Virus record (IMG/VR): IMGVR_UViG_3300005534_000001
Location: 28,528-92,527 of that record
Source of the DNA: a virus
DNA length: 64,000 nucleotides
Direction: 5' to 3' (one strand)
The notes below the pieces were generated by a model, which saw only the letters and a list, made by a program, of their open reading frames with translations, did no database searches and was not told the DNA's origin. The position numbers and the translations under genes were made by a program. Below, piece by piece: positions 1-64,000 of the stretch (positions are counted from its first letter, which is position 1; each line of letters starts with the position of its first letter).

Positions 1-50
1 ATCCCTTTCCCGCTGGCCCAGCACATTGCCCGCTGTTTTAAGGAGAAAGC

Positions 51-281
51 ATGAAAGTAATGCGCATGTGGCCGGCAGAAGGCGATAGTGGAGAACCGCG
101 TAACCATGCATTCGAGCAAGGCGGTAATGACTACACGCTTTGTGGTTACACGCTGGACGGTGATGAACTCGTAGTCAAAGACAATAAGATCATTGAAGGC
201 CAAATAACCTGTGAGCAATGCTGGGCAATCATTGAGTACTGTCGGACAATCAAACAGCGGAAGATCGGCGAAGAGCCTTAA
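51..281 (+). CDS. Small Cys-containing hypothetical protein
   Basis: 76 residues, starting at an ATG six bases after a good AAGGAGA ribosome site. I do not recognise the family. The chain has one Cys in its middle and a C-terminal CEQCWAIIEYC cluster that could bind a metal, as in many tiny phage zinc proteins. It is the only plus-strand gene at this edge and converges with the leftward gene that follows, overlapping its stop by four bases. It would be transcribed separately from the leftward early operon. Confidence 0.7.
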   Translation: MKVMRMWPAEGDSGEPRNHAFEQGGNDYTLCGYTLDGDELVVKDNKIIEGQITCEQCWAIIEYCRTIKQRKIGEEP

Positions 282-493
282 ACCGTCACCCCGTAATAGA
301 TCTGTCCTGCCTTGCGAATCTGCTTGGCAATTACCAACCCATTCATTATCCCCTCGAACTGGTGGATGTCACAGCCGTACTGCATGAGGGCTGCATAAAG
401 TATTCCGCCTGGGATTCCTGTCTTACCTGATTCGTTTACGGCTTCGATTATGAAGTCGCCTAAGAGTTTGAGAGTGTTGTGCGTGGATGTCAT
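278..493 (-). CDS. Hypothetical protein, winged-helix-like small protein
   Basis: 71 residues. The predicted pattern is helical, with a GIPGGILYAALMQYGC segment followed by a second helix and a short beta-like end. This resembles a compact helix-turn-helix or winged-helix fold, but that is only an impression. It overlaps the upstream gene by ATGA, so it is translationally coupled as the last gene of the leftward operon in this window. Confidence 0.65.
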   Translation of the reverse strand: MTSTHNTLKLLGDFIIEAVNESGKTGIPGGILYAALMQYGCDIHQFEGIMNGLVIAKQIRKAGQIYYGVTV

Positions 494-678
494 TGGTTGT
501 TGCTCAATTCTATTTGGAGAACTCGCTCCAGGTCATATAGTTGAACGTTCGATGTTAGTCCGTCATCCCACTTGACGGTAAATGCGGCATATCCTTTGTC
601 GGTTACTTCGCCCTTACTTCCGTCAACGTGAGTGACCTTGCTGCCCACTTTCATTCTGGTTAGATCGTCTGTGTTCAT
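490..678 (-). CDS. Small SH3-like barrel protein
   Basis: 62 residues, starting at an ATG eight bases after AGAGGAA; the open frame runs further upstream but that part overlaps the preceding gene. The chain (MKVGSKVTHVDGSKGEV, then KWDDGL and a final DLERV) has the alternating strand and turn pattern of KOW or SH3-type small barrels. Such proteins are common in phage early operons. The role is unknown, and binding of nucleic acid or a host protein is only a guess. Confidence 0.65.
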   Translation of the reverse strand: MNTDDLTRMKVGSKVTHVDGSKGEVTDKGYAAFTVKWDDGLTSNVQLYDLERVLQIELSNNQ

Positions 679-692
679 ATTCTTATTCCTCT

Positions 693-1139
693 TTAGCCCA
701 CAATCCCAGCGCGTTGATGGTATTCTTTCTTGAGTTTGGAATCGCGTCTCTTTATGAGTTCGATACTGCGGGAGCACGATTCGAATCCCTTAGCCTTGTA
801 CTGCTGGTCTCGCGTGTATCCTCCGAGGCCGTAACGTCTCGCAGTGATTTTACAAACTGAGCAGCGGGCCGTATCGAAACTAGGGCCGCCATTTACAACT
901 TGAGTAACTAAATTGGTTTTCTCCCATGAGTGCGGACTGTGGCCTTTGTCTTTCTGGTCGGCAGTGCGAACATCAACAAGTCTGCGCGGGAGCTCTCCAG
1001 GGCGCAGGCTGCTATTGAAATTGTTGATGGTCTGTTCGGAATATGAGCGGGCCGCCTCAATGGATGATATGGTCGGCTTGTCGTAAGTCTCTTCGCAGTT
1101 CTCACCGCGTTCATCGGTTACTACGCAGATGAATTTCAT
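693..1139 (-). CDS. Hypothetical zinc-type protein
   Basis: 148 residues, start chosen at the ATG after GAGGAA; a longer frame upstream overlaps the previous gene and lacks a ribosome site. The C-terminal half has a CSVCKITARRYG motif followed about 30 residues later by an isolated Cys, and is strongly basic at the end. A nucleic-acid-binding role is plausible but not shown. It is coupled to its upstream neighbour by ATGA. Confidence 0.65.
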   Translation of the reverse strand: MKFICVVTDERGENCEETYDKPTISSIEAARSYSEQTINNFNSSLRPGELPRRLVDVRTADQKDKGHSPHSWEKTNLVTQVVNGGPSFDTARCSVCKITARRYGLGGYTRDQQYKAKGFESCSRSIELIKRRDSKLKKEYHQRAGIVG

Positions 1140-1396
1140 TGATGGTTCCTCGTTATCCTGAATTCGCCAGTGCTCAAAGACTGGGCGATTGATCTTCCCC
1201 ATTGATAGCCGCAATTAACGGAGCAGAATTCTCCGTCTCCATTGACTCCATACTTCCCAGAGAACGTCCGAGTAATCGGGCCATTAGCCGGGCAATCGAA
1301 AATCACATAAGGCTTCAGTGGCTTTTTGCAGAGTCGGCATTTCGGGCGAGAGGCGAATGGCGCAATATGTAAGCTGTCGATGATTGGAGTCGTCAT
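1136..1396 (-). CDS. Small zinc-finger protein
   Basis: 86 residues. Two Cys pairs, CRLCKKPL near residue 20 and FCSVNCGYQWG near residue 60, form a probable treble-clef or ribbon zinc site. The start is the ATG five bases after GAGGAG; an in-frame GTG two codons earlier is too close to that site. Its leader is nearly identical to that of the next upstream gene (TTGAGGAGTGGA before the ATG), suggesting local duplication of the junction. Function unknown. Confidence 0.7.
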   Translation of the reverse strand: MTTPIIDSLHIAPFASRPKCRLCKKPLKPYVIFDCPANGPITRTFSGKYGVNGDGEFCSVNCGYQWGRSIAQSLSTGEFRITRNHQ

Positions 1397-1647
1397 TTCC
1401 ACTCCTCAACGAGTTTCGCTTTAACTGATTTTCCACGATGCATCAATGCAATTGAAAGCGCCAGCATCGCAGTGTGAGCCGTGGCATCTTTGCAAACCAC
1501 GGTCAGCTTGTGCAATAGAAGTTTGATTGCTTTCGGCTGTACTCCATCAGGCCAGCAAGCGCACGTATCGGCAATATGCCTGGGTCTCGCGGCATCTGAA
1601 CTTACCGTGTTGCCGGTTACGGTGATCTTTGGAACTGATTCGTTCAT
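1393..1647 (-). CDS. Hypothetical protein
   Basis: 84 residues, starting at the ATG after a GAGGAGTGGAT leader. The N-terminal third has two Cys close together (TCACWPDG), and the second half is a hydrophobic helical stretch. I do not recognise a family. It is coupled on both sides by ATGA overlaps within the leftward operon. Confidence 0.65.
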   Translation of the reverse strand: MNESVPKITVTGNTVSSDAARPRHIADTCACWPDGVQPKAIKLLLHKLTVVCKDATAHTAMLALSIALMHRGKSVKAKLVEEWK

Positions 1648-1802
1648 ATCCACTCCTCAATTTGAGCCACTGGTTTAACTTCGGACTCGTACCTGAATTT
1701 GGCCACAGCATCATCAATGGCTTTCTTGATGGCTTCGGCCTGTTGCTTGTCGCGGGCCTGCACCTGAAAAGTTACTTGGTAGACTACGCCAGCCCTTCTC
1801 AT
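1644..1802 (-). CDS. Very small basic helical protein (52 aa)
   Basis: 52 residues, a gene under the usual length cutoff. Its start overlaps the stop of the upstream gene by ATGA, and its own stop overlaps the start of the next gene in the same way. The chain has a short strand-rich start (VVYQVTFQVQAR) and an amphipathic helix (QAEAIKKAIDDAVAKF). This resembles the small phage proteins that describe pairwise or feature-type beta-alpha units. No function is assigned. Confidence 0.6.
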   Translation of the reverse strand: MRRAGVVYQVTFQVQARDKQQAEAIKKAIDDAVAKFRYESEVKPVAQIEEWI

Positions 1803-2008
1803 GCTTCCACCACCCTATAAAAGAAATTCCCGCGATTCTTGGACTCCAGTTCTGGAAACTGCTCAATGCACTTGTCCAGCGTCCTGTATCCAGACCAATC
1901 GCCATACTCGCAGACGATCACGAAGTTACGAGCCTCTGGATCTTTCGGCTCTTCTATCTTGGCCATCTTGCGGTTGATGAGCGCGTAAATTGTGCGTCCG
2001 GTTGTCAT
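1799..2008 (-). CDS. Hypothetical protein
   Basis: 69 residues with no recognised motif. It has an alpha/beta pattern with EARNFVIVCEYGDWSGY in the middle and an acidic helix after it. It is coupled to both neighbours by ATGA overlaps, which is the best support that it is translated. Confidence 0.65.
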   Translation of the reverse strand: MTTGRTIYALINRKMAKIEEPKDPEARNFVIVCEYGDWSGYRTLDKCIEQFPELESKNRGNFFYRVVEA

Positions 2009-2250
2009 CTGCGACCAGCTTTCATCGGTGAATAGTTGTAATACATCACGAAATGGTGATCCACGTCATTCCAGAATTTCTGCTGGCATTCGGTTAGCGG
2101 CGTGTCGCTTTCAGTGTAGACCTGATAAGCGTATCCACCGAGCAGATAATTGAGTAGGCGGTTGCGCTCTTCGGCGCTCAACTTGTCAATTGCGCCCATT
2201 ATTGATACCGTATCGTCTTTGGTGATTGGCTTGAGTCCAATTGTCGCCAT
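2005..2250 (-). CDS. Hypothetical protein
   Basis: 81 residues with a GAGGAG site nine bases before ATG. The N-terminal half, with a KLSAEERNRLLNYLLGGY helix, resembles the small helical proteins often found in phage early regions. The C-terminus is aromatic and basic (HHFVMYYNYSPMKAGRR). No function is recognised. Confidence 0.65.
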   Translation of the reverse strand: MATIGLKPITKDDTVSIMGAIDKLSAEERNRLLNYLLGGYAYQVYTESDTPLTECQQKFWNDVDHHFVMYYNYSPMKAGRR

Positions 2251-2342
2251 TTTCGGATCTCCTCAAATTCTATGGCCGTATTTCGCCCGGCCTGTCGGTT
2301 ACTACCATTTTCCCGAACGCTCCGTAAACGCCGGAGAAGCGT

Positions 2343-2489
2343 CTAGCGAGGATCTTCTTCATCTGGTTCTGGATATCCGCTATCTCGTGGTGAACGCATG
2401 TGATATGCGCAGAACTGGGAATCTTCGTGCCGTTCATAGGGGCAATCTTCAACCGCGCATTCATCTCCGAAAACTTCACGCAAGTTCAT
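2343..2489 (-). CDS. Very small zinc-binding protein (48 aa)
   Basis: 48 residues, preceded by a strong GAGGAGG site and five-base spacer, which makes this frame more credible than the longer overlapping frame at 2270-2479. Cys and His residues are arranged as C-x4-C-x10-C-x2-H, a compact zinc-finger pattern, followed by an acidic Pro-rich tail (YPEPDEEDPR). Its role is unknown. Confidence 0.6.
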   Translation of the reverse strand: MNLREVFGDECAVEDCPYERHEDSQFCAYHMRSPRDSGYPEPDEEDPR

Positions 2490-2503
2490 TACGACCTCCT
2501 CGG

Positions 2504-4177
2504 TTAAAATTCAGCTACTAATTCCGCCTTGCCTACTCCGTTGCAGGTTGAGCACTTCACATATCCGCAATTGTCGCGGCGATCTTTCAGCGGATCTTCG
2601 TCGCGATGTTCCTGTACCCAGGTAGTGATCTGTTTGAATGAGTAATCCCTGCCGGAGCCATCACAGGCAGTGCAATAGCCGTTCTGCTTGCACCATTCAA
2701 TATGCTCTTGCTTCTTGACTTCTCCGGCTGCTTTCTCGCCCTGTTTCCAGAACTTCTTCTGTTCCTTCGTCCGGTTGAAAGCGCAGCGGGTAATAACTGT
2801 CTGCTTGATGCCTTCCCGCTCTTCGTGTTTCTTGATGCTGGCCAGGACGGTAACAGTCTCGCCTTCCCGGATGTCATGCTCTGGAGAGCCGAAGACTTCT
2901 GGTTGATCGGGAACGCTCAAGCGATTCGAGGCCCACCATACAAAGACATTCCCTTCGGCATCTGAGAACTTGTAAAGAGTCGAGACGCCGTAATCGCTAT
3001 CAAATTCGCGGGTAAACTCCATCGTGAGAGTCAATTCCATGCGTTGCTTTGGCTCTCCGATGAACTTAGAATTCTTGTGTAGGTCGGCCAGTTTCGCCCG
3101 ATTGATTGCCCGTTCCTTTTCGCGCAGGAAAGAGGCAATCGAGGAAACCGCTAATCCAATCTGGCGAACTTCGATGATTTGGGCGCGGCCTAACAGGCTC
3201 AGATTGTAGAGATAGTCATTTTCCGTGGTGGCGTCAACCTGCTCAAGCCACTCTTCCGTCTCGGTCGCCATCTTGATATCTTCCTCAATGACCGCTGGAA
3301 CCTCTAGCCGTGCCTCAAGACGGGCATCGCGGTACTTTTTGGCGTCATAGAGCCATGAACTAACCCCGGCTGCCGTGCTGGGCTTGTAGGCTGCTTCAGC
3401 CTTTGCTTTAGAGAGCCATCCATCAATTCGAATGAGGGAAGCGGCGAACTTCAGAACTGTGTCTAGGCTATACCGCTCAGTACGCCGTCTTCCGCTTCCA
3501 CCTTCACCCCAGCCGTCATCTTCTGAAGCGCCAGCCAGATCCCAAGCGTTAATCAGCAGTTCGGCCATCGCTGCGTAACTTTCAGGAGAGATACCGCCAA
3601 GGAAGTCAGCCAAGCAGTTGCGGCCTACCTGTTTTGTGGCCGACTCATTCTGGACAATGAACACGTCATTGCGGCGGCGAATCGTCTGGCAATGGTCGCA
3701 ATGGAGGTCGGCATTCCTGTATTCGGCGGGAACCGGGGGAGCGCCGGGAACGTTGCGGACTTCGTTGCCCACGATCTTGCCATCTTCGTCTGTAACTGGG
3801 TGAATCGTGGCGATGAACGTCCAGCCTGCTACCTTTGGCGCTTTCCCTTCAACTACGATTTCAAAGATGCGGCGAAACCGGCCACTGTCCATCATTGCGC
3901 CGTCAACATTGAACGAGAGGTCAGGGACGCGGATAGGCACTTCATGCTGCCCGGTCACACGCATGACGATTTCGGGAAGGTTGAGTTTCCGAGCGCGGCG
4001 ATTCAATTTCTCAAAGCGTCCTTTTAGAGCTTCGAAATTGTCTTCAGGCACTTCAAAGCAGGTAACGGGTTGAGGATCAAGAACCGAGTCGCAGCCTGTG
4101 CAATTCCAGAGGCCAGCGTAATAATGCAGAGTGTTTTCGCGGGAGCACTTCGGGCAGGTTGTGATGTTGGTCTTCAT
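2504..4177 (-). CDS. Large multi-zinc early phage protein
   Basis: 557 residues, the largest gene of the left early block. An N-terminal Cys4 ribbon (CPKCS...CTGC) lies within the first 35 residues. A central HCDHCQTIRRRNDVF ribbon is followed by NESATKQVGRNCLADFLG, and the C-terminus carries two DnaJ-type CxxCxGxG repeats (CTACDGSG and CSTCNGVG). Similar proteins occur in several phage groups as hypothetical zinc proteins. A nucleic-acid-binding role is inferred from the ribbons. The ATG is chosen over a TTG five codons earlier because GAGG lies nine bases before the ATG. Transcribed from the promoter at 4198-4226. Confidence 0.75.
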   Translation of the reverse strand: MKTNITTCPKCSRENTLHYYAGLWNCTGCDSVLDPQPVTCFEVPEDNFEALKGRFEKLNRRARKLNLPEIVMRVTGQHEVPIRVPDLSFNVDGAMMDSGRFRRIFEIVVEGKAPKVAGWTFIATIHPVTDEDGKIVGNEVRNVPGAPPVPAEYRNADLHCDHCQTIRRRNDVFIVQNESATKQVGRNCLADFLGGISPESYAAMAELLINAWDLAGASEDDGWGEGGSGRRRTERYSLDTVLKFAASLIRIDGWLSKAKAEAAYKPSTAAGVSSWLYDAKKYRDARLEARLEVPAVIEEDIKMATETEEWLEQVDATTENDYLYNLSLLGRAQIIEVRQIGLAVSSIASFLREKERAINRAKLADLHKNSKFIGEPKQRMELTLTMEFTREFDSDYGVSTLYKFSDAEGNVFVWWASNRLSVPDQPEVFGSPEHDIREGETVTVLASIKKHEEREGIKQTVITRCAFNRTKEQKKFWKQGEKAAGEVKKQEHIEWCKQNGYCTACDGSGRDYSFKQITTWVQEHRDEDPLKDRRDNCGYVKCSTCNGVGKAELVAEF

Positions 4178-4194
4178 GAACGCAAGCCTCAATT

Positions 4195-4249
4195 GTTCTT
4201 ATACAGAACGGGAAAACAATTGTCAATAAAATTGTTCAACTTAAGAACA
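4195..4249. promoter_or_regulatory. Pair of GTTC/GAAC dyads between divergent genes
   Basis: Two inverted repeats lie between the leftward zinc gene and the rightward small-gene cassette. GTTCT-N5-AGAAC at 4195-4209 is centred on the -10 box of the leftward promoter. TGTTC-N7-GAACA at 4233-4249 overlaps a possible rightward -35 (TTCAAC at 4235-4240, followed after 17 bases by TATAAG at 4258-4263). The placement is typical of operators for a dimeric repressor, which was not found in the window. Confidence 0.5.
4198..4226 (-). promoter_or_regulatory. Sigma70-like leftward promoter
   Basis: On the minus strand, a perfect TTGACA -35 (4221-4226) and a TATAAG -10 (4198-4203) are separated by exactly 17 bases. 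Transcription would start about ten bases upstream of the ribosome site of the 557-residue zinc gene. A GTTC/GAAC dyad covers the -10 box, so repression is likely. Confidence 0.75.
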
Positions 4250-4272
4250 TTTTGTGATATAAGGAATCCTGT

Positions 4273-4446
4273 ATGGCGATTATATGGCTGTTCACAAGGC
4301 GAATCGGCAAGAAAATCAGGGCTGGATTCTGTGAGAATTGCGCCTATATCTGGCTGATTCGCGGGGAGTTACCCGTCCAGTGCGGGAATCAAGAGAAGCG
4401 ATGCAGGAACTGGAATACCCCTAAAGTCAAAGGAGCGAAAAAATGA
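4273..4446 (+). CDS. Small Cys-rich basic protein (57 aa)
   Basis: 57 residues, starting eight bases after AAGGA and ending in an ATGA overlap with the next gene. Four Cys (CENC, then C and C about 20 and 25 residues on) suggest a single zinc ribbon in a strongly basic chain. It is the first gene of the short rightward cassette. Function unknown. Confidence 0.55.
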   Translation: MAIIWLFTRRIGKKIRAGFCENCAYIWLIRGELPVQCGNQEKRCRNWNTPKVKGAKK

Positions 4447-4646
4447 AGAGCACGTATTACGATGCGCTTAAGCAAGCACTCAATCAACCGGCTATTGATA
4501 ATTGCAAACTCAGCAACGATCAACTGGCTTCTGCCATTACCGGTATAACCGCTACTCTCGCCGGATATTTACCAGATACAGTCCGCCTGGAACTCGTAGC
4601 GGATCGAGCAGAGTTACGCGCAACTCTCAAACGGCGGACATCATGA
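4443..4646 (+). CDS. Small helical hypothetical protein
   Basis: 67 residues, start ATG after an AAAGGAG site and coupled to the previous gene by ATGA. The sequence is predicted all-helical with no Cys and no known motif. Confidence 0.6.
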   Translation: MKSTYYDALKQALNQPAIDNCKLSNDQLASAITGITATLAGYLPDTVRLELVADRAELRATLKRRTS

Positions 4647-4723
4647 AACTCCTCTGGATTAAATCCGACAACATAGGCGGCCTCTGGGAGAGTGAGCCGA
4701 AAACGACGAGGAAAATGATTTAG
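4643..4723 (+). CDS. Possible 26-residue peptide
   Basis: 26 residues, opened by an ATGA overlap with the previous stop. It is short enough to be chance; the overlap and the tight packing of neighbours are the only support. Confidence 0.3.
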   Translation: MKLLWIKSDNIGGLWESEPKTTRKMI

Positions 4724-4741
4724 AAGAGAGGACAAACTAAA

Positions 4742-4900
4742 ATGCCAAACATGAACTATTGCCGATTTTCAAATACCCTCAGTGATCTAAAAGATTGCTG
4801 CCAATACATGGATGATCAAGCGGAATCTCCAGAAGAAGAAGAGGCAAAACAAAAATTAATCAAGTTATGTCGAGCCATCGCGGCTGACTACGAGGAATAA
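4742..4900 (+). CDS. Small phage protein with MNYCRF-type start (52 aa)
   Basis: 52 residues. The start (NYCRFSNTLSDLKDCCQYM) followed by an acidic helix resembles a small family I have seen in many unrelated phages, usually annotated as hypothetical. A GAGAGGA site precedes the ATG and the stop is only two bases from the next start. Confidence 0.65.
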   Translation: MPNMNYCRFSNTLSDLKDCCQYMDDQAESPEEEEAKQKLIKLCRAIAADYEE

Positions 4901-4902
4901 AA

Positions 4903-5097
4903 ATGGACCAACAAACTCTCAACAAAATCCAGGAAAACATAGAGTCGGAAGAAAGCAGCCAAGACATGAGACGCGAACCCAAAAAGCGTAAAGACTCGCC
5001 AAAAGAGTTCCGGGAAGATTCTCGTCTATTTGGGGAACAGCAATTTGCGGGAGATGTAGCGGAACGGGGATGTAGCCTAAATCCTCGCAACCCCTAG
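4903..5097 (+). CDS. Small charged hypothetical protein
   Basis: 64 residues, starting seven bases after GAGGAA. The chain is highly charged and probably disordered in the middle (REPKKRKDSPKEFRED), with a helical N-terminus. No family recognised. It is the last gene of the rightward cassette and is followed by the repeated element at 5127-5170. Confidence 0.55.
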   Translation: MDQQTLNKIQENIESEESSQDMRREPKKRKDSPKEFREDSRLFGEQQFAGDVAERGCSLNPRNP

Positions 5098-5126
5098 ATA
5101 ACGCTTAGATTATAGACATACTCTCG

Positions 5127-5170
5127 CTACACACTTCCTTACACTTCCTTAACAGTGTTCTACGTGGAAC
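5127..5170. repeat. Copy 1 of a repeated element with a parS-like dyad
   Basis: The block begins CTACACACTTC, duplicates the CTTACACTTC part once, continues TTAACAGTGTTC and ends in the dyad GTTC-TACGTG-GAAC (5157-5170). A shorter version lies at 7483-7515. The dyad with its flanks differs at two of 16 positions from a commonly cited ParB-binding parS sequence (TGTTCCACGTGGAACA). It sits between convergent genes, so it is unlikely to be a promoter. It may be a protein-binding site. Confidence 0.5.
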
Positions 5171-5187
5171 GTGCTATCGTTACAAAC

Positions 5188-5373
5188 CTACTCCCTAACT
5201 GGCTCATAAACCAATCCATCGCCTGATACTTTCGTTCCCAATTTCCGCCCACGCTTCAGTGACTCCCGGTTCCAAGTTGTTCTCTTGCACTTTGCGCAGC
5301 ATCGAGGCGTAGTTTTGGCGAGCCACTCGTGCTGGCAGTCAAGATGGCGGCAGTGGCAGAGTATTCGTTTCAT
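5188..5373 (-). CDS. Small zinc-ribbon protein
   Basis: 61 residues. CHCRHLDCQHEW followed by CCAKCKRTTW forms a classic four-Cys ribbon with conserved Trp residues, as in many phage small ribbon proteins of unknown function. An AGAAGG site lies seven bases before ATG. Confidence 0.7.
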   Translation of the reverse strand: MKRILCHCRHLDCQHEWLAKTTPRCCAKCKRTTWNRESLKRGRKLGTKVSGDGLVYEPVRE

Positions 5374-5546
5374 TTGTTGGCCTTCTGAGAGCGGAAGTCA
5401 TGGCGACATCCACGGCAAGAGTCATTTGGCCTCCGCGCGGGGAGGATTCGCGGGCGTCCCAAGGGTTAGGGTGCAGGGTGGATGTTGCCGGTCATCGGCT
5501 CCATGTGTATGAGCGCGTCCGCTTGGCCGAGTTGTGAGCCACACGA
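5370..5546 (-). pseudogene. Coding-like frame broken by an in-frame TAA
   Basis: Directly after the TGA of the upstream gene, the same frame stays open for 26 codons (containing ADALIHMEPMTGNIHP), is cut by TAA at 5466-5468, and continues 31 codons to an ATGA overlap with the next gene. The second part ends CRGCRHDFRSQKANK, which looks like the tail of a zinc ribbon. Either this is a decayed or mis-sequenced gene, or a second frame (GTG start, 43 codons) is the real one. Low certainty. Confidence 0.3.
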
Positions 5547-5750
5547 TCAAGCGGCAACCTCTGGCAAGCGGAATCGGACGAGCCACGAAGGCCCAAATGC
5601 ATTGCGGACATTCTGCAAAGCGGCAGAGTCGCAATCCGAGGGATAATTGCCGGTCATCCAACAGTCACGAAGTTCCGACTTCCAGCGGCGACCATACTGA
5701 GCGGCAAAACATCTCAAGGCGTTCAGTTGTTCGGCACTAAGTTGATTCAT
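5547..5750 (-). CDS. Small conserved-type phage protein (67 aa)
   Basis: 67 residues, start ATG after GGAGG and an eight-base spacer. LNALRCFAAQYGRRWKSELRD, then W and a short DSAALQNVRNAFGPSWL helix, is a pattern I associate with a small family found in many phages, of unknown role. A strong stem-loop at 5768-5802 lies in its leader. Confidence 0.7.
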   Translation of the reverse strand: MNQLSAEQLNALRCFAAQYGRRWKSELRDCWMTGNYPSDCDSAALQNVRNAFGPSWLVRFRLPEVAA

Positions 5751-5767
5751 TTTTAGTACCTCCACAG

Positions 5768-5802
5768 CTACTCTCTCACCGCACAATCCAGGGAGAGAGT
5801 AG
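5768..5802. repeat. Stem-loop, copy 1 of a repeated leader hairpin
   Basis: CTACTCTCTC (5768-5777) pairs perfectly with GAGAGAGTAG (5793-5802) around a 15-base loop. The minus-strand copy ends about ten bases before the ribosome site of the 67-residue gene. A second hairpin with the same arm sequence precedes the next gene upstream, at 6194-6223. Operator, RNA-processing site or translational control element are all possible. Confidence 0.6.
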
Positions 5803-5814
5803 GAATCGGGATAC

Positions 5815-6168
5815 TCACTCACCAATGAGCAGATCATCGACAAATACTCTCCCCTCCCCAATACAATCGCCGGAGACGATACGCAGGACACATCCAGTCG
5901 GCAAGGTTACCCACTTACGGACTTCGGTGAAAAATCCATTGTTACTCTCGGCATTTCCCGCCTGGAGAATTGGCGCAGGGCCAGATAAGTGGCGGAACTC
6001 TACATATGCGCCGCCGCTACCAAAAGTCGTGAATCCCTCCACGAGAAGGAATTGCGGGGTGCCGGATACGGGGCGAGGTTGGCGCGGTTCGGATGGCTTC
6101 ACCAAATCGGCGCGGAAATAAGATGCTTCGATCTGCTCTTCTTCTTGTTGCGTAAACGGATAAGTCAT
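5815..6168 (-). CDS. Hypothetical beta-rich protein
   Basis: 117 residues, start ATG five bases after AAGGAG. The first 20 residues are a charged helix, and the remainder is beta-rich with many Gly and Val, ending GEGRVFVDDLLIGE. I see no family motif. Its leader carries the second copy of the repeated stem-loop. Confidence 0.65.
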   Translation of the reverse strand: MTYPFTQQEEEQIEASYFRADLVKPSEPRQPRPVSGTPQFLLVEGFTTFGSGGAYVEFRHLSGPAPILQAGNAESNNGFFTEVRKWVTLPTGCVLRIVSGDCIGEGRVFVDDLLIGE

Positions 6169-6193
6169 ATTTTCTCCTTCGAAAGTTTTTGTA

Positions 6194-6223
6194 CCTACTC
6201 TCTCACCAGGGTCAGAGAGTAGG
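6194..6223. repeat. Stem-loop, copy 2 of a repeated leader hairpin
   Basis: CCTACTCTCT (6194-6203) pairs with AGAGAGTAGG (6214-6223) around a ten-base loop. Arm sequence matches the hairpin at 5768-5802, while the loop differs. On the minus strand it lies about 15 bases upstream of the AAGGAG site of the 117-residue gene. Confidence 0.6.
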
Positions 6224-6309
6224 AATTGAGATGCTAGCGCTGATCTTGACCGAATCAGCATGAGGGTAAGGCGGCCCACGGTTCGTGCCGGTGTTTCGGC
6301 GGCACAAAC

Positions 6310-6468
6310 TTACCAATATTGAGAAACTGGCAATCTTGATATTTCGCCGCCACAGATCTCATACCCGTAGCAGTGCTCTCCGACATGGACAGCGGCCCAC
6401 GTCTCATCATGCATGACAACTTTGTTAGCGTTGAGTTGCTTTGCGAATTCTTGCTCTTGAGCGGTCAT
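6310..6468 (-). CDS. Small hypothetical protein (52 aa)
   Basis: 52 residues, start ATG after AAGGAG with an eight-base spacer. It has an alpha-then-beta pattern with two Cys (EHCYGYEICGG). It is the first gene after the promoter at 6510-6537 and a palindrome at 6484-6498. Function unknown. Confidence 0.65.
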   Translation of the reverse strand: MTAQEQEFAKQLNANKVVMHDETWAAVHVGEHCYGYEICGGEISRLPVSQYW

Positions 6469-6483
6469 CGGGTTTTCTCCTTC

Positions 6484-6498
6484 GTCGCTAGTAGCGAC
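6484..6498. promoter_or_regulatory. Perfect palindrome in a leader
   Basis: GTCGCTA-G-TAGCGAC is a perfect 15-base inverted repeat just downstream of the leftward promoter, overlapping the expected start of transcription and lying just before the AAGGAG site. It is well placed as an operator, or as a 5-prime stabilising hairpin of the transcript. Confidence 0.55.
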
Positions 6499-6509
6499 CT
6501 ACAAGAGCA

Positions 6510-6537
6510 ATATTACCGGAAGTAAATCTATTGTCAA
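6510..6537 (-). promoter_or_regulatory. Sigma70-like leftward promoter
   Basis: On the minus strand, TTGACA (6532-6537) and TAATAT (6510-6515) are 16 bases apart. It would drive the 52-residue gene and the genes further left. It begins TTGACAATAG, close to the TTGACAATGG of the promoters at 7149-7176 and 7563-7591. Confidence 0.7.
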
Positions 6538-6561
6538 GCATAAAACCGGTAAATGGGTAAA

Positions 6562-6699
6562 TTATTTCAATGGTTCTATTGGCTGTGCGTTCCATTTTCT
6601 AGAATGGCACTTAGCGCAATGGGTTGGCAGTTTACCGGTCGGGAGCCAGATATGCTGGCACTGGGAGCACTGGAGGGCCTGGACTTGGATGACTGGCAT
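6562..6699 (-). CDS. Small zinc-ribbon protein (45 aa)
   Basis: 45 residues, opened by a TAATG overlap and a GGAG site. CSQCQHIWLP and THCAKCHSRKWN make a textbook Cys4 ribbon with the conserved Trp spacing of tiny phage ribbon proteins. A longer plus-strand frame over the same bases has no ribosome site and is rejected in its favour. Confidence 0.7.
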   Translation of the reverse strand: MPVIQVQALQCSQCQHIWLPTGKLPTHCAKCHSRKWNAQPIEPLK

Positions 6700-6863
6700 T
6701 ACTTTATCTCCAGAATTTCAAAGTCAGACCGAAGTGGCAGTTTCCCGCTTAAGCCTCGCACGAAGCAGCGAAGCGCAGCAATCTGCTGTTCGCGGGTCTT
6801 CTGCGCAAGAACTATGTCTAGAGCCTCGCCAAGGATCTTAAGTTCTTGGTTGTCATCAATCAT
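6699..6863 (-). CDS. Small helical hypothetical protein (54 aa)
   Basis: 54 residues, start ATG after GAGG. All-helical pattern (ELKILGEALDIVLAQKTREQ) with no known motif. Overlaps its neighbours on both sides in the operon. Confidence 0.6.
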   Translation of the reverse strand: MIDDNQELKILGEALDIVLAQKTREQQIAALRCFVRGLSGKLPLRSDFEILEIK

Positions 6864-7141
6864 GCTTTTACCTCGCTGAACTCCACATACCCGCACAGGC
6901 CACAGGTACCGGCCAGCGGATCGGGCAGAACTTGGTCACAGCCGAGGCAGCGGATTGCTGATACTGGAGCGGAATGCATTACGCGAATCCTCAAATCTCG
7001 ACTCCAGCCGCGCTGAACTGAGCGCAAAGACCGCAGATACTTTGCGGCATCGCGGCGATTCGAGCCGTAATGTACGGTGATGGGCTGGGCAGTCTTCAGA
7101 ATGCCCGAGTATTGGGTAATCGTGATGTTTGGTTTGTTCAT
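6860..7141 (-). CDS. First gene of leftward operon, zinc-ribbon C-terminus
   Basis: 93 residues. The C-terminal third carries CLGCDQVLPDPLAGTCGLCGY, a Cys4 ribbon, and the N-terminal part is basic and Arg-rich. No ribosome site precedes the ATG. The promoter at 7149-7176 would start transcription at or just before it, so this message may be leaderless. The gene could encode an early regulator, but nothing shows that directly. Confidence 0.65.
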   Translation of the reverse strand: MNKPNITITQYSGILKTAQPITVHYGSNRRDAAKYLRSLRSVQRGWSRDLRIRVMHSAPVSAIRCLGCDQVLPDPLAGTCGLCGYVEFSEVKA

Positions 7142-7148
7142 GTGCTAA

Positions 7149-7176
7149 ACATTAACACATGTGTGCCCATTGTCAA
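7149..7176 (-). promoter_or_regulatory. Leftward early promoter with embedded palindrome
   Basis: TTGACA (7171-7176) and TAATGT (7149-7154) on the minus strand are 16 bases apart. The spacer contains the perfect palindrome ACACATGTGT (7155-7164), a natural operator position. The expected transcription start falls about seven bases after the -10 box, essentially at the start codon at 7141. Confidence 0.65.
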
Positions 7177-7224
7177 CAGTAAATAGTTATGGGTTGATAG
7201 ATTTTGAGGGGGTTGAGGGAGGGG

Positions 7225-7479
7225 ATGGGCGCTGGCCATTGGGATGTCCTCTGCGGGAAGATTGCTGATTTCTACTTCCCGGATCAGAGGCTAGTTGTTG
7301 AAATAGATGGCGGATACCACTATTTCAAGAAAGGCCAACGCGCAAAAGACAGGGGCAGGCAAAGGGTAATAGAGAAAAGCGGACGCCGCGTTATCAGATT
7401 CGACAATAAAGACGTCATTAATTTCCCAGAGCATACAATTGCGGCGATACTGAAAGCTCTTGGGCCAGCCTTTGAGTAG
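7225..7479 (+). CDS. DUF559/Vsr-like endonuclease-fold protein
   Basis: 84 residues from the ATG after a run of GAGGGAGGGG; a TTG seven codons earlier is possible. The core IADFYFPDQRLVVEIDGG, followed by a helix with KGQRAKDRGRQ and VIRFDNKDV, matches the DUF559 group of the PD-(D/E)XK superfamily, with Asp and Glu-x-Asp in metal-binding positions. Typical members have an extra N-terminal helical part of 20-30 residues that is short or missing here. It may nick or repair DNA, or be a homing-type relic. Confidence 0.65.
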   Translation: MGAGHWDVLCGKIADFYFPDQRLVVEIDGGYHYFKKGQRAKDRGRQRVIEKSGRRVIRFDNKDVINFPEHTIAAILKALGPAFE

Positions 7480-7482
7480 TCA

Positions 7483-7515
7483 CTACACACTTCTTAACAA
7501 TGTTATCCGTGGAAC
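7483..7515. repeat. Copy 2 of the repeated parS-like element
   Basis: CTACACACTTC, then TTAACAATGTTA and CCGTGGAAC repeat the order seen at 5127-5170, without the internal duplication. TAACA-A-TGTTA is a perfect small palindrome. The terminal dyad is weaker here (GTTATCCGTGGAAC). It follows the nuclease-like gene and precedes the next rightward promoter. Confidence 0.45.
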
Positions 7516-7562
7516 TAATGTTGCCCTTTTCTCCCAAAATCCACATTTTATTAATTTTGTGC

Positions 7563-7591
7563 TTGACAATGGCAAAGTGGTAACCATAAAG
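7563..7591 (+). promoter_or_regulatory. Possible rightward promoter
   Basis: TTGACA (7563-7568) is followed after 17 bases by ATAAAG (7586-7591), a weak -10 box. It shares TTGACAATGG with the leftward promoter at 7149-7176. Transcription would begin about ten bases before the ATG at 7607. Confidence 0.45.
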
Positions 7592-7606
7592 TGTCACTTG
7601 TTGATC

Positions 7607-7942
7607 ATGGACAATCCTCCTTCGACTGGTAGTGCGGCCTCTGTGGAGAAGCAGGGGCCGCCTGTATATGGAGAATTGCATCCAGTTTTATCGTCGTTCA
7701 CAGTATTTCCCGTAAATTCAAGTTATTCAAGTGCAAAATACCACAACAGAAAGGCAGCAATTCCGATGGTTTACACGTTGTCCGGCGGCTTGCAACAAAG
7801 GGCGACCGACATCCCTGAAATCTGTGTCTCAGCAGCTATGGGAGCGAAACGGGTGTTAATTGCAAGCGGATATGCCAATCACACAACGCGCACGATCCGG
7901 CTGGAGTCTGGGACCTTCCAGCCGGTTGAGATCGCCAAATAA
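7607..7942 (+). CDS. Hypothetical protein
   Basis: 111 residues from an ATG just downstream of the possible promoter; the frame is open further left but that part reads unlike protein and has no start signal. The chain starts with a Ser/Gly/Pro-rich stretch and continues with an alternating hydrophobic pattern. No family recognised. Confidence 0.45.
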   Translation: MDNPPSTGSAASVEKQGPPVYGELHPVLSSFTVFPVNSSYSSAKYHNRKAAIPMVYTLSGGLQQRATDIPEICVSAAMGAKRVLIASGYANHTTRTIRLESGTFQPVEIAK

Positions 7943-8039
7943 TACCGATTAAGCCCAGCTCCACCCAAGTGAGCAGGGAATAAATGCTCGCACACCAAGA
8001 GCCGACATCCGGCGAAATACAAGCATATTATTTTTTAAA

Positions 8040-8555
8040 ATGAATGACTTAGGAACCTGTAAAGCAGGCGGCCCAGGCGGTACTCATCCTAATTACGGGA
8101 AGCCCCATATTGCTGTCGAAGGGAAATTCGAAGGCCGGCCAAGATCCTCATGTCGCGCTTGTGGTCGATGGCTTGGGACTTCGCCGGGGATTGGCGGCCA
8201 GCAAACAACGGTAGCAGTCTACTATCAGGGGCAGGCTCCGGATGGACCGCCAGCAGAGTTCACGACTCGGGAGCGAGCAGAGCAACTCAAGAGTGGGGGT
8301 AGGGCGCAGAGCATCAATCACGGCAAGGCGATACGGATTATGACGGTGCGGCCAAGCATGGCCGGGGTGAGAGAGTCGAGAAAGCTTGGCTGGCAGAAGC
8401 TCCCTAGTGGATGTGTGACCACAATGCAACTCTCAGGTGAGGTTGATACGGTGAAGCGCGGTCGCACGAAGATTTCCAGGGGCCCGGAGTATTGTTCAGC
8501 GCGGGATGTAAACTTCGTGCCAAAATCTCTGGAAAGTGCTACAGTACGGCCATGA
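8040..8555 (+). CDS. Hypothetical basic protein
   Basis: 171 residues. One CRACGRW pair occurs near residue 38 and single Cys residues later; the chain is basic and Gly-rich. There is no clear ribosome site, only an AT-rich run before the ATG. The stop overlaps the next start by ATGA, which supports translation. Function unknown. Confidence 0.5.
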   Translation: MNDLGTCKAGGPGGTHPNYGKPHIAVEGKFEGRPRSSCRACGRWLGTSPGIGGQQTTVAVYYQGQAPDGPPAEFTTRERAEQLKSGGRAQSINHGKAIRIMTVRPSMAGVRESRKLGWQKLPSGCVTTMQLSGEVDTVKRGRTKISRGPEYCSARDVNFVPKSLESATVRP

Positions 8556-8707
8556 CAGACGCAGAAAAGTTCGTCCGCGAAAGACTCCCCGAGGCTGAAT
8601 GTTGCGGCCCAATGCGAAACGGAAGGCCGCATCCCGAAGGTGGATACATGTTATTTGCTATGCGATCTTGCAGTGGGCCATTCAGTAGCGGAGACTGCCA
8701 AGCCTGA
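8552..8707 (+). CDS. Small hypothetical protein (51 aa)
   Basis: 51 residues, opened by ATGA overlap. It has four Cys (ECCGPMRNG and later single Cys) in a Gly- and Pro-rich chain. No known motif. Confidence 0.45.
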   Translation: MTDAEKFVRERLPEAECCGPMRNGRPHPEGGYMLFAMRSCSGPFSSGDCQA

Positions 8708-8723
8708 GACCGTCAAGCCTTCC

Positions 8724-9083
8724 ATGAAGATGCAGGATATTCACAAGCCATGCCCGTATTGCGGGAAGCCGTTCGAGGACGGTAGTTTCCGCAGCGCTGG
8801 CAATGCTCTGGAAAATCACATCCGCAATAAGCATTCACAGGTAATCGACAAACCCCGTATCCGTGAAAGCCGAGCACAGGCCATTCCAAGAGTCCCAGGA
8901 TATCGGCGCGGGGTCGGAGTACTTACGCTCACAGAGAAACAGGAAGAGATGCGCCAAAGGATGGAAGTAGCGCGAAAGGCTGCTTACATCAGAGGCGCAC
9001 GAAGCAAGTTTACCGGCCAATCTTCGCGGCCCGTGCCAATCACTCACAACTCAATCGCGGCGTCTTGCGATTTTGGCCGGTAA
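8724..9083 (+). CDS. C2H2 zinc-finger protein
   Basis: 119 residues. A C2H2 finger starts near residue 9: CPYCGKPF, a 12-residue loop with a hydrophobic helix, then HIRNKH. The C-terminal half is basic and helical (EKQEEMRQRMEVARKAAYIRG). Single C2H2 fingers with basic tails usually bind DNA, so a regulator of the rightward genes is possible. The ATG is uncertain by two codons; upstream extension overlaps the previous gene. Confidence 0.6.
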   Translation: MKMQDIHKPCPYCGKPFEDGSFRSAGNALENHIRNKHSQVIDKPRIRESRAQAIPRVPGYRRGVGVLTLTEKQEEMRQRMEVARKAAYIRGARSKFTGQSSRPVPITHNSIAASCDFGR

Positions 9084-9220
9084 TGGACAACCTTCGCACT
9101 CCGGAAGTAGTAGCGAAAGAACTTGAGCAACTTGCCGCCGATCTGCGCTCTGGAAAAGTTGAGCGATACCAAGCGCCAAAGTTGATTTCCAAGCTTGCGA
9201 ATCGAGTTGAGAGAGCATGA
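9083..9220 (+). CDS. Small helical protein (45 aa)
   Basis: 45 residues, opened by a TAATG overlap and closed by an ATGA overlap. Fully helical charged sequence (KELEQLAADLRSGKVER) resembling small phage helical proteins. No function. Confidence 0.55.
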   Translation: MDNLRTPEVVAKELEQLAADLRSGKVERYQAPKLISKLANRVERA

Positions 9221-9360
9221 AGCGTGATATCTACGGAAACCCTCGGATGTCTCCCGATGAGTGGATTGCTACTCGTATCGGCTGGGGCTGGGGAGTCGTG
9301 GTTGTCATGGGATTCGTGGCCTTTATCGTTGGCTTATGGGAAACTGCTAAACACTTTTAG
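9217..9360 (+). CDS. Small single-pass membrane protein (47 aa)
   Basis: 47 residues with one hydrophobic segment near residues 21-41 (GWGWGVVVVMGFVAFIVGLW) flanked by charged ends. It is coupled to the preceding gene by ATGA. It could be an accessory membrane protein or holin-like, but one segment is not diagnostic. Confidence 0.55.
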   Translation: MKRDIYGNPRMSPDEWIATRIGWGWGVVVVMGFVAFIVGLWETAKHF

Positions 9361-9367
9361 AATCAGA

Positions 9368-9739
9368 ATGCTTCTGGTCAAGACAGAAATCAAGCCAAGC
9401 TCAATTCACGGCATTGGTCTTTTCGCGGGCGAGGATATTGCAGCAGGGACGCTGGTGTGGGAATTCCGTGAGCCATTTGACCGGCACATGCCTGAGTCTG
9501 AATTTTATGCCCTCCCTCAGATAGCGCAAGAGCACGTTCGGCAAAGATCGATGCACAGCAAAGATGGCTGGTATCTGTTCACTGGCGACAACGACCGATT
9601 CATCAATCATTCTGAGTTTGCCAATCTCATTACCAACGAAGAAATAAGCCAAAGCCATGCAGCGAGAAATATCGCGCGAGGCGAAGAACTTACCGAAGAT
9701 TATCGGCTCTACAATGAGCCCGAAGGATTAAGTTTATGA
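9368..9739 (+). CDS. SET-domain protein, putative lysine methyltransferase
   Basis: 123 residues. The three SET hallmarks are in order: HGIGLFAGEDIAAG (about residues 14-27), RFINHS (77-82, matching the NHS part of the SAM-site NHSCxPN motif but lacking Cys and Pro-Asn), and RGEELTEDY (104-112) with the catalytic-type Tyr. Members bind S-adenosylmethionine and methylate lysines. Length fits a bare SET core without pre- or post-SET zinc parts. The ATG at 9368 is chosen because the preceding membrane-protein gene ends at 9360. It is coupled to the lipoprotein gene by ATGA. Confidence 0.8.
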   Translation: MLLVKTEIKPSSIHGIGLFAGEDIAAGTLVWEFREPFDRHMPESEFYALPQIAQEHVRQRSMHSKDGWYLFTGDNDRFINHSEFANLITNEEISQSHAARNIARGEELTEDYRLYNEPEGLSL

Positions 9740-10236
9740 GAAAAAACAGATTCACCAATTTCAAGGCATGGCTGGTTCTGACGCTGGTCATCGTTGCAAT
9801 CTCAGGCTGCATCAAGCGGCAAGGTACCGGCAAGCCAGTTACGCCATTCGAGCAGGTGATGGTCTGGAATGATGCTCTGGCGCAGACCAATAACAGCGTG
9901 GCCAAAGGGATCATAGCGGTAAGCTCTGGTACCTCTCCGCTGGTTATGCCGGACAAAGCAGCCGTGATTCTTCTCCAGCAGCGTAATATTGCAACAGCCG
10001 ACCAGCAATTGACGATCATTTTCAAGACAGGGCAGGCCGGCGCAACACTTCAGGCAGCGCAGATCCAGGCGTTACTCAGTCAGATCAAGGCGGCCTCACT
10101 GGTACTCGTTGATTCCGGAGCCATCGGCGTAAAGAATCCGGCGAGTAAGCAGACGTTCGATGCTGATATCCAAGCCATCGGAGATTTAATTACCAATATC
10201 ACGAGCGGGTTGAAGTCGGCGGGGGTGATTCAATGA
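9736..10236 (+). CDS. Putative lipoprotein
   Basis: 166 residues. The N-terminus has a basic start, a hydrophobic stretch and the lipobox ISGC, with Cys at about residue 25, so a lipid-anchored envelope protein is expected. The rest is helical and rich in Ala, Gln and Ile, with no known domain. It may modify the host envelope, for example against superinfection, or act in lysis. Coupled to the SET gene upstream and to the next gene by ATGA. Confidence 0.7.
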   Translation: MRKNRFTNFKAWLVLTLVIVAISGCIKRQGTGKPVTPFEQVMVWNDALAQTNNSVAKGIIAVSSGTSPLVMPDKAAVILLQQRNIATADQQLTIIFKTGQAGATLQAAQIQALLSQIKAASLVLVDSGAIGVKNPASKQTFDADIQAIGDLITNITSGLKSAGVIQ

Positions 10237-10631
10237 ACCTACAAGACACCAAAGATTATCAGGACTACTGGCGTGGGAAAGTAGGAAGGCCAGTTCAGCG
10301 GATCTGTAACCTTGGGTTCCAATGGTTGCCGTCTAACTATGATCCTCTGACAACCATTGACGCGGAAAAGTGGGCAGCACATTTCCTCCAAGTCCTCCGC
10401 GAAAATCCCGAAATCATCATTGACCACGATTTCATGCTTACATGGTTCTCCAATGCCATCATGCGTGGATACGATGAGCGGTGCTGGCAATCGCTTCAGT
10501 ACAAGCGCAGTATTCGCCGTGCTCTGTTCTCGCGCTGGAACTGGCGTCACTATGCCATCGCCGATTGGCTCTCGCCCAAACTCCGTGGCCCTGAATGGCG
10601 CAAACATCTTGGATTGGAAGGTGCAAAGTGA
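10233..10631 (+). CDS. Hypothetical aromatic-rich protein
   Basis: 132 residues, coupled by ATGA. Unusually rich in Trp and Arg, with helical segments such as DHDFMLTWFSNAIMRG, and no predicted membrane span. I do not recognise it. Confidence 0.65.
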   Translation: MNLQDTKDYQDYWRGKVGRPVQRICNLGFQWLPSNYDPLTTIDAEKWAAHFLQVLRENPEIIIDHDFMLTWFSNAIMRGYDERCWQSLQYKRSIRRALFSRWNWRHYAIADWLSPKLRGPEWRKHLGLEGAK

Positions 10632-10846
10632 ACGTAGCTCTTATTCTCCAGATCGGACAACTTGTTGCCACTCTTGGCCCTATTGCGCTGGACATGGCGC
10701 TGAAGATCCAGGCTTTACTTGCTCCATTGGGGCCGGATATCGCCGTCAACATTAAAGCATTGGGTGATGATGCAATCGCCGCAGACGCCGATACCGTGGC
10801 CGCCGTGAATGCTTTCTTGGCAGCGCATAACCTGCCGGCGATTTAA
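10628..10846 (+). CDS. Small hydrophobic helical protein
   Basis: 72 residues from GTG in a GTGA overlap. Rich in Ala, Leu and Ile with acidic residues between, so it is an amphipathic helical bundle or a membrane-associated protein. No family recognised. Confidence 0.6.
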   Translation: MNVALILQIGQLVATLGPIALDMALKIQALLAPLGPDIAVNIKALGDDAIAADADTVAAVNAFLAAHNLPAI

Positions 10847-11053
10847 ACAAACCTGCTCCCGTTGGCAGTGCAAGGTGCAAGGTAAGCAACGGGTGGCTGG
10901 ACGACTCTTGCAATTAGAGTTGCATCCCGCGTGGCTCTCACTGGCCACGTAAAAGAATCGTGCAGTGAGTGGGGGGATGAGCGGCTCGAAAATTGGGCTA
11001 CTGACACCTAGGCAAGGGCGGCTGCCGAATAACATGGCCGCCCGTCAATTTCA
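10847..11053. other. 207-base gap with a GC-rich stem-loop and no clear gene
   Basis: No frame with a good start crosses this gap. One plus-strand frame reads protein-like toward its end (ESCSEWGDERLENWATDT, ending at a TAG near 11012) but it has only a GTG or no start. Near the right end GGGCGGC and GCCGCCC form a strong stem around a loop of about 14 bases, just before the next gene. It may be a processed leader or a short peptide gene. Confidence 0.35.
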
Positions 11054-11755
11054 ATGACCAAACTCAGGTCAGTAATCTCAATCGTTCTCAGTCTCTCAGC
11101 CATCTTCGCTCTGTGCTCTGTGGGCTATTTCTTCATCCATTTAAGCCGAACAGCAGACGCACTGGCAAATACTCCAGAGAGCGCAAATAGGACGCTTGAA
11201 TCCATTTCGGCGACATCGGCCAAGCTCTATGATACGACAACCCAATTAAACGATACGATTGCTCTTGCGAATAAACGACTCTTCGCGGATGGCGGCCTAA
11301 TCCAAGCAACTCAGAAATCCATCGTGGCCTACAAATCAGTTGCCGTGGAAGCGGCGATAGGCGAGAAAAAGTATTGGAATGAACTGGAAACCGGAACGAC
11401 TGAGGTTCTGGGCAACGCGAATAAGGCGCTCCAAGGATTGACCACGGCAGAAGTTGGAGTAACGGCAGACTTCCACGAAAGCACGGCTCATCTGAATGCA
11501 GCAGTTGACCGAATCGGCCCAATGGTAGACCAGGGCGGGAAAACGCTCAGAACGGCACAAGGCGCAATTGAAGCCATAGACGTACCAGCGGTAAACGAAA
11601 GCCTCAGAAACGCAAGCCTAGCAACGGGGAATGTGGCTGTAGCAACTGGCGACATCAAAGACGCGGTACATCGGTGGACGAGGCCGGCATCGGTGCTGAA
11701 GTCGCTGGCCATTAATCTGTTGGGATTGGCGGGTAGCGCGAGGGCGTTCTTTTGA
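11054..11755 (+). CDS. Membrane-anchored coiled-coil protein
   Basis: 233 residues. One N-terminal membrane segment (about residues 7-30) is followed by a long Ala/Thr/Asn-rich helical region with heptad-like spacing and few charged breaks. The overall look is similar to the periplasmic coiled-coil parts of MlaD or MCE-like proteins, though no MCE domain is seen. A role spanning the envelope, such as a spanin-like activity, is possible. Confidence 0.6.
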   Translation: MTKLRSVISIVLSLSAIFALCSVGYFFIHLSRTADALANTPESANRTLESISATSAKLYDTTTQLNDTIALANKRLFADGGLIQATQKSIVAYKSVAVEAAIGEKKYWNELETGTTEVLGNANKALQGLTTAEVGVTADFHESTAHLNAAVDRIGPMVDQGGKTLRTAQGAIEAIDVPAVNESLRNASLATGNVAVATGDIKDAVHRWTRPASVLKSLAINLLGLAGSARAFF

Positions 11756-12135
11756 GCGACGAACCGCGCAAGAAAGCCTCTTATGTGGGAGCGCCAGCAG
11801 TGTTCGCTCTTGAGCAAGCCTGCAAAGACATCAACGATGCTTTCGGCGGGTACCGTTGCTATTTGGTTGGATCGGCGCTTGAACGTGGGGATTGGCGGGA
11901 TGTAGATGTCCGCTACATTATGGAAGACGAAGAGTTCTCCGTGCTCTTTCCGAATGCTGGCCAGCAGTGGGAACAAGATCCGCGCTGGCTATTGCTCACG
12001 GTTTCTATTTCGGAAAGGCTTTCCAGAATAACTGGGCTGCCGATTGATTTTCAGATTCAGCCGCAAACTCACGCCAATGAAAGGCATACAGGAATGCGTT
12101 CTGCAATCGGATTGAGAATATACAAACCAGAATGA
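11752..12135 (+). CDS. Nucleotidyltransferase-fold-like protein
   Basis: 127 residues from TTG in a TTGA overlap. CYLVGSALERGDWRDVDVRYI has the GS and D-x-D spacing of the DNA polymerase-beta-like nucleotidyltransferase fold, in which the two Asp bind metal. The later part (LPIDFQIQP) would supply the third acidic residue. Minimal nucleotidyltransferases occur in phages and in toxin-antitoxin pairs. No obvious partner gene lies beside it. Confidence 0.65.
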   Translation: MSDEPRKKASYVGAPAVFALEQACKDINDAFGGYRCYLVGSALERGDWRDVDVRYIMEDEEFSVLFPNAGQQWEQDPRWLLLTVSISERLSRITGLPIDFQIQPQTHANERHTGMRSAIGLRIYKPE

Positions 12136-12193
12136 AAATCTCCGACTTGCTAAATTCCACAGACAACAGAAAAGGTTCACGCTTACTAAGTCT

Positions 12194-12253
12194 TCTCGGT
12201 AGATTCTGGGGGAGATACCGAGATTGAGGGGCTGGAGACGGCCCCTCGCTTTT
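12194..12253 (+). terminator. Two tandem stem-loops, the second a terminator
   Basis: TCTCGGTA (12194-12201) pairs with TACCGAGA (12216-12223). Immediately after, GAGGGGC (12226-12232) pairs with GCCCCTC (12241-12247), followed by GCTTTT. The second has the form of a Rho-independent terminator and would end the transcript that covers the accessory genes to its left. The first could be an antiterminator or part of a small RNA. Confidence 0.65.
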
Positions 12254-12275
12254 ATTCCCCGGCATCACACTCTTT

Positions 12276-12584
12276 ATGACCACTCAACAACTTTTCATAC
12301 CGCGTGGCGTATTTGCCACCAAGATCATCATACTGGCGTTCGCAATTCCACTCGCTGCCATACTCGCTATCCTGGCAATAATACAAACAGGGAGTGTAAA
12401 CGTGGACCCAGATACTATCGCAACACTGTGGAAGGCATTCTTTGGGCTCAGCGGAGCCGCTAACCTGTTCTGTGTTTACAAGTTAGCCGTGATCAGCTAT
12501 CAACATAAACTCATGTGGACCGACTTCGAACGGCGTAAGCGATTGAACGGTGGCCACAGTCAACACTCCAGCGATGGGGAATAA
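12276..12584 (+). CDS. Two-pass membrane protein, holin candidate
   Basis: 102 residues. Two hydrophobic segments, about residues 15-40 and 52-74, with a short linker and a basic His/Arg-rich C-terminus. That topology and length fit class II holins, but similar proteins with other roles exist. No strong ribosome site; it follows a terminator directly. Confidence 0.55.
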   Translation: MTTQQLFIPRGVFATKIIILAFAIPLAAILAILAIIQTGSVNVDPDTIATLWKAFFGLSGAANLFCVYKLAVISYQHKLMWTDFERRKRLNGGHSQHSSDGE

Positions 12585-12670
12585 AATTTACGAAAACAGA
12601 AAAATGGTGAAGGTGTTGATGACAGACTTAAGAAACAGCGATAAAGTCTCCCATAGAGGAGATTTTTTAT

Positions 12671-12796
12671 ATGAAAAAGCTGTTCTTCATAGTGGCATCA
12701 TGCGTTTTACTCTTTGCTCTCATTCGTCCAGCGTCCGTTCCGGTGGATGGTCCCTGGCCGCCTCCGCAGTGCTTCCCGCCACAGGTCTGCAACTGA
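12671..12796 (+). CDS. Small exported Pro-rich protein (41 aa)
   Basis: 41 residues after a good AGAGGAGA site. A hydrophobic N-terminus (MKKLFFIVASCVLLFAL) acts as signal or anchor, followed by a Pro-rich tail with two Cys (PWPPPQCFPPQVC). Small Pro-rich exported proteins include outer spanin subunits of the Rz1 type, and Cys at residue 11 might be lipidated, but the signal is short for that. Confidence 0.5.
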   Translation: MKKLFFIVASCVLLFALIRPASVPVDGPWPPPQCFPPQVCN

Positions 12797-12815
12797 CCGA
12801 CTCAGGAGGTTGGGC

Positions 12816-13484
12816 ATGAATCTCAACCTCCTGAATTATTTTGTCGGGATCTTAGGAACCGTACTGTACATTGCCGTTTTGGTTCGCGTCATCACCAGCA
12901 AGTTTGCTCCTCATTTGTCAATGTTCCGCGTTTATTTGGCCTACTGGTCGCTTGCTTCAATCAGCATGGCATTCGCGACTTTATGGCCTACCGCGTACCC
13001 GCAAATATATTCTGTTCTCGCGGCGCAAATTGGCTCTGTTGGGCAGGGCATTATGGCCTTGGCTCTAATCAATATCACTCTGGCAAAAGTCAAAGACAAT
13101 TTATTTCCGATTGCGTTCTTTGTGATTACAGCCGCGCTGCTGTTCGTTGTCTTCTTGGATGGAACTCCGAACACGGTTTCCTCTTTGCTGAGGCTGGGCT
13201 GGCGCTGGGATGCGGTTGCTGGGTTATTACTGGCTTTCACGTTGATGCGTTCTCAGGTGTGGCGCTGGGAATACTCCTATTCGGTAATCGCCTATTATCT
13301 CTTGGCGCAAATCACTCTTCACATCGGCGCAGTCTACCTCCAGAGCATCTGGAATGACACCCACTTCGGGATCGTGGCGCTTGCTCATCAATTGTCATGC
13401 GTTGGGCCGCTGTGGTGGATGACTCGGAAAGTTTTCAGGATGACAAGGCCAGCAGAATCCAAATCGTATGGAGTTGGTGCTTAA
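12816..13484 (+). CDS. Polytopic membrane protein
   Basis: 222 residues, start ATG six bases after AGGAGG. About seven hydrophobic segments spread over the whole chain, with short loops and a basic C-terminal tail (MTRKVFRMTRPAES). No transporter signature seen. A seven-span protein next to a PAS protein suggests a membrane sensing or signalling role, which is inference only. Confidence 0.6.
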   Translation: MNLNLLNYFVGILGTVLYIAVLVRVITSKFAPHLSMFRVYLAYWSLASISMAFATLWPTAYPQIYSVLAAQIGSVGQGIMALALINITLAKVKDNLFPIAFFVITAALLFVVFLDGTPNTVSSLLRLGWRWDAVAGLLLAFTLMRSQVWRWEYSYSVIAYYLLAQITLHIGAVYLQSIWNDTHFGIVALAHQLSCVGPLWWMTRKVFRMTRPAESKSYGVGA

Positions 13485-13487
13485 TTT

Positions 13488-13928
13488 ATGACCGACAAGC
13501 ACAGTATCGAAGAATTTTCGGATTTTGCCAGCGGTGAGCGTCTACGAGAAGAGTTGCGGAGCGCAGGATTTGCTAAGGCCGCCGATGCCATGCTGGTTAT
13601 TGACGCTAAAGGCAAGATCGTAGTGGTCAATGAACAGGTGACAACGTTCTTTTGGTACACCGAAGCCGAATTGCTGGGCGCGTCCGTTGATATTCTAGTA
13701 CCTGAGAAATTGCGTGATGCCCATGCTCAGCACCGTACAGATTACGTTGATAATCCGGTTGTGCGTTCAATGGGTGCTGGCCGGGAATTGAGCGGACGGC
13801 GCAAAGACGGCAAGGAGTTCCGGGTTGAAATCAGCATCAATCCCCTGCCTCATAGAAATGAAATGTTTTTCATGGCCATCGTGCGAAGGCCTACGGTGAA
13901 GATGATTGCATCGGGCGTCCAAGGCTAA
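13488..13928 (+). CDS. PAS-domain protein
   Basis: 146 residues. From about residue 33 the chain follows a PAS domain: DAMLVIDAKGKIVVVNEQVTTF, a YTEAELLGASVDILVPEKLR helix region, then RRKDGKEFRVEISINPL. PAS domains sense small ligands, redox or light and signal through fused output domains, but no output domain follows. It could act by pairing with host sensor kinases or with the membrane protein encoded three bases upstream. Confidence 0.8.
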   Translation: MTDKHSIEEFSDFASGERLREELRSAGFAKAADAMLVIDAKGKIVVVNEQVTTFFWYTEAELLGASVDILVPEKLRDAHAQHRTDYVDNPVVRSMGAGRELSGRRKDGKEFRVEISINPLPHRNEMFFMAIVRRPTVKMIASGVQG

Positions 13929-13932
13929 GGAC

Positions 13933-14172
13933 ATGGCAACTCGCGATCAGATGATCGCCGATGCGCTCAAGGAAGTTAAAGACGGTCTCAAGGATTTAGG
14001 AAACAAGTTTGACAACAACAAAGACGAGCGTAACCGCGAGATGGCCGAATTTAAACAGCAATATGCCAGAGAAATGGCCAAACTGGAAACACAAGTCAAG
14101 ATTTACGCCGGTATCGCTGGGGCCCTGGGAATGGCAATCGGTACGGCAGTTTCAAAGTTGTTAGTGAGATAG
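13933..14172 (+). CDS. Coiled-coil protein with C-terminal membrane segment
   Basis: 79 residues. A charged helix (DALKEVKDGLKDLGNKFD and onward) leads to a single membrane segment near residues 57-75 and a short basic end. This resembles XhlA-type proteins that pair with holins in some phages, so a lysis-accessory role is plausible. Confidence 0.55.
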   Translation: MATRDQMIADALKEVKDGLKDLGNKFDNNKDERNREMAEFKQQYAREMAKLETQVKIYAGIAGALGMAIGTAVSKLLVR

Positions 14173-14193
14173 GGTTTTCATAGGAGCAACAAA

Positions 14194-14382
14194 ATGGCAT
14201 CAACCATACAGCACGCTTTTCTCATTATCGCTATCATCTGTTGGTTTCTTTCGTCATGTGCAGCAGTGTTCGGATATTTCATCCCGGCAACTCCCGCGAC
14301 CAATCCCTATTACGGGCGCTCGCTGGCAATTCCCTTTATCGCCGTGGGGTTATTTTTCTACGGCATGGCAATCTATAAGTAG
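14194..14382 (+). CDS. Two-pass small membrane protein
   Basis: 62 residues after an AGGAGC site. Two hydrophobic segments (about 8-28 and 44-60) with a Pro/Tyr-rich linker. A small holin or accessory membrane protein is possible; nothing separates these. Confidence 0.55.
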   Translation: MASTIQHAFLIIAIICWFLSSCAAVFGYFIPATPATNPYYGRSLAIPFIAVGLFFYGMAIYK

Positions 14383-14389
14383 CGGCGGC

Positions 14390-14602
14390 ATGTCAGCCGC
14401 AGGGATAAAACCCTCTCGTAACTTTAAATCTTCAGAATTTATCCTGGAGATAGACGAAAACGGCGAACACTTCTGGGTTGGAGATGCGGGCGAGAAATTG
14501 ACGGAGTTCTTGAGTTTCAAGGCTGAAGATTATTCTCCGAATACCAAGGTAATACTTTACCCGCCATTAACGCGCACTCGCGGCGATAATGGTGAGACAT
14601 GA
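14390..14602 (+). CDS. Small soluble hypothetical protein
   Basis: 70 residues, ATG at 14390, ending in an ATGA overlap with the next gene. Mixed alpha/beta pattern with FILEIDENGEHFWVGDAGEK. No family recognised. Confidence 0.55.
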   Translation: MSAAGIKPSRNFKSSEFILEIDENGEHFWVGDAGEKLTEFLSFKAEDYSPNTKVILYPPLTRTRGDNGET

Positions 14603-15156
14603 AGAAGTTCAAAAATAACGGGCAAAGAGTAATTGACCCGACAGAGAATGTCATGTCTCTTGTCGCGGCAGCCCAAAAACGGCAGGATGATCTTCGAGAA
14701 GCGGAGAACAGGCGAATTGATGATCTCAGAAAACAGCAAGTACAGTACGAGCACGAATTGCGTACAGTCCGTTCGCAATATCAGGATGAATTAGCTCAAG
14801 CAGAATCTAAGCGCATTGATGCGCTGGCAACGGCGGAATCGCGAAGGCTTGACGCTGTTCTTGCGGGCATGAAGGCAGATGTGGCACTCGCTAGCGAAAA
14901 AGCCAGTGCGACCGCAGCAACCCTCGCCGCTTCCGTAGCTGCTACGGCAACGGCCACGGCATCACAGATTAATGAACTGCGGAACACTCTTGATAAGAGG
15001 CTTGCCGCAGTGGAGCAAAATCAGTATCAGGCGGGCGGAGCACAGACGCAACGCAGCGAAGGGCAGAAATCGAATCAGTGGGCAATCACGACCGCGATTG
15101 TCATTGGCATGGCCGTCATTACATTTCTGCTATCTCGTATCTGGCCGGCCCATTAG
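14599..15156 (+). CDS. Tail-anchored coiled-coil protein
   Basis: 185 residues. A long highly charged helix with repeated ESRRIDAL-like units (about residues 25-100), an Ala/Thr-rich part, and one membrane segment near the C-terminus (about 162-180). It is probably anchored in the inner membrane and may reach across the periplasm or bind other membrane proteins of this cluster. Coupled by ATGA to the previous gene. Confidence 0.6.
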   Translation: MKKFKNNGQRVIDPTENVMSLVAAAQKRQDDLREAENRRIDDLRKQQVQYEHELRTVRSQYQDELAQAESKRIDALATAESRRLDAVLAGMKADVALASEKASATAATLAASVAATATATASQINELRNTLDKRLAAVEQNQYQAGGAQTQRSEGQKSNQWAITTAIVIGMAVITFLLSRIWPAH

Positions 15157-15170
15157 GGGTATGCGATAAC

Positions 15171-15578
15171 GTGATTACAGCATCTCAAATATTGGCCCAT
15201 CTCTGGGGCGATTACATTTTCCAGTCCGATTGGATGGCCAACGGTAAAACTAAGTGGTGGTTTCCGTGTGCGATGCACGTCCTGTTCTATTGTCCAGCAT
15301 TCTTGCTTTTCCATCCGAGTTGGCAGGCAATGGCGGTCATCGCAGTGACGCACTATTTCATTGACCGCTATCGGCTGGCCCGCTTCGTCGTGTTCGCAAA
15401 GAACTGGTATCTAAAGAAATTCGATTTCTGGAAGCCGATGCCGGTTGGATGGCAGCATAAAGTAACTCCGACTGGATACCCAGAGTCAACGCCCGATTGG
15501 TTGGCGGTCTGGCTCCTGATCATTGCGGACAATATCCTACATCTGACAATTAACGGTCTTGCGCTGAGGTATCTGTGA
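15171..15578 (+). CDS. DUF3307-type membrane protein
   Basis: 135 residues from GTG, with AGGGG upstream; the frame to the left overlaps the previous gene and is not used. The start (LAHLWGDYIFQSDWMA) with its His and Asp, then membrane segments containing HVLFY and HYFIDRYRLARF, match what I know of the DUF3307 family. These are multi-pass proteins found in phages and bacteria near lysis or envelope genes. Function unknown. Confidence 0.7.
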   Translation: MITASQILAHLWGDYIFQSDWMANGKTKWWFPCAMHVLFYCPAFLLFHPSWQAMAVIAVTHYFIDRYRLARFVVFAKNWYLKKFDFWKPMPVGWQHKVTPTGYPESTPDWLAVWLLIIADNILHLTINGLALRYL

Positions 15579-17473
15579 GCACAACAGCCCCATATCTAAT
15601 TGATCTTCTGCCAGCCGGCAGCAATGCAACCGTCCTGTTCCATGAAATGGGATGGTTTCAGAAGTCTCCGAATGGTCACCGAAATGTCGGCTACAACAGC
15701 GACGATCAAGTGACGGTAGATCGGCATCTGGATATGATCTTGGCGTTCGGCAGGGGGATTCCAGCTTCGCGGCTAGGAGTTATTCTGGACTGGTACGGGC
15801 CGGGATTCAAAGACCCATATATTGACAAAGCGGGATTGCTGCTAAAAGCCGGTTGTGAAAAGCGGGGCATGAAACTCTCGCTCTGCTTCGATCATGGGAT
15901 TCCCGATGTTCCAGGAGCAGTCGCATACGCAGCGCAGAATTATTTCGGTTCGCCGGCGTTCTTGCGGCATTCGAGCGGCAAATTATTTGTCACTGACTTC
16001 AACACGTCTGCCGATTGGAATACATTGTCCGCTCAATATGGACTGCATTGCTGCCGATGGACAAACGCGAAGCCGGGAGGGTACGCATGGATCAAATGTG
16101 GCCCTGGCGATAACCCTACGGCAATAGACACCCTTTGCCGTGAAAATCAACTCGTGGAAGTTCCTGGAGTGTGCGCTGGTTTCGATGACGGAGATCCGGC
16201 GAATATGGCGCAATCGAAGTGGGGCGGTCCACGGCGAACGGCTGGGTATGAGAACGGCCAAGCGTGGCTGAGAACGTGGAAGAGCGTACCAGTAGAGGCG
16301 CAGATCATTCAGGTCATCACATTGAGCGACATTGACGAGAGAACGGGAATAATCGGATGCTTGGGAGAGAGCCTGCCAGCCGATTGTATTTTGCCGGTCG
16401 GCGGAGTAATCCCGAATGTGCTTTCAGGTACCCCGGCGCTCAATCCTCCTAAAATACCGCCCAAGCCTACGCCAATCCAGCAAGTACCCCCGGCGCCCAA
16501 AATCGATTACCAAGCCAACATCCTGAAGGCTGGCGCGTACCTTAGAGCATGCGTTGCCCCAGACGGCGAAATCCTGATGGCTCTGGACTCGCCAATCGTA
16601 AACCCGTATTTCTCGAATCTGGCAGCCCTCGGAATGTGCCATGATCCAGCGTGTATTCCATTTGTCATCAATTGGATGAAATGGTACATCGCCCATGAGA
16701 ATTTCCCTGACAAATGGGGTGCGATGGGAACGGTATACGATGCGTCCGAAGTCGGCGGGAAGTCAGTTTCGAGTAACGGAGCCGATTCAACGGATTCTTA
16801 CGCAGCAACGTTTCTGAGTGTGGCGTGGGCGCTCTGGAATACTGGCGATGCGACGGCACAGGTTTACGTAAAATCTATTATTCCGCAATTGCTTGCAGTC
16901 GCTGAAGTAGTGCTTCAAACTCAGCAGCCAGACGGTCTTACATGGGCGCTGCCTAATTATCATCAGAAGTATTTGATGGACAATTGCGAAGGATACCGAG
17001 GTCTTATGGACTTCGCATCTCTGTTGCGCGTGACTGGAGCGCAATATACCGGAGATTATTATGGGCGAAAAGCATCCGAAATCCTCAACGGTCTGAAATT
17101 CATGTGGCTGGGCAAGTTATGGTCTCCATCCAAAGACGAAGCCGGGACCATCGCACAGCCGAACTTGGCAACTTGGTATCCCGATGCCGTTTGCCAGTTA
17201 TTTCCAGCAATGCTTGGCGTTGACCCAAATTCGCAGATCACTTACGCTGCATTCAATAAATCTTGGCCGAAATGGTCAACCCTTGAGCACGGATCAGATA
17301 CTTTCCCTTGGTGCCTCTGTGCTTACGCGGCTGCGATCATGGGCGATACCGTGCGGGCAAACGAGTTTATTAGCGCAGTCATGGCGAAGTGGGCAAACGG
17401 ATTTACGTGGCCTTTCTTCTCTGCTGAGGCTGGATGGTTTGCTCTGGCTAATGCTATGATGGGCAAGAAATGA
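15575..17473 (+). CDS. Bimodular glycosidase-like protein
   Basis: 632 residues from GTG in a GTGA overlap. Residues about 1-270 read as a TIM-barrel of the GH71/GH99-like type (VILDWYGPGF, LSLCFDHGI, AAQNYFGSPAFLR, LFVTDF). A Pro-rich linker near 295-310 leads to an all-helical second half with aromatic repeats (YAATFLSVAWALWNTGD, TFPWCLCAYAAA) like six-hairpin (alpha/alpha) glycosidases. No signal peptide. It may cut host glycans as an endolysin or capsule-degrading enzyme; catalytic residues are not identified with certainty. Confidence 0.6.
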   Translation: MSTTAPYLIDLLPAGSNATVLFHEMGWFQKSPNGHRNVGYNSDDQVTVDRHLDMILAFGRGIPASRLGVILDWYGPGFKDPYIDKAGLLLKAGCEKRGMKLSLCFDHGIPDVPGAVAYAAQNYFGSPAFLRHSSGKLFVTDFNTSADWNTLSAQYGLHCCRWTNAKPGGYAWIKCGPGDNPTAIDTLCRENQLVEVPGVCAGFDDGDPANMAQSKWGGPRRTAGYENGQAWLRTWKSVPVEAQIIQVITLSDIDERTGIIGCLGESLPADCILPVGGVIPNVLSGTPALNPPKIPPKPTPIQQVPPAPKIDYQANILKAGAYLRACVAPDGEILMALDSPIVNPYFSNLAALGMCHDPACIPFVINWMKWYIAHENFPDKWGAMGTVYDASEVGGKSVSSNGADSTDSYAATFLSVAWALWNTGDATAQVYVKSIIPQLLAVAEVVLQTQQPDGLTWALPNYHQKYLMDNCEGYRGLMDFASLLRVTGAQYTGDYYGRKASEILNGLKFMWLGKLWSPSKDEAGTIAQPNLATWYPDAVCQLFPAMLGVDPNSQITYAAFNKSWPKWSTLEHGSDTFPWCLCAYAAAIMGDTVRANEFISAVMAKWANGFTWPFFSAEAGWFALANAMMGKK

Positions 17474-17715
17474 GAGATATAGTCGTTGCTCTTCTCGTGA
17501 TTTTTATTGTCGCACTCGTAGTTTTTACGAGATGGATGAAAACCATCCAGTTGCCGCGATTAATTGCCGAAAGAACACTGCTAGGAATCCCGAGTGGCCA
17601 GAGTTATTGGAGTTGGCCAAAAGACAAGAAACTTGAAAGATTAGTTTCTGAGCGCGAACTGAATAGGTCACAAATTAAAATCTTGGAGATGCTTGGATTT
17701 ATGGTGCATGGATGA
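17470..17715 (+). CDS. Small N-terminally anchored membrane protein
   Basis: 81 residues. One membrane segment at residues 4-20 (IVVALLVIFIVALVVF) followed by a basic soluble part. Coupled by ATGA to both the glycosidase-like gene and the AAA+ gene, so it may anchor one of them. Confidence 0.55.
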   Translation: MRDIVVALLVIFIVALVVFTRWMKTIQLPRLIAERTLLGIPSGQSYWSWPKDKKLERLVSERELNRSQIKILEMLGFMVHG

Positions 17716-18767
17716 GCGAACACGATGAACTTCAACAGATTTTAGGGGATTCCGCAGGCCGCATTGACTCAAGGAATGCCAGAGCAGACCAGTGCGAACC
17801 GTCCCAGCCTACTTCGCCAGCGGTAACCGAATCAGCAAAGGTCAATTATGCTCAATGGGAAATTGAGCCGAATGACATGTTTTTGGCGACTGGCGGAACT
17901 CGTGCCACATTACCACCGGGCGTCTATCGACTACTGGAAGATCAACGCGGAATTCACTTCGCTCGCGCCAATGTCCTCACAGACAAACTGATTGACCTGC
18001 ACGATTCGGCTGCCAATGAAATCCTTGATGGCATCCGCACGTTCTGGAAGTCCAAAGCCCATTTCGATGAACTCGGAATTCTGTACAAGCGCGGTTGTCT
18101 GCTCTGGGGGCCGCCTGGTAGCGGCAAGACGGCCACAGTTCAGCGACTCATGAAAGAACTCGTTGATGATGGCGGGTTTGTGATTCTCTGCGATAGCCCA
18201 CGATTAGCAGTTCATGCTCTGGCGCAAGTTCGACGCATTGAGCCAGACCGGCGTTTGATCGTTGTCGAGGAAGACATTGAGGAAATCATGAACCATCACG
18301 GTGAGCATCAATTGCTTGCTTTGCTGGACGGTGAAAACCAGATTGCAAATGTCGTCCACATCGCCACTACGAATTATCCCGACCAACTAGGGGCGCGAAT
18401 CATCAACCGTCCAAGCCGATTCGATGAAGTGAAGAAAATAGGGATGCCGAACGAATGGGCAAGAGCAGCATATTTCAAAGCCATTCTCGGCACAGAGAAA
18501 CTTGCGGATTACGGCGGCGAGGAACGGTGGGTCATGGACACTGAAGGCATGAGTATTGCCCACTTGCGCGAATTGGTTGTTGCTGTTTATTGCTTGGGGC
18601 GCGGTTACGAAGAAACTCTTGACCGTCTCAAGAAAATGGGAATTAAACCAAAGAGTCATGAAGACGGATTCAGCAATGGCAGAGACTTCGGTATCGGCGC
18701 AGCGGCGAATCAACTTAAATCAACGCCAATGAATGCCCCTGCAAAATCTAACGGCGGATGGCGGTGA
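17712..18767 (+). CDS. AAA+ ATPase
   Basis: 351 residues. Walker A GPPGSGKT (about 133-140), Walker B LIVVEEDIEE, sensor ATTNYPDQLG and an arginine-finger region RIINRPSRFD are in AAA+ order, most like the BCS1/proteasome-type classical clade. The N-terminal 110 residues are divergent and may bind substrate; the C-terminal tail is disordered. Usual action is remodelling or unfolding protein complexes. Coupling to a small membrane protein suggests work at the membrane. Confidence 0.8.
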   Translation: MSEHDELQQILGDSAGRIDSRNARADQCEPSQPTSPAVTESAKVNYAQWEIEPNDMFLATGGTRATLPPGVYRLLEDQRGIHFARANVLTDKLIDLHDSAANEILDGIRTFWKSKAHFDELGILYKRGCLLWGPPGSGKTATVQRLMKELVDDGGFVILCDSPRLAVHALAQVRRIEPDRRLIVVEEDIEEIMNHHGEHQLLALLDGENQIANVVHIATTNYPDQLGARIINRPSRFDEVKKIGMPNEWARAAYFKAILGTEKLADYGGEERWVMDTEGMSIAHLRELVVAVYCLGRGYEETLDRLKKMGIKPKSHEDGFSNGRDFGIGAAANQLKSTPMNAPAKSNGGWR

Positions 18768-18904
18768 GGAAATTCTGCCGTACTCCGGGCCGTGCCATAA
18801 CCCGCTATGAAGCATTCAGGCGGTTCGGAATAAAGAACTCAGTTGGTTTCACAATCGGCGGTTACGGCTGCGGACCTGAGTATTACTACCGATTCTTGGA
18901 CTGA
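18758..18904 (+). CDS. Small basic hypothetical protein (48 aa)
   Basis: 48 residues. Starts at ATG 18758, or GTG 18764 which overlaps the previous stop by GTGA. Basic and aromatic, with two Cys and a GGYGCGPEYYYRFLD end. No known family. Confidence 0.5.
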   Translation: MAVRKFCRTPGRAITRYEAFRRFGIKNSVGFTIGGYGCGPEYYYRFLD

Positions 18905-18913
18905 AATTGGTCT

Positions 18914-19324
18914 ATGATGACAATCTTAATAATCATCATCGTGGCCATCCTGTTAACGGCAGGGCATTTCACTATGATGCATAGGTTTGACGCCGCTTTT
19001 AACCGAATACTTGATTCACTTAACGCCATCAAACAAGGGGAAATAAACATGGACGCAGACATTCAGAAACTCATTGACCAAGCAAAACTCAATACCAACG
19101 CGGAAGCTTCTGCCGTTGCAACAATCAATGGCCTAGCAGCCAAACTCTCCGCAGCACTCGCCAATGTTGGCGGCCTATCGCCAGCAGATCGCGCAACTCT
19201 TCAGGCCGAAGTTACCGACATGCAGACCGGGGCAGCATCCTTGGGGGCCGCGATCGTGGCCAACACGCCGGCAGCGGGGAATCCTCCGGTAACGACTCCT
19301 CCGGTTGTTCCGCCAGCAGTTTAA
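18914..19324 (+). CDS. Membrane-anchored helical protein with Pro-rich tail
   Basis: 136 residues. An N-terminal membrane segment (about 3-20), a central helical part (MDADIQKLIDQAKLNTNAEA), and a C-terminus ending in a Thr/Pro/Val-rich tail. Small helical proteins of this composition are frequent in phage accessory regions; role unknown. Confidence 0.6.
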   Translation: MMTILIIIIVAILLTAGHFTMMHRFDAAFNRILDSLNAIKQGEINMDADIQKLIDQAKLNTNAEASAVATINGLAAKLSAALANVGGLSPADRATLQAEVTDMQTGAASLGAAIVANTPAAGNPPVTTPPVVPPAV

Positions 19325-19398
19325 CCCAGAGACGGGCCAGTCCTACAGTTTCCATCGCAGGCTGGCCGTCTTCACTTTCGAATAGGAGAATTAATCCC

Positions 19399-19809
19399 AT
19401 GAGCACTAATCCCTCAAATCTTCAGAACGTAGAGAATCACCTCGCAACATTCGCACACATCGTCCGCGCAGACGTGGACAAGGCGCTGCCATTCGTCGCC
19501 CGCATCATTTCAGTTGCCGGCTCAATCTGGCCATTGGTCGGTTCCATCGGCTCTCCTCTGATTGCTGCCGTAATCAAGGCTGAAGCCTCTGTGAATGCCC
19601 CAGGTCAAGGCGCAAACAAACTGGCATCGGTTATTGCCGCAGTTGGCCCACAAGTGCAGCAGGCGCTCAATGCGTCAGGCCACGCGGCACAGGGTGCAAC
19701 AGTCGAATCCACCATCGAAAAGGTCGTTAAGGGATTACAGGAGCCTACGGCGGTAGATCAGGTTCCGGCAGTGGTATCTGCGCCAATTCCGGGCGTTCCG
19801 AAGGCGTAA
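19399..19809 (+). CDS. Ala-rich hypothetical protein
   Basis: 136 residues after an ATAGGAG site. Hydrophobic, Ala/Val-rich middle (ISVAGSIWPLVGSIGSPLIA) that could enter a membrane, with helical flanks. No family recognised. Confidence 0.6.
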   Translation: MSTNPSNLQNVENHLATFAHIVRADVDKALPFVARIISVAGSIWPLVGSIGSPLIAAVIKAEASVNAPGQGANKLASVIAAVGPQVQQALNASGHAAQGATVESTIEKVVKGLQEPTAVDQVPAVVSAPIPGVPKA

Positions 19810-19812
19810 CCA

Positions 19813-20217
19813 ATGAGACTCGTTAGAGACGAAAACGGCGAGAGTGTGACTCGCCCATGTGGCCACGATGATTGGGATAAGCCATCAACATTTCTCGGAG
19901 AAACAGGCACCGAACAATTCTCTGTTGTAACCCGCGTGAACGAGGAAAAGATTGGCGAGCATAAGATCCATGATCCATTCGTGCGAACGGTGGTAATACT
20001 TAGAGGATTTAAGTGGGCATGGAAAGCGCTGTTCGGCGGCCTGACTATCCAAGTCTCGGTCAATTCCAGCGAAGGCGCATCGCGGGCAATAATGACGCTC
20101 AATCCTCATCAACTTCAGGCCGAAACCGAGAAGATGCTGGAAGAGCGCCGACTGAGCCAGGAGGCCCATGCGCGGGCTGAGGACTACGGGATTTGCCAGA
20201 TCGCGGGAGAAGCATGA
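19813..20217 (+). CDS. Hypothetical beta-rich protein
   Basis: 134 residues. The first half is mixed; the segment IQVSVNSSEGASRAIMTLNP is beta-like, and the C-terminus is a charged helix. Lies just before the small terminase gene and overlaps it. It might belong to the packaging operon. Confidence 0.6.
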   Translation: MRLVRDENGESVTRPCGHDDWDKPSTFLGETGTEQFSVVTRVNEEKIGEHKIHDPFVRTVVILRGFKWAWKALFGGLTIQVSVNSSEGASRAIMTLNPHQLQAETEKMLEERRLSQEAHARAEDYGICQIAGEA

Positions 20218-20819
20218 CAGACGATCAATCACCAGAAACTACAAACGAAGAGCAGCCAAAGCCTAAGCGCAGACACTTTATCCCCATCAAGGAGTCTCAG
20301 CTAGCTAAGAGCACAGCGGCCATTCTCATAGCCGAAGATCTGCTCACCGATGTCAAGATTGCTGAACGTGTCGGCATCAATCTAAAGACTCTTGGCAACT
20401 GGAAGCGCAATGAGCATTTCGCCGCTAAAGTTCTGGAGTACCAGAAAGCTTTTGCCGACCGCGCCCTAAAGCATGGATTGGCCAACAAGGAAATCAGACT
20501 CCATGAGCTCGACAAGATGTATGCCGACCTGAAGCAGGTTATCCGGGAGCGGGGATCTTCCGAGGAAATGAAGAAAGTGCCTGGAGGTACTACTGGGCTA
20601 ATCTGCAAGACCTACAAAGGCATCGGCATTAACCAGCAGGAGATTTTCGAGGTTGACAATCCTACCATCAAGCAACTGATTGCCATCCATGAGCAATATG
20701 CGCAAGAGCTTGGCCAGAAGATTGCCAAGATGGAAGTGGCATTTGGCAGTATTGCTGAGCGCATGGAAGCTGCTGAAGAGCGACTGAAGAACAGAATCCC
20801 GTCAACATGTGTGCAATAG
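20214..20819 (+). CDS. terS: Terminase small subunit
   Basis: 201 residues, ATG in an ATGA overlap. A helix-turn-helix near residues 44-62 (DVKIAERVGINLKTLGNWKR) would recognise the packaging site, followed by a long helical region with coiled-coil character typical of the oligomerising part. The position directly before the large subunit supports the call, though sequence alone would only say HTH protein. Confidence 0.75.
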   Translation: MTDDQSPETTNEEQPKPKRRHFIPIKESQLAKSTAAILIAEDLLTDVKIAERVGINLKTLGNWKRNEHFAAKVLEYQKAFADRALKHGLANKEIRLHELDKMYADLKQVIRERGSSEEMKKVPGGTTGLICKTYKGIGINQQEIFEVDNPTIKQLIAIHEQYAQELGQKIAKMEVAFGSIAERMEAAEERLKNRIPSTCVQ

Positions 20820-23302
20820 CAGCGCAAGAAGAAATCTATAACCGCCTTCATGATCGGCTGCTGGATTTCAAATGGGATCCTTATGGATTTGCGCTTTACG
20901 CCTATCCTTGGGGTGAGGGGGAGCTGGCGAATTCTGCTGGTCCTCGTACTTGGCAGCGCGAAATCATGGAGATTATTGGAGGACATCTCCAGAATCCCCA
21001 GACAAGATTTACGCCGTTACAAGTTGCTGTTTGTAGCGGCCACGGGATCGGCAAGCTACACTGTAAATCATTGGTAATAAATGATTTAAACGGCACAAAA
21101 AGATGGGGCGATATTCGGCCTGGGGATTTAGTTTTTGGTGGCGATGGAAGGCCAGTACGAGTCAAGTCCACTCATGAGCAAGGAGTAAAGCCAATATATC
21201 GGGTTACATTCGATGATGGCTCATACACGCTTGTTGGCCTGGAACATCTATGGAATGTTCGCGGTCGCCAAGAAAGACGCAAGAAGTTAGAAGGATGGCG
21301 AACACTCACAACCGAACAGATTTTAGAGCTTGGAGTTCTGCGATCAAACGGCGTAGCACAGGCAAAGCAATGGGAAATACCGATTCAAGGGGCAGCGCAA
21401 TTTGAGGAAAGAGAAATTGACCTTCATCCGTACTTTTTTGGGATATGGCTTGGCGATGGAACTAAAGGAATCCCGCAATATACTAAACCGTTCCCTGAAT
21501 TGGTTGAGCGGCTTAGAAGTTTGGGGATGCAAGTCAATGAGCGCCCAGACGGCAAACACAAGAGAGTTATTGGGATATCTCATCTTCTCACCGATGCAGT
21601 CTTCAGTTGTGGCTCCCACGAAAGATACATCCCAGATTCCTACAAATTCAATACCGTTGAAAATCGGCGTGAATTGCTTCGCGGCTTACTTGACACGGAT
21701 GGCGAAGCAAATAGTTCTGGGAGTATTGGATACTCATCTACAAGTAAACGCCTTTGTGAAGATGTAATTTGGCTTGTCCGCTCTTTGGGCGGCAAGGCGA
21801 TGATGCAGGATGCGGTAAAACATGGATGGTACCCAGATGGTGAAGGTGGAAGAGTTGAATGCCGGGATTGCTACAGGGCCACAATTAACCTCGACTGGAA
21901 TCCATTCACAATTGAGCATCGGCGAAAGGCGTGGAAACCATCTGAAGAGCGATATCTTAAACGCTGGATTGAGAGCATTGAGTATTCCCACGATGAGGAC
22001 GCAATGTGCATCTCTGTTGATGCTCCAGATGGTCTTTATCTTGCCAATGATTTCATCGTAACGCACAATACGAGCCTGATTGCAATGTTGACTGCATGGG
22101 CCAAGAGCACATGCAGGGATTGCCGAGTCAAGATTACAGCGAACACTGGGCCGCAGTTAGACACCATCACAGTACCAGAAGTATCAACTTGGTTCAGGCG
22201 GTTGATCAATGCGGATTGGTGGGACGTAAAAGCTACTTCGATCAAGGTAAGGGATACTAATTTTGAAAAGACATGGCGAACAGATTTTGTCACTTGGAGC
22301 GCTAAAAATCCTTCCGCTTTTGCAGGCTTGCACAATTACGGGAAGCGAATCCTCTATATTTTCGATGAGGCAAGCGGAATTGATGACATTATCTGGGAAA
22401 CAACGCAAGGTTCCATGTCGGATGAAAATACCGAGATCATCTGGCTTGCCTTCGGAAACCCGATTGAGCGAGATGGGAGATTTGCAGAGTGTTTCGGCAA
22501 ATTCGCCCATCGCTGGGTAAAGAAAAGAATTGATTCACGTACCGTCGAAGGAACCAACAAAGAGGCAATTCAGAAAGATGTTGACGATTGGGGCGAAGAC
22601 TCAGACTTCGTTCGCGCTCGATGGCGCGGAGAGTTTCCACGTGCAGGCTCAAGCCAGTTCATCCCAAGTGATTCTGTAGCCTTCTGCCGAAAGTACAAAG
22701 CAACGGGCTACAGCGGCCTGCCAAAGATCATGGCGGTTGACGTGGCGCGGTTTGGCGATGATCAAACGACCATCGGGTATCGGCAGGGAAGAAAGGCAGT
22801 CATTCTCGCAAAGTATCGCGGATTGGACACGGTTCAGGTAGCAGAACATGTTATTGAGTTTATGGAATCCGAAGATCCCGATGCAGTGGTCATCGACGGT
22901 GATGGTCTCGGTGCCGGAGTGGTCGATCACATTAAGCACCGTGGATTTGGGAAGAAAGTTTTCGAGTTTCATGGAGGGGCCACGCCGAACGATGTAGCGA
23001 AGTATTTCAATCGCCGTGCTGAGATTTGGGGATTAGGCCGTGACGCTCTTAAGGCAGGAATGGAAATTCCCGATGATCCTGAGCTCGACTCTGACTTGAC
23101 CGGAATAAAGTACGGATTTGGACCGAAGGGCCAGATTCAACTTGAGCGCAAAGAGGATATGAAGAAACGCGGATTGAAGAGCCCAGATCTTGGAGATATG
23201 CTTATGATGACATTCGCAGTTAGGATCATGGCGAAAAAGAAAGAGACTGCGACTCGGCCAGTTCTTTCGAGTTATGCTGGTAATTCTTGGATGGGAGCAT
23301 GA
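20807..23302 (+). CDS. terL: Terminase large subunit interrupted by an intein
   Basis: 831 residues before splicing, 493 after, the normal length for the family. The ATPase has its Walker A split: SGHGIGK (77-83) and T422 rejoin on splicing. Walker B is LYIFDEA (516-522). The RNase H-like nuclease carries AVDVARFGD (643-651), VVIDGDG (694-700) and a final SPDLGDMLMM. It cuts and translocates DNA into the prohead with the small subunit and portal. Overlaps the small-subunit gene by 13 bases. Confidence 0.95.
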   Translation: MCAIAAQEEIYNRLHDRLLDFKWDPYGFALYAYPWGEGELANSAGPRTWQREIMEIIGGHLQNPQTRFTPLQVAVCSGHGIGKLHCKSLVINDLNGTKRWGDIRPGDLVFGGDGRPVRVKSTHEQGVKPIYRVTFDDGSYTLVGLEHLWNVRGRQERRKKLEGWRTLTTEQILELGVLRSNGVAQAKQWEIPIQGAAQFEEREIDLHPYFFGIWLGDGTKGIPQYTKPFPELVERLRSLGMQVNERPDGKHKRVIGISHLLTDAVFSCGSHERYIPDSYKFNTVENRRELLRGLLDTDGEANSSGSIGYSSTSKRLCEDVIWLVRSLGGKAMMQDAVKHGWYPDGEGGRVECRDCYRATINLDWNPFTIEHRRKAWKPSEERYLKRWIESIEYSHDEDAMCISVDAPDGLYLANDFIVTHNTSLIAMLTAWAKSTCRDCRVKITANTGPQLDTITVPEVSTWFRRLINADWWDVKATSIKVRDTNFEKTWRTDFVTWSAKNPSAFAGLHNYGKRILYIFDEASGIDDIIWETTQGSMSDENTEIIWLAFGNPIERDGRFAECFGKFAHRWVKKRIDSRTVEGTNKEAIQKDVDDWGEDSDFVRARWRGEFPRAGSSQFIPSDSVAFCRKYKATGYSGLPKIMAVDVARFGDDQTTIGYRQGRKAVILAKYRGLDTVQVAEHVIEFMESEDPDAVVIDGDGLGAGVVDHIKHRGFGKKVFEFHGGATPNDVAKYFNRRAEIWGLGRDALKAGMEIPDDPELDSDLTGIKYGFGPKGQIQLERKEDMKKRGLKSPDLGDMLMMTFAVRIMAKKKETATRPVLSSYAGNSWMGA
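21056..22069 (+). mobile_element. Class 3-type intein with LAGLIDADG endonuclease
   Basis: 338 residues (84-421) inserted between Lys and Thr of the terminase Walker A. It begins with Leu-His-Cys rather than a Cys1 or Ser1 nucleophile. It has His147 and Trp149 in block B (EHLW), Cys401 in block F (MCISVD) and Thr419 before the terminal His-Asn, followed by Thr+1. This is the Trp-Cys-Thr triad that defines class 3 splicing. The middle carries two LAGLIDADG-like helices, FFGIWLGDGT (210-219) and RGLLDTDGE (292-300), of a homing endonuclease that appears intact. Confidence 0.9.
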
Positions 23303-23850
23303 CCGAAGTCCATACCAATCTCTTTGTCGGCTCTCAGGCAGACCTGACGCCGACAGTTCACGACTATGCAATCGTTCACGCAGCAAAAGACCCTTGGCAC
23401 CGGCAAGCGGTAGGCTACACCGAACGAGCAGCGCCTAAAGATCATCCTGAATATCTGTTTGCGCATCGCCGGAATCGGTTGAGCCTGAATCTGATTGATG
23501 CTGCCTATCCTCAATTCATTCCCGATGCGGTGATGGACGAAGGCTGCAAGTTTATCGGGAAGCATTTGGCCGCAGGCTCAAAAGTGCTGGTGCATTGCAA
23601 TCAGGGACAGAGCAGAGGGCCGGGATTGGCGTTCTACTATCTTTGGAAATCAGCGTTATTGCCTGAAGAGTTTGAGGTTGCACTGGCTGAGTTCAAGAAG
23701 GTATATCCTGCATTTAATCCCGCTTCCGGTATTCTCGGGTTTCTGAAAGTACGGTGCGTGAAGCGTGGCGAAGTGTTGCAGGCTGAAACGATTGAAGAGC
23801 AATCGGAAGGCCCAGTTAGCGATGAAGAGTTTTTAGCCCGATTCGGGTAA
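23299..23850 (+). CDS. Dual-specificity phosphatase-like protein
   Basis: 183 residues. HCNQGQSR (about 99-106) matches the P-loop HCxxGxxR of the tyrosine and dual-specificity phosphatases, with Cys100 as nucleophile and Arg106 binding phosphate. Leading SLNLIDAAYPQF gives the expected general-acid Asp region. Coupled to the terminase by ATGA. It may act on host or phage phosphoproteins or phosphorylated RNA or sugars; the substrate cannot be read from sequence. Confidence 0.8.
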   Translation: MTEVHTNLFVGSQADLTPTVHDYAIVHAAKDPWHRQAVGYTERAAPKDHPEYLFAHRRNRLSLNLIDAAYPQFIPDAVMDEGCKFIGKHLAAGSKVLVHCNQGQSRGPGLAFYYLWKSALLPEEFEVALAEFKKVYPAFNPASGILGFLKVRCVKRGEVLQAETIEEQSEGPVSDEEFLARFG

Positions 23851-23859
23851 AGGAGAGAA

Positions 23860-24183
23860 ATGGCACACAGAGAAATGGCATCGGCCACGGTACAGAAGCG
23901 CGAGATGGGCAAGAAGATGCTGGAGCACCTGAAGGTAATAAAGGGGAAAGGCGATAGCGGCCATGTGATTGAGCACCATTACGAAAATGGTGGTATGGGC
24001 ATGTGGCACAAACCTGATGTAGTCCCATTCGGCGCTGACCAAGGCAAGGAGGCGCTGGCTCATATTGCTTCAGCCGTTGGCATTAAAATGGACGCCGAAG
24101 AGAAAGGCGAGTCTCCCAAGGAAGAGAAGGCAGAAATGGCGAAGGGTGGGAAGGGAGAAAAGGAGGAGGAAGACGATGCCTAG
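23860..24183 (+). CDS. Charged hypothetical protein
   Basis: 107 residues after AAAGGAGAG. N-terminal helical and basic, C-terminal third of alternating Lys and Glu (probably disordered). Proteins of this kind often sit between terminase and portal genes; role unknown. Confidence 0.65.
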   Translation: MAHREMASATVQKREMGKKMLEHLKVIKGKGDSGHVIEHHYENGGMGMWHKPDVVPFGADQGKEALAHIASAVGIKMDAEEKGESPKEEKAEMAKGGKGEKEEEDDA

Positions 24184-24388
24184 GCCACAGACCCCGATGC
24201 CAGAACTCCTAACATCTCAAGAGGGTGTGGAGTTGTCCGCCTACAACATCAACACCGATAAAATGGATAGCATCCCCGGCTTAACTCCACAGCAGGCCAC
24301 TGATATCCAGCGGCTGTTATGCCGTTATTTTGAAATGGGAGTCAGCGCGGGAATAAACACGGCGCGAGAATCCTTAAAGAATCTGTAA
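24176..24388 (+). CDS. Small hypothetical protein
   Basis: 70 residues after GGAGGAGGA. Helical C-terminus (ATDIQRLLCRYFEMG). Overlaps both neighbours. No known motif. Confidence 0.6.
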   Translation: MPRPQTPMPELLTSQEGVELSAYNINTDKMDSIPGLTPQQATDIQRLLCRYFEMGVSAGINTARESLKNL

Positions 24389-24567
24389 TGCCAGCCTTTC
24401 TTGAGCAGAAACTCAAAGCGCGGTACGGACAGAACAGCAAGATACCGTACAAAATAATGAACTCTATCGGTGCAATGAGGGGTTCACGCGAGACGGCGAA
24501 AGGTGCTGCCATGCAGCGCAAGCACGACAAGAAAGTCTCTATTCTGGCTTTGATGAGGGCGAAATAA
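24388..24567 (+). CDS. Small basic head-region protein (59 aa)
   Basis: 59 residues opened by TAATG. The arrangement LKARYGQNSKIPYKIMNSIG then KGAAMQRKHDKK is a pattern I associate with a small basic protein found near portal genes of many phages. Function unknown; DNA-binding or decoration are possibilities. Confidence 0.65.
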   Translation: MPAFLEQKLKARYGQNSKIPYKIMNSIGAMRGSRETAKGAAMQRKHDKKVSILALMRAK

Positions 24568-24740
24568 TGGCCATCCACATCAAACCCTCGCGCAAGGGGC
24601 TGCTCCACAAGAAACTTGGCATCCCAGAGGGCAAGCCAATCAGTATTGCTGCGTTGATGTAGGCCAAGAGTTCAAAGAGTCCAGCGCTTCGCAAAGAGGC
24701 AACATTTGCCGCTAGTGCTCGAAAGTGGAATCACAGTTAA
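24567..24740 (+). pseudogene. Small head-region gene broken by an in-frame TAG
   Basis: The frame opens by TAATG overlap and runs 31 codons, meets TAG at 24660-24662, then continues 25 codons to TAA one base before the next start. The two halves together (IKPSRKGLLHKKLGIPEGK, then SPALRKEATFAASARKWNH) follow the layout of a small protein that I associate with this spot in other phages, at its normal length. So TAG lies inside a conserved-looking gene. Nonsense mutation, sequence error and stop-codon readthrough are possible. No suppressor tRNA was found. Confidence 0.6.
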
Positions 24741-24938
24741 ATGCCAACTGGTACCCAAGACCCTAAATCGCTCTTCCCGTTCGGCACATCCGATCTGCGC
24801 CGACCAAGATTGAGCGGAGCGATGCGGAATTATGCGACCAAGCCAAAGGCACAGTTTAGGCCTCAGAAAATCGGGGCAATCAAGGCCAACAAATTGGTTT
24901 CCATTGCGGCTCTTTTGCCGAAGAAAGGTTACAGATGA
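24741..24938 (+). CDS. Small basic hypothetical protein
   Basis: 65 residues starting at the base after the previous stop. Basic, Arg/Lys/Pro-rich, no predicted structure in the first half; a helix at the end (NKLVSIAALLPKK). Overlaps the GroES-like gene by ATGA. Confidence 0.55.
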   Translation: MPTGTQDPKSLFPFGTSDLRRPRLSGAMRNYATKPKAQFRPQKIGAIKANKLVSIAALLPKKGYR

Positions 24939-25216
24939 TCCAACCTCTCCATGACCGCGTACTCGTTCGCCGAATCCAACAAGAGCAAGGTTTGATTGTG
25001 CTCACCGATGCTGAAAAGTCGCGGCGCTGTGAAGTCTTGGCCGTTGGCCCTGGAAGATGGGATGCAGAACGAGAAGAATTTAAGCCAATCCAAGTTAAGG
25101 CTGGACAGACTGTGATTGTTTCCCCGTCAATCAACAATGAGGCATGGACCGACATCATCCAGCGCGGTGATGAAGTTCTGATTCAGGAAGCGGATATCTT
25201 GGTGGTGTGCGGGTGA
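24935..25216 (+). CDS. GroES-like co-chaperonin
   Basis: 93 residues, full Cpn10 length. PLHDRVLVRRI at the start, a short loop with GLIVL (the mobile loop that binds GroEL), EVLAVGPG, VKAGQTVIVS, and the closing DEVLIQEADILVV all fit GroES in order. Phage co-chaperonins such as T4 gp31 adapt the host GroEL for folding the capsid protein; by analogy this one may help the coat protein encoded about 9 kb downstream. No GroEL is present. Confidence 0.85.
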   Translation: MIQPLHDRVLVRRIQQEQGLIVLTDAEKSRRCEVLAVGPGRWDAEREEFKPIQVKAGQTVIVSPSINNEAWTDIIQRGDEVLIQEADILVVCG

Positions 25217-25374
25217 GGGCCACTGCTCGGCTCTGGATAAGCACCATAATCTTTTATCTTGTAATGTCCCATTTTTCCTACGAATTACACCCTAAGTCAT
25301 GGGTAACAATGGGCGTCATTGTTTATCTTTTCACAATATTTTCGGTTGGCATCATTGACAAACGGGAAAACTAA
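25213..25374 (+). CDS. Two-pass small membrane protein (53 aa)
   Basis: 53 residues from GTG in a GTGA overlap. Two hydrophobic segments (about 8-21 and 33-47) separated by a short loop, ending IDKREN. Unusual to find a membrane protein between a co-chaperonin and the portal. Function unknown. Confidence 0.5.
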   Translation: MRATARLWISTIIFYLVMSHFSYELHPKSWVTMGVIVYLFTIFSVGIIDKREN

Positions 25375-25375
25375 A

Positions 25376-25576
25376 ATGAGTTACGATTCTCCCGAAGTCA
25401 AAGCCGAAAACGACCAAGAGAGCAGACTTCGCTCACTCGCCGAAGGAATCATTGACAACAAGCACTTGCGCGAAATACTCAAAGAGACTCATCCAGCCTT
25501 GCGCCGTGGAGTATACGACAAATTGAAGCCGATGGTGAGTTTTAAAGCACAACCATATTTCTTTCTGATTCGATAA
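25376..25576 (+). CDS. Small helical protein upstream of portal
   Basis: 66 residues, one base after the previous stop, adjoining the portal start. Charged helical sequence (RLRSLAEGIIDNKHLREILKE). No known function; the earlier in-frame ATG overlaps the membrane-protein gene and is not used. Confidence 0.55.
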   Translation: MSYDSPEVKAENDQESRLRSLAEGIIDNKHLREILKETHPALRRGVYDKLKPMVSFKAQPYFFLIR

Positions 25577-27892
25577 ATGCCAGCCCTCGTAGAAGCCACA
25601 GGTAGCCCCAAGCAAAAAGAAATAGATGAAGAAGAGCAAGCCAGAATTGATCTGGATGCTTTTCTGACTCTTGCGCGCAAGCGTTTCTCTATTGCTGAAG
25701 AGGCTGAGGCAGAAAACCGCAAAGCTTCTCTTGAAGATCTGGAATTTTTCACTGGAGAGCAGTGGCCGAACGATGTCAAGGCCGCAAGAAGCGCCGATGG
25801 ACGCCCATGCCTCACAATCAATCGGCTCAAGGGCATAAAGAATCAAGTCACGAACGAGCAGAGGCAGCAGAGGCCAGCAATTCAAGTAAACCCTCGTGGA
25901 GACGGAGCCAGCACGGAGACCGCCGAAGTCTATCAAGGGATAATACGAGACATTGAGGTAAACTCTGACGCTGAAATTGCCTATGACAGTTCATTCGAAG
26001 GAATGGTCATCGGTGGATTCTCGTACTTCCGCGTTCTCACTGATTACCTTCCCGGATTAAGTTTTGAGCAGGAACTTAAGATCAAGCGGATCAAAAATCC
26101 CTTCACGGTTTACTTTGATCCAACCTGCATTGAACCTGATTATTCCGATGCAAACTGGGCCTTCATCATCGAAGACCTGTCGAAACAGGAATACAAAGCG
26201 CAGTTTCCTAAGTCTGAAGCCGCTTCGATGGTGGACTTCAGCAGTATTGGAGATCAATCGCCGGGATGGGCCGCAAAAGAGACAATTCGCATCGCTGAGT
26301 ACTTCCATGTTGAGCACGATACCCAGCCGATTGTGCTTCTTGATGATAATCGCGTGATGCTCAAAGAACATGCGCCAAAAGATGCGGTAATCGTTAAATC
26401 CAGAGACATGATAGTTCGCCGCGTGGTCTGGACAAAGATCAATGCCATCGAGAAATTGAAAGAGACTTCTTGGCTTGGCCAGTGGATACCGATTATCCCG
26501 GTACTCGGCGACGATCTGGACGTAAACGGGAAAAGGTACCTTGCTGGATTGATCAGAAACGCAAAAGACGCACAAAAGCAATACAACTACATGAACTCGG
26601 CGGCCACAGAGCAGATTGCATTGGCCACTAAAGCCCCATATTTGGCAGTGGAAGGCCAGATGGAAGGCTTTGAGAAAATGTGGGAACAGGCCAATGTCAG
26701 GAATTTCTCGTTCCTGTATTACAAGGCTGTTGATGTTCAAGGTAAACCCGCTCCTCCTCCGACACGCAATGCGGTAGAGCCACCTATTCAGGCAATGGCA
26801 GTGATGATCAGGCAGGCTGACAATGACCTGAAAAGTACTACAGGCATTTATGACGCATCTTTGGGGGAAAGAGGGCCAGACCAGTCAGGGAAGGCGATTC
26901 TAGCTCGACAGAAGCAGGGAGACGTTGCCACGCTCAACTTTAGCGACAATCTGGCGCGGTCGATTCGCTTTCTTGGCAAGCAATTGGTGGATTTGATTCC
27001 GAGAGTTTATACCGCAGCGCGAATCCAAAGAATCATCAAGCCAGATCAAACGGTTGATCATGTGGGAATATGGAATTCCTCAATGCATGATGCCGGTACC
27101 GACCCGCGCACATTGCCGGGAATGACCGATCCGTCAATCAAGAGGATCTTTGACATTGGTACAGGGCGCTACGATGTAACGGTATCGGTTGGGCCTTCAT
27201 ATCAGTCGAAGAGGCAGGAAGCAGTTTCTTCGCAACTTGCGCTCATTCAGGCTGACCCTGATATTTTGAAGGTCGCTGGCGATCTGCTAATCAGGAACAT
27301 GGATTGGCCGGGATCAAAAGAAATTGCTGACAGAGTAAAGAAGATGTTGCCTCCACAATTGCAAGACGATAATGGAGATCCAGCAGCGCAACTCCAGAAG
27401 GCGCAATCTCAACTTCAGCAACTAAATCAGCAGCATGAATTATTGACTCAGCATCTTACTGCTGCCAATGAAACGATCAAATCTAAGCAACAAGAGCAAG
27501 AGGCCAAGATGTCCATCGCCAAGGCTCAGATTGATGCCGATTTGATCAAGACGAAACTGGAACTTGAGAATAAATTGGCGATTGCCGAAATCACTACCAA
27601 GGCCCAAGACCGTCAGCAGAGAGCTCAATTAGAACAGGATATGTGGATGGCGCTGCACAATTCGGCGCACGATGCGGCAACTCAAGCGACAGATCAAACG
27701 CACGAAGCGGGAATGCAGACTGCCGACCAGCAGCATGAAGCACAACTTCAGCAAGCCCAACAGCAACATGAAGGCGAACAGGCCACCCAATCCCAAGGTG
27801 CAGAAGCAGACCAAGCTACTCAGGCCCAAGCAGCCGCACAACAGCAACAAGAATCGGCGCAAGCCGCAGAACCTCAAACTCCAGGAGAATAA
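25577..27892 (+). CDS. Portal protein, P22 family
   Basis: 771 residues, within the P22 gp1-like size range. The N-terminal part (LEFFTGEQWP, CLTINRLKGIKNQVTNEQRQQRP, PFTVYFDPTCIEPDYSDANW) follows the P22-type portal pattern. The C-terminal 170 residues are Gln- and Ala-rich helix, like the barrel extension of P22-like portals. Twelve copies would form the DNA entry channel bound by terminase and later by the gp4-like adaptor. Confidence 0.9.
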   Translation: MPALVEATGSPKQKEIDEEEQARIDLDAFLTLARKRFSIAEEAEAENRKASLEDLEFFTGEQWPNDVKAARSADGRPCLTINRLKGIKNQVTNEQRQQRPAIQVNPRGDGASTETAEVYQGIIRDIEVNSDAEIAYDSSFEGMVIGGFSYFRVLTDYLPGLSFEQELKIKRIKNPFTVYFDPTCIEPDYSDANWAFIIEDLSKQEYKAQFPKSEAASMVDFSSIGDQSPGWAAKETIRIAEYFHVEHDTQPIVLLDDNRVMLKEHAPKDAVIVKSRDMIVRRVVWTKINAIEKLKETSWLGQWIPIIPVLGDDLDVNGKRYLAGLIRNAKDAQKQYNYMNSAATEQIALATKAPYLAVEGQMEGFEKMWEQANVRNFSFLYYKAVDVQGKPAPPPTRNAVEPPIQAMAVMIRQADNDLKSTTGIYDASLGERGPDQSGKAILARQKQGDVATLNFSDNLARSIRFLGKQLVDLIPRVYTAARIQRIIKPDQTVDHVGIWNSSMHDAGTDPRTLPGMTDPSIKRIFDIGTGRYDVTVSVGPSYQSKRQEAVSSQLALIQADPDILKVAGDLLIRNMDWPGSKEIADRVKKMLPPQLQDDNGDPAAQLQKAQSQLQQLNQQHELLTQHLTAANETIKSKQQEQEAKMSIAKAQIDADLIKTKLELENKLAIAEITTKAQDRQQRAQLEQDMWMALHNSAHDAATQATDQTHEAGMQTADQQHEAQLQQAQQQHEGEQATQSQGAEADQATQAQAAAQQQQESAQAAEPQTPGE

Positions 27893-27895
27893 CTT

Positions 27896-28297
27896 ATGGC
27901 ACTACCAATGAATAAAATCGGCAATCATTCAGGGGCATGGGATTCATCGGCCCAAAGGGACGTACTCCAGAGCAATTGTCAATTACCTTTTGTTCTCACA
28001 GGTTCAGCCGATGCCCTCGCATGGCCGGCAAGTTACATTGTCAACTCATCCGTTGTGGATGCAATGACACTCGGTACTCCCATTGCCGGAGATCCATTGG
28101 TCGGTGGCGATGACGGGAAAACCATTACAGTTGCCGATGTCGGCGGCCATGCTCATACGATCACCACGGCTAACAACGTGATCATCAACAGCAAGAAGAC
28201 GCTCACATTCAATGGAACCATTGGTTCTTTCGTTGAGCTCCAGGCGTGGAATGGACTCTGGATAGTCTTGGCCAACACTGGAATAACAATCAGCTAA
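27896..28297 (+). CDS. Small virion protein, decoration-like
   Basis: 133 residues, start four bases after the portal stop. Beta-rich, with a GGHAHTITTANNVI region and a repeated Ile/Thr/Asn pattern. The location suggests a head decoration or head-fibre protein, but I do not recognise the family with certainty. Confidence 0.6.
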   Translation: MALPMNKIGNHSGAWDSSAQRDVLQSNCQLPFVLTGSADALAWPASYIVNSSVVDAMTLGTPIAGDPLVGGDDGKTITVADVGGHAHTITTANNVIINSKKTLTFNGTIGSFVELQAWNGLWIVLANTGITIS

Positions 28298-28420
28298 CCT
28301 TCCACATGTGAACTGGGCCGATCAATCGAGGTCGGCCATTCTTTTTGGTGTAACAGGAATGCAGAATGATTTTCATATTCGCAATTTTAATCGTATTTTT
28401 ACTTCTCTGTGGGCAGATCA

Positions 28421-30442
28421 ATGAAAAAACTAATCTCGTTATTATTCCTGATTTCAACTCTGTCGTTTTGCCAGAGTTTTTCGACTGGGAGCATAACGGC
28501 TTCCGGTACGACATGTGCGACAACAAACGCTTGCATTGCTCTTCATCTCCCAATAAATACGGCCACGGTAGCAGTAACAATTACGGGTACATGGACAGGA
28601 ACAATTCAATTCGAGGGAGCCGCAAACGATCCTTCGGTGACATTCGTTTCAGTCTCCGGCCAGCCGTTGCCATCGGGTGTATTAGCTAGTTCGGCAACGG
28701 CAAATGGAACATGGATTTTTCCGGCAGGAGCACTTAGCGATTTTCATGTTAGGGAATCGGCGGCGATGACCGGAGCCGCCGTTGTTACTATCAATGCATC
28801 TCTTGGGGCTACTCCACAAGGGACAACGATTAGCGGCACAGTAAATCAAGGTGCAGCCAATGCTACTCCGTGGAATCAGAATATTTCACAGGTAGCAGGG
28901 CAGATTCTTGGAGCAATCGCAAATTATGGGACAACGCCGGGACCTGTTCTGGTGCCGGGGGTGAATGCATTTATAACGAATGTGCCAGCAGTTTCCCAAT
29001 CTGGTACATGGACAGTCCAACCTGGCAACACAGCGAACACAACGCCGTGGCTGTTTACCATTCAGCAGGGCGGCAATCCGGCAACGGTATCAGCGGGTGG
29101 TGCGCTCAAGGTGGACGGGAGCGCAGTCACGCAGCCGGTTAGCGGAACGGTCGCAACGTCAAATTTACCTAACACCGTCGATACTGGTACCGGAGCATCG
29201 GGAGCAAGCACAATTCGCGTTGCTCCTGGAACTGGGAACTTTACCGTTGTCCAGCCTACAGGCACCAATTTACACGTGGTGGCCGATACGGGCAGCACAA
29301 TGACGGTAACCGGAAACGTGAGCACAGTTGGCACGGCTAGCAACAACGCAGGCGCACCAGCAGCAACAAGCAATCTCGGCGTTCTTCCCGCAATCGCCAA
29401 CGCGGCCAGCCCTTCTTGGACAGAAGGCAATCAGGTTCTCGCGAGCACCGATTTAACCGGCAGGCAGAGAGTACGCGGCACAGCAACAAACAATAATGCG
29501 GCTCCTGGAGCGGACCAGATTGACATAATGCCGAACGTGGCCAATGCGGCCTCCCCGACTTGGGTAGAAGGCAATTCAACAAAGGACAGCGTAGATCTCG
29601 CCGGGCGTAAGCGCACTTTTAACCCGGATCTCACGCCGGGAACCTGCACGATCACAGCTTCAGGTACAGCCAACGGCTGCACAGTCACCATGAGCGGATA
29701 CGCTGGTGCGGGATTCATTGTGACGGCAGGCGGGGCAGGAACGGCAACACTTGCGCCTTATATCGTTGGGCCTGATTGTTCCACAATTCGCACCACAGCA
29801 ACGCAGATGATGGACGTTGCTAACGGAAGCGTAGTTTCCAGTGTTGCCAATCCGGCAACCGGCAAGGTGTATCAATTACTTGGGCCGCAAGCGGGAGATT
29901 GTAAAGTGGGAGTGTATGCCAGCGCATTTACGGCAAACATCACCATCCAATTGAGGGCAACCACGATACCGTTTGCTGGTCAAGGGTTTAATGTTAACGG
30001 TGGCACTTGGACACCGTGGCCTCTTTATACGAATGCGCCTTCGACCACTAACGGTCAACCGTTCTGGCAGAGCTATGTTGACCCTTGCGCGGCCCCCGGA
30101 GTTCTAAAGTCACACAAGTTCGCCAACATCACCACTTCAACTACAACGCAGATCATTGCTGTTTCCGGGTCCACAAACATTTATATATGTGGGATTGACG
30201 TTCAGCTCAACTCAACCACCTCGAGCACTATCTTGTTTGAGCATGGCACCGGAGCGGCTTGCACTGGAACGGTATCGGACACGGCAACCTATTCAAACGG
30301 CGGCCTTACTTCTGAAACTATTCACATGGGATTTGGAGCAGGAACTTATTACGCAACTGGAGCATCACAAGGCGTCTGTGCGGTGACTACCGTTGGCACT
30401 TCGCCAACAATTTCAGTGGACATCACGATGGTTCAGCAGTAG
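28421..30442 (+). CDS. Exported repeat-containing surface protein
   Basis: 673 residues. The first about 17 residues are a Sec signal ending in SFC, so the mature chain would start at Gln. The rest is Thr/Ser/Gly/Ala-rich beta structure. Two near-repeats occur (ANAASPSWTEGNQ...TGRQR and ANAASPTWVEGNS...AGRKR), and Cys pairs increase toward the C-terminus. It looks like a fibre or adhesin. Weak ribosome site. An export signal is unexpected for a virion protein. Confidence 0.65.
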   Translation: MKKLISLLFLISTLSFCQSFSTGSITASGTTCATTNACIALHLPINTATVAVTITGTWTGTIQFEGAANDPSVTFVSVSGQPLPSGVLASSATANGTWIFPAGALSDFHVRESAAMTGAAVVTINASLGATPQGTTISGTVNQGAANATPWNQNISQVAGQILGAIANYGTTPGPVLVPGVNAFITNVPAVSQSGTWTVQPGNTANTTPWLFTIQQGGNPATVSAGGALKVDGSAVTQPVSGTVATSNLPNTVDTGTGASGASTIRVAPGTGNFTVVQPTGTNLHVVADTGSTMTVTGNVSTVGTASNNAGAPAATSNLGVLPAIANAASPSWTEGNQVLASTDLTGRQRVRGTATNNNAAPGADQIDIMPNVANAASPTWVEGNSTKDSVDLAGRKRTFNPDLTPGTCTITASGTANGCTVTMSGYAGAGFIVTAGGAGTATLAPYIVGPDCSTIRTTATQMMDVANGSVVSSVANPATGKVYQLLGPQAGDCKVGVYASAFTANITIQLRATTIPFAGQGFNVNGGTWTPWPLYTNAPSTTNGQPFWQSYVDPCAAPGVLKSHKFANITTSTTTQIIAVSGSTNIYICGIDVQLNSTTSSTILFEHGTGAACTGTVSDTATYSNGGLTSETIHMGFGAGTYYATGASQGVCAVTTVGTSPTISVDITMVQQ

Positions 30443-30454
30443 CCATATTCAGCA

Positions 30455-32614
30455 ATGATAATTAAATTGATCTCAGCATGTACCATCCTGTGCTCTTCTA
30501 TTTTCGGACAGAGCATCAATTCCTCATCCCAACCGGGCGCAACCGCTGATGTTCAAATCAGCAATGCAATTGCCGCACTCGCTGGCAATGGAACCGTGGT
30601 CGCTGATTACCTCACAGTTCAGACCTTTGCAGCCTGTCCATTGTGGGGAAGCAACAAGATCATTCTTGAACTTCGTCCTGTTCAGTTCAATTTAAATTCA
30701 GCCTGCACTATTCCGATTAACGTTTCACTTAAGATGTGGAACGGTGCTCTTCTTGCTCCAGCAGCCAATATTAATTTTTTCATAAATGGCAATGTGGATG
30801 CGCAACCTCAGCAGCGAATCGTAAACATCACCAATGGGAATGTGGTATTTCAGCACGTTCCAACGATCTGGTGGGACTGGTACGGAGCGGCAGACCTCGC
30901 TAATTCAGACGGCCCGATTCAGGCAGGCTTGAACGCGCTGGCATTGACAGGCGGGGCAGCAGCGCGGAAACCTCCATTCCTTTGTGTCCCAGGCGGGAAC
31001 TATACGCTTCATTCGCGGCCATTGCATATTGCAACCGGCAACGTGATTTTTGGTGGACCTGGCAGCGGATCGGAGTCATGCGGATTTCGGGAGAATTGGG
31101 GATTCGGGCCAAGCCTCGTGATCGGACCAAGCCCAGCGCAAGGGTATTGCGGACAAGGTACGACCTGCACGGTATCAGCTCCCTTGGTTGCTGGATTGAC
31201 CACGAGCGGCGGGAATGCTCTCAACTTCGATGGCATTCATCCGTACTGGTTTAATTTGTCTCTCGACACCAAAGAGTTGAACGCTATGAATGGCCTCACG
31301 CAATTGACGTTAGAGGCATTCGTAAACACTAGCGCCGTGGCAACGGGCATGATCATGGGATCATCGGGCAGGTTCGCTCAATCCGATCCAGTTACCCAGG
31401 CATTCAGTCTGCTTCTTGTGGGATCGGTGCCAACCTGCAAAATCAACACGAGCAACGGGATGGTACAGGTCAACGGCGGCAGTCTCACAGTAGGAACCAC
31501 GGCGCATGTTGCCTGTTCGTGGGATGGCTCAACGGTTCGCCTATTCGTGGCTGGCGTAGAAACCGCCTCGGGAGCAGCAACCGGCACCCTACTGAAGAAA
31601 GATTCCGAGGATGTGACCATCGGACCAGCGTTGCAATCATGGCCGGATGCTGGAGTTCTGACCAACGCCTGCAAATGCACGATTGACAGCCCAAAGATAA
31701 GTAACATCGCGCTCTATACGAGTGATGCCGGGTTCACTCCTCCAACGGCGAAACTCGTAAAAGATGCCAACACTTTAGCCCTTTTGAACTTTGCAAACTG
31801 CTTTGACGTGTTCTGCGACTTTCAGAGCAAAGATGCTAACGGGTTCCTGTTTTTTCGCAACGCCACATTTGCAGCCGCGCTGAACAATGTGCAACTTAAA
31901 GACCTCGTAATCAGCACAGGAACGGGGTTCGGAGGCGGTCTCTACTGGTACCAAACAAACCGATGGCAGCAGAACAACTTGCACATTGCGTTGAACACTG
32001 GAGCAGCAGATTACTTCTGGAACAACTCGTTCATTGGCAGTGCGAGGACTCTATACATTGATGCTGGAGGGACTGGCAATGGGCCTCTAGGCCATGATCT
32101 CATCGGCCTTGGGATGGTCGGTGCGGTCGGCGTGATTGAACTTGATGACGTGAATGTCACGGGCGGTCAATACCAGATTGTGGGCAATGGTGGGAGCGGT
32201 CAATTCAATCGTCTTTACACTGCCCCAACTACAGAAACGTCCTTTTCAGTATTTGCCAAGGGAAGCGGAGGATCTGAAACCTTTCAGTTTAACAATCTGG
32301 CTTGTGATGCCGAAGTATCGGGAGCGGGAGCAACCTTTCAGGCTTGCGCTTACATTTCGAACATGCGAACTGTTCAATTCATAGGCGGGGAACTGGAAGC
32401 AACTCAGCAATCTCCGCTTTGGGTGGATGGAGGAGAGTCAGTAACCGTTATCGGTTCTCGTTTTCTTCAGACGATAAGCTATCCAGCGCAGATCGTGCAT
32501 GTGGTTAATCCACCGACGCAAACGATACACATATTCAACGCGGTTCAGGCTGGAACACAATTCGGGCATACCCTGCCTTGGTGCGACAACATGACCGCTT
32601 GCTTGGTTCAGTAA
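30455..32614 (+). CDS. Exported tailspike-like protein with LamG-like domain
   Basis: 719 residues. A signal-like start (about 1-18, ending SIFG before Gln). About residues 50-240 suggest a right-handed beta-helix. A central part near 260-430 (NALNFDG, WFNLSLDTKE, FTLEAFVN-like and HVACSWDGSTVRLFVAG) fits a concanavalin/LamG sandwich. Beta-helix repeats follow (GSARTLYIDAGG, GVIELDDVNVTGGQ). Probably binds or cuts host glycans. Many Cys pairs are consistent with folding outside the cytoplasm. Confidence 0.65.
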   Translation: MIIKLISACTILCSSIFGQSINSSSQPGATADVQISNAIAALAGNGTVVADYLTVQTFAACPLWGSNKIILELRPVQFNLNSACTIPINVSLKMWNGALLAPAANINFFINGNVDAQPQQRIVNITNGNVVFQHVPTIWWDWYGAADLANSDGPIQAGLNALALTGGAAARKPPFLCVPGGNYTLHSRPLHIATGNVIFGGPGSGSESCGFRENWGFGPSLVIGPSPAQGYCGQGTTCTVSAPLVAGLTTSGGNALNFDGIHPYWFNLSLDTKELNAMNGLTQLTLEAFVNTSAVATGMIMGSSGRFAQSDPVTQAFSLLLVGSVPTCKINTSNGMVQVNGGSLTVGTTAHVACSWDGSTVRLFVAGVETASGAATGTLLKKDSEDVTIGPALQSWPDAGVLTNACKCTIDSPKISNIALYTSDAGFTPPTAKLVKDANTLALLNFANCFDVFCDFQSKDANGFLFFRNATFAAALNNVQLKDLVISTGTGFGGGLYWYQTNRWQQNNLHIALNTGAADYFWNNSFIGSARTLYIDAGGTGNGPLGHDLIGLGMVGAVGVIELDDVNVTGGQYQIVGNGGSGQFNRLYTAPTTETSFSVFAKGSGGSETFQFNNLACDAEVSGAGATFQACAYISNMRTVQFIGGELEATQQSPLWVDGGESVTVIGSRFLQTISYPAQIVHVVNPPTQTIHIFNAVQAGTQFGHTLPWCDNMTACLVQ

Positions 32615-32705
32615 CTCCAAAACAAATTAATCAGGACTTATAAATCACGCCCATTGGTCGGCATTTTAATAGGCCAAGAATTAATCAGCTTAAAGGAGCG
32701 ATATT

Positions 32706-33689
32706 ATGAATGAAATTACCATTGTTTCTTCCACGGATACACAAGCCGAAGTAAACGCAGCTCTGGGAATTGAAGAGCCCAAAGCGACTGAAGTAAAAGA
32801 AGAACCCAAACCAGAAGTCAAAGAAACTCCAGCAGTTGAGAAGCCTGCAAAAGAATCCAAGGCTGCCAACGAAACAGAAGAAGAAAGAGCAGAAGCCGAG
32901 AAAGACAAAGGCAAAGGCGGCTGGCAGCGCCGTATCGACAAACTGACCAGAGAAAAATACGAACTTCTTGAAGAGAATCGCAATCTTCGCGCTGGCAAGG
33001 AACGCTTGGGGGCTGTGCCCGCTGTGGCGACCGAGGAAGAGCCAAAGAAACCAGTAGTCGAAGATGATCCACAGCCCAAGAAGGAAGCCTTCACCGATTA
33101 TGAAGAGTACCTTGATGCGCGAGCAGCATGGAGAGCGCGGCAAGAGTTCAAGGCCCTGACAGAGAAACAATCCAAGGAGTCTGATCAAGCCGCAGAAAAT
33201 CAGCGCATCCAGGAAACATTCGACAGTTACAACAAGAGATTCGAGCAAGCCAAATCCGACATCCCTGATCTTGAAGAGAAACTGCTTGAGGCAGCCCAAG
33301 CCGGTGTAAATATCCCGCAAGCAGCAATTATGGCCATCTATGAATTGGAGAATGGCCCAGAAGTTTCTTACTACATCGCTACCAATTCAGATGTAGCAGA
33401 AAAACTCAACAAGATGACCACTCTCCGCGCAGTGGCCGAAATTGGCCGCATTGCCTATACCTTGCAGAATAATCCAAAGGAAGAGACCAAAGCGGAACCA
33501 AAGCCGAAGGCCGAAGAGCCTAAGCCTGCAAAAGTTGAAGCCCCAAAGACAAAGGCCGCGAGTCCTCCACCTGAGCCTATAGCTCCAGTGGGCGGCTCCT
33601 CAACCAATGCGAGCGTCCCGGATTTCGACAAAATGAGCATGTCTGAATACACGGCATGGTACAAAAAGAATTATCCAGGCGTCCGCTAA
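32706..33689 (+). CDS. Scaffolding protein
   Basis: 327 residues after AAAGGAG. N-terminal third almost entirely Glu, Lys, Pro and Ala, then a helical middle (KLTREKYELLEENRNLRAG; TFDSYNKRFEQAKSDIPDLE), and a basic/hydrophobic C-terminal end (FDKMSMSEYTAWYKKNYPG). Acidic, helical and directly before the coat gene, as P22-like scaffolds. It would guide prohead assembly and leave before DNA packaging. Confidence 0.8.
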   Translation: MNEITIVSSTDTQAEVNAALGIEEPKATEVKEEPKPEVKETPAVEKPAKESKAANETEEERAEAEKDKGKGGWQRRIDKLTREKYELLEENRNLRAGKERLGAVPAVATEEEPKKPVVEDDPQPKKEAFTDYEEYLDARAAWRARQEFKALTEKQSKESDQAAENQRIQETFDSYNKRFEQAKSDIPDLEEKLLEAAQAGVNIPQAAIMAIYELENGPEVSYYIATNSDVAEKLNKMTTLRAVAEIGRIAYTLQNNPKEETKAEPKPKAEEPKPAKVEAPKTKAASPPPEPIAPVGGSSTNASVPDFDKMSMSEYTAWYKKNYPGVR

Positions 33690-33705
33690 ATTCAGGAGAA
33701 TTTAA

Positions 33706-34908
33706 GTGAACACCCTTTTAACTTCCAGTATCATCACCAAAGAAGCCGTACGGGTGCTTGAGAACAATCTTACTCTGACCAAGCACATCAACCGCGACTA
33801 CGATGATCAATTCGCCAAAAAGGGCGCAGTCATCGGCAATACCATCAACGTACGCAAACCGCCCCGTTACATCGGTACCACTGGATCTGCGCTCTCAATT
33901 GAAGATGCGACCGAGACCAGCGTACCGTTGACACTCACCACTCAATTCCACGTGGACATCGCCTTCACCACGGTCGATTTGACCTTGAGCATCAACGATT
34001 TCAGCCGCCAATTCATCAAGCCTGCCATCGCGGCCATTGCCAACAAGGTAGACTTTGATGCCTCGTTGCTCTACCAGACGGTTTACAACACCATCGGCAC
34101 TCCGGGAACTACGCCCAACGCACTGCTGACTTATCTTCAGGCACAGCAGCGCTTGAACGAAGAAGCGGCTCCTTTGGATGAGCGCAGCCTGTGCATGACT
34201 CCTGCCATGAATGCTGCCATCGTGGACTCTCTCAAGGGATTGTTTCAGTCCTCTGAAAAAATCCGCGAACAGTACGAAAAGGGCATGATCGGGATGTCCA
34301 TTGGTCTTGAATGGTACATGGATCAGAACCTGCGCACCCATAAGATTGGGCCTCTTGGCGGTACACCTCTGGTAAGCGGTGCCGGACAGACAGGTACCTC
34401 TTTGCTGACCTCTGGATGGACGGCTGCTGCGGCTTCCCGGCTCAAAAAGGGCGATGTATTCACGATTGCCAATGTGAATGCGGTGAACCCTCAGAATCGG
34501 CAATCCACTGGCTCACTTCGCCAGTTTGTCGCGACGGCTGATTTCTCTTCGGCTGCGGATGGAACGGGAACCATTTCTATCTCGCCCGCTCTGACCGTTG
34601 CTGGCCCCTTCCAGACCGTGGATGCACTTCCGGCCAATGCCGCTGCAATCACTGTCTTTGGCGCGGCCAATACCCAAACTCCTCAAGGTCTCGTGTTCCA
34701 TCGGGACGCCTTCACGATGGGCGTTGCCGATCTCATGATGCCCCAGGGAGTCGATATGAACAACAGGGTATCGGACAAGCAACTTGGATTGAGCCTTCGC
34801 CTTGTCCGCGCCTACGACATCAACACGGACCGCCTGCCATGCCGCACAGACATCCTGTACGGTTTCGCGCCGATTTACCCGGAACTTTGCTGTAGGATAG
34901 CGGGATAG
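33706..34908 (+). CDS. Major capsid protein, P22 coat family
   Basis: 400 residues from GTG after AGGAGAATTTA. N-terminal SIITKEAVRVLENNLTLTKH, a GNTINVRKPPRYIGTTG strand, and the E-loop/A-domain order match the P22 gp5 coat family (HK97 fold). The C-terminus ends in two adjacent Cys. About 420 copies are expected for a T=7 head. Confidence 0.9.
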   Translation: MNTLLTSSIITKEAVRVLENNLTLTKHINRDYDDQFAKKGAVIGNTINVRKPPRYIGTTGSALSIEDATETSVPLTLTTQFHVDIAFTTVDLTLSINDFSRQFIKPAIAAIANKVDFDASLLYQTVYNTIGTPGTTPNALLTYLQAQQRLNEEAAPLDERSLCMTPAMNAAIVDSLKGLFQSSEKIREQYEKGMIGMSIGLEWYMDQNLRTHKIGPLGGTPLVSGAGQTGTSLLTSGWTAAAASRLKKGDVFTIANVNAVNPQNRQSTGSLRQFVATADFSSAADGTGTISISPALTVAGPFQTVDALPANAAAITVFGAANTQTPQGLVFHRDAFTMGVADLMMPQGVDMNNRVSDKQLGLSLRLVRAYDINTDRLPCRTDILYGFAPIYPELCCRIAG

Positions 34909-34926
34909 CTAGATAACCACCATCCA

Positions 34927-34954
34927 AAGAGGGGTGCGCAATCGCCCCTCTTAT
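34927..34954 (+). terminator. Stem-loop terminator after the coat gene
   Basis: AAGAGGGG (34927-34934) pairs with CCCCTCTT (34945-34952) around a ten-base loop, followed by a short AT-rich run. It would lower transcription from the coat gene into the exported-protein gene that follows. Confidence 0.6.
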
Positions 34955-34978
34955 TCACACTTCAGGAGAACAAAGTTT

Positions 34979-36076
34979 ATGAAACACGTGAAAGCAATCA
35001 TTCTTTTCTGTCTACTGGTGGTTTTGGCGGGAACTGGATTTGGTCAGGCCACTCTGCAATCAACAACCGTTTCGGCTGCTGTAGGATTGAACGATCAGTC
35101 AATCGTCGTTGCCTCAGCCACTGGTTTTGTCGCTCCGAACAATGGAGCAATTGCCAGCATCGTATTCATTGACCAAGAAGCACTGGGAGTCCAGTCAATT
35201 TCCGGCACTACCATTGGCGTCATTCGTGGATATGGTGGAACCCGATCTACTGCTCACGCTTCAGGCACGACAACCTATATTGGGCCGCCTAATTACTACG
35301 TGTCGTTTCCACAAGCTGGAGCCTGCACAGCAGCCAATCAGGTAGTTTTGCCGACAATCAATATCACCAGCGGATTGCAGTACAACTGCCTTGGCGGTGT
35401 GTGGGTAGCAATCAATCCGTTGCCTACCAAGTTGTTTTTCCCTGCCGGAACTGCTTCGGTGACCTCATTCAATTTGCCTACTGGCGTAGCTCCAACTACT
35501 TCAGCGGTCGGTGATTGGTGGGTACCTGTTCAGGTGGTTCCATCGTTCTCTGAGGTCTCAGGGTCGCAAATCAGCGTAGTGGGAAACGTTTATTCTTTGG
35601 CCGGAGCCCAGGCGGCAACAACCATCAACACTTTGACCACGATAACCGGATCAAGTTTCACCATCAATGCTGGCCTGATGAACATAGCTGGCAAGACTCT
35701 TGAGGGTGAAGCATGGCTTACCAACATCAACACTACAGGCACCCCGACCGTGGCTCTTTCTGTGAAAATTGGTGCTGTTACAGTGGCCACATGCACCTCT
35801 GCCGCCATCACTAACGCGGTGACTGCTCCTGTACATTTTACGTTCACGGTAAAGACTGCCGTTGTGGGAGCATCGGGAACGGATGAGGCCCATTGCGCTC
35901 TTGACATCCCATTGGCCGCGGCTGCGAATGCTGTAGGGCGGTATCTGGACAACAACACTGCCACATCGAGCACCTATGACCACACGGTTGCCAATGCCAT
36001 TGTGATTCAGGGATTGTCGGCGGGAGCTTCTAACACCATCACTCTCCGCGATCTGCGGTATGACCTGAAGAACTAG
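34979..36076 (+). CDS. Exported beta-rich protein
   Basis: 365 residues after CAGGAG. A clear Sec signal (about residues 1-25) ends GTGFG before Gln. The mature part is Gly/Thr/Val-rich beta structure, including a segment ASATGFVAPNNGAIASIVFI and an IGVIRGYGGTRSTAHASG loop, like phage minor head or fibre proteins. Located between coat and tail-completion genes. Its export signal would place it in the periplasm or outside. Confidence 0.6.
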   Translation: MKHVKAIILFCLLVVLAGTGFGQATLQSTTVSAAVGLNDQSIVVASATGFVAPNNGAIASIVFIDQEALGVQSISGTTIGVIRGYGGTRSTAHASGTTTYIGPPNYYVSFPQAGACTAANQVVLPTINITSGLQYNCLGGVWVAINPLPTKLFFPAGTASVTSFNLPTGVAPTTSAVGDWWVPVQVVPSFSEVSGSQISVVGNVYSLAGAQAATTINTLTTITGSSFTINAGLMNIAGKTLEGEAWLTNINTTGTPTVALSVKIGAVTVATCTSAAITNAVTAPVHFTFTVKTAVVGASGTDEAHCALDIPLAAAANAVGRYLDNNTATSSTYDHTVANAIVIQGLSAGASNTITLRDLRYDLKN

Positions 36077-36123
36077 CGGCATCAGGAGCAGGATTCAATC
36101 AAAAATCGAAATAAGGAGTTTTT

Positions 36124-36594
36124 ATGCATGAAAGCAAAGGCGTTCATTCTGAAACACACGTCTATGTCAACGGGTCTTATGTCGCCGTGCCGTATTTTCG
36201 CCAGGAGTACCCGAAAGTGAAGTACGGGACTAGCGTGGTGACCGTAAACAATGCCGACGAGGAAGCGGCCCTCGGTGAAGGCTGGTTCGATTCGCCGGCA
36301 CGGGAAGTACAGCCCACAATTCCGGGCGAACTGCAACCAACACGAACTGCCGAAGAAGTGGCGTATTTCAATGAGAATGGTCACTGGCCTATGGGCTCAC
36401 AGGAAGGCGCATTCAATCCAGACCAGACAACCCAGCCCGCAACGGCAATATCGGCTAACCCTGAGATACCTTCATCTCCGGCACCTGTAGCATTCCCGGC
36501 CAGTCCTAGCGCCGTGGAGTTAGCACACCAGAAGACACTCAACGCCGAAGCGAATCTCGCCGAAGCCCAGAAACAGGAATCACAGACCACCTAA
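36124..36594 (+). CDS. Virion-module protein with EYPKxKY domain, copy 1
   Basis: 156 residues after AAGGAG. Residues about 15-60 form a domain (YVAVPYFRQEYPKVKY, then NADEEAALGEGWFDSPA) that recurs in the next gene at about 35-40% identity. The rest is Pro/Ala/Gln-rich and probably disordered. Function unknown; likely a structural or assembly accessory. Confidence 0.6.
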   Translation: MHESKGVHSETHVYVNGSYVAVPYFRQEYPKVKYGTSVVTVNNADEEAALGEGWFDSPAREVQPTIPGELQPTRTAEEVAYFNENGHWPMGSQEGAFNPDQTTQPATAISANPEIPSSPAPVAFPASPSAVELAHQKTLNAEANLAEAQKQESQTT

Positions 36595-36599
36595 TCACC

Positions 36600-36622
36600 G
36601 AGAGCGTCTTAATGGCGCTCTC
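36600..36622 (+). terminator. Stem-loop after copy 1 gene
   Basis: GAGAGCG (36600-36606) pairs with CGCTCTC (36616-36622) around nine bases, followed by AATTT. Weak Rho-independent terminator or processing hairpin between the two paralogous genes. Confidence 0.45.
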
Positions 36623-36644
36623 AATTTAATAGGAGAAATTACAA

Positions 36645-37142
36645 ATGGCCCGTACTACCAATTTGCCGGTTGACCACGCATGGAGCCAGATACCTAATCC
36701 ATGCAAAAACTCCCACATTTTCAAGGATGGAGAATACATCGAGTCTCCGTGGGTTCGAGAGGAATATCCGAAATACAAATACCATGCCACGCTTGCGCCA
36801 GTCTTGGTGAACAGCGAAGACGAAGAAATCATGCTGGGCGATGGATGGGAAGATTCTCCTGCAAAGCATGGCATCGTGACTGCGCCAAGCGCCGAAGAGA
36901 ACCACGCTACCAAAATCAAGCAGGCCGCAGCGGGAGCTAACTGGAAGGTTGCACTCGGCGTTGCCGCTCAAAATAACATCACCGAAGAGCACATTGAGTT
37001 CCTGCAATCTTTCGGTCGGCAGGACATCAAAACGATTGGCGATGTCTATACCTTCTTGACCCCGATGACATCGCAACAGATGAAGTCCTTCATGGATGAA
37101 TCTGGTCAGTGGATCAAGCAGCGCAAAAAGAAAGCCAATTAA
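36645..37142 (+). CDS. Virion-module protein with EYPKxKY domain, copy 2
   Basis: 165 residues after AGGAGAA. The N-terminal domain (YIESPWVREEYPKYKY, then SEDEEIMLGDGWEDSPA) is a clear paralogue of the upstream gene. The C-terminal half (ALGVAAQNNITEEHIEFLQSF, then a helical end) differs and resembles a small helical domain. Probably a virion assembly or connector accessory. Confidence 0.6.
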   Translation: MARTTNLPVDHAWSQIPNPCKNSHIFKDGEYIESPWVREEYPKYKYHATLAPVLVNSEDEEIMLGDGWEDSPAKHGIVTAPSAEENHATKIKQAAAGANWKVALGVAAQNNITEEHIEFLQSFGRQDIKTIGDVYTFLTPMTSQQMKSFMDESGQWIKQRKKKAN

Positions 37143-37145
37143 CGC

Positions 37146-37865
37146 ATGACCGGCAACGATCTGATAGCTTCCGCGTTGAGGCTCATTGGAGCCTTGGCAA
37201 GCGGAGAAACCGCTGGGGCATCTGAATCCGCAGATGCCCAAGTGATATTGAATCAAATGCTTGATGCATGGGGTGCAGAGCATTTGATGGTCTTCACTCT
37301 GAATCGTTTGACGTTTTCTCTGCTTTCTGGGAAGCAGACGTACACGCTTGGGGTCGGAGGAGACTTCAATACTGCTCGTCCTCCAAGGATTGATTATGTG
37401 AGCATCGTGAATCTTGCAAATCCCGCTCTGCCTCTTGAGTTGCCAATCAAGATGTACACGGATACAGAATGGCAGGGCGTTCCGGTAAAACTGACATCTG
37501 GATCTTTGCCATTCGGGGTGTACGATGACGGCGGTTTCCCGCTTCGAAGCTTGAGTTACTTCCCGATTCCCAATATCGGGGTTAATACCATCATCGGTGG
37601 GTGGGCGCAATTAACACAGTTCGCCGATTTGACGGTTGATGTCACCTTTCCACCAGGTTATGCAGAGGCAATCAAATACAACTTCTCTGTTCGCTTGGCG
37701 GCTGAATGGCCGGGAAATGTTTCGGAACTTACTTTACAGTTGGCTTCGGAAAGCAAGGCCAGGATCAAATCATCCAATATTGGCATCGTGGAATTGCGAT
37801 GCGATCCGGGATTGGATAACGGTGGTGGCCGGTATAATTGGCTCACCGACTCGGTAGGTAGATAA
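37146..37865 (+). CDS. P22 gp4-like tail accessory factor
   Basis: 239 residues. LIASALRLIGALASGETAGASESADAQ region with a helical start and NQMLDAWGAEHL fits the P22 gp4 family that binds under the portal and closes the head after packaging. The last part (PPGYAEAIKYNFSVRLAAEWP) also matches. Length is longer than P22 gp4 (166 residues). Directly upstream of the gp10-like gene, as in P22. Confidence 0.8.
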   Translation: MTGNDLIASALRLIGALASGETAGASESADAQVILNQMLDAWGAEHLMVFTLNRLTFSLLSGKQTYTLGVGGDFNTARPPRIDYVSIVNLANPALPLELPIKMYTDTEWQGVPVKLTSGSLPFGVYDDGGFPLRSLSYFPIPNIGVNTIIGGWAQLTQFADLTVDVTFPPGYAEAIKYNFSVRLAAEWPGNVSELTLQLASESKARIKSSNIGIVELRCDPGLDNGGGRYNWLTDSVGR

Positions 37866-39395
37866 TTGGCCCGCTTCGGATTCTGTGGACAATCTTACGC
37901 TTCGCAGTCACTGGATGCTAATGCCCAGCTGACGATGAACCTCTACCTTGAGGCAGACGAGAGCCAGCAGGGGAAAAGCTCTTTCATCCTGCTACCGACT
38001 CCAGGAACTCAAGCCTTTGCCACTCTGTCCGATGCGCCGCTTCGCAGTTGGGGGTTGCACACCATCAATGGGAGATTGTTCGCCGTTGCTGGCCGAACAT
38101 TCTTTGAAGTGTTCGCGAATGGAACCAGTGTTGCTCGCGGAAATAATCTGGCTAACGATGGTAATCCTGTTTCGATAGCGTCCAGCGCGAAACAGATTAT
38201 GATTGCCAGCAGTGGAGCAACATACGCCTTCAACCTCACAACAAATGTTTTCGCTCCTATTGATCCTGCAAACTTCATCGGACTTGTCTCAATGGTCGGC
38301 TATGCCGATGGTTTCTTTGTCGCTCTAATCAAGAATTCTCAGAGTTATCAAGTCTCAAAATTACTTGATTGCACAGTGTGGGATTTACTGAGTCAGACAA
38401 CTGTATCGGTATTTCCTGACAATATAATTGCGATGTTGATTGACCATCGGGAAATTTGGCTATTCGGCAACACGAAAACAATTCCTTACTACGATTCGGG
38501 AAATTCTGACTTTCCATTCGATGTGACTCCAGGCGGTTTCATTGAGCAGGGGATTGCGGCCCAGTTCAGCCCTGTGCGTTTGGACAATAGCATCTATTGG
38601 ATCGGTGGAGATGACAGAGGAGCAAGAATCGCATGGAAGGCAGACGGTTATCATCCTACGAGAGTGAGCAATTATGCCATTGAGACCGCATGGCAGAGTT
38701 ATTCAACCGTGGCCGATGCTGTCGGTTATGCCTATCAAGATCAAGGGCATTCGTTTTGGGTACTCAGGTTTCCGACCGCAAATAAGACATGGGTTTACGA
38801 TGTTTCGAACGGAACCTGGCATGAGCGCGGTAATTGGAATGGATCAACCTTCGATGCCCATCATAGCAATTCTCATGTCTATGCCTTCGACAAGCATCTA
38901 GTTGGAGATCCAACAAGCGGAGTAATTTACCAGATGGCCATCCCGGTATCGAATGGCCTTGGTGGCTGGAAATTCGCCACCGATTCAGCAGACAACAGCG
39001 GAAACAATGGCACGGCGATCCGCAGAGTACGCCGTTCTCCTTATGTTGGTACTGCTGGAAAATGGATGTTTTTTCAGTGCATAGAGTTTGAAATTGAAAT
39101 GGGTTTAGCCCTCGAATCCGGCCAAGGTTCAGACCCTCAAATCATGCTCAGATGGTCAAACGATGGTGCGAAAACGTGGAGTAACGAGAATTGGCTGAGT
39201 ATCGGGAAGATTGGTGATTATCTCCACAGGGCAAGAAAGTTTGGGAGACTGGGACGATGCTGGGGAACTCGCGGGAGAGTTTGGGAATTGACATTCACTG
39301 AGACCATTCCGCTTCGCATCATTGATGCCGACTTGACTGCTACCGATTTCCAGCCGCAAGAAAGACTCCAAAAGCAGATTGGCAAGGGTGCATAG
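37866..39395 (+). CDS. P22 gp10-like DNA stabilization protein
   Basis: 509 residues from TTG. P22 gp10 is about 470 residues. The beginning (FGFCGQSYASQSLDANAQLTMNLY) and the repeated blade-like pattern with GRLFAVAGRTFFEVF, HREIWLFGNTK and IYWIGGDDRG fit the beta-propeller tail hub protein. It plugs the tail machine between gp4 and the tail needle. Confidence 0.8.
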   Translation: MARFGFCGQSYASQSLDANAQLTMNLYLEADESQQGKSSFILLPTPGTQAFATLSDAPLRSWGLHTINGRLFAVAGRTFFEVFANGTSVARGNNLANDGNPVSIASSAKQIMIASSGATYAFNLTTNVFAPIDPANFIGLVSMVGYADGFFVALIKNSQSYQVSKLLDCTVWDLLSQTTVSVFPDNIIAMLIDHREIWLFGNTKTIPYYDSGNSDFPFDVTPGGFIEQGIAAQFSPVRLDNSIYWIGGDDRGARIAWKADGYHPTRVSNYAIETAWQSYSTVADAVGYAYQDQGHSFWVLRFPTANKTWVYDVSNGTWHERGNWNGSTFDAHHSNSHVYAFDKHLVGDPTSGVIYQMAIPVSNGLGGWKFATDSADNSGNNGTAIRRVRRSPYVGTAGKWMFFQCIEFEIEMGLALESGQGSDPQIMLRWSNDGAKTWSNENWLSIGKIGDYLHRARKFGRLGRCWGTRGRVWELTFTETIPLRIIDADLTATDFQPQERLQKQIGKGA

Positions 39396-39728
39396 ATGGC
39401 AAAGTTGCCAGTCCCATATCGCAGCCCCATGATAGATTCGAACGGTCTCCCTACTCGTGAATGGCTTCAGTTCTGGGCTGGAATTGGAGGGGGAACAACG
39501 AGTTTTTCTTTCCGTGATCCTGAGACCCCTACCGGAAATATTGACGGAGTAAACAATGTCTTCACTCTCGCGCAAAACCCGAATCCAGTCTCAAGCCTTT
39601 GGTGGATTTGGAACGGATTGAAGATCAAGATCGGAGTCGGCATTACGGTTAGCGGGAATAAGGTAACGTGCCTTGCAGGCTATATACCTCAAATTGGCGA
39701 TACCGTTGAGGTTTATTACAGATTCTAA
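39396..39728 (+). CDS. Small tail-associated protein
   Basis: 110 residues starting at the base after the gp10-like stop. N-terminal LPVPYRSPMIDSNGLPTREWLQFW is a motif seen at the beginning of small tail proteins in many phages; the rest is beta-rich. It may be a tail needle or fibre connector, not certain. Overlaps the next gene by TAATG. Confidence 0.6.
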   Translation: MAKLPVPYRSPMIDSNGLPTREWLQFWAGIGGGTTSFSFRDPETPTGNIDGVNNVFTLAQNPNPVSSLWWIWNGLKIKIGVGITVSGNKVTCLAGYIPQIGDTVEVYYRF

Positions 39729-42148
39729 TGAGAACTCTCTTTCTGGCTTTGATGTTGAGCATCTGCGCCAATTGCCAACAGGTCGATTGGCTGACAAATA
39801 TCAAAAACCGTCCTCCATCTCTCGTGAACCAGAAATTCGACTGGGTAACCAACCTGATCAATAAGCCAGTCAGGGATATCAGGAATTACGGAAACACGCT
39901 CACAGGAACCGGCAAACAGGCTTACTCTGGCCACATGACAAGCGGCTCAACTACTTTCACGTTGAGCGATTCAAATTTTGATACTTTCACGGCGTCCGAT
40001 GTGGGAAGAAACATTCTGATTTCAGGTTCATGCTCCGATGTTTGCCAGTTGTGGTCAAGTATTGTATCTGTGATCAGCCCTACTCAGGTCATCTTGAATG
40101 ATCCAGCACCGGGAACCTCGACGAATATTTCAGAGGTGTACTGGTGGAATCCGGCGCAAGATGACACGCTGTTCATTCAGAATGCCATCAACGACAGTAC
40201 TAATATTTCTCCAATCGTCTACCTGCCGCACGGCGTTTATGTGGTGAACAATGTCAACACTCCACTTACTTATCAGCCGGCCATGAGGGCAATGATCGGA
40301 GACGGGCGACAGAGCACCGTAATCATTCCGAACAATAGCTCTTACTCTTCCCGGACGCTGCGGTTTTTGGATGTGAATCACTTTCTTTTGAAAGGCATGA
40401 CGTTTCGTGGCCCAGGAATTAACGGGATATTTGGAGGCGGCCTGTCGTTCGACCTCAACAACATGTCGAATATTGAGAATCTTCGTCTTGAAGATATTGA
40501 GGTTCGCAACGTAGCTTCTGGTGGAATATTCATGAACACGCCGATTCTTTCCAGTCTGCATAACGTCAAAGTGGTTCTCGCCGCTGGTATTGGCTTCAAC
40601 TTCTTTGATCCTGTCTCAGTAACCTGTGAGCAATGCTATTCGATTACGAATGTCGGCGAAGGCTTCCTAGTAAACACTGGGGCCGATTGGAACTGTGACG
40701 GATGCGCGGCTGAATCGGACGGCATTGGTTATCACATCATGGGAGCCACAAACGTAAGCATCAAGGCTTCAGATGCGGAAGCGATGCTTCACAGAGCGCC
40801 ATCCGCTCCAGCCAGTTTCCCAGCGGCTGCGGTTGTGGCTGGCGGGGGTATCCCGGCAGGCAATTATCTTCTCAAGTACACATGGGTTCGGCAGTTCAAT
40901 GCGTCCGCGATAAATCTCGAATCAACCGCGAGCCCTGAATCTCTGGTACAAACAACGGCAGGCGGAAACTTGACCATACAATTTACCCTTCCGATTGCTC
41001 CGACAGACGCACCCTTGGTTACGAGTGCCAACATTTACATTACGCCGACAAACGGGGCCAGTGGAACAGAGGGATTCGAAAAGAATGTTGCGGTATCCAG
41101 CAGCGGGACAACACTGGTAAGCCTCACTTCATTTTCCGCTCCAGGTTCGGCACCCCCAACGGTGTCGCTGATCGGCCATGCTTACGTAGTAGACAACAGC
41201 ACCCACGTCCACATTGATACCGACAATTCGCGCAAAGTTCCAACCCTGGACGCTTTTCACCTCTGGGTAACGAATGCTTCCGATGATGTGCAGATAGATG
41301 CTTTTCGCGCACTGGAAGGGCCAAGTGTACCAACCACTGACATTCAGTTTGATGCAGGCGTGACCAATGTAAGATTTGCAGGAAATCTCAGCGGACTGAC
41401 ATTTTTAAACTCAGGAATCAATACGATTGTGACCGACAGAGGGACAATCAAGGCGAACATCTTTGATGCCGGAACAGGTTTGCGGATCAACTCTCTTGCG
41501 CCTTCGCGGCATGTTCCTTGCGGCAATGGGACGAATTATATTGACTGCACCCTAGCATTCACGGATCTATCTGGAGCAGCGACTCTGGCGCAAGAAGTAG
41601 CAGCCGGAGCAGTGGGCCAAGTTCAATTCAACGGTGGTACGACATTCAACGCAAGTACTCGCCTGTTCTGGGATGACACCAACAAGTTTCTGGGCGTAAC
41701 AAATACGGCTCCGATTGTTGATTTGACGGTCGGCGGAGCAGAGCCAGGTACAGCACTCGCCATGCAGCATTGCTTGGTTAACAACGCGGCTGGCGGTGGA
41801 ACATGGTGTCTCGGAAGCAGCGACAACGGAAACGCTTCAGGTGGCGGAAGATTCCTGATCAACAATGCAAATTCAACCGGTAGCCCGGCGTTAACGATTG
41901 ATTCATCCAAGAGAGTCGGCATTCTCCAGAAAACTCCTGCTTTTGCCTTGGATGTAACCGGGCAAGTGAACGCGACAACGGGGCATTGCATGAGCGCAAA
42001 TGTTTGCTGGACTTCAGGAGCCGGAGTACCAGCGGCAGGAACATGCGTTGTGGCGAAGGGCGGAAGCCTCTACAGTCGCACCGATGGAACCACTACGACA
42101 AGCCTGTATGTCTGTGACAATGCGACTGGAGTTTGGACGGCTAAGTAA
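39728..42148 (+). CDS. Exported tailspike with beta-helix
   Basis: 806 residues. An N-terminal signal-like segment (about 1-16, ending ANC before Gln). Residues about 120-360 follow a pectate-lyase-like right-handed beta-helix (YLPHGVYVVNNVN, LRFLDVNHFLLKGMTF, LEDIEVRNVASGGIF, LHNVKVVLAAGIGF). The remaining part is beta-rich with Cys near the C-terminus. Such spikes bind and often cut surface polysaccharide. No separate head-binding domain is obvious. Confidence 0.7.
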   Translation: MRTLFLALMLSICANCQQVDWLTNIKNRPPSLVNQKFDWVTNLINKPVRDIRNYGNTLTGTGKQAYSGHMTSGSTTFTLSDSNFDTFTASDVGRNILISGSCSDVCQLWSSIVSVISPTQVILNDPAPGTSTNISEVYWWNPAQDDTLFIQNAINDSTNISPIVYLPHGVYVVNNVNTPLTYQPAMRAMIGDGRQSTVIIPNNSSYSSRTLRFLDVNHFLLKGMTFRGPGINGIFGGGLSFDLNNMSNIENLRLEDIEVRNVASGGIFMNTPILSSLHNVKVVLAAGIGFNFFDPVSVTCEQCYSITNVGEGFLVNTGADWNCDGCAAESDGIGYHIMGATNVSIKASDAEAMLHRAPSAPASFPAAAVVAGGGIPAGNYLLKYTWVRQFNASAINLESTASPESLVQTTAGGNLTIQFTLPIAPTDAPLVTSANIYITPTNGASGTEGFEKNVAVSSSGTTLVSLTSFSAPGSAPPTVSLIGHAYVVDNSTHVHIDTDNSRKVPTLDAFHLWVTNASDDVQIDAFRALEGPSVPTTDIQFDAGVTNVRFAGNLSGLTFLNSGINTIVTDRGTIKANIFDAGTGLRINSLAPSRHVPCGNGTNYIDCTLAFTDLSGAATLAQEVAAGAVGQVQFNGGTTFNASTRLFWDDTNKFLGVTNTAPIVDLTVGGAEPGTALAMQHCLVNNAAGGGTWCLGSSDNGNASGGGRFLINNANSTGSPALTIDSSKRVGILQKTPAFALDVTGQVNATTGHCMSANVCWTSGAGVPAAGTCVVAKGGSLYSRTDGTTTTSLYVCDNATGVWTAK

Positions 42149-42223
42149 GGCAGAACCGAGAACCGATCCTGCTCTCGATGTAGGCCCGGAGGCGTCAGCC
42201 TATTCTGCACCTGAAATCTTACC

Positions 42224-42682
42224 ATGCCACTAAGCTTCGAAAGAACCAAAAATTATAACCTCATCCGCTCAATTGTGTCTCATCCCGAAGTCTACAAACA
42301 TGTGGCCGATGACTTCAGCCCGAAACGGGAAGACTGGGTACCGATTGAAAATGATGCAGTTTTTTATCTTCTGGTCAAAGATGGCGAAGAAGTCTTAGGA
42401 GTCTTCACGCTGGTTCCCCACAATGCCATCTGCTGGGAAGTTCACACGTGCTTTTTACCGAGTGCATGGGGGCCAAGAATCAAGGATGCAGGGCGAGGCG
42501 GCCATGAATGGATTTTCGCCAATACAGAGTGCAGGAGGATCACAACCGAGGTACCAGAGTACAACCGGATTGCGCTGAGATATGCAAAGCAGAACGGGAT
42601 GGAGCAGTACGGAGTTAACCCGAAGTCATTTATGAAAACTGGAACGCTTCACGATGTGATTTTACTTGGCGTGTCGAAATGA
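42224..42682 (+). CDS. GNAT-like acetyltransferase
   Basis: 152 residues. The order of helices, VFYLLVKDGEEVLGVFTLVP strand pair, AWGPRIKDAGRGGHEWIFAN (acetyl-CoA loop with R/G-rich turn), TTEVPEYNRIALRYAKQNG matches the GNAT fold, as for phage tailspike-adjacent GNAT proteins. Substrate unknown. A 75-base gap before it contains a TAGGC/GCCTA stem-loop (42181-42202). Its last 33 bases overlap a minus-strand gene. Confidence 0.7.
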   Translation: MPLSFERTKNYNLIRSIVSHPEVYKHVADDFSPKREDWVPIENDAVFYLLVKDGEEVLGVFTLVPHNAICWEVHTCFLPSAWGPRIKDAGRGGHEWIFANTECRRITTEVPEYNRIALRYAKQNGMEQYGVNPKSFMKTGTLHDVILLGVSK

Positions 42683-42942
42683 CGGCTCCCGCGAATGAAT
42701 CCTTCAAGCCGTGCAACCGCTGGGATGGGGCGGCGACCGGGCCAGCGTAAGTGTTCATCGGGAATGCATACCTGTTCGGCGCAATCGGAATGAAACAGGT
42801 CTCCAGTGCTGATGCCGGGTAATTCTCGTGTAGCCATGCAGTCAACACCGGGCAACTCGCACAACTTACAGATGAATTGGAATGTTCGTGCGCGTTCTCG
42901 TAAATCACCAATGGCGCTTTCTTCCATGTCCACGGCTACCAT
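42649..42942 (-). CDS. Antisense small zinc-type protein
   Basis: 97 residues, overlapping the GNAT gene end-to-end by 33 bases. CKLCELPGVDC followed by a distal Cys (DCAEQVC) suggests a zinc site. Last gene of a four-gene leftward cassette in the virion module. An overlapping second frame (42630-42911) is also open; the ATG overlap with the upstream stop favours this one. Confidence 0.5.
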   Translation of the reverse strand: MVAVDMEESAIGDLRERARTFQFICKLCELPGVDCMATRELPGISTGDLFHSDCAEQVCIPDEHLRWPGRRPIPAVARLEGFIRGSRHFDTPSKITS

Positions 42943-43148
42943 CCACGCACTTTATTGCGAATAGATTTGGATCTTTCGACAATGCGCAAATCGAAGCACT
43001 GGACGCTATGTGGATCTGATTCGAACTCGACAACGATCAAATCAAGAACATCATAAAGTTCTGCTGCGTCATTTCTAGAAATCCGGCGCATCACCAGTTG
43101 ATAAGGTTCTTGCAATACGTCGTCTTCCTCAAAGTCAAATATGCTCAT
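42936..43148 (-). CDS. Antisense cassette small protein
   Basis: 70 residues after a GGAG site. Acidic N-terminus, then ISRNDAAELYDVLDLIVVEFE, an alpha/beta pattern with no known motif. Coupled to both neighbours. Confidence 0.55.
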   Translation of the reverse strand: MSIFDFEEDDVLQEPYQLVMRRISRNDAAELYDVLDLIVVEFESDPHSVQCFDLRIVERSKSIRNKVRGW

Positions 43149-43345
43149 CGCGCGCTCCAGTGGTATTCGTAGGGGATCACAGACTGGCCAGAATCGAGAT
43201 AGACGCATGTTTCACGCTGTTCTCCGCAACTGCAAATCTGAGTGAGCACATGAGTGTGACACGTAAACGGAGATTGCTCGATGACAGCAGCCCCATAGTG
43301 GAAACCCAGAATTCGATGAAGCCATCGCAGGATTATTTTTGGCAT
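43145..43345 (-). CDS. Antisense cassette Cys/His protein
   Basis: 66 residues. TCHTHVL, ICSCGEQRETC gives several potential zinc ligands. A GAGGA site lies ten bases before the ATG; ends by ATGA overlap. Confidence 0.55.
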   Translation of the reverse strand: MPKIILRWLHRILGFHYGAAVIEQSPFTCHTHVLTQICSCGEQRETCVYLDSGQSVIPYEYHWSAR

Positions 43346-43351
43346 CGGTAT

Positions 43352-43537
43352 TCAATCCTCATATCGCGGCAGACTGCATGGTAAAGGCAGCAAGCAAGTG
43401 TGCGCATAACATTTATCCGAGTTAAGACGTAAGCATGATTTGAATTCACAATCTGGCACGGAGCAATTAGGCCAATCCAGAAGATCATCATCTAATTCAA
43501 TGAACTTGATGGCCAACGGCAATATTCCATACGCCAT
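43352..43537 (-). CDS. Antisense cassette Cys-rich protein
   Basis: 61 residues. C-x4-C-x4-C-x7-C-x4-C spacing (CSVPDCEFKSC then CYAHTC) suggests a zinc-binding unit. First gene of the leftward cassette; its leader overlaps the ribosome site of the divergent ejection-protein gene. No clear promoter found. Confidence 0.5.
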   Translation of the reverse strand: MAYGILPLAIKFIELDDDLLDWPNCSVPDCEFKSCLRLNSDKCYAHTCLLPLPCSLPRYED

Positions 43538-43572
43538 GCCCCAAATCGTACCACAGTCAGGAGTAAATTAAA

Positions 43573-45012
43573 ATGCCCGTAGCGGCTCTCGCACTAGGCG
43601 GTGTCGGCTCCATTGTCGGTGGCATCTTTGGCGCAAATTCTGCCAATAAAGCGGCCAATGCCCAAGTACAGGCCGCAAATCATGCAGCCGATCTTCAGCA
43701 CCAAGATGCGCAAGCCGCTCTTGATTTTCAGCGGCAGATATTCGGTACGCAGCAACAGAATATTGCTCCGTGGCTTCAGGCTGGCAGAGGTGCGCTGGGC
43801 AATCTGTCTTATCTTTTGGGCATCGGCGACAGAAGCCAATCGCCATTCGGTAGAGACTGGAATTTCCCTTCAGCCAATAACGTAAACTTTCCGAATGCGG
43901 CCAATCCTAACGTTCCCACTGGGCAATCTTCAATAAGCGCACTATCGCCAAATGGTGTGCCTTCCGGCGTCATGCCGACAGTCTCAAACATGCAACCGAC
44001 AGCAGCGGGCGGTGACATTCCCAATCCTGCCAGCATGTCGGCAATCCCTAATCCTGCGTCCATTCAAAATCCCGCAAGTACGAACGCTGCAGCACCAGGA
44101 CAGATGCCGCCGAATGCTGCTGAGCCTATTCCTGCCGGCGCTGTGCCAACGGGTGCTCCTATATCAAACATGAGTGCTCTTTCTGGACAGACCGGGAATG
44201 CACCAGCCTTTGGTGGTGGCCCTACTACTCAGGGAGCTTCAGGCGTAGCAACCGGAGATCAGAAAGGGCCGCCCACTGGTGGAGGTCTGATTGGAGGTGG
44301 ACCGGGACTGACTGGCGATCCGACATTTACAGGTGGCGGCCAAAATAAAGATGGTGGCCCAACTGTTGATCCGGGTACAGGAGCAACGGCAACGGGTACT
44401 CCGGGAACACCTCAGCCAGATTCCGGCAATCCTAATGATCCATTCAGCGGCCTGAATTTCGGCTCTCTGCTCGCTGGTTACGGAAAGCAATTCGTTGCTC
44501 CAACAAACGTCACAGAGCAAAATGATCCAGGCTTTCAATTCAGACTGCAAGAAGGGCAGAAAGCGCTTGAGAACTCAGCAGCAGCGCGTGGCGGTGTACT
44601 TGGTGGAGGTACCGCTAAAGCACTTCAGAGGTACGGACAGGATTACGGCTCAAACGAGTACGGAAATGTATACAACCGCTCTCTGACCGAATATCAACAA
44701 GGGTACAATCAATTCCAGCAGCAGCAAGCGAACGTATTTAATCGGCTCTCTGCTCTTTCTGGAGGTGGTCAAGTAGCAGCGGGAGAATTGAATTCGGCGG
44801 CGGGAAGTACCGCTAACAATGTGGGCAATATCTTGATGACTTCAGGAAATCAGATCGGGCAAAACTTGAACAATGCAGGAGCCGCGAGAGCGTCAGGATA
44901 TGTTGGTGCTGGGAATGCTTATTCCAATGCCTTCAGCAATCTTGGAGGGTTGGCCAGTATTTACGCTCTAATGAACCAGAATCAATCATCTAGCGGTGGA
45001 GGTAACGTCTAA
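43573..45012 (+). CDS. Ejection-type internal virion protein 1
   Basis: 479 residues after CAGGAG. Starts with a hydrophobic Gly-rich helix (LALGGVGSIVGGIFGANSANKAANAQ), then Pro/Asn/Gly-rich low-complexity (about 100-290), and a Gln-rich helical C-terminal part (FQFRLQEGQKALE; YQQGYNQFQQQQANVF). The pattern fits the P22 gp7-like family of DNA-ejection proteins delivered into the host envelope. Confidence 0.75.
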   Translation: MPVAALALGGVGSIVGGIFGANSANKAANAQVQAANHAADLQHQDAQAALDFQRQIFGTQQQNIAPWLQAGRGALGNLSYLLGIGDRSQSPFGRDWNFPSANNVNFPNAANPNVPTGQSSISALSPNGVPSGVMPTVSNMQPTAAGGDIPNPASMSAIPNPASIQNPASTNAAAPGQMPPNAAEPIPAGAVPTGAPISNMSALSGQTGNAPAFGGGPTTQGASGVATGDQKGPPTGGGLIGGGPGLTGDPTFTGGGQNKDGGPTVDPGTGATATGTPGTPQPDSGNPNDPFSGLNFGSLLAGYGKQFVAPTNVTEQNDPGFQFRLQEGQKALENSAAARGGVLGGGTAKALQRYGQDYGSNEYGNVYNRSLTEYQQGYNQFQQQQANVFNRLSALSGGGQVAAGELNSAAGSTANNVGNILMTSGNQIGQNLNNAGAARASGYVGAGNAYSNAFSNLGGLASIYALMNQNQSSSGGGNV

Positions 45013-46913
45013 TGAGCTCTATTCCCTTGCCTGCTTTGGCCGTAAAGGCTCCTGAAAGCCCACTGAATCAGTACGCCCAAGCCTTGTCCATCAAAAGCCT
45101 AATGGGCAATCAGCAACTTCAGGCTGGCCAGCAGCAATTACAACAACTTCAGATCAAACAGGCGAAGCAACAGCAGCAAGATTCAGATACTTTCCGCAAG
45201 GCTTTTCAGGATAACAACGGAGACTTCGACAAGAGTATTGCAGCAGCCGTCAAGGCTGGCATTTCTCCGCAGATGGTGACTCAACTACAGGCCCATGCGC
45301 TGGACGTTAAGACTAAGACTGCTGCATTGACAACGGACCAATTGAAAAACCAAGCTACCCAGAATGATAATTTGGTCGGACTGATCAAGCCCATAGTGGA
45401 TGCTCCGGCAGAGAAAAAAGCGGCTCTTTACCAGCAAAGCAGGCAGCAACTTTTGCAGAATCCTGCCATGTACGGGATTAACGATCCGAGTCAAATTCCA
45501 CCAGAGCAATATCCCGGAGATGACGCCATGAAGTCTCAAATGGCTCTTCATCAAGGTGGTAAACAGCAAGCAGAACAGGCCATCAAAGAAAGAGAGGTAG
45601 CAGCCGCAGAAACCAGGGCCAAGAATACTGGCGGGGTGGATATGGCTGTTTACAATTCTCTTACCAATCCTCAACCTCCAGCACCCGGAGCAGCAGCATC
45701 CCCAAACCAGGTGCCACAAGTACCGCTATCACCTCAAGCACAACCTCCACAAGTTCAGCCACCAAGCACTCAGGCACCTCAAGTTCAACCTCAGCAGCCT
45801 ATCCCTATCGGCATGGGGGGAATGCCTGCAATAACGCCAGAATCATTGATGGCGAGAAGCGGAATTTCAATTGATCCTCAAAGCGGGAAACTGGTAAGGC
45901 CGAATCCGGGTGCAAATGTTCAGCCGATACCGAACGCAATGCCGGGACAGAATCAGCCGCAACCCATTCCTAATGCTGATCCGAATAATCCGGCACAGAT
46001 GCAGCCAGTGGTTAATAAGCCATTGACTCCAGTTGAGGCTTTGGCGAAGATCAACGAGACCAAGGTGGAAGCAAAATCCCCTCCACTTGGTGCCGATAAA
46101 GTCAAGCAGTTCAACGATGGCCTTACGAGTCGCTGGCATATATTGCATCCAAATCAACCGTTGCCAGATGCTTACACATTGCCAGCGACCGCCACACGCA
46201 AAGATTACGAGGACATCGACAAGTCTCTTGAACAGCACGAGAAAGCGGTGGGAACAAAGGCCCAGCAGGACACTGTCAATGCGATTCGCAGCCAGACGGC
46301 AACTATGGCTCAGCAGGCCGCTGAAGATCGCCATGCAACGCTAGGAATGCAGCCTGTAGTTGGCACCGATGCGGACGGTAATCGAGTACTCGTATCAAAA
46401 TCCGATGCCGATAAAATGGGACTTACCGGACTCAGCAAAGCGGATGCCGATCTGCAAAATAAGTCTGAAGCGGCCCGCCACTGGTTAACTCTAGCCAGCA
46501 AGCAAGGCCAGACGCCTGAGACGATGGGTATTTCACAACTCATAGACAAAATGGACAAAGAAAACAAGCTCGGTGTTGTCACTTCCAGATGGAACGATTT
46601 CATGGCTGGCAAGGTCGGCGCTGGCGATCCTGAGTTTACGGCGCTTCGGGCAAAGATGGGTCTGGCCAATACGAAATTGATGCAGGCCCATGTCGGCAGC
46701 CGAGGCGGTGCGTTCATGCTGGAGCACTTCGAAGACTTGGCCAATGCCGGGAAAATGAATGCCAGCACCTTGAAATCGGCTGTCAATTCCGAAGTGGACT
46801 ACATGCAGGATGTGGCGATGCTTCCAAAGGCCAAGAAAACGACGCAACCCAAACAAACTCAGCCAGCCAACAACAGTGGCTTCGATCCTGCATTCACTCC
46901 CATAAATCAATAG
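45012..46913 (+). CDS. Ejection-type internal virion protein 2
   Basis: 633 residues opened by TAATG. Starts with a Gln-rich helix (QQLQAGQQQLQQLQIKQAKQQ), then a Pro/Gln-rich disordered part (about 220-330), and ends in a mainly helical C-terminal part. It matches the second ejection protein (gp20-like) in order and composition more than in sequence. Confidence 0.7.
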   Translation: MSSIPLPALAVKAPESPLNQYAQALSIKSLMGNQQLQAGQQQLQQLQIKQAKQQQQDSDTFRKAFQDNNGDFDKSIAAAVKAGISPQMVTQLQAHALDVKTKTAALTTDQLKNQATQNDNLVGLIKPIVDAPAEKKAALYQQSRQQLLQNPAMYGINDPSQIPPEQYPGDDAMKSQMALHQGGKQQAEQAIKEREVAAAETRAKNTGGVDMAVYNSLTNPQPPAPGAAASPNQVPQVPLSPQAQPPQVQPPSTQAPQVQPQQPIPIGMGGMPAITPESLMARSGISIDPQSGKLVRPNPGANVQPIPNAMPGQNQPQPIPNADPNNPAQMQPVVNKPLTPVEALAKINETKVEAKSPPLGADKVKQFNDGLTSRWHILHPNQPLPDAYTLPATATRKDYEDIDKSLEQHEKAVGTKAQQDTVNAIRSQTATMAQQAAEDRHATLGMQPVVGTDADGNRVLVSKSDADKMGLTGLSKADADLQNKSEAARHWLTLASKQGQTPETMGISQLIDKMDKENKLGVVTSRWNDFMAGKVGAGDPEFTALRAKMGLANTKLMQAHVGSRGGAFMLEHFEDLANAGKMNASTLKSAVNSEVDYMQDVAMLPKAKKTTQPKQTQPANNSGFDPAFTPINQ

Positions 46914-46914
46914 C

Positions 46915-49599
46915 ATGACCGAAACTCAACAGCCCCAGAACAGCGATCCTCCGGTTTACGTCTACAGCCCTCCCGATAAGGATGGGAAGCAGACGCTCGG
47001 CACCGTGCCAACGTCCCAACTGTCGGACGTTTTGAACAATGGAAAGGGATACAGAAAAGCCGTGATGATGACGGCTCCAGACGGGAAAACTAAAGGATGG
47101 GTACCTCCGACCAAGGTTACCGAACTGCTCAAACCGGAAAATGGGTACAAGATCGGTCCACCATCCGCAGTGCAAGAAGGGGCGATATCGAGATTTCTAA
47201 AGGGTGCTGGCGGTGATTTAGCAAATATGGGGGAAGATCTTGCTACAACCGCAATGCCCAACTTTGATAAAAATAATGCAACTTCATCTCTCGCGAATCA
47301 AAGCTGGCAAGACTTAACCAGCAACGAGGGCATTGGTGGCCCAGCGAATGTGGCATTGATGCCGCTTGCTAGGCTGATAAAGGGTGCAGCGAGGGCGCAA
47401 TACCAATCATCCGTAGACATGCAAGAGAAGGCATCAAAGGCGGCGGAGAAAGGCGACAACGCGGGAGTGATGATCAATTCAATCGGCGCAGGGTTGCCCC
47501 TGGTTGGCCAATTGATTAATGGAATTTACGAGCAGGCCGATTCGGGCGATACTGCCGGCGCAGCGGGTAAGGGCTTGGTCCGTGCAGCAATGGCCGCTAG
47601 TATGGCTCCAGAAGGGAGCGTAATACCAAACCCATTGCGCGCAACTGCAAATGCGGTCAATAAGATTATCCCCGCACCCAAACCGCCCTTAGCCCGCACT
47701 CTGCCAAATCTGAGTAGAGAATCAGCAGCCACAGCCACGCCTCATATTCAATCTGCGGCTCAAGACCTCGGAATTGATCTCACAAAAGAGCTTCCCGTTG
47801 ACCCAGAAACCGGACAAGCAATGACAACAGCAGATGCTGTCCGTTCAGCCGCCAAATTAGCAAAACACAAACTGATGCTCCATGCCGACCAATCCGCAGG
47901 CGAAGGACAGACATTCCACGACCTTCCGGAAGATGTGCAGCAAGGATATCGCGATCAGCTCAAGGCTATTTCAGAAGTTGAAAAAACGGTAGGAGATGCA
48001 CAAGCGCAAGCGGCCAAGAATACCAGTGCTCCCACTACTCGCGGCCAGGCTGCACTTGATGTCGCCAAGGGTGCTGGAAAGATTGCAATTGCCGATACGG
48101 CTGGAAGACTAATCCCAGGTGGAAGGCTTGTTGCCGATGCGGTCGGAGTTGGTGCCGGTGGATCTCAGGTGGTACGCGGCATCAAAGGATTGATTAGGCC
48201 CAACGCAGTAACCCCAGAGGTGCTCAATACGCGCCTACAGCAAGCATTCAGCCGCATGGGGCCATCCAATGTACCGGGAGTACCACCAGAGGCAGCAGAA
48301 GCCCCTCAGCCCTACCAGCCAGTAGAAGATACAGTAGTAGAGCATACCGGAATACCTCGTCCACCAGAAACGGCAGGCGGGGATGTAGGCGTGACTCCTG
48401 TTAATCAGAATCCCCGCACAGTTTCACAAGTGGCCGACTCTTCGCGCTCACCAGTCCAACAACCTCCAGAATGGCAAGGCCCGATTCCGCAAAGAGAGCC
48501 GATGGCAGTAGCCTCTCCTGTCAATAGGGCTCCAGTGCGCATTTCGGAACCATCGCAAGTTCCAATACAGGAGCAACCACAATGGCAGGGGCCAATACCT
48601 CAACGGGAACCAATCGGAGAACCCATAGCGCAATCTCAGCCTGCTCCAGAAGCACCCGCTAACACGCCGCAGCCTTTCAAGGCTAAGACTCCCGAAGCGG
48701 CATTGACTGAAACCCTTAAGAAAGCAGGCGTAGCGGCTCCAAAGGCCACGCAGCAAGGATTTGAGCATGGCGTACCCGGCTCAACTCTTCCGGTACGCGA
48801 CTTCGAAACATTCCCAGGAGCAGATACTGGAGAAAAAGCGGCTCTTCAATCACTTACTCACTATTCAATCAATGAATTGAGGGCCATTGCTCAGCAGAGG
48901 GGCATAAAAGTAGCAGCGGGAGATTCACACGTTGATCTTATTGGCAAAATCCATGACGATCTTACGCCCGAAGAAATCCAGCACTTTCACGATGCGGCCA
49001 CAGCCCAAGAAACAGCAAGACAGTCTCCGGTAGGCCCAGGCGTTCAGCATCCTGAAAATTTAGCAATTGCTAAACAGTTCTACGATTCCGCGAACAAACT
49101 TGAACAGGCAGGCGGCAAGCCTTATGACGTAGCAGCATATCGAACGGGAGCACGAGCGATTGAGGATCATCCCGAACCGATGTCCAAACTTGACCCAAAA
49201 GACATTCAGAAAATCCCAGGAATCGGCAAGAAGTTAGGGCAAGAGATTCAGAACCATCTGCATCCACCTGATGAGGATTTAACTGTAAAACTTCAGGAAT
49301 CAATTGATCAGGCGAAGGCAGGCCAGAGCCAAAAAGTAGGCGGCCTTAGCGATGCAGCAGACAATCAGGATATTGCCACAGCCAAAGCCACTCTAGGGCC
49401 AGATGCTTCAGTGAGTCACGTCTTACTTGAGGCTCAGAGATTGAAAGATATTCGCAATGGAGCAAATCTCAGAGGATCATCCGAAGATGCTTTTTATACT
49501 GCGAAGGCAAAGCAGGCTCTTGGAGATAAGGCTTCAGCAGAAGATATCGCAGCGAAGGCTAAAGAGTTGAAGGCGGCAAATCAACGCCCAAAGAAGTGA
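46915..49599 (+). CDS. Ejection-type internal virion protein 3 with SAP and HhH-like motifs
   Basis: 894 residues. N-terminal 90 residues form a small domain; the middle has glycine-rich helical membrane-seeking stretches and a Pro/Gln-rich linker (about 450-590). In the last third are a SAP-like helical pair (YSINELRAIAQQRGIKVAAG) and a helix-hairpin-helix (IQKIPGIGKKLGQEIQNHL). Both suggest contact with DNA. Third ejection protein by position. Confidence 0.7.
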   Translation: MTETQQPQNSDPPVYVYSPPDKDGKQTLGTVPTSQLSDVLNNGKGYRKAVMMTAPDGKTKGWVPPTKVTELLKPENGYKIGPPSAVQEGAISRFLKGAGGDLANMGEDLATTAMPNFDKNNATSSLANQSWQDLTSNEGIGGPANVALMPLARLIKGAARAQYQSSVDMQEKASKAAEKGDNAGVMINSIGAGLPLVGQLINGIYEQADSGDTAGAAGKGLVRAAMAASMAPEGSVIPNPLRATANAVNKIIPAPKPPLARTLPNLSRESAATATPHIQSAAQDLGIDLTKELPVDPETGQAMTTADAVRSAAKLAKHKLMLHADQSAGEGQTFHDLPEDVQQGYRDQLKAISEVEKTVGDAQAQAAKNTSAPTTRGQAALDVAKGAGKIAIADTAGRLIPGGRLVADAVGVGAGGSQVVRGIKGLIRPNAVTPEVLNTRLQQAFSRMGPSNVPGVPPEAAEAPQPYQPVEDTVVEHTGIPRPPETAGGDVGVTPVNQNPRTVSQVADSSRSPVQQPPEWQGPIPQREPMAVASPVNRAPVRISEPSQVPIQEQPQWQGPIPQREPIGEPIAQSQPAPEAPANTPQPFKAKTPEAALTETLKKAGVAAPKATQQGFEHGVPGSTLPVRDFETFPGADTGEKAALQSLTHYSINELRAIAQQRGIKVAAGDSHVDLIGKIHDDLTPEEIQHFHDAATAQETARQSPVGPGVQHPENLAIAKQFYDSANKLEQAGGKPYDVAAYRTGARAIEDHPEPMSKLDPKDIQKIPGIGKKLGQEIQNHLHPPDEDLTVKLQESIDQAKAGQSQKVGGLSDAADNQDIATAKATLGPDASVSHVLLEAQRLKDIRNGANLRGSSEDAFYTAKAKQALGDKASAEDIAAKAKELKAANQRPKK

Positions 49600-49831
49600 G
49601 CCATTGCTCCGTATCGTGCTTCATCAGATCATCAATTTCTGCCAAGCGCTTAAGTGTTTCTGGTGGATAAACAGTCTCGGATATCTCTCCATGTTTTAGC
49701 GAGATGCTGAATGGGCTCTTGAGCATTATCTCGGCCTTCATGCGAAGGAATGGTTGAATCCTGAAGTGCCACTCTCGCCTGAGTTTTACTGGGTCAACTG
49801 GGCGATGGATAAGAATGGAATTGTCAGCCAT
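49559..49831 (-). CDS. Antisense small protein
   Basis: 90 residues overlapping the end of the ejection gene by 41 bases. A helical N-terminus (DPVKLRREWHFRIQPFL) and LKRLAEIDDLMKHDTEQWL. I do not recognise the family. A weak AAAGGG lies ten bases upstream of the ATG. Confidence 0.5.
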   Translation of the reverse strand: MADNSILIHRPVDPVKLRREWHFRIQPFLRMKAEIMLKSPFSISLKHGEISETVYPPETLKRLAEIDDLMKHDTEQWLTSLGVDLPPSTL

Positions 49832-49920
49832 TGTAAACGAACCCTTTTGTAGGGAAGAATTTTTTCAGATTCCATCCACCAAACTCTAAATCTTACATCT
49901 CCCAAAATCAAGGAAAATAA

Positions 49921-51195
49921 ATGGCCTCAGTAGCTCTAACACCAGTCCCAAGAATCCAGTTCTTCGACATCAACGGGAAACCTCTGGCAGGCGGAAAAGT
50001 CTTCACATACGCCGCAGGAACAACCAATCCTCAAGTTACCTACACTGATTCAACTGGACTTGTACCAGCGGCCAATCCGATTATCCTTGATGCTGGAGGA
50101 TTTGCAAGCATATGGCTTGGAGCTCTGGTTTACAAGATCGTGGTTCAGAGCTCATTGAACGTCACGCAGTACACGGTTGACGGAGTTTCGGATATCGGCC
50201 AATTACTGAAAGTCAATTCTATCATCGGCAATCCAGCAGCGAACGCCCAGCAGAACATTTCAGGTCCACTTAGTCTTGGGATCTACCAGATTCAGGCGGG
50301 ATACTTTCTCTCGAACTCTGCTAATCCAGCACAAAGCGGCTCCATCAGACTTGCCAATGGCGATCTATTTGTATTTAGGAATGCAGCCAATAGCGGCGAC
50401 ATCGCTCTTTCAAACGACGGTCCAGCCGCGCCCGCTAATGGGAATCTTGCCGATGTTCTCGAATGGGACGGAGGCGGAATACAAAGCGCATCATTTGTTG
50501 ATTTGAGCGCTGCGCCGGCACAATCGGGAGTCGTGCGAGTCGGCAATAATGTCTCGGCTCTCGTTGCCAGAAATGCCGCTGGCAATGCGGATGTTGTAAT
50601 CGCTCTTCTTGATGCTACGAATATCGCAGTTCTCGGTGGAGCTACAGGAGTAAAGTTCATTGGCCCAATCAATGCCAACTCCCAGAATATTCTCAATGCC
50701 AAATTTCCAGTGCCGGCCAACGGCAACCAGATCTCTCTCTTGGATGTCCAAGGTCCAGGGAATGCTATTGTTGGCACTGGTGCTGATGTGGCCCTATTTA
50801 CGGCCACGGCTCCGATAGCTCCAAATACCGTAGCTGCGGGGAAAGGAATCAGGATAACAGTATGGACTCAGCACACAAATGGCAGCGCCTCGGTAATGTA
50901 TAAACTTAAGTTCGGCGTTACGACTTTCGAGTCTCACGCCATTGCTCCTCAAAACACAGCGCTGCTTGACATGATAGTCTATGAAATATTCAATAATGCT
51001 GGAGTTCAGAACTCACAATATTACGTAGCCAGCGGATTAGAGAACCTATCAGGAAATGCTACATCGGTTCCCTTTATGTTCAACAACACAAACGCCTTCG
51101 ATTTTACGCTTGCACAGACTCCAAGTTTTGCGTTTAATGTGGCCGCCACAGATAGCGTTAAGCCTCTCTTTTGGAAAGTGGAATTGGTGTTCTAG
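49921..51195 (+). CDS. Receptor-binding protein with head-binding N-terminus
   Basis: 424 residues after AAGGAAA. The first about 105 residues (PRIQFFDINGKPLAGGKVFTY, then NPIILDAGGFASIWL and YKIVVQS) match the small head-binding domain that attaches tailspikes and fibres to podovirus tails. The remainder is beta-rich with repeated NAANSGDIALSN and VRVGNNVSALVARN units and ends in a sandwich-like domain. Likely the true virion-attached spike, with no signal peptide, unlike three earlier candidates. Confidence 0.8.
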   Translation: MASVALTPVPRIQFFDINGKPLAGGKVFTYAAGTTNPQVTYTDSTGLVPAANPIILDAGGFASIWLGALVYKIVVQSSLNVTQYTVDGVSDIGQLLKVNSIIGNPAANAQQNISGPLSLGIYQIQAGYFLSNSANPAQSGSIRLANGDLFVFRNAANSGDIALSNDGPAAPANGNLADVLEWDGGGIQSASFVDLSAAPAQSGVVRVGNNVSALVARNAAGNADVVIALLDATNIAVLGGATGVKFIGPINANSQNILNAKFPVPANGNQISLLDVQGPGNAIVGTGADVALFTATAPIAPNTVAAGKGIRITVWTQHTNGSASVMYKLKFGVTTFESHAIAPQNTALLDMIVYEIFNNAGVQNSQYYVASGLENLSGNATSVPFMFNNTNAFDFTLAQTPSFAFNVAATDSVKPLFWKVELVF

Positions 51196-51374
51196 GCAAC
51201 TTTCTCTTCGCCCCAAAGAACATGATCAGGAATCGGCCTCGGTTCCATGAAATAACTGGTAGGAATGATATCCAATTTCTGTTCAAGCAAACGAGCGCGT
51301 GGAATCGGCGGATTGTCTATCAGTTCCGCGAGTACTTCATCGGCAATGATTCCGTCGAGGCGCATCGTATCCAC
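51192..51374 (-). CDS. Possible small acidic protein
   Basis: 60 residues from GTG (or 57 from an ATG three codons in). Contains DEVLAELIDNPPIPRARLLEQKLDI, helical with Pro break. No ribosome site. It follows the tRNA genes on the same strand and touches the spike gene stop. Bases 51375-51539, between it and the tRNA-Pro, hold nothing I can assign. Confidence 0.35.
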   Translation of the reverse strand: MDTMRLDGIIADEVLAELIDNPPIPRARLLEQKLDIIPTSYFMEPRPIPDHVLWGEEKVA

Positions 51375-51539
51375 ATGAAAATGATACCATTTATGTCAAA
51401 TTTGGTTGTATATCGGGCGCAAAACTGTAAGGAATGGCCTGTTGTTGTCGGTATGCTTAACGTTTTCGGACAAAATGAGCGCAATACTTAAATCGTTAGG
51501 CTCTGTCAAAACGGTGAAATTGAGCAGTGTTTTAAGTTT

Positions 51540-51613
51540 TGGTCGGGCTGGTCGTAATCGAAACGACGTCTTACGATCCCAAATCGTAGGCTTGACCTTC
51601 CAGCTACAGCCCG
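51540..51613 (-). tRNA. tRNA-Pro (TGG), with encoded CCA
   Basis: 74 bases. Acceptor CGGGCTG/CAGCCCG, T-arm GTCGT-TTCGATT-ACGAC with the normal T54-T55-C56, anticodon loop TTTGGGA in a 5-base-pair stem (TACGA/TCGTA). The D-stem has three good pairs and the loop keeps GG at 18-19. It provides codon CCA in Pro, and unlike its neighbours has a standard elbow. Confidence 0.85.
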
Positions 51614-51651
51614 ACATTGCCGATTACCGACTTACGTAATCGGGTAATTCA

Positions 51652-51727
51652 TGGTGGACCCGGCGAGTTCCGCCCTCGCTGCCTCCTGATTGCAAAACAG
51701 GCGCTCTCCTAATTGAGCTACGAGCCC
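51652..51727 (-). tRNA. tRNA-Ala (TGC) with altered T-loop
   Basis: 76 bases. Acceptor GGGCTCG/CGGGTCC keeps the G3-U70 alanine identity pair; A73 and CCA encoded. Anticodon loop TTTGCAA. D-stem GCTC/GAGC with loop AATTAGGA, and T-stem GCGAG/CTCGC with loop GGCGGAA. Position 55 is G rather than U, 54 is G and 58 is G. The D-loop reads A18-G19 in the usual eight-base alignment. T31-T39 is mismatched. Confidence 0.85.
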
Positions 51728-51737
51728 ACATTCGAAT

Positions 51738-51813
51738 TGGAGCCGAGAGTCGGAATTGCACCAACGACATCTCCTTTACAAGAGGAGCGCTCTACTGTCT
51801 GAGCTATCCCGGC
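51738..51813 (-). tRNA. tRNA-Thr (TGT) with A18 and G55
   Basis: 76 bases. Acceptor GCCGGGA/TCTCGGC, U73 and CCA encoded. Anticodon loop CTTGTAA in stem CTCCT/AGGAG. D-loop AGACAGTA gives A18-G19 and no GG anywhere. T-loop TGCAATT in stem GTTGG/CCGAC gives T54, G55, C56, A58. All other parts look functional. Confidence 0.9.
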
Positions 51814-51900
51814 AAAACATTGGCGGCCAAAAAGCTGGCAAACAACCTCACGTCATGGAATTTCAGGTTCCATTCCGTATTCGCGATCTGCCCGCCAAAA

Positions 51901-51994
51901 TGGAGGAGAGTGCAGGATTTGCACCCGCGTATGCCGGGTGCTCCGACATTCGCCAGCTTTCAAGGCTGGTGCCTTACTACTCGGCCAACTCTCC
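51901..51994 (-). tRNA. tRNA-Ser (TGA) with A18 and G55
   Basis: 94 bases, class II with a long variable arm (seven-pair stem). Acceptor GGAGAGT/ACTCTCC, U73 and CCA encoded. Anticodon loop CTTGAAA in stem CCAGC/GCTGG. D-arm GCC-GAGTAGTAA-GGC gives A18-G19. T-loop TGCAAAT in stem GCGGG/CCTGC gives G55. Its 5-prime end overlaps the last 18 bases of the upstream protein gene. Confidence 0.9.
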
Positions 51995-52249
51995 AAACTC
52001 TACTGGAAACCTAAACCTCTGTTTGTGCTGGTTCCCGATGTGATTACCTTGGCAAATGTCACAGAAATAAATACAGACCATGCCGCCCTGTTTTGGCAAT
52101 TGCTCTGCCGTGAGCATCGCTGCCAAGAAATTCTGATAGCTAAATTTCCCAATACACCCTCTGACATGCCGTGCGCGAGTCTCGTCCTTAGCTTCAGGAT
52201 GCCGCTCTTTCCAATCATCGTATACTCGCCGCCACATTTTCTTGGACAT
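51977..52249 (-). CDS. Small zinc-type protein upstream of tRNAs
   Basis: 90 residues. CDICQGNHIGNQHK in the C-terminal half forms a C-x2-C-x3-H-x4-H site seen in several phage small proteins; the N-terminus is a basic helix (KKMWRRVYDDWKERHPEAKDE). No ribosome site: its ATG follows directly the U-run of the terminator at 52256-52286. Its stop lies inside the tRNA-Ser gene, so it shares the tRNA transcript. Confidence 0.65.
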   Translation of the reverse strand: MSKKMWRRVYDDWKERHPEAKDETRARHVRGCIGKFSYQNFLAAMLTAEQLPKQGGMVCIYFCDICQGNHIGNQHKQRFRFPVEFGELAE

Positions 52250-52255
52250 AAATTT

Positions 52256-52286
52256 AAAAAGGCTCCCGTTTTATAGGAGCCTTTTT
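52256..52286 (-). terminator. Strong, nearly symmetric terminator
   Basis: AAAAAGGCTCC (52256-52266) pairs with GGAGCCTTTTT (52276-52286) around nine bases, with A- and T-runs outside. It is a Rho-independent terminator in both directions and ends the 52,308-64,000 leftward operon. Confidence 0.85.
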
Positions 52287-52295
52287 ACCTGTCAA
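52270..52295 (-). promoter_or_regulatory. Possible promoter overlapping the terminator
   Basis: A perfect TTGACA (minus strand, 52290-52295) is followed 14 bases later by TATAAA in the hairpin loop (52270-52275). The spacer is short, but this is the only candidate upstream of the tRNA genes. A transcript starting here would lack the first arm of the hairpin and escape termination. Confidence 0.4.
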
Positions 52296-52307
52296 GATGC
52301 AAGGCCC

Positions 52308-52613
52308 CTACATGGAAATACCCGCCGATGGCGTGGCTGACGATGCCGGGGCTGTAGCAATGAAGTTCACAGGCAGAAGTATTCCACAGCAGCACAAAGA
52401 AGTCAATCCCGATTTTTGTCGGCCATAATCTTGAGCAGTTTCCTGAAGTGCGCAGATGTCTCCAGAGCAATCCGGTTCGGCTACATGGTTCCCGCAATGA
52501 CAGGCGTAACAGTGCCCGTATTTTGGATCGTGGCTGCACAGGGTACAGAAGCACATTCTTGCGCCTGATTTATCAAGCAGGTCGCAGAGTTCTTTGAATG
52601 GATCTTTGGTCAT
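52308..52613 (-). CDS. Cys-rich small protein
   Basis: 101 residues after AAGGAG. Thirteen Cys, with MCFCTLCSHDPKYGHCYACHCGNH near residues 20-42 and a later LCCCG. Could bind several metal ions. C-terminal Ala/Ser/Pro tail. Last gene of the leftward operon before the terminator. Confidence 0.6.
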   Translation of the reverse strand: MTKDPFKELCDLLDKSGARMCFCTLCSHDPKYGHCYACHCGNHVAEPDCSGDICALQETAQDYGRQKSGLTSLCCCGILLPVNFIATAPASSATPSAGISM

Positions 52614-52861
52614 TGAACTCCTTCATCGAATTCAAAACATTCAACAGGAATTGCACCGCGCTTCTGTTCGACCACTTCGCGGTATTGTCTGTCTTTGTAA
52701 ACCCTCCCGCAAAACCTGCATTCAACTTCGGCCAGAAATATCTCAGCGTGAACCTCGATTTCAATTGGCGATTGAGATTCGTAGATCTTACGAATCTTGT
52801 CACAGCATAAGGCCCACGCCGGAAGTTCTGCGATTGTCTTTGGCTTGGCTCGAAGTATCAC
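52610..52861 (-). CDS. Small zinc-type protein
   Basis: 83 residues from GTG in a GTGA overlap. CRFCGRVYKDRQYREV with two further Cys (ALCCDK, VECFEF) suggests a zinc ribbon in the C-terminal half. Coupled with the helicase gene upstream. Confidence 0.6.
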   Translation of the reverse strand: MILRAKPKTIAELPAWALCCDKIRKIYESQSPIEIEVHAEIFLAEVECRFCGRVYKDRQYREVVEQKRGAIPVECFEFDEGVQ

Positions 52862-54597
52862 ACTAAAACCTCATGCCTCTCTTGTGGCATCTTCGCCAGA
52901 TACGATTCAGCCAGTCTCTTTATGTACCCTTCCGTGTTCTGAAGTTTCTCCAGCAATTCCTGCTTATCATCTCGCACGCCTTCAATCTGTGCTTTCTTCA
53001 GGCCCAACGCTTCAGTCATTAGCGGGTCTGATCCTTCCGTTGAAAGCAGGAAATACGATACTACTGGTTCGCTCTGCCCGTCTCTGTAAATTCTGCCGAT
53101 ATTCTGCTCCATGACTCCGGGAGACCAGTCTAATTCACCGTGGACGGTTGTTCTGCACACTTTCTGAAGGCCATCCATGCCAGCGCCTGCCCGAAGAGAA
53201 ATAATCATTCCCTTGGCCTTTTTACTCATGAAGTCTTGCTTTGCTTGTTCCTTTTGGGCTGCGCTTTCTGAGCCGGTATACATTACGAAGTTCAGGTCTT
53301 TGAGTCTGTCCAACCAAATATCGTACACGGCCCGATGCCATCCGAAGAGCACAACCTGTTCGCCGCTCTCTACGAGTAATCGGCAAAACTCTGCAACGTA
53401 TGGAGCCTTTGCAATTCCGGTTGCCTGCCGGATGATATTGTCCAACTGGCCAGAGCTTTCCATCTTTTGACCGCGATAAGATTCCCCTTGCGCCAAAATG
53501 ATCTTTGCCAGTTCCGCGCACGACAGGCTTACTTTGTCCAGTGCTTCGATATCGCAATCAATGTGATGTGGAATCTTTGTCAGTGCCGGGAGTTCGCGTC
53601 CTACATCGGCCCGCGTTCGCCGTAGCATCATGCCAGTTTCGCGCAAGTAGGCACCGAATGCCTTTGGGTCTTTGATGGCTAATTTGTTTTCTTGGTAATC
53701 GTGCTTGCACCATTCGCGGACAAACTCTTCATGGGAACCAAGAGCGCCAGGGCAAGTGCAATTCATCACATTGAACATTTCTCCGCCGAAGTTGTAGAAC
53801 GGGGTCGCTGATAATCCCATGCGAAATTGCGCTTTGCTGGAAATATGTTCCGCCGCCGCATACTTGGCGCTAGTCTTTTTACCGCTCTTCATGTGGCGCA
53901 ATTCCTGAACTTCATCAAAGACCACACTTTTTACGATTGGTGCCAATGTCTCAGCCCAGCCGCTCAACTTGTGGTAATTGATAATCACTACATCGGGAAA
54001 CGAATCTGGCAAAAATAGATTGCGAGTCTTGCGCCTGTTCGATGTTAGATCGTAGGGAGTGCCTTTCTTGATGATGTGTGTTCGTAACCCAGGTGCGAAT
54101 TTCTCAATCTCTGCCTGCCATTGAATCGGAAGGTGAGTCAATGTGACTACGAGCGCCGGCAGTGTTGCAGGATCAGAGAACGTACAAATTGCCGATGCGG
54201 TCTTTCCTAAACCTACATCGTCCGCAAGAAGTAGGCCGTGGCTAGCCAGTAAGAGATTCGCTGCTAGGCTCTGATATTCTCTTGGTGGAATCGCCATTTC
54301 AAATGGTTGCGAAGGAACGCGACGGCTCAATAGATCATCCACAAGCGCGGTACGTTCCATGTGGATGTTGGCTTGCACTTCAAGTTTGGCGCGGTCTGCT
54401 ACTTCCAACGGGTAGCGTTCCATGAACCAAATCAAATCGCGGCAATTCTCAGGCGTATCCGATATCAGGTGGTGGCCGTGTGAGAACTTGTCCACCTTGG
54501 CGAACACTCGTTTCAGGCGCAAGGCAATATGTGGCTCAAGAATTAATTGCCACGCCTTACGATCTTCGCGGTAAGAAACCTTTCCGTATGTTCTCAC
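52858..54597 (-). CDS. SNF2-type helicase, copy 1
   Basis: 579 residues. Walker A ADDVGLGKT (about 125-133), DEVQ in place of DEAH (228-231), MGLSATP (260-266), and a C-terminal half with VVLFGWHR, ISLRAGAGMDGLQ and QNIGRIYRDGQ (motif VI). This is an SF2/SNF2 two-domain ATPase that moves along double-stranded DNA. Coupled by ATGA to the nuclease-like gene, with which it may work. Confidence 0.85.
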   Translation of the reverse strand: MRTYGKVSYREDRKAWQLILEPHIALRLKRVFAKVDKFSHGHHLISDTPENCRDLIWFMERYPLEVADRAKLEVQANIHMERTALVDDLLSRRVPSQPFEMAIPPREYQSLAANLLLASHGLLLADDVGLGKTASAICTFSDPATLPALVVTLTHLPIQWQAEIEKFAPGLRTHIIKKGTPYDLTSNRRKTRNLFLPDSFPDVVIINYHKLSGWAETLAPIVKSVVFDEVQELRHMKSGKKTSAKYAAAEHISSKAQFRMGLSATPFYNFGGEMFNVMNCTCPGALGSHEEFVREWCKHDYQENKLAIKDPKAFGAYLRETGMMLRRTRADVGRELPALTKIPHHIDCDIEALDKVSLSCAELAKIILAQGESYRGQKMESSGQLDNIIRQATGIAKAPYVAEFCRLLVESGEQVVLFGWHRAVYDIWLDRLKDLNFVMYTGSESAAQKEQAKQDFMSKKAKGMIISLRAGAGMDGLQKVCRTTVHGELDWSPGVMEQNIGRIYRDGQSEPVVSYFLLSTEGSDPLMTEALGLKKAQIEGVRDDKQELLEKLQNTEGYIKRLAESYLAKMPQERHEVLV

Positions 54598-54947
54598 AGT
54601 CCTCTCCGAGTTGAGATAAAGAACACGTCTACCTGCTTGCCGTTGATCTCCTGCGGCGCGTCCAAATGTTTTGCCTTTGTGGTAATCAGCATGATACTGC
54701 CGATGCTTTCATGCTGTGCATATCGGTGGAGCTGTCGAACTACAGCGGAGAAAGCGCCGTCAATCTTACACTCAATTCCAATGTTGCCGACCATGAAGTC
54801 GATGCGGTCTTTCGCGGTGATTCTTACTTCGCGCTCGAAGGCAATCTTGTTCTCTGTGAGCATGGCCGCAATTGATTGCTGGAGTTCGTCTTCACATTGG
54901 AAGTGGAACGAGTAGGACTCCATGAGTTTACGAATGCGGTCAATCAT
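54594..54947 (-). CDS. PD-(D/E)XK nuclease-like protein
   Basis: 117 residues. A helix with QCEDELQQSIAAML followed by FEREVRITAKDRIDFMV and GIECKI gives the E...D-x13-ExK core of the PD-(D/E)XK superfamily. The final VDVFFISTRRG fits the last strand. Stop overlaps the helicase start. May cut or resect DNA with the helicase. Confidence 0.7.
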   Translation of the reverse strand: MIDRIRKLMESYSFHFQCEDELQQSIAAMLTENKIAFEREVRITAKDRIDFMVGNIGIECKIDGAFSAVVRQLHRYAQHESIGSIMLITTKAKHLDAPQEINGKQVDVFFISTRRGL

Positions 54948-55041
54948 TTCCCTTGCTCTCCCTGTATTCCTTGCACCGTTCGCACTCGCAGTAAATCCGA
55001 TGAAGGCTTACTGTCTCTTCTTCTTGAGGATCACTCTGCAT
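54940..55041 (-). CDS. Possible 33-residue Cys peptide
   Basis: 33 residues, acidic start and CECERCKEYRES with three Cys. It starts inside the last codons of its upstream neighbour and runs eight bases into the nuclease gene, as do other genes here. Too short to be sure. Confidence 0.35.
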   Translation of the reverse strand: MQSDPQEEETVSLHRIYCECERCKEYRESKGND

Positions 55042-55246
55042 ACTTGGCCTTGATATCTCGCAACCAGTAAAGTTGTTTCGCGCTCACTGGCCGATTATTA
55101 TCTTCCATCTCATCCAAAAATTCGGTTTCTTTGCCCGTGAACTCGTCTGGACTAACGTCTGCCAGAATCTTCAGAATCCTAGTTGCTTCTGCTCTGCGAT
55201 CATCTGCTGTCCCGCCTGATTCGGTTGCTAAGGGATGGTAGGCCAT
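55031..55246 (-). CDS. Small early protein
   Basis: 71 residues after AAGGAG. The C-terminal SAKQLYWLRDIKAKYAE helix and a preceding acidic helix form a pattern found in several phages' small early proteins. Function unknown. Confidence 0.6.
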   Translation of the reverse strand: MAYHPLATESGGTADDRRAEATRILKILADVSPDEFTGKETEFLDEMEDNNRPVSAKQLYWLRDIKAKYAE

Positions 55247-55274
55247 TTGTTCTCCTTCTTGATTGAATATTGAT

Positions 55275-55303
55275 CCGCGCAGTACCCTATCGGCACTGCG
55301 CGG
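55275..55303. terminator. Perfect GC-rich stem-loop
   Basis: CCGCGCAGT (55275-55283) pairs with ACTGCGCGG (55295-55303) around 11 bases. It lies just after the Cys-rich secreted gene on the minus strand. No T-run follows on either strand, so it may protect the 3-prime end of the transcript or attenuate rather than terminate. Confidence 0.45.
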
Positions 55304-55318
55304 GGGAACTGATAACCT

Positions 55319-55957
55319 TCAAAACGTTATCGGCTGAAGGTGTTTGTTTTTCGGAATTTCCCAGACAATGTGCTTCGGTTGAACTTTGGCTCCGAGATTT
55401 GGCGCAACGTCTCCGCAGTTCGGATCACCGAAGCATGTACAACTACCGCTCTGGCAAGTTTCTCCAGCCTGACACACATTACCCTGGCCACCACAGTTCT
55501 GGAAGTCTGTATTGAAATTGGTGCAATGTCCTCCTCCAAAAGAGTCGGAGTTATTCACACAATCTGGAAAGCTTGGACTTGCGCAATCAAGACTTGTGGT
55601 GCAGGTGTCAACTAGCTGTAGATGCTTATTTTTTGGAAGCATCCATGCTACGTGTTTGGGCGTGGCCTTTGCCCCTTGATTTGGAGCTATGCCATCTCCG
55701 CAGTTTTCATCGCCAAAACATGTACAGCTTCCGTTCGAGCATCGGTCGCCACTGCTACATGTACTCCCGACGCCACCGCAATTAAGCGAATCGTTTTGGC
55801 AGTCTACGTAGAAGCATTTGGTGAAAACCCAATACCCCGCTCCATCGTAATATCCGCAACCACCTGGCGGGGTATTGCCAGAGCAGACTGTTTGTTGAGC
55901 GTTTGATACTCCCACCATCGCCACGATAGCGATGGAAATCAGGATCAATTTTTTCAT
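55319..55957 (-). CDS. Secreted Cys-rich tandem-repeat protein
   Basis: 212 residues. Sec signal at about 1-20 (VSNA before Gln). The mature protein holds two homologous repeats of about 75 residues, each with CGGxGxxCxxGxxCxxGSCTCFGDxNCG and ending PKHxxWxxPKNKHLQ. Cys spacing fits disulfide knots rather than zinc. Start after AAAGGAAA. Such a protein would act in the periplasm or outside, perhaps altering receptors or blocking other phages; no relative is recognised. Confidence 0.75.
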   Translation of the reverse strand: MKKLILISIAIVAMVGVSNAQQTVCSGNTPPGGCGYYDGAGYWVFTKCFYVDCQNDSLNCGGVGSTCSSGDRCSNGSCTCFGDENCGDGIAPNQGAKATPKHVAWMLPKNKHLQLVDTCTTSLDCASPSFPDCVNNSDSFGGGHCTNFNTDFQNCGGQGNVCQAGETCQSGSCTCFGDPNCGDVAPNLGAKVQPKHIVWEIPKNKHLQPITF

Positions 55958-55978
55958 GTTTCATTTTCCTTTCAATTG

Positions 55979-56212
55979 TTACAGTGGTTGAGGGCATTCG
56001 CATTCAGTGAGATTCTTGCCGCAAAATCCGCAATCAATCGCGGCATGGATTCGGCCCAGATTTTCAATAGCTTCTGGTTCCGTTTCCCCGACTCCCACTT
56101 CTGGGCGCTCTGAAGTCCAAGCGTGCCAAGCGTGTTGGCCACGGATGGCAACCTTAGCGGTATGGATTTCAGTGGTTTGAGTTTCGCCTCGCGCAATCCT
56201 ACTGGTTGGCAT
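55979..56212 (-). CDS. Hypothetical protein with C-terminal Cys pairs
   Basis: 77 residues, start ATG at 56212 after AAGGTGG. Middle AIRGQHAWHAW; the last 15 residues CGFCGKNLTECECP can bind zinc. Start lies inside the end of the previous gene (its CATGCCAAC junction). Confidence 0.6.
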   Translation of the reverse strand: MPTSRIARGETQTTEIHTAKVAIRGQHAWHAWTSERPEVGVGETEPEAIENLGRIHAAIDCGFCGKNLTECECPQPL

Positions 56213-56435
56213 GGACGCCACCTTGCAGGGGATTTGCCAGCCACGCCTCTCGTTCAAGGTGCAACTCGGCCACGATTTCCGAGCGAGATTTAGGCAAGCC
56301 ATGTTCGTTTTTATTGAACGGGTTCATGGTCTGCTCAAAGACCTTGGTTTGCTGATGCCATTTGCCGTCACCGTCTTTCCACCGGCGCACGGCTTTAAGC
56401 TGGACGCGCTGAAAGCGGATTCTAGTTGTTGGCAT
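56199..56435 (-). CDS. Small basic hypothetical protein
   Basis: 78 residues. Basic strand-rich N-terminus (TRIRFQRVQLKAVRRW) then a helical end (RSEIVAELHLEREAWLAN). Begins MPT and its upstream neighbour ends VHAN; the same junction recurs at its own end. Confidence 0.6.
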   Translation of the reverse strand: MPTTRIRFQRVQLKAVRRWKDGDGKWHQQTKVFEQTMNPFNKNEHGLPKSRSEIVAELHLEREAWLANPLQGGVHANQ

Positions 56436-56712
56436 GAACCCGCTCCGTGGTTTGCCCGTTGGCATTTTCTATATAGGCGCAGTCGAACTCTTCGCCAACT
56501 TCGAAGGAGTTTTCGGTCGTCAATGGTTGATGGGAAATGTAATAGGTTTCAAGGCCATTAACGCCAGAAATGCAGTCAATAGCTTGAATGTTTAGACTAT
56601 GGGCGTCCTTCGGGGCGACAATTTGAGGGTCTTTACCGCAGGCACGAATAAACACCTTGTCCGCGCTGACTATCTTGGTTGAACTACCTTTTTTCAATTT
56701 AACTGTGAACAT
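56422..56712 (-). CDS. Hypothetical protein
   Basis: 96 residues after AAGGAG. Beta-rich, with SADKVFIRACGKDPQIV. No family recognised. A TTCCGC/GCGGAA palindrome (about 56741-56756) lies in its leader. Confidence 0.6.
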   Translation of the reverse strand: MFTVKLKKGSSTKIVSADKVFIRACGKDPQIVAPKDAHSLNIQAIDCISGVNGLETYYISHQPLTTENSFEVGEEFDCAYIENANGQTTERVHANN

Positions 56713-56813
56713 AACTACTACTCCTTGTGCTACTTCTGAATTTTCCGCTACGGCGGAATCTTGGTAATGCTACTCTACCTTATGGTTTTTACTTCACTTT
56801 GGTTACAAGGGAG

Positions 56814-57614
56814 TCACACATAATGTCTTATTGGTCTTTCCATCAACGTGCTATTCCGCGCAATCCAAGCCTGAATGTTCGGAAAGTCAATCAACTTTAT
56901 CGGCAATGGAAATCGGCTGAAAATTTCTACTCCAGGATACGGCTCGGCGCATTTCTTGCAAGCGTAATCAGTCCACGATATGCGACCGAATGAAACTCCA
57001 TACCCGCATTGCTCCGCATTATCACCGCAGAACGCGCAGACCTTTCCGGTATTACCAACGTACAACTTGTAAGCGAAATCGTTGCGCTCTCCCCAATCCG
57101 TTTCGTGAACGTGCGGCCTCTTTGTGAAATACATTTCTGCCGTATTCAGATCTCTTGCTACTTCGTCCACGGTCATATCTCGGCCAACTTGGTTCGGCTT
57201 CCAGTCTTCGGCCACTCGCGCAAGCTCCCACGGGATTGAAGGTTTTCCATATCCTCGAAAAAACTTCTGGTGTGGAATGTGCCATGTTGGCCCGTTCTGA
57301 ATCCGCGTCTCTACGAACATAAGCGAATGCCGCCCAGTACTAGAACACGCTCGGCAATGCGGCCATGTATACCCATTGCTGTCGTAATACTTTCCTGTTC
57401 CTGAACAGCCGCGACAGACCACCATTGCTCTGATGTGCTCATGCTGACAGGTTAGATTGTTGTCTGCCCATTCGATTGCTTGACCTTTTAGCCAATAGAT
57501 CGCATAGAATGGTGAACTGTGCCAATGGCCTTTGCGATATGATTCTGAGCGTACCCAGGAGTTTAGCCGGTCTATAGCTAAGATGTGTTCGGGCATGGGA
57601 GAGGGGAAGGTCAT
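56814..57614 (-). CDS. DnaJ-type zinc protein
   Basis: 266 residues. CRGCSGTGKYYDSNG and CRACSSTG make a DnaJ-like CxxCxGxG zinc pair near residues 65-95. A second Cys4 site (CAFCGDNAEQCG ... CKKC) lies near 190-225. DnaJ-like zinc units bind protein or nucleic acid. The gene is next to the methyltransferase, suggesting a shared early function. Confidence 0.7.
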   Translation of the reverse strand: MTFPSPMPEHILAIDRLNSWVRSESYRKGHWHSSPFYAIYWLKGQAIEWADNNLTCQHEHIRAMVVCRGCSGTGKYYDSNGYTWPHCRACSSTGRHSLMFVETRIQNGPTWHIPHQKFFRGYGKPSIPWELARVAEDWKPNQVGRDMTVDEVARDLNTAEMYFTKRPHVHETDWGERNDFAYKLYVGNTGKVCAFCGDNAEQCGYGVSFGRISWTDYACKKCAEPYPGVEIFSRFPLPIKLIDFPNIQAWIARNSTLMERPIRHYV

Positions 57615-57625
57615 TGCATTATCTC

Positions 57626-58636
57626 TCACTCGTAAAGTGTGGCCTGGGGAATCTCTTCAGTTTCTTCCTCTGCGAATTGATGGTGGGTACTTTCTAATTC
57701 ACCGAAGCCATGTTCCAAGTAATAAGCGATGTTACGCTTCGATTGATTGAAGTATCCGGTCTTAAGCTCTATGCCGATCGCACGGTACCCGTTGACCAAA
57801 GCGGCGCAGACTTCTGACCCAACTCCCATGAATGGAGTAAGTACGGTTTCTCCTGGGTTTGACCATAGCGCCAGGGCGCGCTCGATCACATCAAGTTGCA
57901 GAGGGTGCGGTACCTGCTCGTCGCCCTCTTCCCTTGCATTCTTGAATGGCAGTGTGCGCCAGATGCGGATATCGTCCCAGAATGCAGAAGCGTACTGCCG
58001 CCAGATCCATTGCGAATATTTGTTGCCAAGTTGGGAGCCTTCATGGCCTCTATATTTGAGAAATTCGGCTGGTACTTGCCTCTCGCCGGCGTAGTTCATT
58101 AACCCAGTTGGATGAACAATCGGGATAGGGTTTGTGCCTTTGCGCCGAAACACAAGTAGGTAGTCAGCCGACGCGTTGGAGCATCGAGACGAGTCCTCAA
58201 TGACGGTGGTATGGAATAGGGACTTCATCAGCGTTCGATTTCGCAACGCCAGTGGCTCTTTCCATACGCAGTACCGGGCCACATATCGCCAGCCTTCACT
58301 CTCGTGCAATCGGATGATATCGCCGGGGAAATCCACAAGATAGTCGTTGCCGGTGTTTCCGCTGGCAATATCCATACAGTGAACGGCTGTCATCCTGCCT
58401 GGCATTGTTACCCGGCCAATCTCCTTCACGATGAATTGGTAATGTTTAAAAAATTGCTTGTAATCATCGGCATTCGACAGATCGCGCTCACTTGAGGAAT
58501 AGCAGTACAGGCCGCCGAACGGAGGAGAATAGATAGACAAGTGGATAGATTCTTTCGGAAGGGCCTGCATGACTTCTCCGCAGTCTCCAAGATAGATCGC
58601 GTATTTGTCGGTAATTTTCTGGTCTTTCACAGCCAT
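57626..58636 (-). CDS. DNA methyltransferase, beta-class
   Basis: 336 residues. SPPF (37-40, the catalytic DPPY-type motif) comes first and the SAM-binding TPFMGVGSE (267-275) later; this order defines the beta class. SPPF is most often found in N4-cytosine or N6-adenine methylases. No restriction partner adjoins. It overlaps the SNF2-type helicase by ten bases; helicase and methylase pairs are frequent in phages and may protect phage DNA. Confidence 0.85.
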   Translation of the reverse strand: MAVKDQKITDKYAIYLGDCGEVMQALPKESIHLSIYSPPFGGLYCYSSSERDLSNADDYKQFFKHYQFIVKEIGRVTMPGRMTAVHCMDIASGNTGNDYLVDFPGDIIRLHESEGWRYVARYCVWKEPLALRNRTLMKSLFHTTVIEDSSRCSNASADYLLVFRRKGTNPIPIVHPTGLMNYAGERQVPAEFLKYRGHEGSQLGNKYSQWIWRQYASAFWDDIRIWRTLPFKNAREEGDEQVPHPLQLDVIERALALWSNPGETVLTPFMGVGSEVCAALVNGYRAIGIELKTGYFNQSKRNIAYYLEHGFGELESTHHQFAEEETEEIPQATLYE

Positions 58637-60006
58637 GCCGGCACCATTTCCTTTTGCTGAAAATCGTTTGATTTGTGTAACTGGAGAGCTTCGTTCATAT
58701 GGGCGACTAAGCGGATAAACATATTGTCAGCGGCTCTCTGTTTGTGTTGCAGGTTGGCCATCACTCCGCGCTCTGCTTCAGAAACTACGATGTCAATAGT
58801 GACCGGACGGTTCTGGCCGAAACGCCAGCAGCGCCGTACTGCTTGGTAATACTGTTCGAAGCTATGCGAAGGGAATGTAACCTCGTGGGCGCAGTGCTGG
58901 AAATTCAGACCCCAGCAACCAATCTTGGGTTTGGTGATGAGTCGGCGAATTTTGCCAGCCGCGAATGCGTTTAACTTTTCTTCCTTGGCATCGTCCGGAT
59001 CATTGCCTGATACTTGGACGGAATCGGGAATGATTTCGTTAAGCATATCTCCTTCGACATTCAAATGGCACCAAATCAAAGACACATCGCGGTGGCGAAC
59101 CAACTCTTCAACTTGCTCACATCTCTCTCGCAAAGTTCTGCGGCGTTCGTCGGTTTGCTCCCGGATGCTGGTCGCGGCAACATGGAAGAGTTTGTCCGGC
59201 GGGAGACTGCGCGATTTTACGATGTGCTCGCTCTCAATTAATTCTGGTAGATTGAATCTGCCGTCATCAAATCCGATATCACTGGGCTTGCGCAGGGCCC
59301 TGGCGAATGAGCATACCCATTTCCAGAATGCCTCTTCAGCGTGGCCCTTGAATACCCACTTCGGAAGAATCAAGCCTTCCCTGGTTCTGCGGCCTCTGCG
59401 CTCGGCCTCGCTCATTTTCTCTTCGTTTTTAAAGAATCTGGCCAGCATTTCACTGTAGTCGAGATATCCCAGGGCTTCGCTGCTTGTTCCTAGTTCAATG
59501 TAGTCATTAGGTGCAGCCGTGGCCGTGCAGAGCAGTCGGTATGGAATCTGACGCATGAACGCGGTGATCTGGCGCCGGCGCGTTCCGTCGAAGGATTTGA
59601 GGATTGATGACTCATCTAATACAATGCCGCTAAAATCATCAGGATTGAAATAGTGCAGGCGCTCATAGTTGCAGACATTGATGCCGCCTTTCAGCTCGCC
59701 GTTGCCGCTGCGGTAACATTCAATGCCGACCTTGTCAGCTTCGCGTAGGGTCTGGCTGGAAACGGCCAGCGGGGTAAGGATTAATACTTTCCGATTGGTC
59801 TGCATGACTATGTTTTCAGCCCAGGCGAGCTGCATCGGAGTTTTGCCTAACCCGCAATCGGCGAAGAGTGCGCCACGACCTTTCCTGACAAGCAAGTTGA
59901 CTAGGAATCGCTGAAAGTCAAACAGCGGCCCACAGTCCCAAACAGGTTCGAATCCGTCATTGAACTGCATTTGGGATTTGCTCTTAATAAATTGCTCGTA
60001 GTTCAT
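58627..60006 (-). CDS. SNF2-type helicase, copy 2
   Basis: 459 residues from the ATG at 60006 (466 from an ATG at 60027 that overlaps the upstream stop by ATGA). FADCGLGKT Walker A, IVLDESS motif II, LCTATAAPND motif III, and QAVRRCWRFGQ motif VI. Different family branch from the helicase at 52858-54597. Together with the methylase it forms a common phage pair. Confidence 0.85.
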   Translation of the reverse strand: MNYEQFIKSKSQMQFNDGFEPVWDCGPLFDFQRFLVNLLVRKGRGALFADCGLGKTPMQLAWAENIVMQTNRKVLILTPLAVSSQTLREADKVGIECYRSGNGELKGGINVCNYERLHYFNPDDFSGIVLDESSILKSFDGTRRRQITAFMRQIPYRLLCTATAAPNDYIELGTSSEALGYLDYSEMLARFFKNEEKMSEAERRGRRTREGLILPKWVFKGHAEEAFWKWVCSFARALRKPSDIGFDDGRFNLPELIESEHIVKSRSLPPDKLFHVAATSIREQTDERRRTLRERCEQVEELVRHRDVSLIWCHLNVEGDMLNEIIPDSVQVSGNDPDDAKEEKLNAFAAGKIRRLITKPKIGCWGLNFQHCAHEVTFPSHSFEQYYQAVRRCWRFGQNRPVTIDIVVSEAERGVMANLQHKQRAADNMFIRLVAHMNEALQLHKSNDFQQKEMVPAWL

Positions 60007-60023
60007 GCCTCCCTCAATCCCTC

Positions 60024-60344
60024 TCATTCGGCTTTCTCCCTTGCAACATTGATCAGATAATCCCGGCAAAGATCGTAATGGCCCCAATACGCTCGTAAAT
60101 GCCATCCTGCCCACGTTCCCCAGTCCTTAACGCTTTCCTCTGTCAATTGCTTCTGACGCTGCACATCGGCCAGCAGATCGTTAAAGCGCCTCATCAAATT
60201 CGCCCTCTGCAATCTGATTGAGCACGAACGGCAAAACGGAGAATTAGCCCACTTCTCAGACTTGCAAGCTGCGCATGTCGTGCTCTCATACTCTGCCTCG
60301 AATTGCTCCAGCGCCGCGATTAGGACATGGCCGTTACGCTCCAT
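60024..60344 (-). CDS. Zinc-ribbon protein
   Basis: 106 residues opened by TAATG. CAACKSEKWANSPFCRSC near residue 25-42 is a strong Cys4 ribbon, then a helical basic region. Binding of nucleic acid is possible. Confidence 0.65.
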   Translation of the reverse strand: MERNGHVLIAALEQFEAEYESTTCAACKSEKWANSPFCRSCSIRLQRANLMRRFNDLLADVQRQKQLTEESVKDWGTWAGWHLRAYWGHYDLCRDYLINVAREKAE

Positions 60345-61090
60345 TACTTCACTGAATCCTTCAACTCAATGCCTGATGCCTCAATTGATTGAATCAGGCC
60401 GTCTCTGGTAATAGGCTTAGGGTTCTGTGGACCTTCCGTATTGCCGTCTTCAGGCTCAAACTCACGAGTACCACAGCCCTGCTCTTTCATCTGCTTCGCA
60501 ATCGCTTTGATGGTGGTCTTTTTGGTGAATGAGACTGTTAGCTTATATGGCTTGGTCGCCTGTTTGCCAAGACCTCCACCGAAGACTTCGCCAATGTACA
60601 CGTAGGCGATTCCAGTGTTCTCTTTGTCGAACTCAATGCCGCGAAAACGATGGCCGTAATTCAGCAGAGACCGCAGCGCCTTGTGAATCTTTGTTGCCGC
60701 GCTTTGCTTGTCGCCTTCCCATAGGAATTTTTCATGGATGCCAACGACTCGGACATAACTCTCATTGCCGTAATTGCAGAGTTTATCTGTGCCGATTGCG
60801 CGAAGGCACAGCCCATGAGGATCATGCGGTATCCCTTGCTCATGTACGAAACTGATAAGCCAGGGATTCTGCTGGATGCCGGTGCTCGTGCGACAGACAA
60901 CGAGCTCTCCCTTTGCGAACGGCTTCTTGTTGAATAAATCCCATTCGCACAAGACATGAGAAATAGAGTGAGGGCTGGCCATGTACCGCCTGACTTCTGG
61001 CAACATCTGAAGTTTCTCAAGTTCGATGGCTAGGATTGCGGCGATGTTTGTAAGGATGCGTTCACGGTCTGTCATCTTATCGTTCTTCAT
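60344..61090 (-). CDS. Hypothetical early protein
   Basis: 248 residues from ATG in an ATGA overlap after AGGAAAG. Helical start, then an alpha/beta middle with ELVVCRTSTGIQQNPWLISFV; C-terminal third includes LTVSFTKKTTIKAIAKQM and a disordered Glu/Pro/Asn stretch. Not recognised. Confidence 0.6.
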   Translation of the reverse strand: MKNDKMTDRERILTNIAAILAIELEKLQMLPEVRRYMASPHSISHVLCEWDLFNKKPFAKGELVVCRTSTGIQQNPWLISFVHEQGIPHDPHGLCLRAIGTDKLCNYGNESYVRVVGIHEKFLWEGDKQSAATKIHKALRSLLNYGHRFRGIEFDKENTGIAYVYIGEVFGGGLGKQATKPYKLTVSFTKKTTIKAIAKQMKEQGCGTREFEPEDGNTEGPQNPKPITRDGLIQSIEASGIELKDSVK

Positions 61091-61344
61091 TTGTCTTTCC
61101 TGCTCGTCTGACATTGGAACTGATCTCCTACTTTCTTCCATGCCCAGTTATCAATTTGCTCGTTCTCGTGAAGATCGTAAGCGCGGTCACACTTTGGGCA
61201 ATATCTGTGCGGCCCGGTTGGCGTGCTGAAACGCGATTTATAGACAAGCGGTTTACGTCCGCAGCATCGGCCCTTTTCGTCTAGATGCATTGGTGCTGAA
61301 AGGATCACGCCTTGGCCTTCGCACTGCGGATGGTTATCGCTCAC
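61087..61344 (-). CDS. Zinc-ribbon protein
   Basis: 85 residues from GTG in a GTGA overlap after GAGGAAAA. Two Cys pairs, GRCCGRK and CPKCDRAYDLH, plus a lone Cys at each end. Function unknown. Confidence 0.6.
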   Translation of the reverse strand: MSDNHPQCEGQGVILSAPMHLDEKGRCCGRKPLVYKSRFSTPTGPHRYCPKCDRAYDLHENEQIDNWAWKKVGDQFQCQTSRKDK

Positions 61345-61511
61345 TTTGTTTTCCTCGCTTCCATCTCCAGGCAAGCCCGACAACTTGGATCGCGCTTGCC
61401 ATTATGCGCCGCTTTTCGATGGCATTCAATCGCTTCTTTCAGATGATCCTTGTGAAAGATTCTCTCTATTGCATACCTGCCGTGACGAGCATTCGTAAGT
61501 GGGCGATTCAT
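61341..61511 (-). CDS. Small basic Cys protein
   Basis: 56 residues. Start fixed by the ATGA overlap with the upstream gene; an earlier ATG is ignored. Basic helix then CRACLEMEARK. Probably half of a ribbon or dimer site. Confidence 0.55.
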   Translation of the reverse strand: MNRPLTNARHGRYAIERIFHKDHLKEAIECHRKAAHNGKRDPSCRACLEMEARKTK

Positions 61512-61642
61512 CTGTGTTCCCTGTTTTGCCATTCAGAAAGTTCTTGATCATCAATATTGCGGGCGAACAGGAACACGCACAGACAGGCAATCATCATTGA
61601 CAGGGCAAGCAAGCCTATCAGTAGCCAGTAAAATGGGTTCAT
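61508..61642 (-). CDS. Single-pass membrane protein (44 aa)
   Basis: 44 residues after CAGGAG. Hydrophobic residues 4-26 (FYWLLIGLLALSMMIACLC) and an acidic/basic C-terminal tail. May be an early inner-membrane protein. Confidence 0.6.
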   Translation of the reverse strand: MNPFYWLLIGLLALSMMIACLCVFLFARNIDDQELSEWQNREHR

Positions 61643-61661
61643 AAATACTCCTGATTAAACT

Positions 61662-61680
61662 GCGGGCTTGTTAGGCCCGC
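61662..61680. terminator. Short GC-rich hairpin
   Basis: GCGGGC (61662-61667) pairs with GCCCGC (61675-61680), just after the 232-residue gene on the minus strand. No strong T-run. Probably attenuates or processes the transcript. Confidence 0.4.
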
Positions 61681-61683
61681 GTG

Positions 61684-62382
61684 TTAGTTGACCGCTTCCC
61701 CTGTCTGTCTTGACCTGAAGCTTCTCCGCACACGATCTACCGGCGTCTGCGTTTTGCTCACTTCTTCAGGCTTGATGTCGGCCACTGCTTCGGCTCTCTC
61801 TTCCGTTTGCTCGTCTTCGGGAAGGGATGATTCGGAATCGTCTTCATTGTCTTCTTCGGTCTCTGGCTCCGGCTGGTCGCCGATGCGCATTTGAAGCGGA
61901 GGTTTCTCGTCTTGGATTGGATGGAAGTCCGGCGAAGGAACGAAGTCACACCATAGTTTACAGCCCCAATAGCGGTCCACAAAACGCCATAGACCTTTAA
62001 ACCACGGCACGTTGTATTCGAGCCGCAAAACGGTCACATATGAGTCCTTTTCTTTTTCGCGGGAGAGTTCAAACTTCTGGAGGGTAAGGCCGGTAGCGCG
62101 TTGGACTTTTTCTGCACTTGTATCCGTGTCATAGAAATCCATGCTCATCTGTTCGAGGATGATATCTGAAGAGAATGTCCCACTGCCGCGCTCTTTTTCT
62201 ACAGCATGGAAACCTTCGGTGAGGAATTCGGGAAAGCCTTCAAAACTCTCGCCGGTTATTGGAAGTTTGAATTTGAAGAGAACTCGCTTTTCATTCTCAT
62301 TGTTTTTCTTTGGCGACCAGCTTTCAAGAATGATTGCCCGCTTCTTGGCTGGAAAGAATTGAAACCTAATGTCTTCTGTCAT
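61684..62382 (-). CDS. Hypothetical protein with acidic tail
   Basis: 232 residues after AAAGGAG. Folded beta-rich part to about 165 (RAIILESWSPKKNNENEKRVLFKFKL is typical in composition), then a long Glu/Asp/Pro-rich tail like that of single-strand DNA-binding proteins. An ssDNA-binding or recombination role is possible but no OB-fold motif is evident. Confidence 0.6.
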   Translation of the reverse strand: MTEDIRFQFFPAKKRAIILESWSPKKNNENEKRVLFKFKLPITGESFEGFPEFLTEGFHAVEKERGSGTFSSDIILEQMSMDFYDTDTSAEKVQRATGLTLQKFELSREKEKDSYVTVLRLEYNVPWFKGLWRFVDRYWGCKLWCDFVPSPDFHPIQDEKPPLQMRIGDQPEPETEEDNEDDSESSLPEDEQTEERAEAVADIKPEEVSKTQTPVDRVRRSFRSRQTGEAVN

Positions 62383-62395
62383 TGATTCTCCTTTG

Positions 62396-62704
62396 CTAAA
62401 ATGCTTTATTCATCTCTTCCGCTGTCTTGTCCCTTACCAGCACTTCAGGCCGCGATAAACTCTCTTGCAGGATTTCGGCCAAGTGTTGTGCATCCTTCGG
62501 TGCCTTCTCTATCTCCCGCGCCACCCATTCAACATCGGGCGAATAGGCGAACATCAATTCAATTCGCGTTGGCAGTTCCGGGATGAACTCGTTCAGAAAC
62601 TTGTGGATCGGCTGGCCCTGCTTCAGTTTCTCAATGTTTCCCGGTTCGAGAATCATCAAGATAATGACTTTCCCTTCGCCATCGTGCAACCGTGCAGCAA
62701 TCAT
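62396..62704 (-). CDS. Hypothetical protein
   Basis: 102 residues from ATG in an ATGA overlap after GAGAGGC. Alpha/beta pattern (GKVIILMILEPGNIEKLKQGQP). No family recognised. Coupled to the HAD gene. Confidence 0.6.
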   Translation of the reverse strand: MIAARLHDGEGKVIILMILEPGNIEKLKQGQPIHKFLNEFIPELPTRIELMFAYSPDVEWVAREIEKAPKDAQHLAEILQESLSRPEVLVRDKTAEEMNKAF

Positions 62705-63123
62705 AGATATGCCTCTCGGTCTTTCTGGTACCACGGCTTGAAGCTCTTCAGGAATTCCATTGTCGGCCAAGTCCCAGTGAACAGCACTCCGCGATCATCA
62801 AGAGTGACATGGGCAGGCGGTTTCTCCAAGGGGAATTTCAATTGAGTCAGAAAGAAAGTAGTTCGCGGTTCAGTGTGACCGTTGGCCCATTCGGTACCGT
62901 GCTTATCAAACCAGTCTTTCATTGCCTGAAGGCCGCCCTCTTGATGAGACCGCGAAGAGAAAATGTTGACTTCGAACTCCCGTATCGCTTGATCCAGGAA
63001 TTCAAAAAGGCCATTCACTGGAGGATCTGGAATTACCGCAGCGCCTTTCCATCCTGAATATCGGCTTACTGTGCCGTCGAAATCAAGGCAAAGAATCGGC
63101 TTGCGTCCAATTAAATCGGTCAA
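62701..63123 (-). CDS. HAD-superfamily phosphatase
   Basis: 140 residues. [10 protein letters not shown] (11-20) is HAD motif I with nucleophile Asp14 and Asp16. SSRSH is motif II-like; VTLDDRG near 105 gives the motif IV acids. The closest-looking groups are phage polynucleotide 3-prime phosphatases and small HADs. Coupled to the ACP gene by ATGA, so it could act on its product, or on nucleotides. Confidence 0.75.
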
Positions 63124-63374
63124 ACCTTTTCTCCCTTCAGTGATTTGGTAACGTAGTCCACGATCTGCTGGACGGTTTCAATCTTCTCTGCGTCTTCGTC
63201 TGGAACATCCAAGTCAAACTCATACTCGAAGTCCATCACGAGTTGGCAGCAGTCCAGCGAGTCCGCTCCGAGGTCATCAACGAGTTTTGCTTCTGGAGTT
63301 ACCTCATCTTCTTCGACGCCCAGTTGCTCGACGAGGATCTGCTTTACGCGCTGTTCTATGGTGGATGTGGTCAT
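63120..63374 (-). CDS. Acyl carrier protein
   Basis: 84 residues, normal ACP length. [17 protein letters not shown] contains the D-S-L site, Ser39 carrying the phosphopantetheine arm. The acidic helix II/III sequence ([26 protein letters not shown]) is classical. ACP carries fatty acyl chains for lipid synthesis and other acyl transfers. The usual Asp-Ser-Leu is intact, so it can be modified by the host holo-ACP synthase. Confidence 0.9.
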
Positions 63375-63670
63375 GCCGTTTGCCCCTCTGCCAGATCGTA
63401 ACTGTCCGCGAAGATATCAGATTTACAAGGATACACTTCACCCTTGATCCCGATGATTACGAAATCACCGATGGATGCTTCCAGCGGATCGGATGTGCTT
63501 TCGAGTGTGTGAATGAGTAAGCGAATAGGCTTGGCTGTAAGGTCGAAATTGACCTTGGTATTGGCCGTCATCTGGCCTTCGTTGTTTTGCAGGAAGCGCA
63601 TGATTTCTGATACGTTCTCGCCATCCCACTGGATTGCGTTGATGGTTACTGGCTTTTTGGTGTATCGCAT
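63371..63670 (-). CDS. Phage protein of the KPVxIxAIQWDG type
   Basis: 99 residues after AGGAGAA. Starts [15 protein letters not shown] and ends [21 protein letters not shown], a pattern I associate with small proteins in phages across several hosts. Their function is unknown. Confidence 0.7.
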
Positions 63671-63687
63671 TGGTTCTCCTTGTTGAT

Positions 63688-64000
63688 TTACTGTGCTACT
63701 TGCATCGCGTCTAAATCCAGTACGAATGACGCCGGAGCAGGACGATAAGCGGTATCGCCTTTTTCACGGTCGTACTTCTCGCGCCATTCAACTTTAGCCA
63801 TCGTCCGGAAGTCGAACCATTCATCAAATTGCATTGTCCAAATTTCCAGGGAATCGCTATAGGGCTTTCCGTTGTTGTCGGCTGTGGCAATCTCTACTCG
63901 TTCTATGGCCTTGTCCGGTTCGCCGTGGCACTCCAATACGATTCCACGGCAATCTACGAAGGCACCATAGGATTCAACGCGAAAATTAAACTTGCCATAT
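63688..64000 (-). CDS. Partial hypothetical protein, truncated by window end
   Basis: At least 103 residues; the frame stays open to base 64000 and the true start lies beyond. Contents include YGAFVDCRGIVLECHG and SLEIWTMQFDEWFDFRTMAK. No family recognised. If base 64000 were joined to base 1, the frame would continue to an ATG at 26-24, but no ribosome site is present there. Confidence 0.55.
   Translation of the reverse strand, partial: YGKFNFRVESYGAFVDCRGIVLECHGEPDKAIERVEIATADNNGKPYSDSLEIWTMQFDEWFDFRTMAKVEWREKYDREKGDTAYRPAPASFVLDLDAMQVAQ

Follow-up and report, generated by a model that had tools for sequence, protein, structure and literature searches.

The stretch of DNA analyzed here, 64,000 nucleotides in full and referred to as the window, comes from a 92.5 kb virus record (IMG/VR) with P22-like head genes, including portal, major head and head-closure families. 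The portal is ~40% identical to those of P22-like phages, and a search for relatives of the window phage via its helicase gave no match. The minus strand of the window carries four tRNA genes, Ser(UGA), Thr(UGU), Ala(UGC) and Pro(UGG) (Table 1), each with a full cloverleaf and an Rfam RF00005 score (47.5-60.2 bits) well over the gathering cut-off of 29 bits. ARAGORN calls the Pro, Thr and Ser genes and overlooks Ala.

Table 1. Features of the tRNA cluster, in window coordinates.
Feature	Position	Strand	Elbow bases and other attributes	Evidence
tRNA-Ser(UGA)	51901..51994	-	long variable arm; A18 G19 / U54 G55 C56; CCA encoded	ARAGORN; RF00005 56.3 bits; sequence read
tRNA-Thr(UGU)	51738..51813	-	A18 G19 / U54 G55 C56 A57 A58; CCA encoded	ARAGORN; RF00005 60.2 bits
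tRNA-Ala(UGC)	51652..51727	-	probably A18 G19 G20 (usual numbering) / G54 G55 C56 G57 G58; G3-U70; CCA encoded	RF00005 47.5 bits at 51655-51727; stems and loops base by base
Inverted repeat CCGATTAC / GTAATCGG	51614..51651		in the Ala-Pro intergenic spacer; possible hairpin for processing or termination	
tRNA-Pro(UGG)	51540..51613	-	canonical G18 G19 / U54 U55 C56; internal control	ARAGORN; RF00005 54.8 bits

Read directly from the sequence, the D-loop AGACAGUA and T-loop UGCAAUU of tRNA-Thr, and the D-loop ...GUAGUA and T-loop UGCAAAU of tRNA-Ser, both give A18 G19 and G55, and tRNA-Ala, with D-loop AAUUAGGA and T-loop GGCGGAA, likewise has G55. Position 18 of tRNA-Ala is probably A by the usual numbering (A18-G19-G20); an alternative numbering with G18-G19 and position 20 absent is possible but less likely. 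The canonical G18 and U55 are thus replaced at both positions in Thr and Ser, and in Ala by G55 and a probable A18; G19 and C56 are present in the window tRNAs, and the elbow of tRNA-Pro is normal (GG and UUCG). The original prediction had read this change, together with the T-loops, anticodon types and coordinates, as we find them, and its description of otherwise sound molecules also holds on a base-by-base check: stems, G19-C56 and encoded CCA are intact in the A18/G55 tRNAs, and in tRNA-Ala 7/7 acceptor pairs and 5/5 T-stem pairs form, G3-U70 among them.

The nearest named homologue of the window tRNA-Thr is the tRNA-Thr(UGU) of Bacillus phage G, 82.5% identical over the match, and those of the window tRNA-Ala are the Ala tRNAs of Roseobacter phage DSS3P8 and Sinorhizobium phage Phosso; all have a normal GG / TTC elbow, and A18/G55 is absent from these nearest named phage tRNAs. 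Since the nearest named homologues are of the same isotype and have the normal elbow, copying of a single parent tRNA into several anticodons does not account for the change, for Thr and Ala at least.

The T-loop of tRNA-Ala is also altered at 54 and 58 (G54, G58). This combination is rare; it recurs with G55 in two tRNAs (Asp, Glu) of the L290 array and is found in a few canonical tRNAs as well. T-loops with A54/U58 (AGCGUUA) recur in arrays.

Linkage of positions 18 and 55

IMG/VR was scanned with one degenerate Thr/Ala-like tRNA pattern in which bases 18 and 55 were varied, base 57 being fixed as A whenever 55 was G and allowed to be A or G whenever 55 was U, and the matching stretches comprise 102 with A18/G55, three with G18/G55, nine with A18/U55 and more than 120 with G18/U55. 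All tRNAs in the fetched loci were called with ARAGORN, and the seed-pattern matches were then excluded. Because the loci were fetched via seed patterns, they give no estimate of how common the class is in the population; the part independent of the seeds is the coupling test, which uses non-seed tRNAs. With position 18 assigned by rule (the first GG of the D-loop in an allowed place or, failing that, AG), the non-seed viral tRNAs divide into 151 A18/G55, 12 A18/U55, four G18/G55 and 1051 G18/U55 (odds ratio ~3300), and the corresponding cellular counts are 167, 1, 6 and 175. Several of the ten G18/G55 calls have a D-loop with AGG, which should probably be numbered A18-G19-G20 as in the window tRNA-Ala, and ARAGORN may overlook the oddest class members, as it does that gene. 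The linkage of the two positions is far past chance. Judged from these sequences, the coupling is strong but not absolute, because some A18/U55 tRNAs exist (22/1935).

Trees of the Thr, Phe and Met tRNAs were built with positions 18, 55 and the anticodon masked. In branch-independent comparisons on supported branches, position 55 changes with position 18 in 4/4 cases for Thr, 4/4 for Phe and five or six out of 6 for Met, the last figure depending on random pairing, and no comparison runs in the opposite direction; these trees rest on ~75 bases, and the supported branches cover just 14 of 73 independent pairs. Close homologues that differ at both sites are found, for example, in Omnitrophota (tRNA-Phe, L339 vs L331) and Planctomycetota (tRNA-Thr, L338 vs L170). 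The survey supports the original prediction of a co-selected exchange, as opposed to decay: changes at 18 and 55 accompany each other in nearly every case, across many isotypes and in both viruses and cells.

Among the surveyed members of the A18/G55 class C56 is present in 531/531, and the constancy of G19 is by construction, as G19 was used to locate position 18. A57 occurs in 69% of the class vs 23% of the canonical tRNAs in the same contigs. tRNA-Ser is nearly absent from the class, accounting for 2/531 members vs 62/714 canonical tRNAs in the same contigs (p ~2e-13); the window supplies one of these two, and its tRNA-Ser is thus the rarest piece of the window set. The tRNA most often canonical in A18/G55-rich contigs is Met(CAU) (13 cases).

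Two minor observations concern these isotypes. The tRNA-Leu, which has a long variable arm as well, does not share the exclusion seen for tRNA-Ser. Met(CAU) tRNAs, several of them initiator-like by eye, often retain G18/U55 in contigs whose other tRNAs have almost all switched (L250, L344, L095, L342, L297, L105 and others), with exceptions in L285 and L095.

Viral and cellular carriers

The viral members of the class span nearly all amino acids. The 97 viral contigs with a seed include 71 that hold both elbow kinds and 25 that hold solely A18/G55, and at least two A18/G55 tRNAs are present in 35 of them. Some arrays are nearly pure, with A18/G55 to canonical ratios of 18:0 in contig L018 and 17:3 in contig L095, vs A18/G55 in only 4/118 contigs and 5/627 tRNAs of the set fetched with the normal pattern. 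In comparisons with named phages the L095 array has no match, and the matches of the L018 array are mostly annotated tRNA regions. Clusters of many isotypes are a familiar feature of phage genomes, and the arrays described here resemble them in this respect; they differ in that some are almost wholly A18/G55. In viral contig L104 two A18/G55 tRNAs (485-562 and 1456-1533) have the anticodon UUA, which reads the stop codon UAA, and are possible suppressor tRNAs.

A genome scan found at least 116 A18/G55 matches in species genomes, and the listed carriers include Elusimicrobia, Omnitrophota, Patescibacteria, DPANN archaea, Mycoplasmataceae, Planctomycetota and Verrucomicrobia. Among the relatives sampled for three of the carriers the pair is rare (2/60, 2/80 and 1/75); its distribution is therefore patchy, which speaks against fixation across whole cellular lineages. 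The pair occurs in cells in two patterns, as lone chromosomal tRNAs with ordinary neighbours and as many-isotype arrays in Planctomycetota and Verrucomicrobia contigs. Dense arrays that are mostly A18/G55 were observed in L250, L285, L342, L344, L254, L243, L317 and L354 (Planctomycetota, Verrucomicrobia and one unassigned MAG contig).

Protein synthesis requires tRNAs for both Phe and Cys. In a termite-gut Mycoplasmataceae MAG, for which 35 distinct tRNAs were read, the sole tRNA-Phe found is A18/G55, as are the sole Phe and sole Cys tRNAs found in a Parcubacteria MAG and the sole tRNA-Phe found in an Omnitrophota MAG, all three being drafts from which a second tRNA-Phe could be missing. Given that requirement, the A18/G55 pair very probably supports translation, unless all three drafts miss a second gene.

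The TruB_N domain is encoded in 15/18 carrier genomes, a set which includes the Mycoplasmataceae genome and leaves out the Parcubacteria and Omnitrophota MAGs with the only-found Phe tRNAs; the three genomes without a match are drafts. Loss of TruB is therefore not required for A18/G55, and it is ruled out as a general driver. The suggestion in the original prediction of a phage-specific device is not supported by these results, as the same pair is found in only-found chromosomal tRNAs and most of the carrier genomes checked encode TruB.

A probable second construction of the elbow

We consider it likely that the window tRNAs are translation-competent and that the contact between their D- and T-loops is a second coordinated solution, with A18·G55 in place of G18·U(Ψ)55. 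The two positions switch jointly and repeatedly in viruses and cells, and G19-C56, G53-C61 and, usually, U54-A58 are retained. Residue 18 of a tRNA inserts between residues 57 and 58 and makes contact with residue 55 (PMC4810234). In the UGAAA T-loops of the FMN riboswitch an adenosine intercalates between loop bases 4 and 5 (PMC3764141), and T-loops that act as adenosine receptors make a trans sugar-edge/Hoogsteen contact with a guanosine at loop position 2 (PMC11363276). By analogy with these solved RNAs of the same loop type, the change would turn the T-loop into a UGCRA loop of the riboswitch type, which would take an adenosine between bases 57 and 58, and A18 would be held by a sheared (trans sugar-edge/Hoogsteen) contact with G55 at loop position 2. 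G18 would be ill-suited to G55, and A18 to U55, so that either change alone would be unfavourable and the two would be exchanged jointly. A18 with U54-G55-C56-R57-A58 would thus be the adenosine-receptor T-loop combination in a tRNA, which would account for the rarity of either change alone.

The likeness to the riboswitch loops lies in U at position 1, G at position 2, purine-A at positions 4-5 and an intercalating A, and the difference in the 7-base tRNA T-loop, whose position 3 (C56) pairs with G19. The window tRNA-Thr and tRNA-Ser fit the combination of a U-G-N-R-A loop and an intercalating A (UGCAA with A18), and the GGCGG of tRNA-Ala misfits at positions 1 and 5. With the canonical elbow (G18-Ψ55, G19-C56, U54-A58) the A18/G55 tRNAs have in common the cloverleaf, G19-C56, G53-C61, mostly U54-A58, the CCA and RF00005 scores over the cut-off; they depart from it in the joint change to A18 and G55, with which Ψ55 and Gm18 are impossible. 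The analogy makes it most likely that this is a tRNA elbow built on a T-loop subtype already known from riboswitches. Such tRNAs would have a normal outer elbow without Ψ55 and would not be substrates for enzymes reading G18 or U55. Phages appear to have gained them in two ways, through switches of individual tRNAs and through carriage of whole arrays already switched.

It is very improbable that the A18/G55 tRNAs instead serve outside translation, akin to the EF-Tu-avoiding cell-wall tRNA-Gly of staphylococci. Staphylococcus aureus does have non-proteinogenic tRNAs with replaced sequence elements (PMC9976931), and to that extent the two cases are alike, but the staphylococcal one concerns a single amino acid and a cell-wall role, whereas the A18/G55 class covers nearly all amino acids and, by genome content, takes part in translation, with the only-found Phe and Cys tRNAs of some genomes among its members; the window tRNAs are Thr, Ser and Ala isotypes, not glycine tRNAs with EF-Tu-avoiding changes. 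Decay, sequencing error or chance, which would make these pseudo-tRNAs that had lost their elbow bases, is barely credible, for although tRNA-Ala goes unseen by ARAGORN and has a T-loop that is odd at 54 and 58 too, it is opposed by full stems, encoded CCA and scores of 47-60 bits, by the strict two-site coupling over hundreds of tRNAs and by the only-found A18/G55 tRNAs of cells.

G18 and Ψ55 are regarded as constants of tRNA, and the original prediction had called the G18-U55 pair universal, which is an overstatement given that a natural alternative to this pair recurs. The A18/G55 pair is probably a working second way of folding tRNA, and not damage, because it recurs in other phages and, in some bacteria, in the only-found tRNA for an amino acid. 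An alternative pair that has evolved repeatedly in nature indicates that there is another way to construct the elbow, one that does without pseudouridine 55. These natural variants are ready material for probing the roles of Ψ55, TruB and elbow-reading enzymes and would be useful for orthogonal tRNA design. Programs that expect a TTC loop count too few tRNAs of this kind, the window tRNA-Ala, overlooked by ARAGORN, being a case in point. We found no report of A18 with G55 in a tRNA in the literature searched, outside which most subscription journals lie, and priority is thus not established.

Retention of the A18/G55 pair

TruB needs the motif 53-GUUYRANYC-61 (PMC7912444), which none of the corresponding segments of Thr (GUGCAAUUC), Ser (GUGCAAAUC) and Ala (GGGCGGAAC) contains, in agreement with the original prediction that G55 is not a TruB substrate. 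TrmK requires G18 and U55, and the G18U-U55G double mutant is not rescued (PMC9801127). From these requirements, A18/G55 tRNAs are expected to be without Ψ55 and to go unrecognised by enzymes needing G18 and U55. Neutral drift, stability without modification and evasion of host factors are readings of why the pair is kept, and all are compatible with the A18·G55 elbow proposed above.

Neutral drift, in which a slightly costly double switch from G18-U55 to A18-G55 is now and then fixed and passed on through exchange of phage tRNAs, bringing no benefit, is a real possibility that falls somewhat short of probable. It agrees with the sporadic occurrence of the pair among the sampled relatives of cellular carriers and with the variation between lineages in which isotypes have switched. 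The near-pure arrays, however, hint at more than drift, as their presence in unrelated contigs is hard to reach via independent neutral switches, though a founder array and subsequent exchange would suffice.

It is rather unlikely that the pair is kept because it makes the elbow stable when Ψ55 and Gm18 are absent, an advantage where modification falls short, as during burst synthesis in infection or in reduced genomes. Ψ55 is precluded by G55, and many cellular carriers belong to small-genome lineages (Patescibacteria, DPANN, Mycoplasmataceae), but Planctomycetota and Verrucomicrobia are carriers too, with two Verrucomicrobia genomes near 7 Mb, just one to three tRNAs have switched per genome, and, as described above, most carrier genomes keep TruB_N.

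Evasion seems to us unlikely; here A18/G55 would be selected in phages because it hides their tRNAs from a host nuclease, a modification enzyme or a quality-control step that recognises G18, U55 or Ψ55. The original prediction suggested such escape, or an altered use by EF-Tu or the ribosome, as purposes that the exchange might serve. The TruB and TrmK requirements given above are in its favour, as is the contrast between near-pure viral arrays and the scarcity of the pair in normal-pattern contigs. Yet cells use A18/G55 in their own tRNAs, including only-found Phe and Cys tRNAs, so that the pair is not simply a phage countermeasure; moreover, the mixed composition of most viral contigs means that most phages leave many tRNAs exposed, and the analysis turned up no nuclease that reads the elbow.

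More speculatively, and with a good deal of doubt, prokaryotes and phages may use two interchangeable elbow codes, G18/U55 and A18/G55, with some mobile arrays carrying elongators nearly all in the second, TruB-independent code and invisible to host enzymes or defences reading the first; tRNA-Ser and often the initiator would stay in the first code as their partners require.

Other rare elbow variants were also observed. A few tRNAs combine C55 with G18 (T-loop TCCGANT) in L089, L087, L091, L109 and L347, three of them in the viral contig L089, and the termite-gut Mycoplasmataceae genome (L352, G001) has apparent coordinated changes at 19-56, for example A19/U56 in Ala and C19/G56 in Asp.
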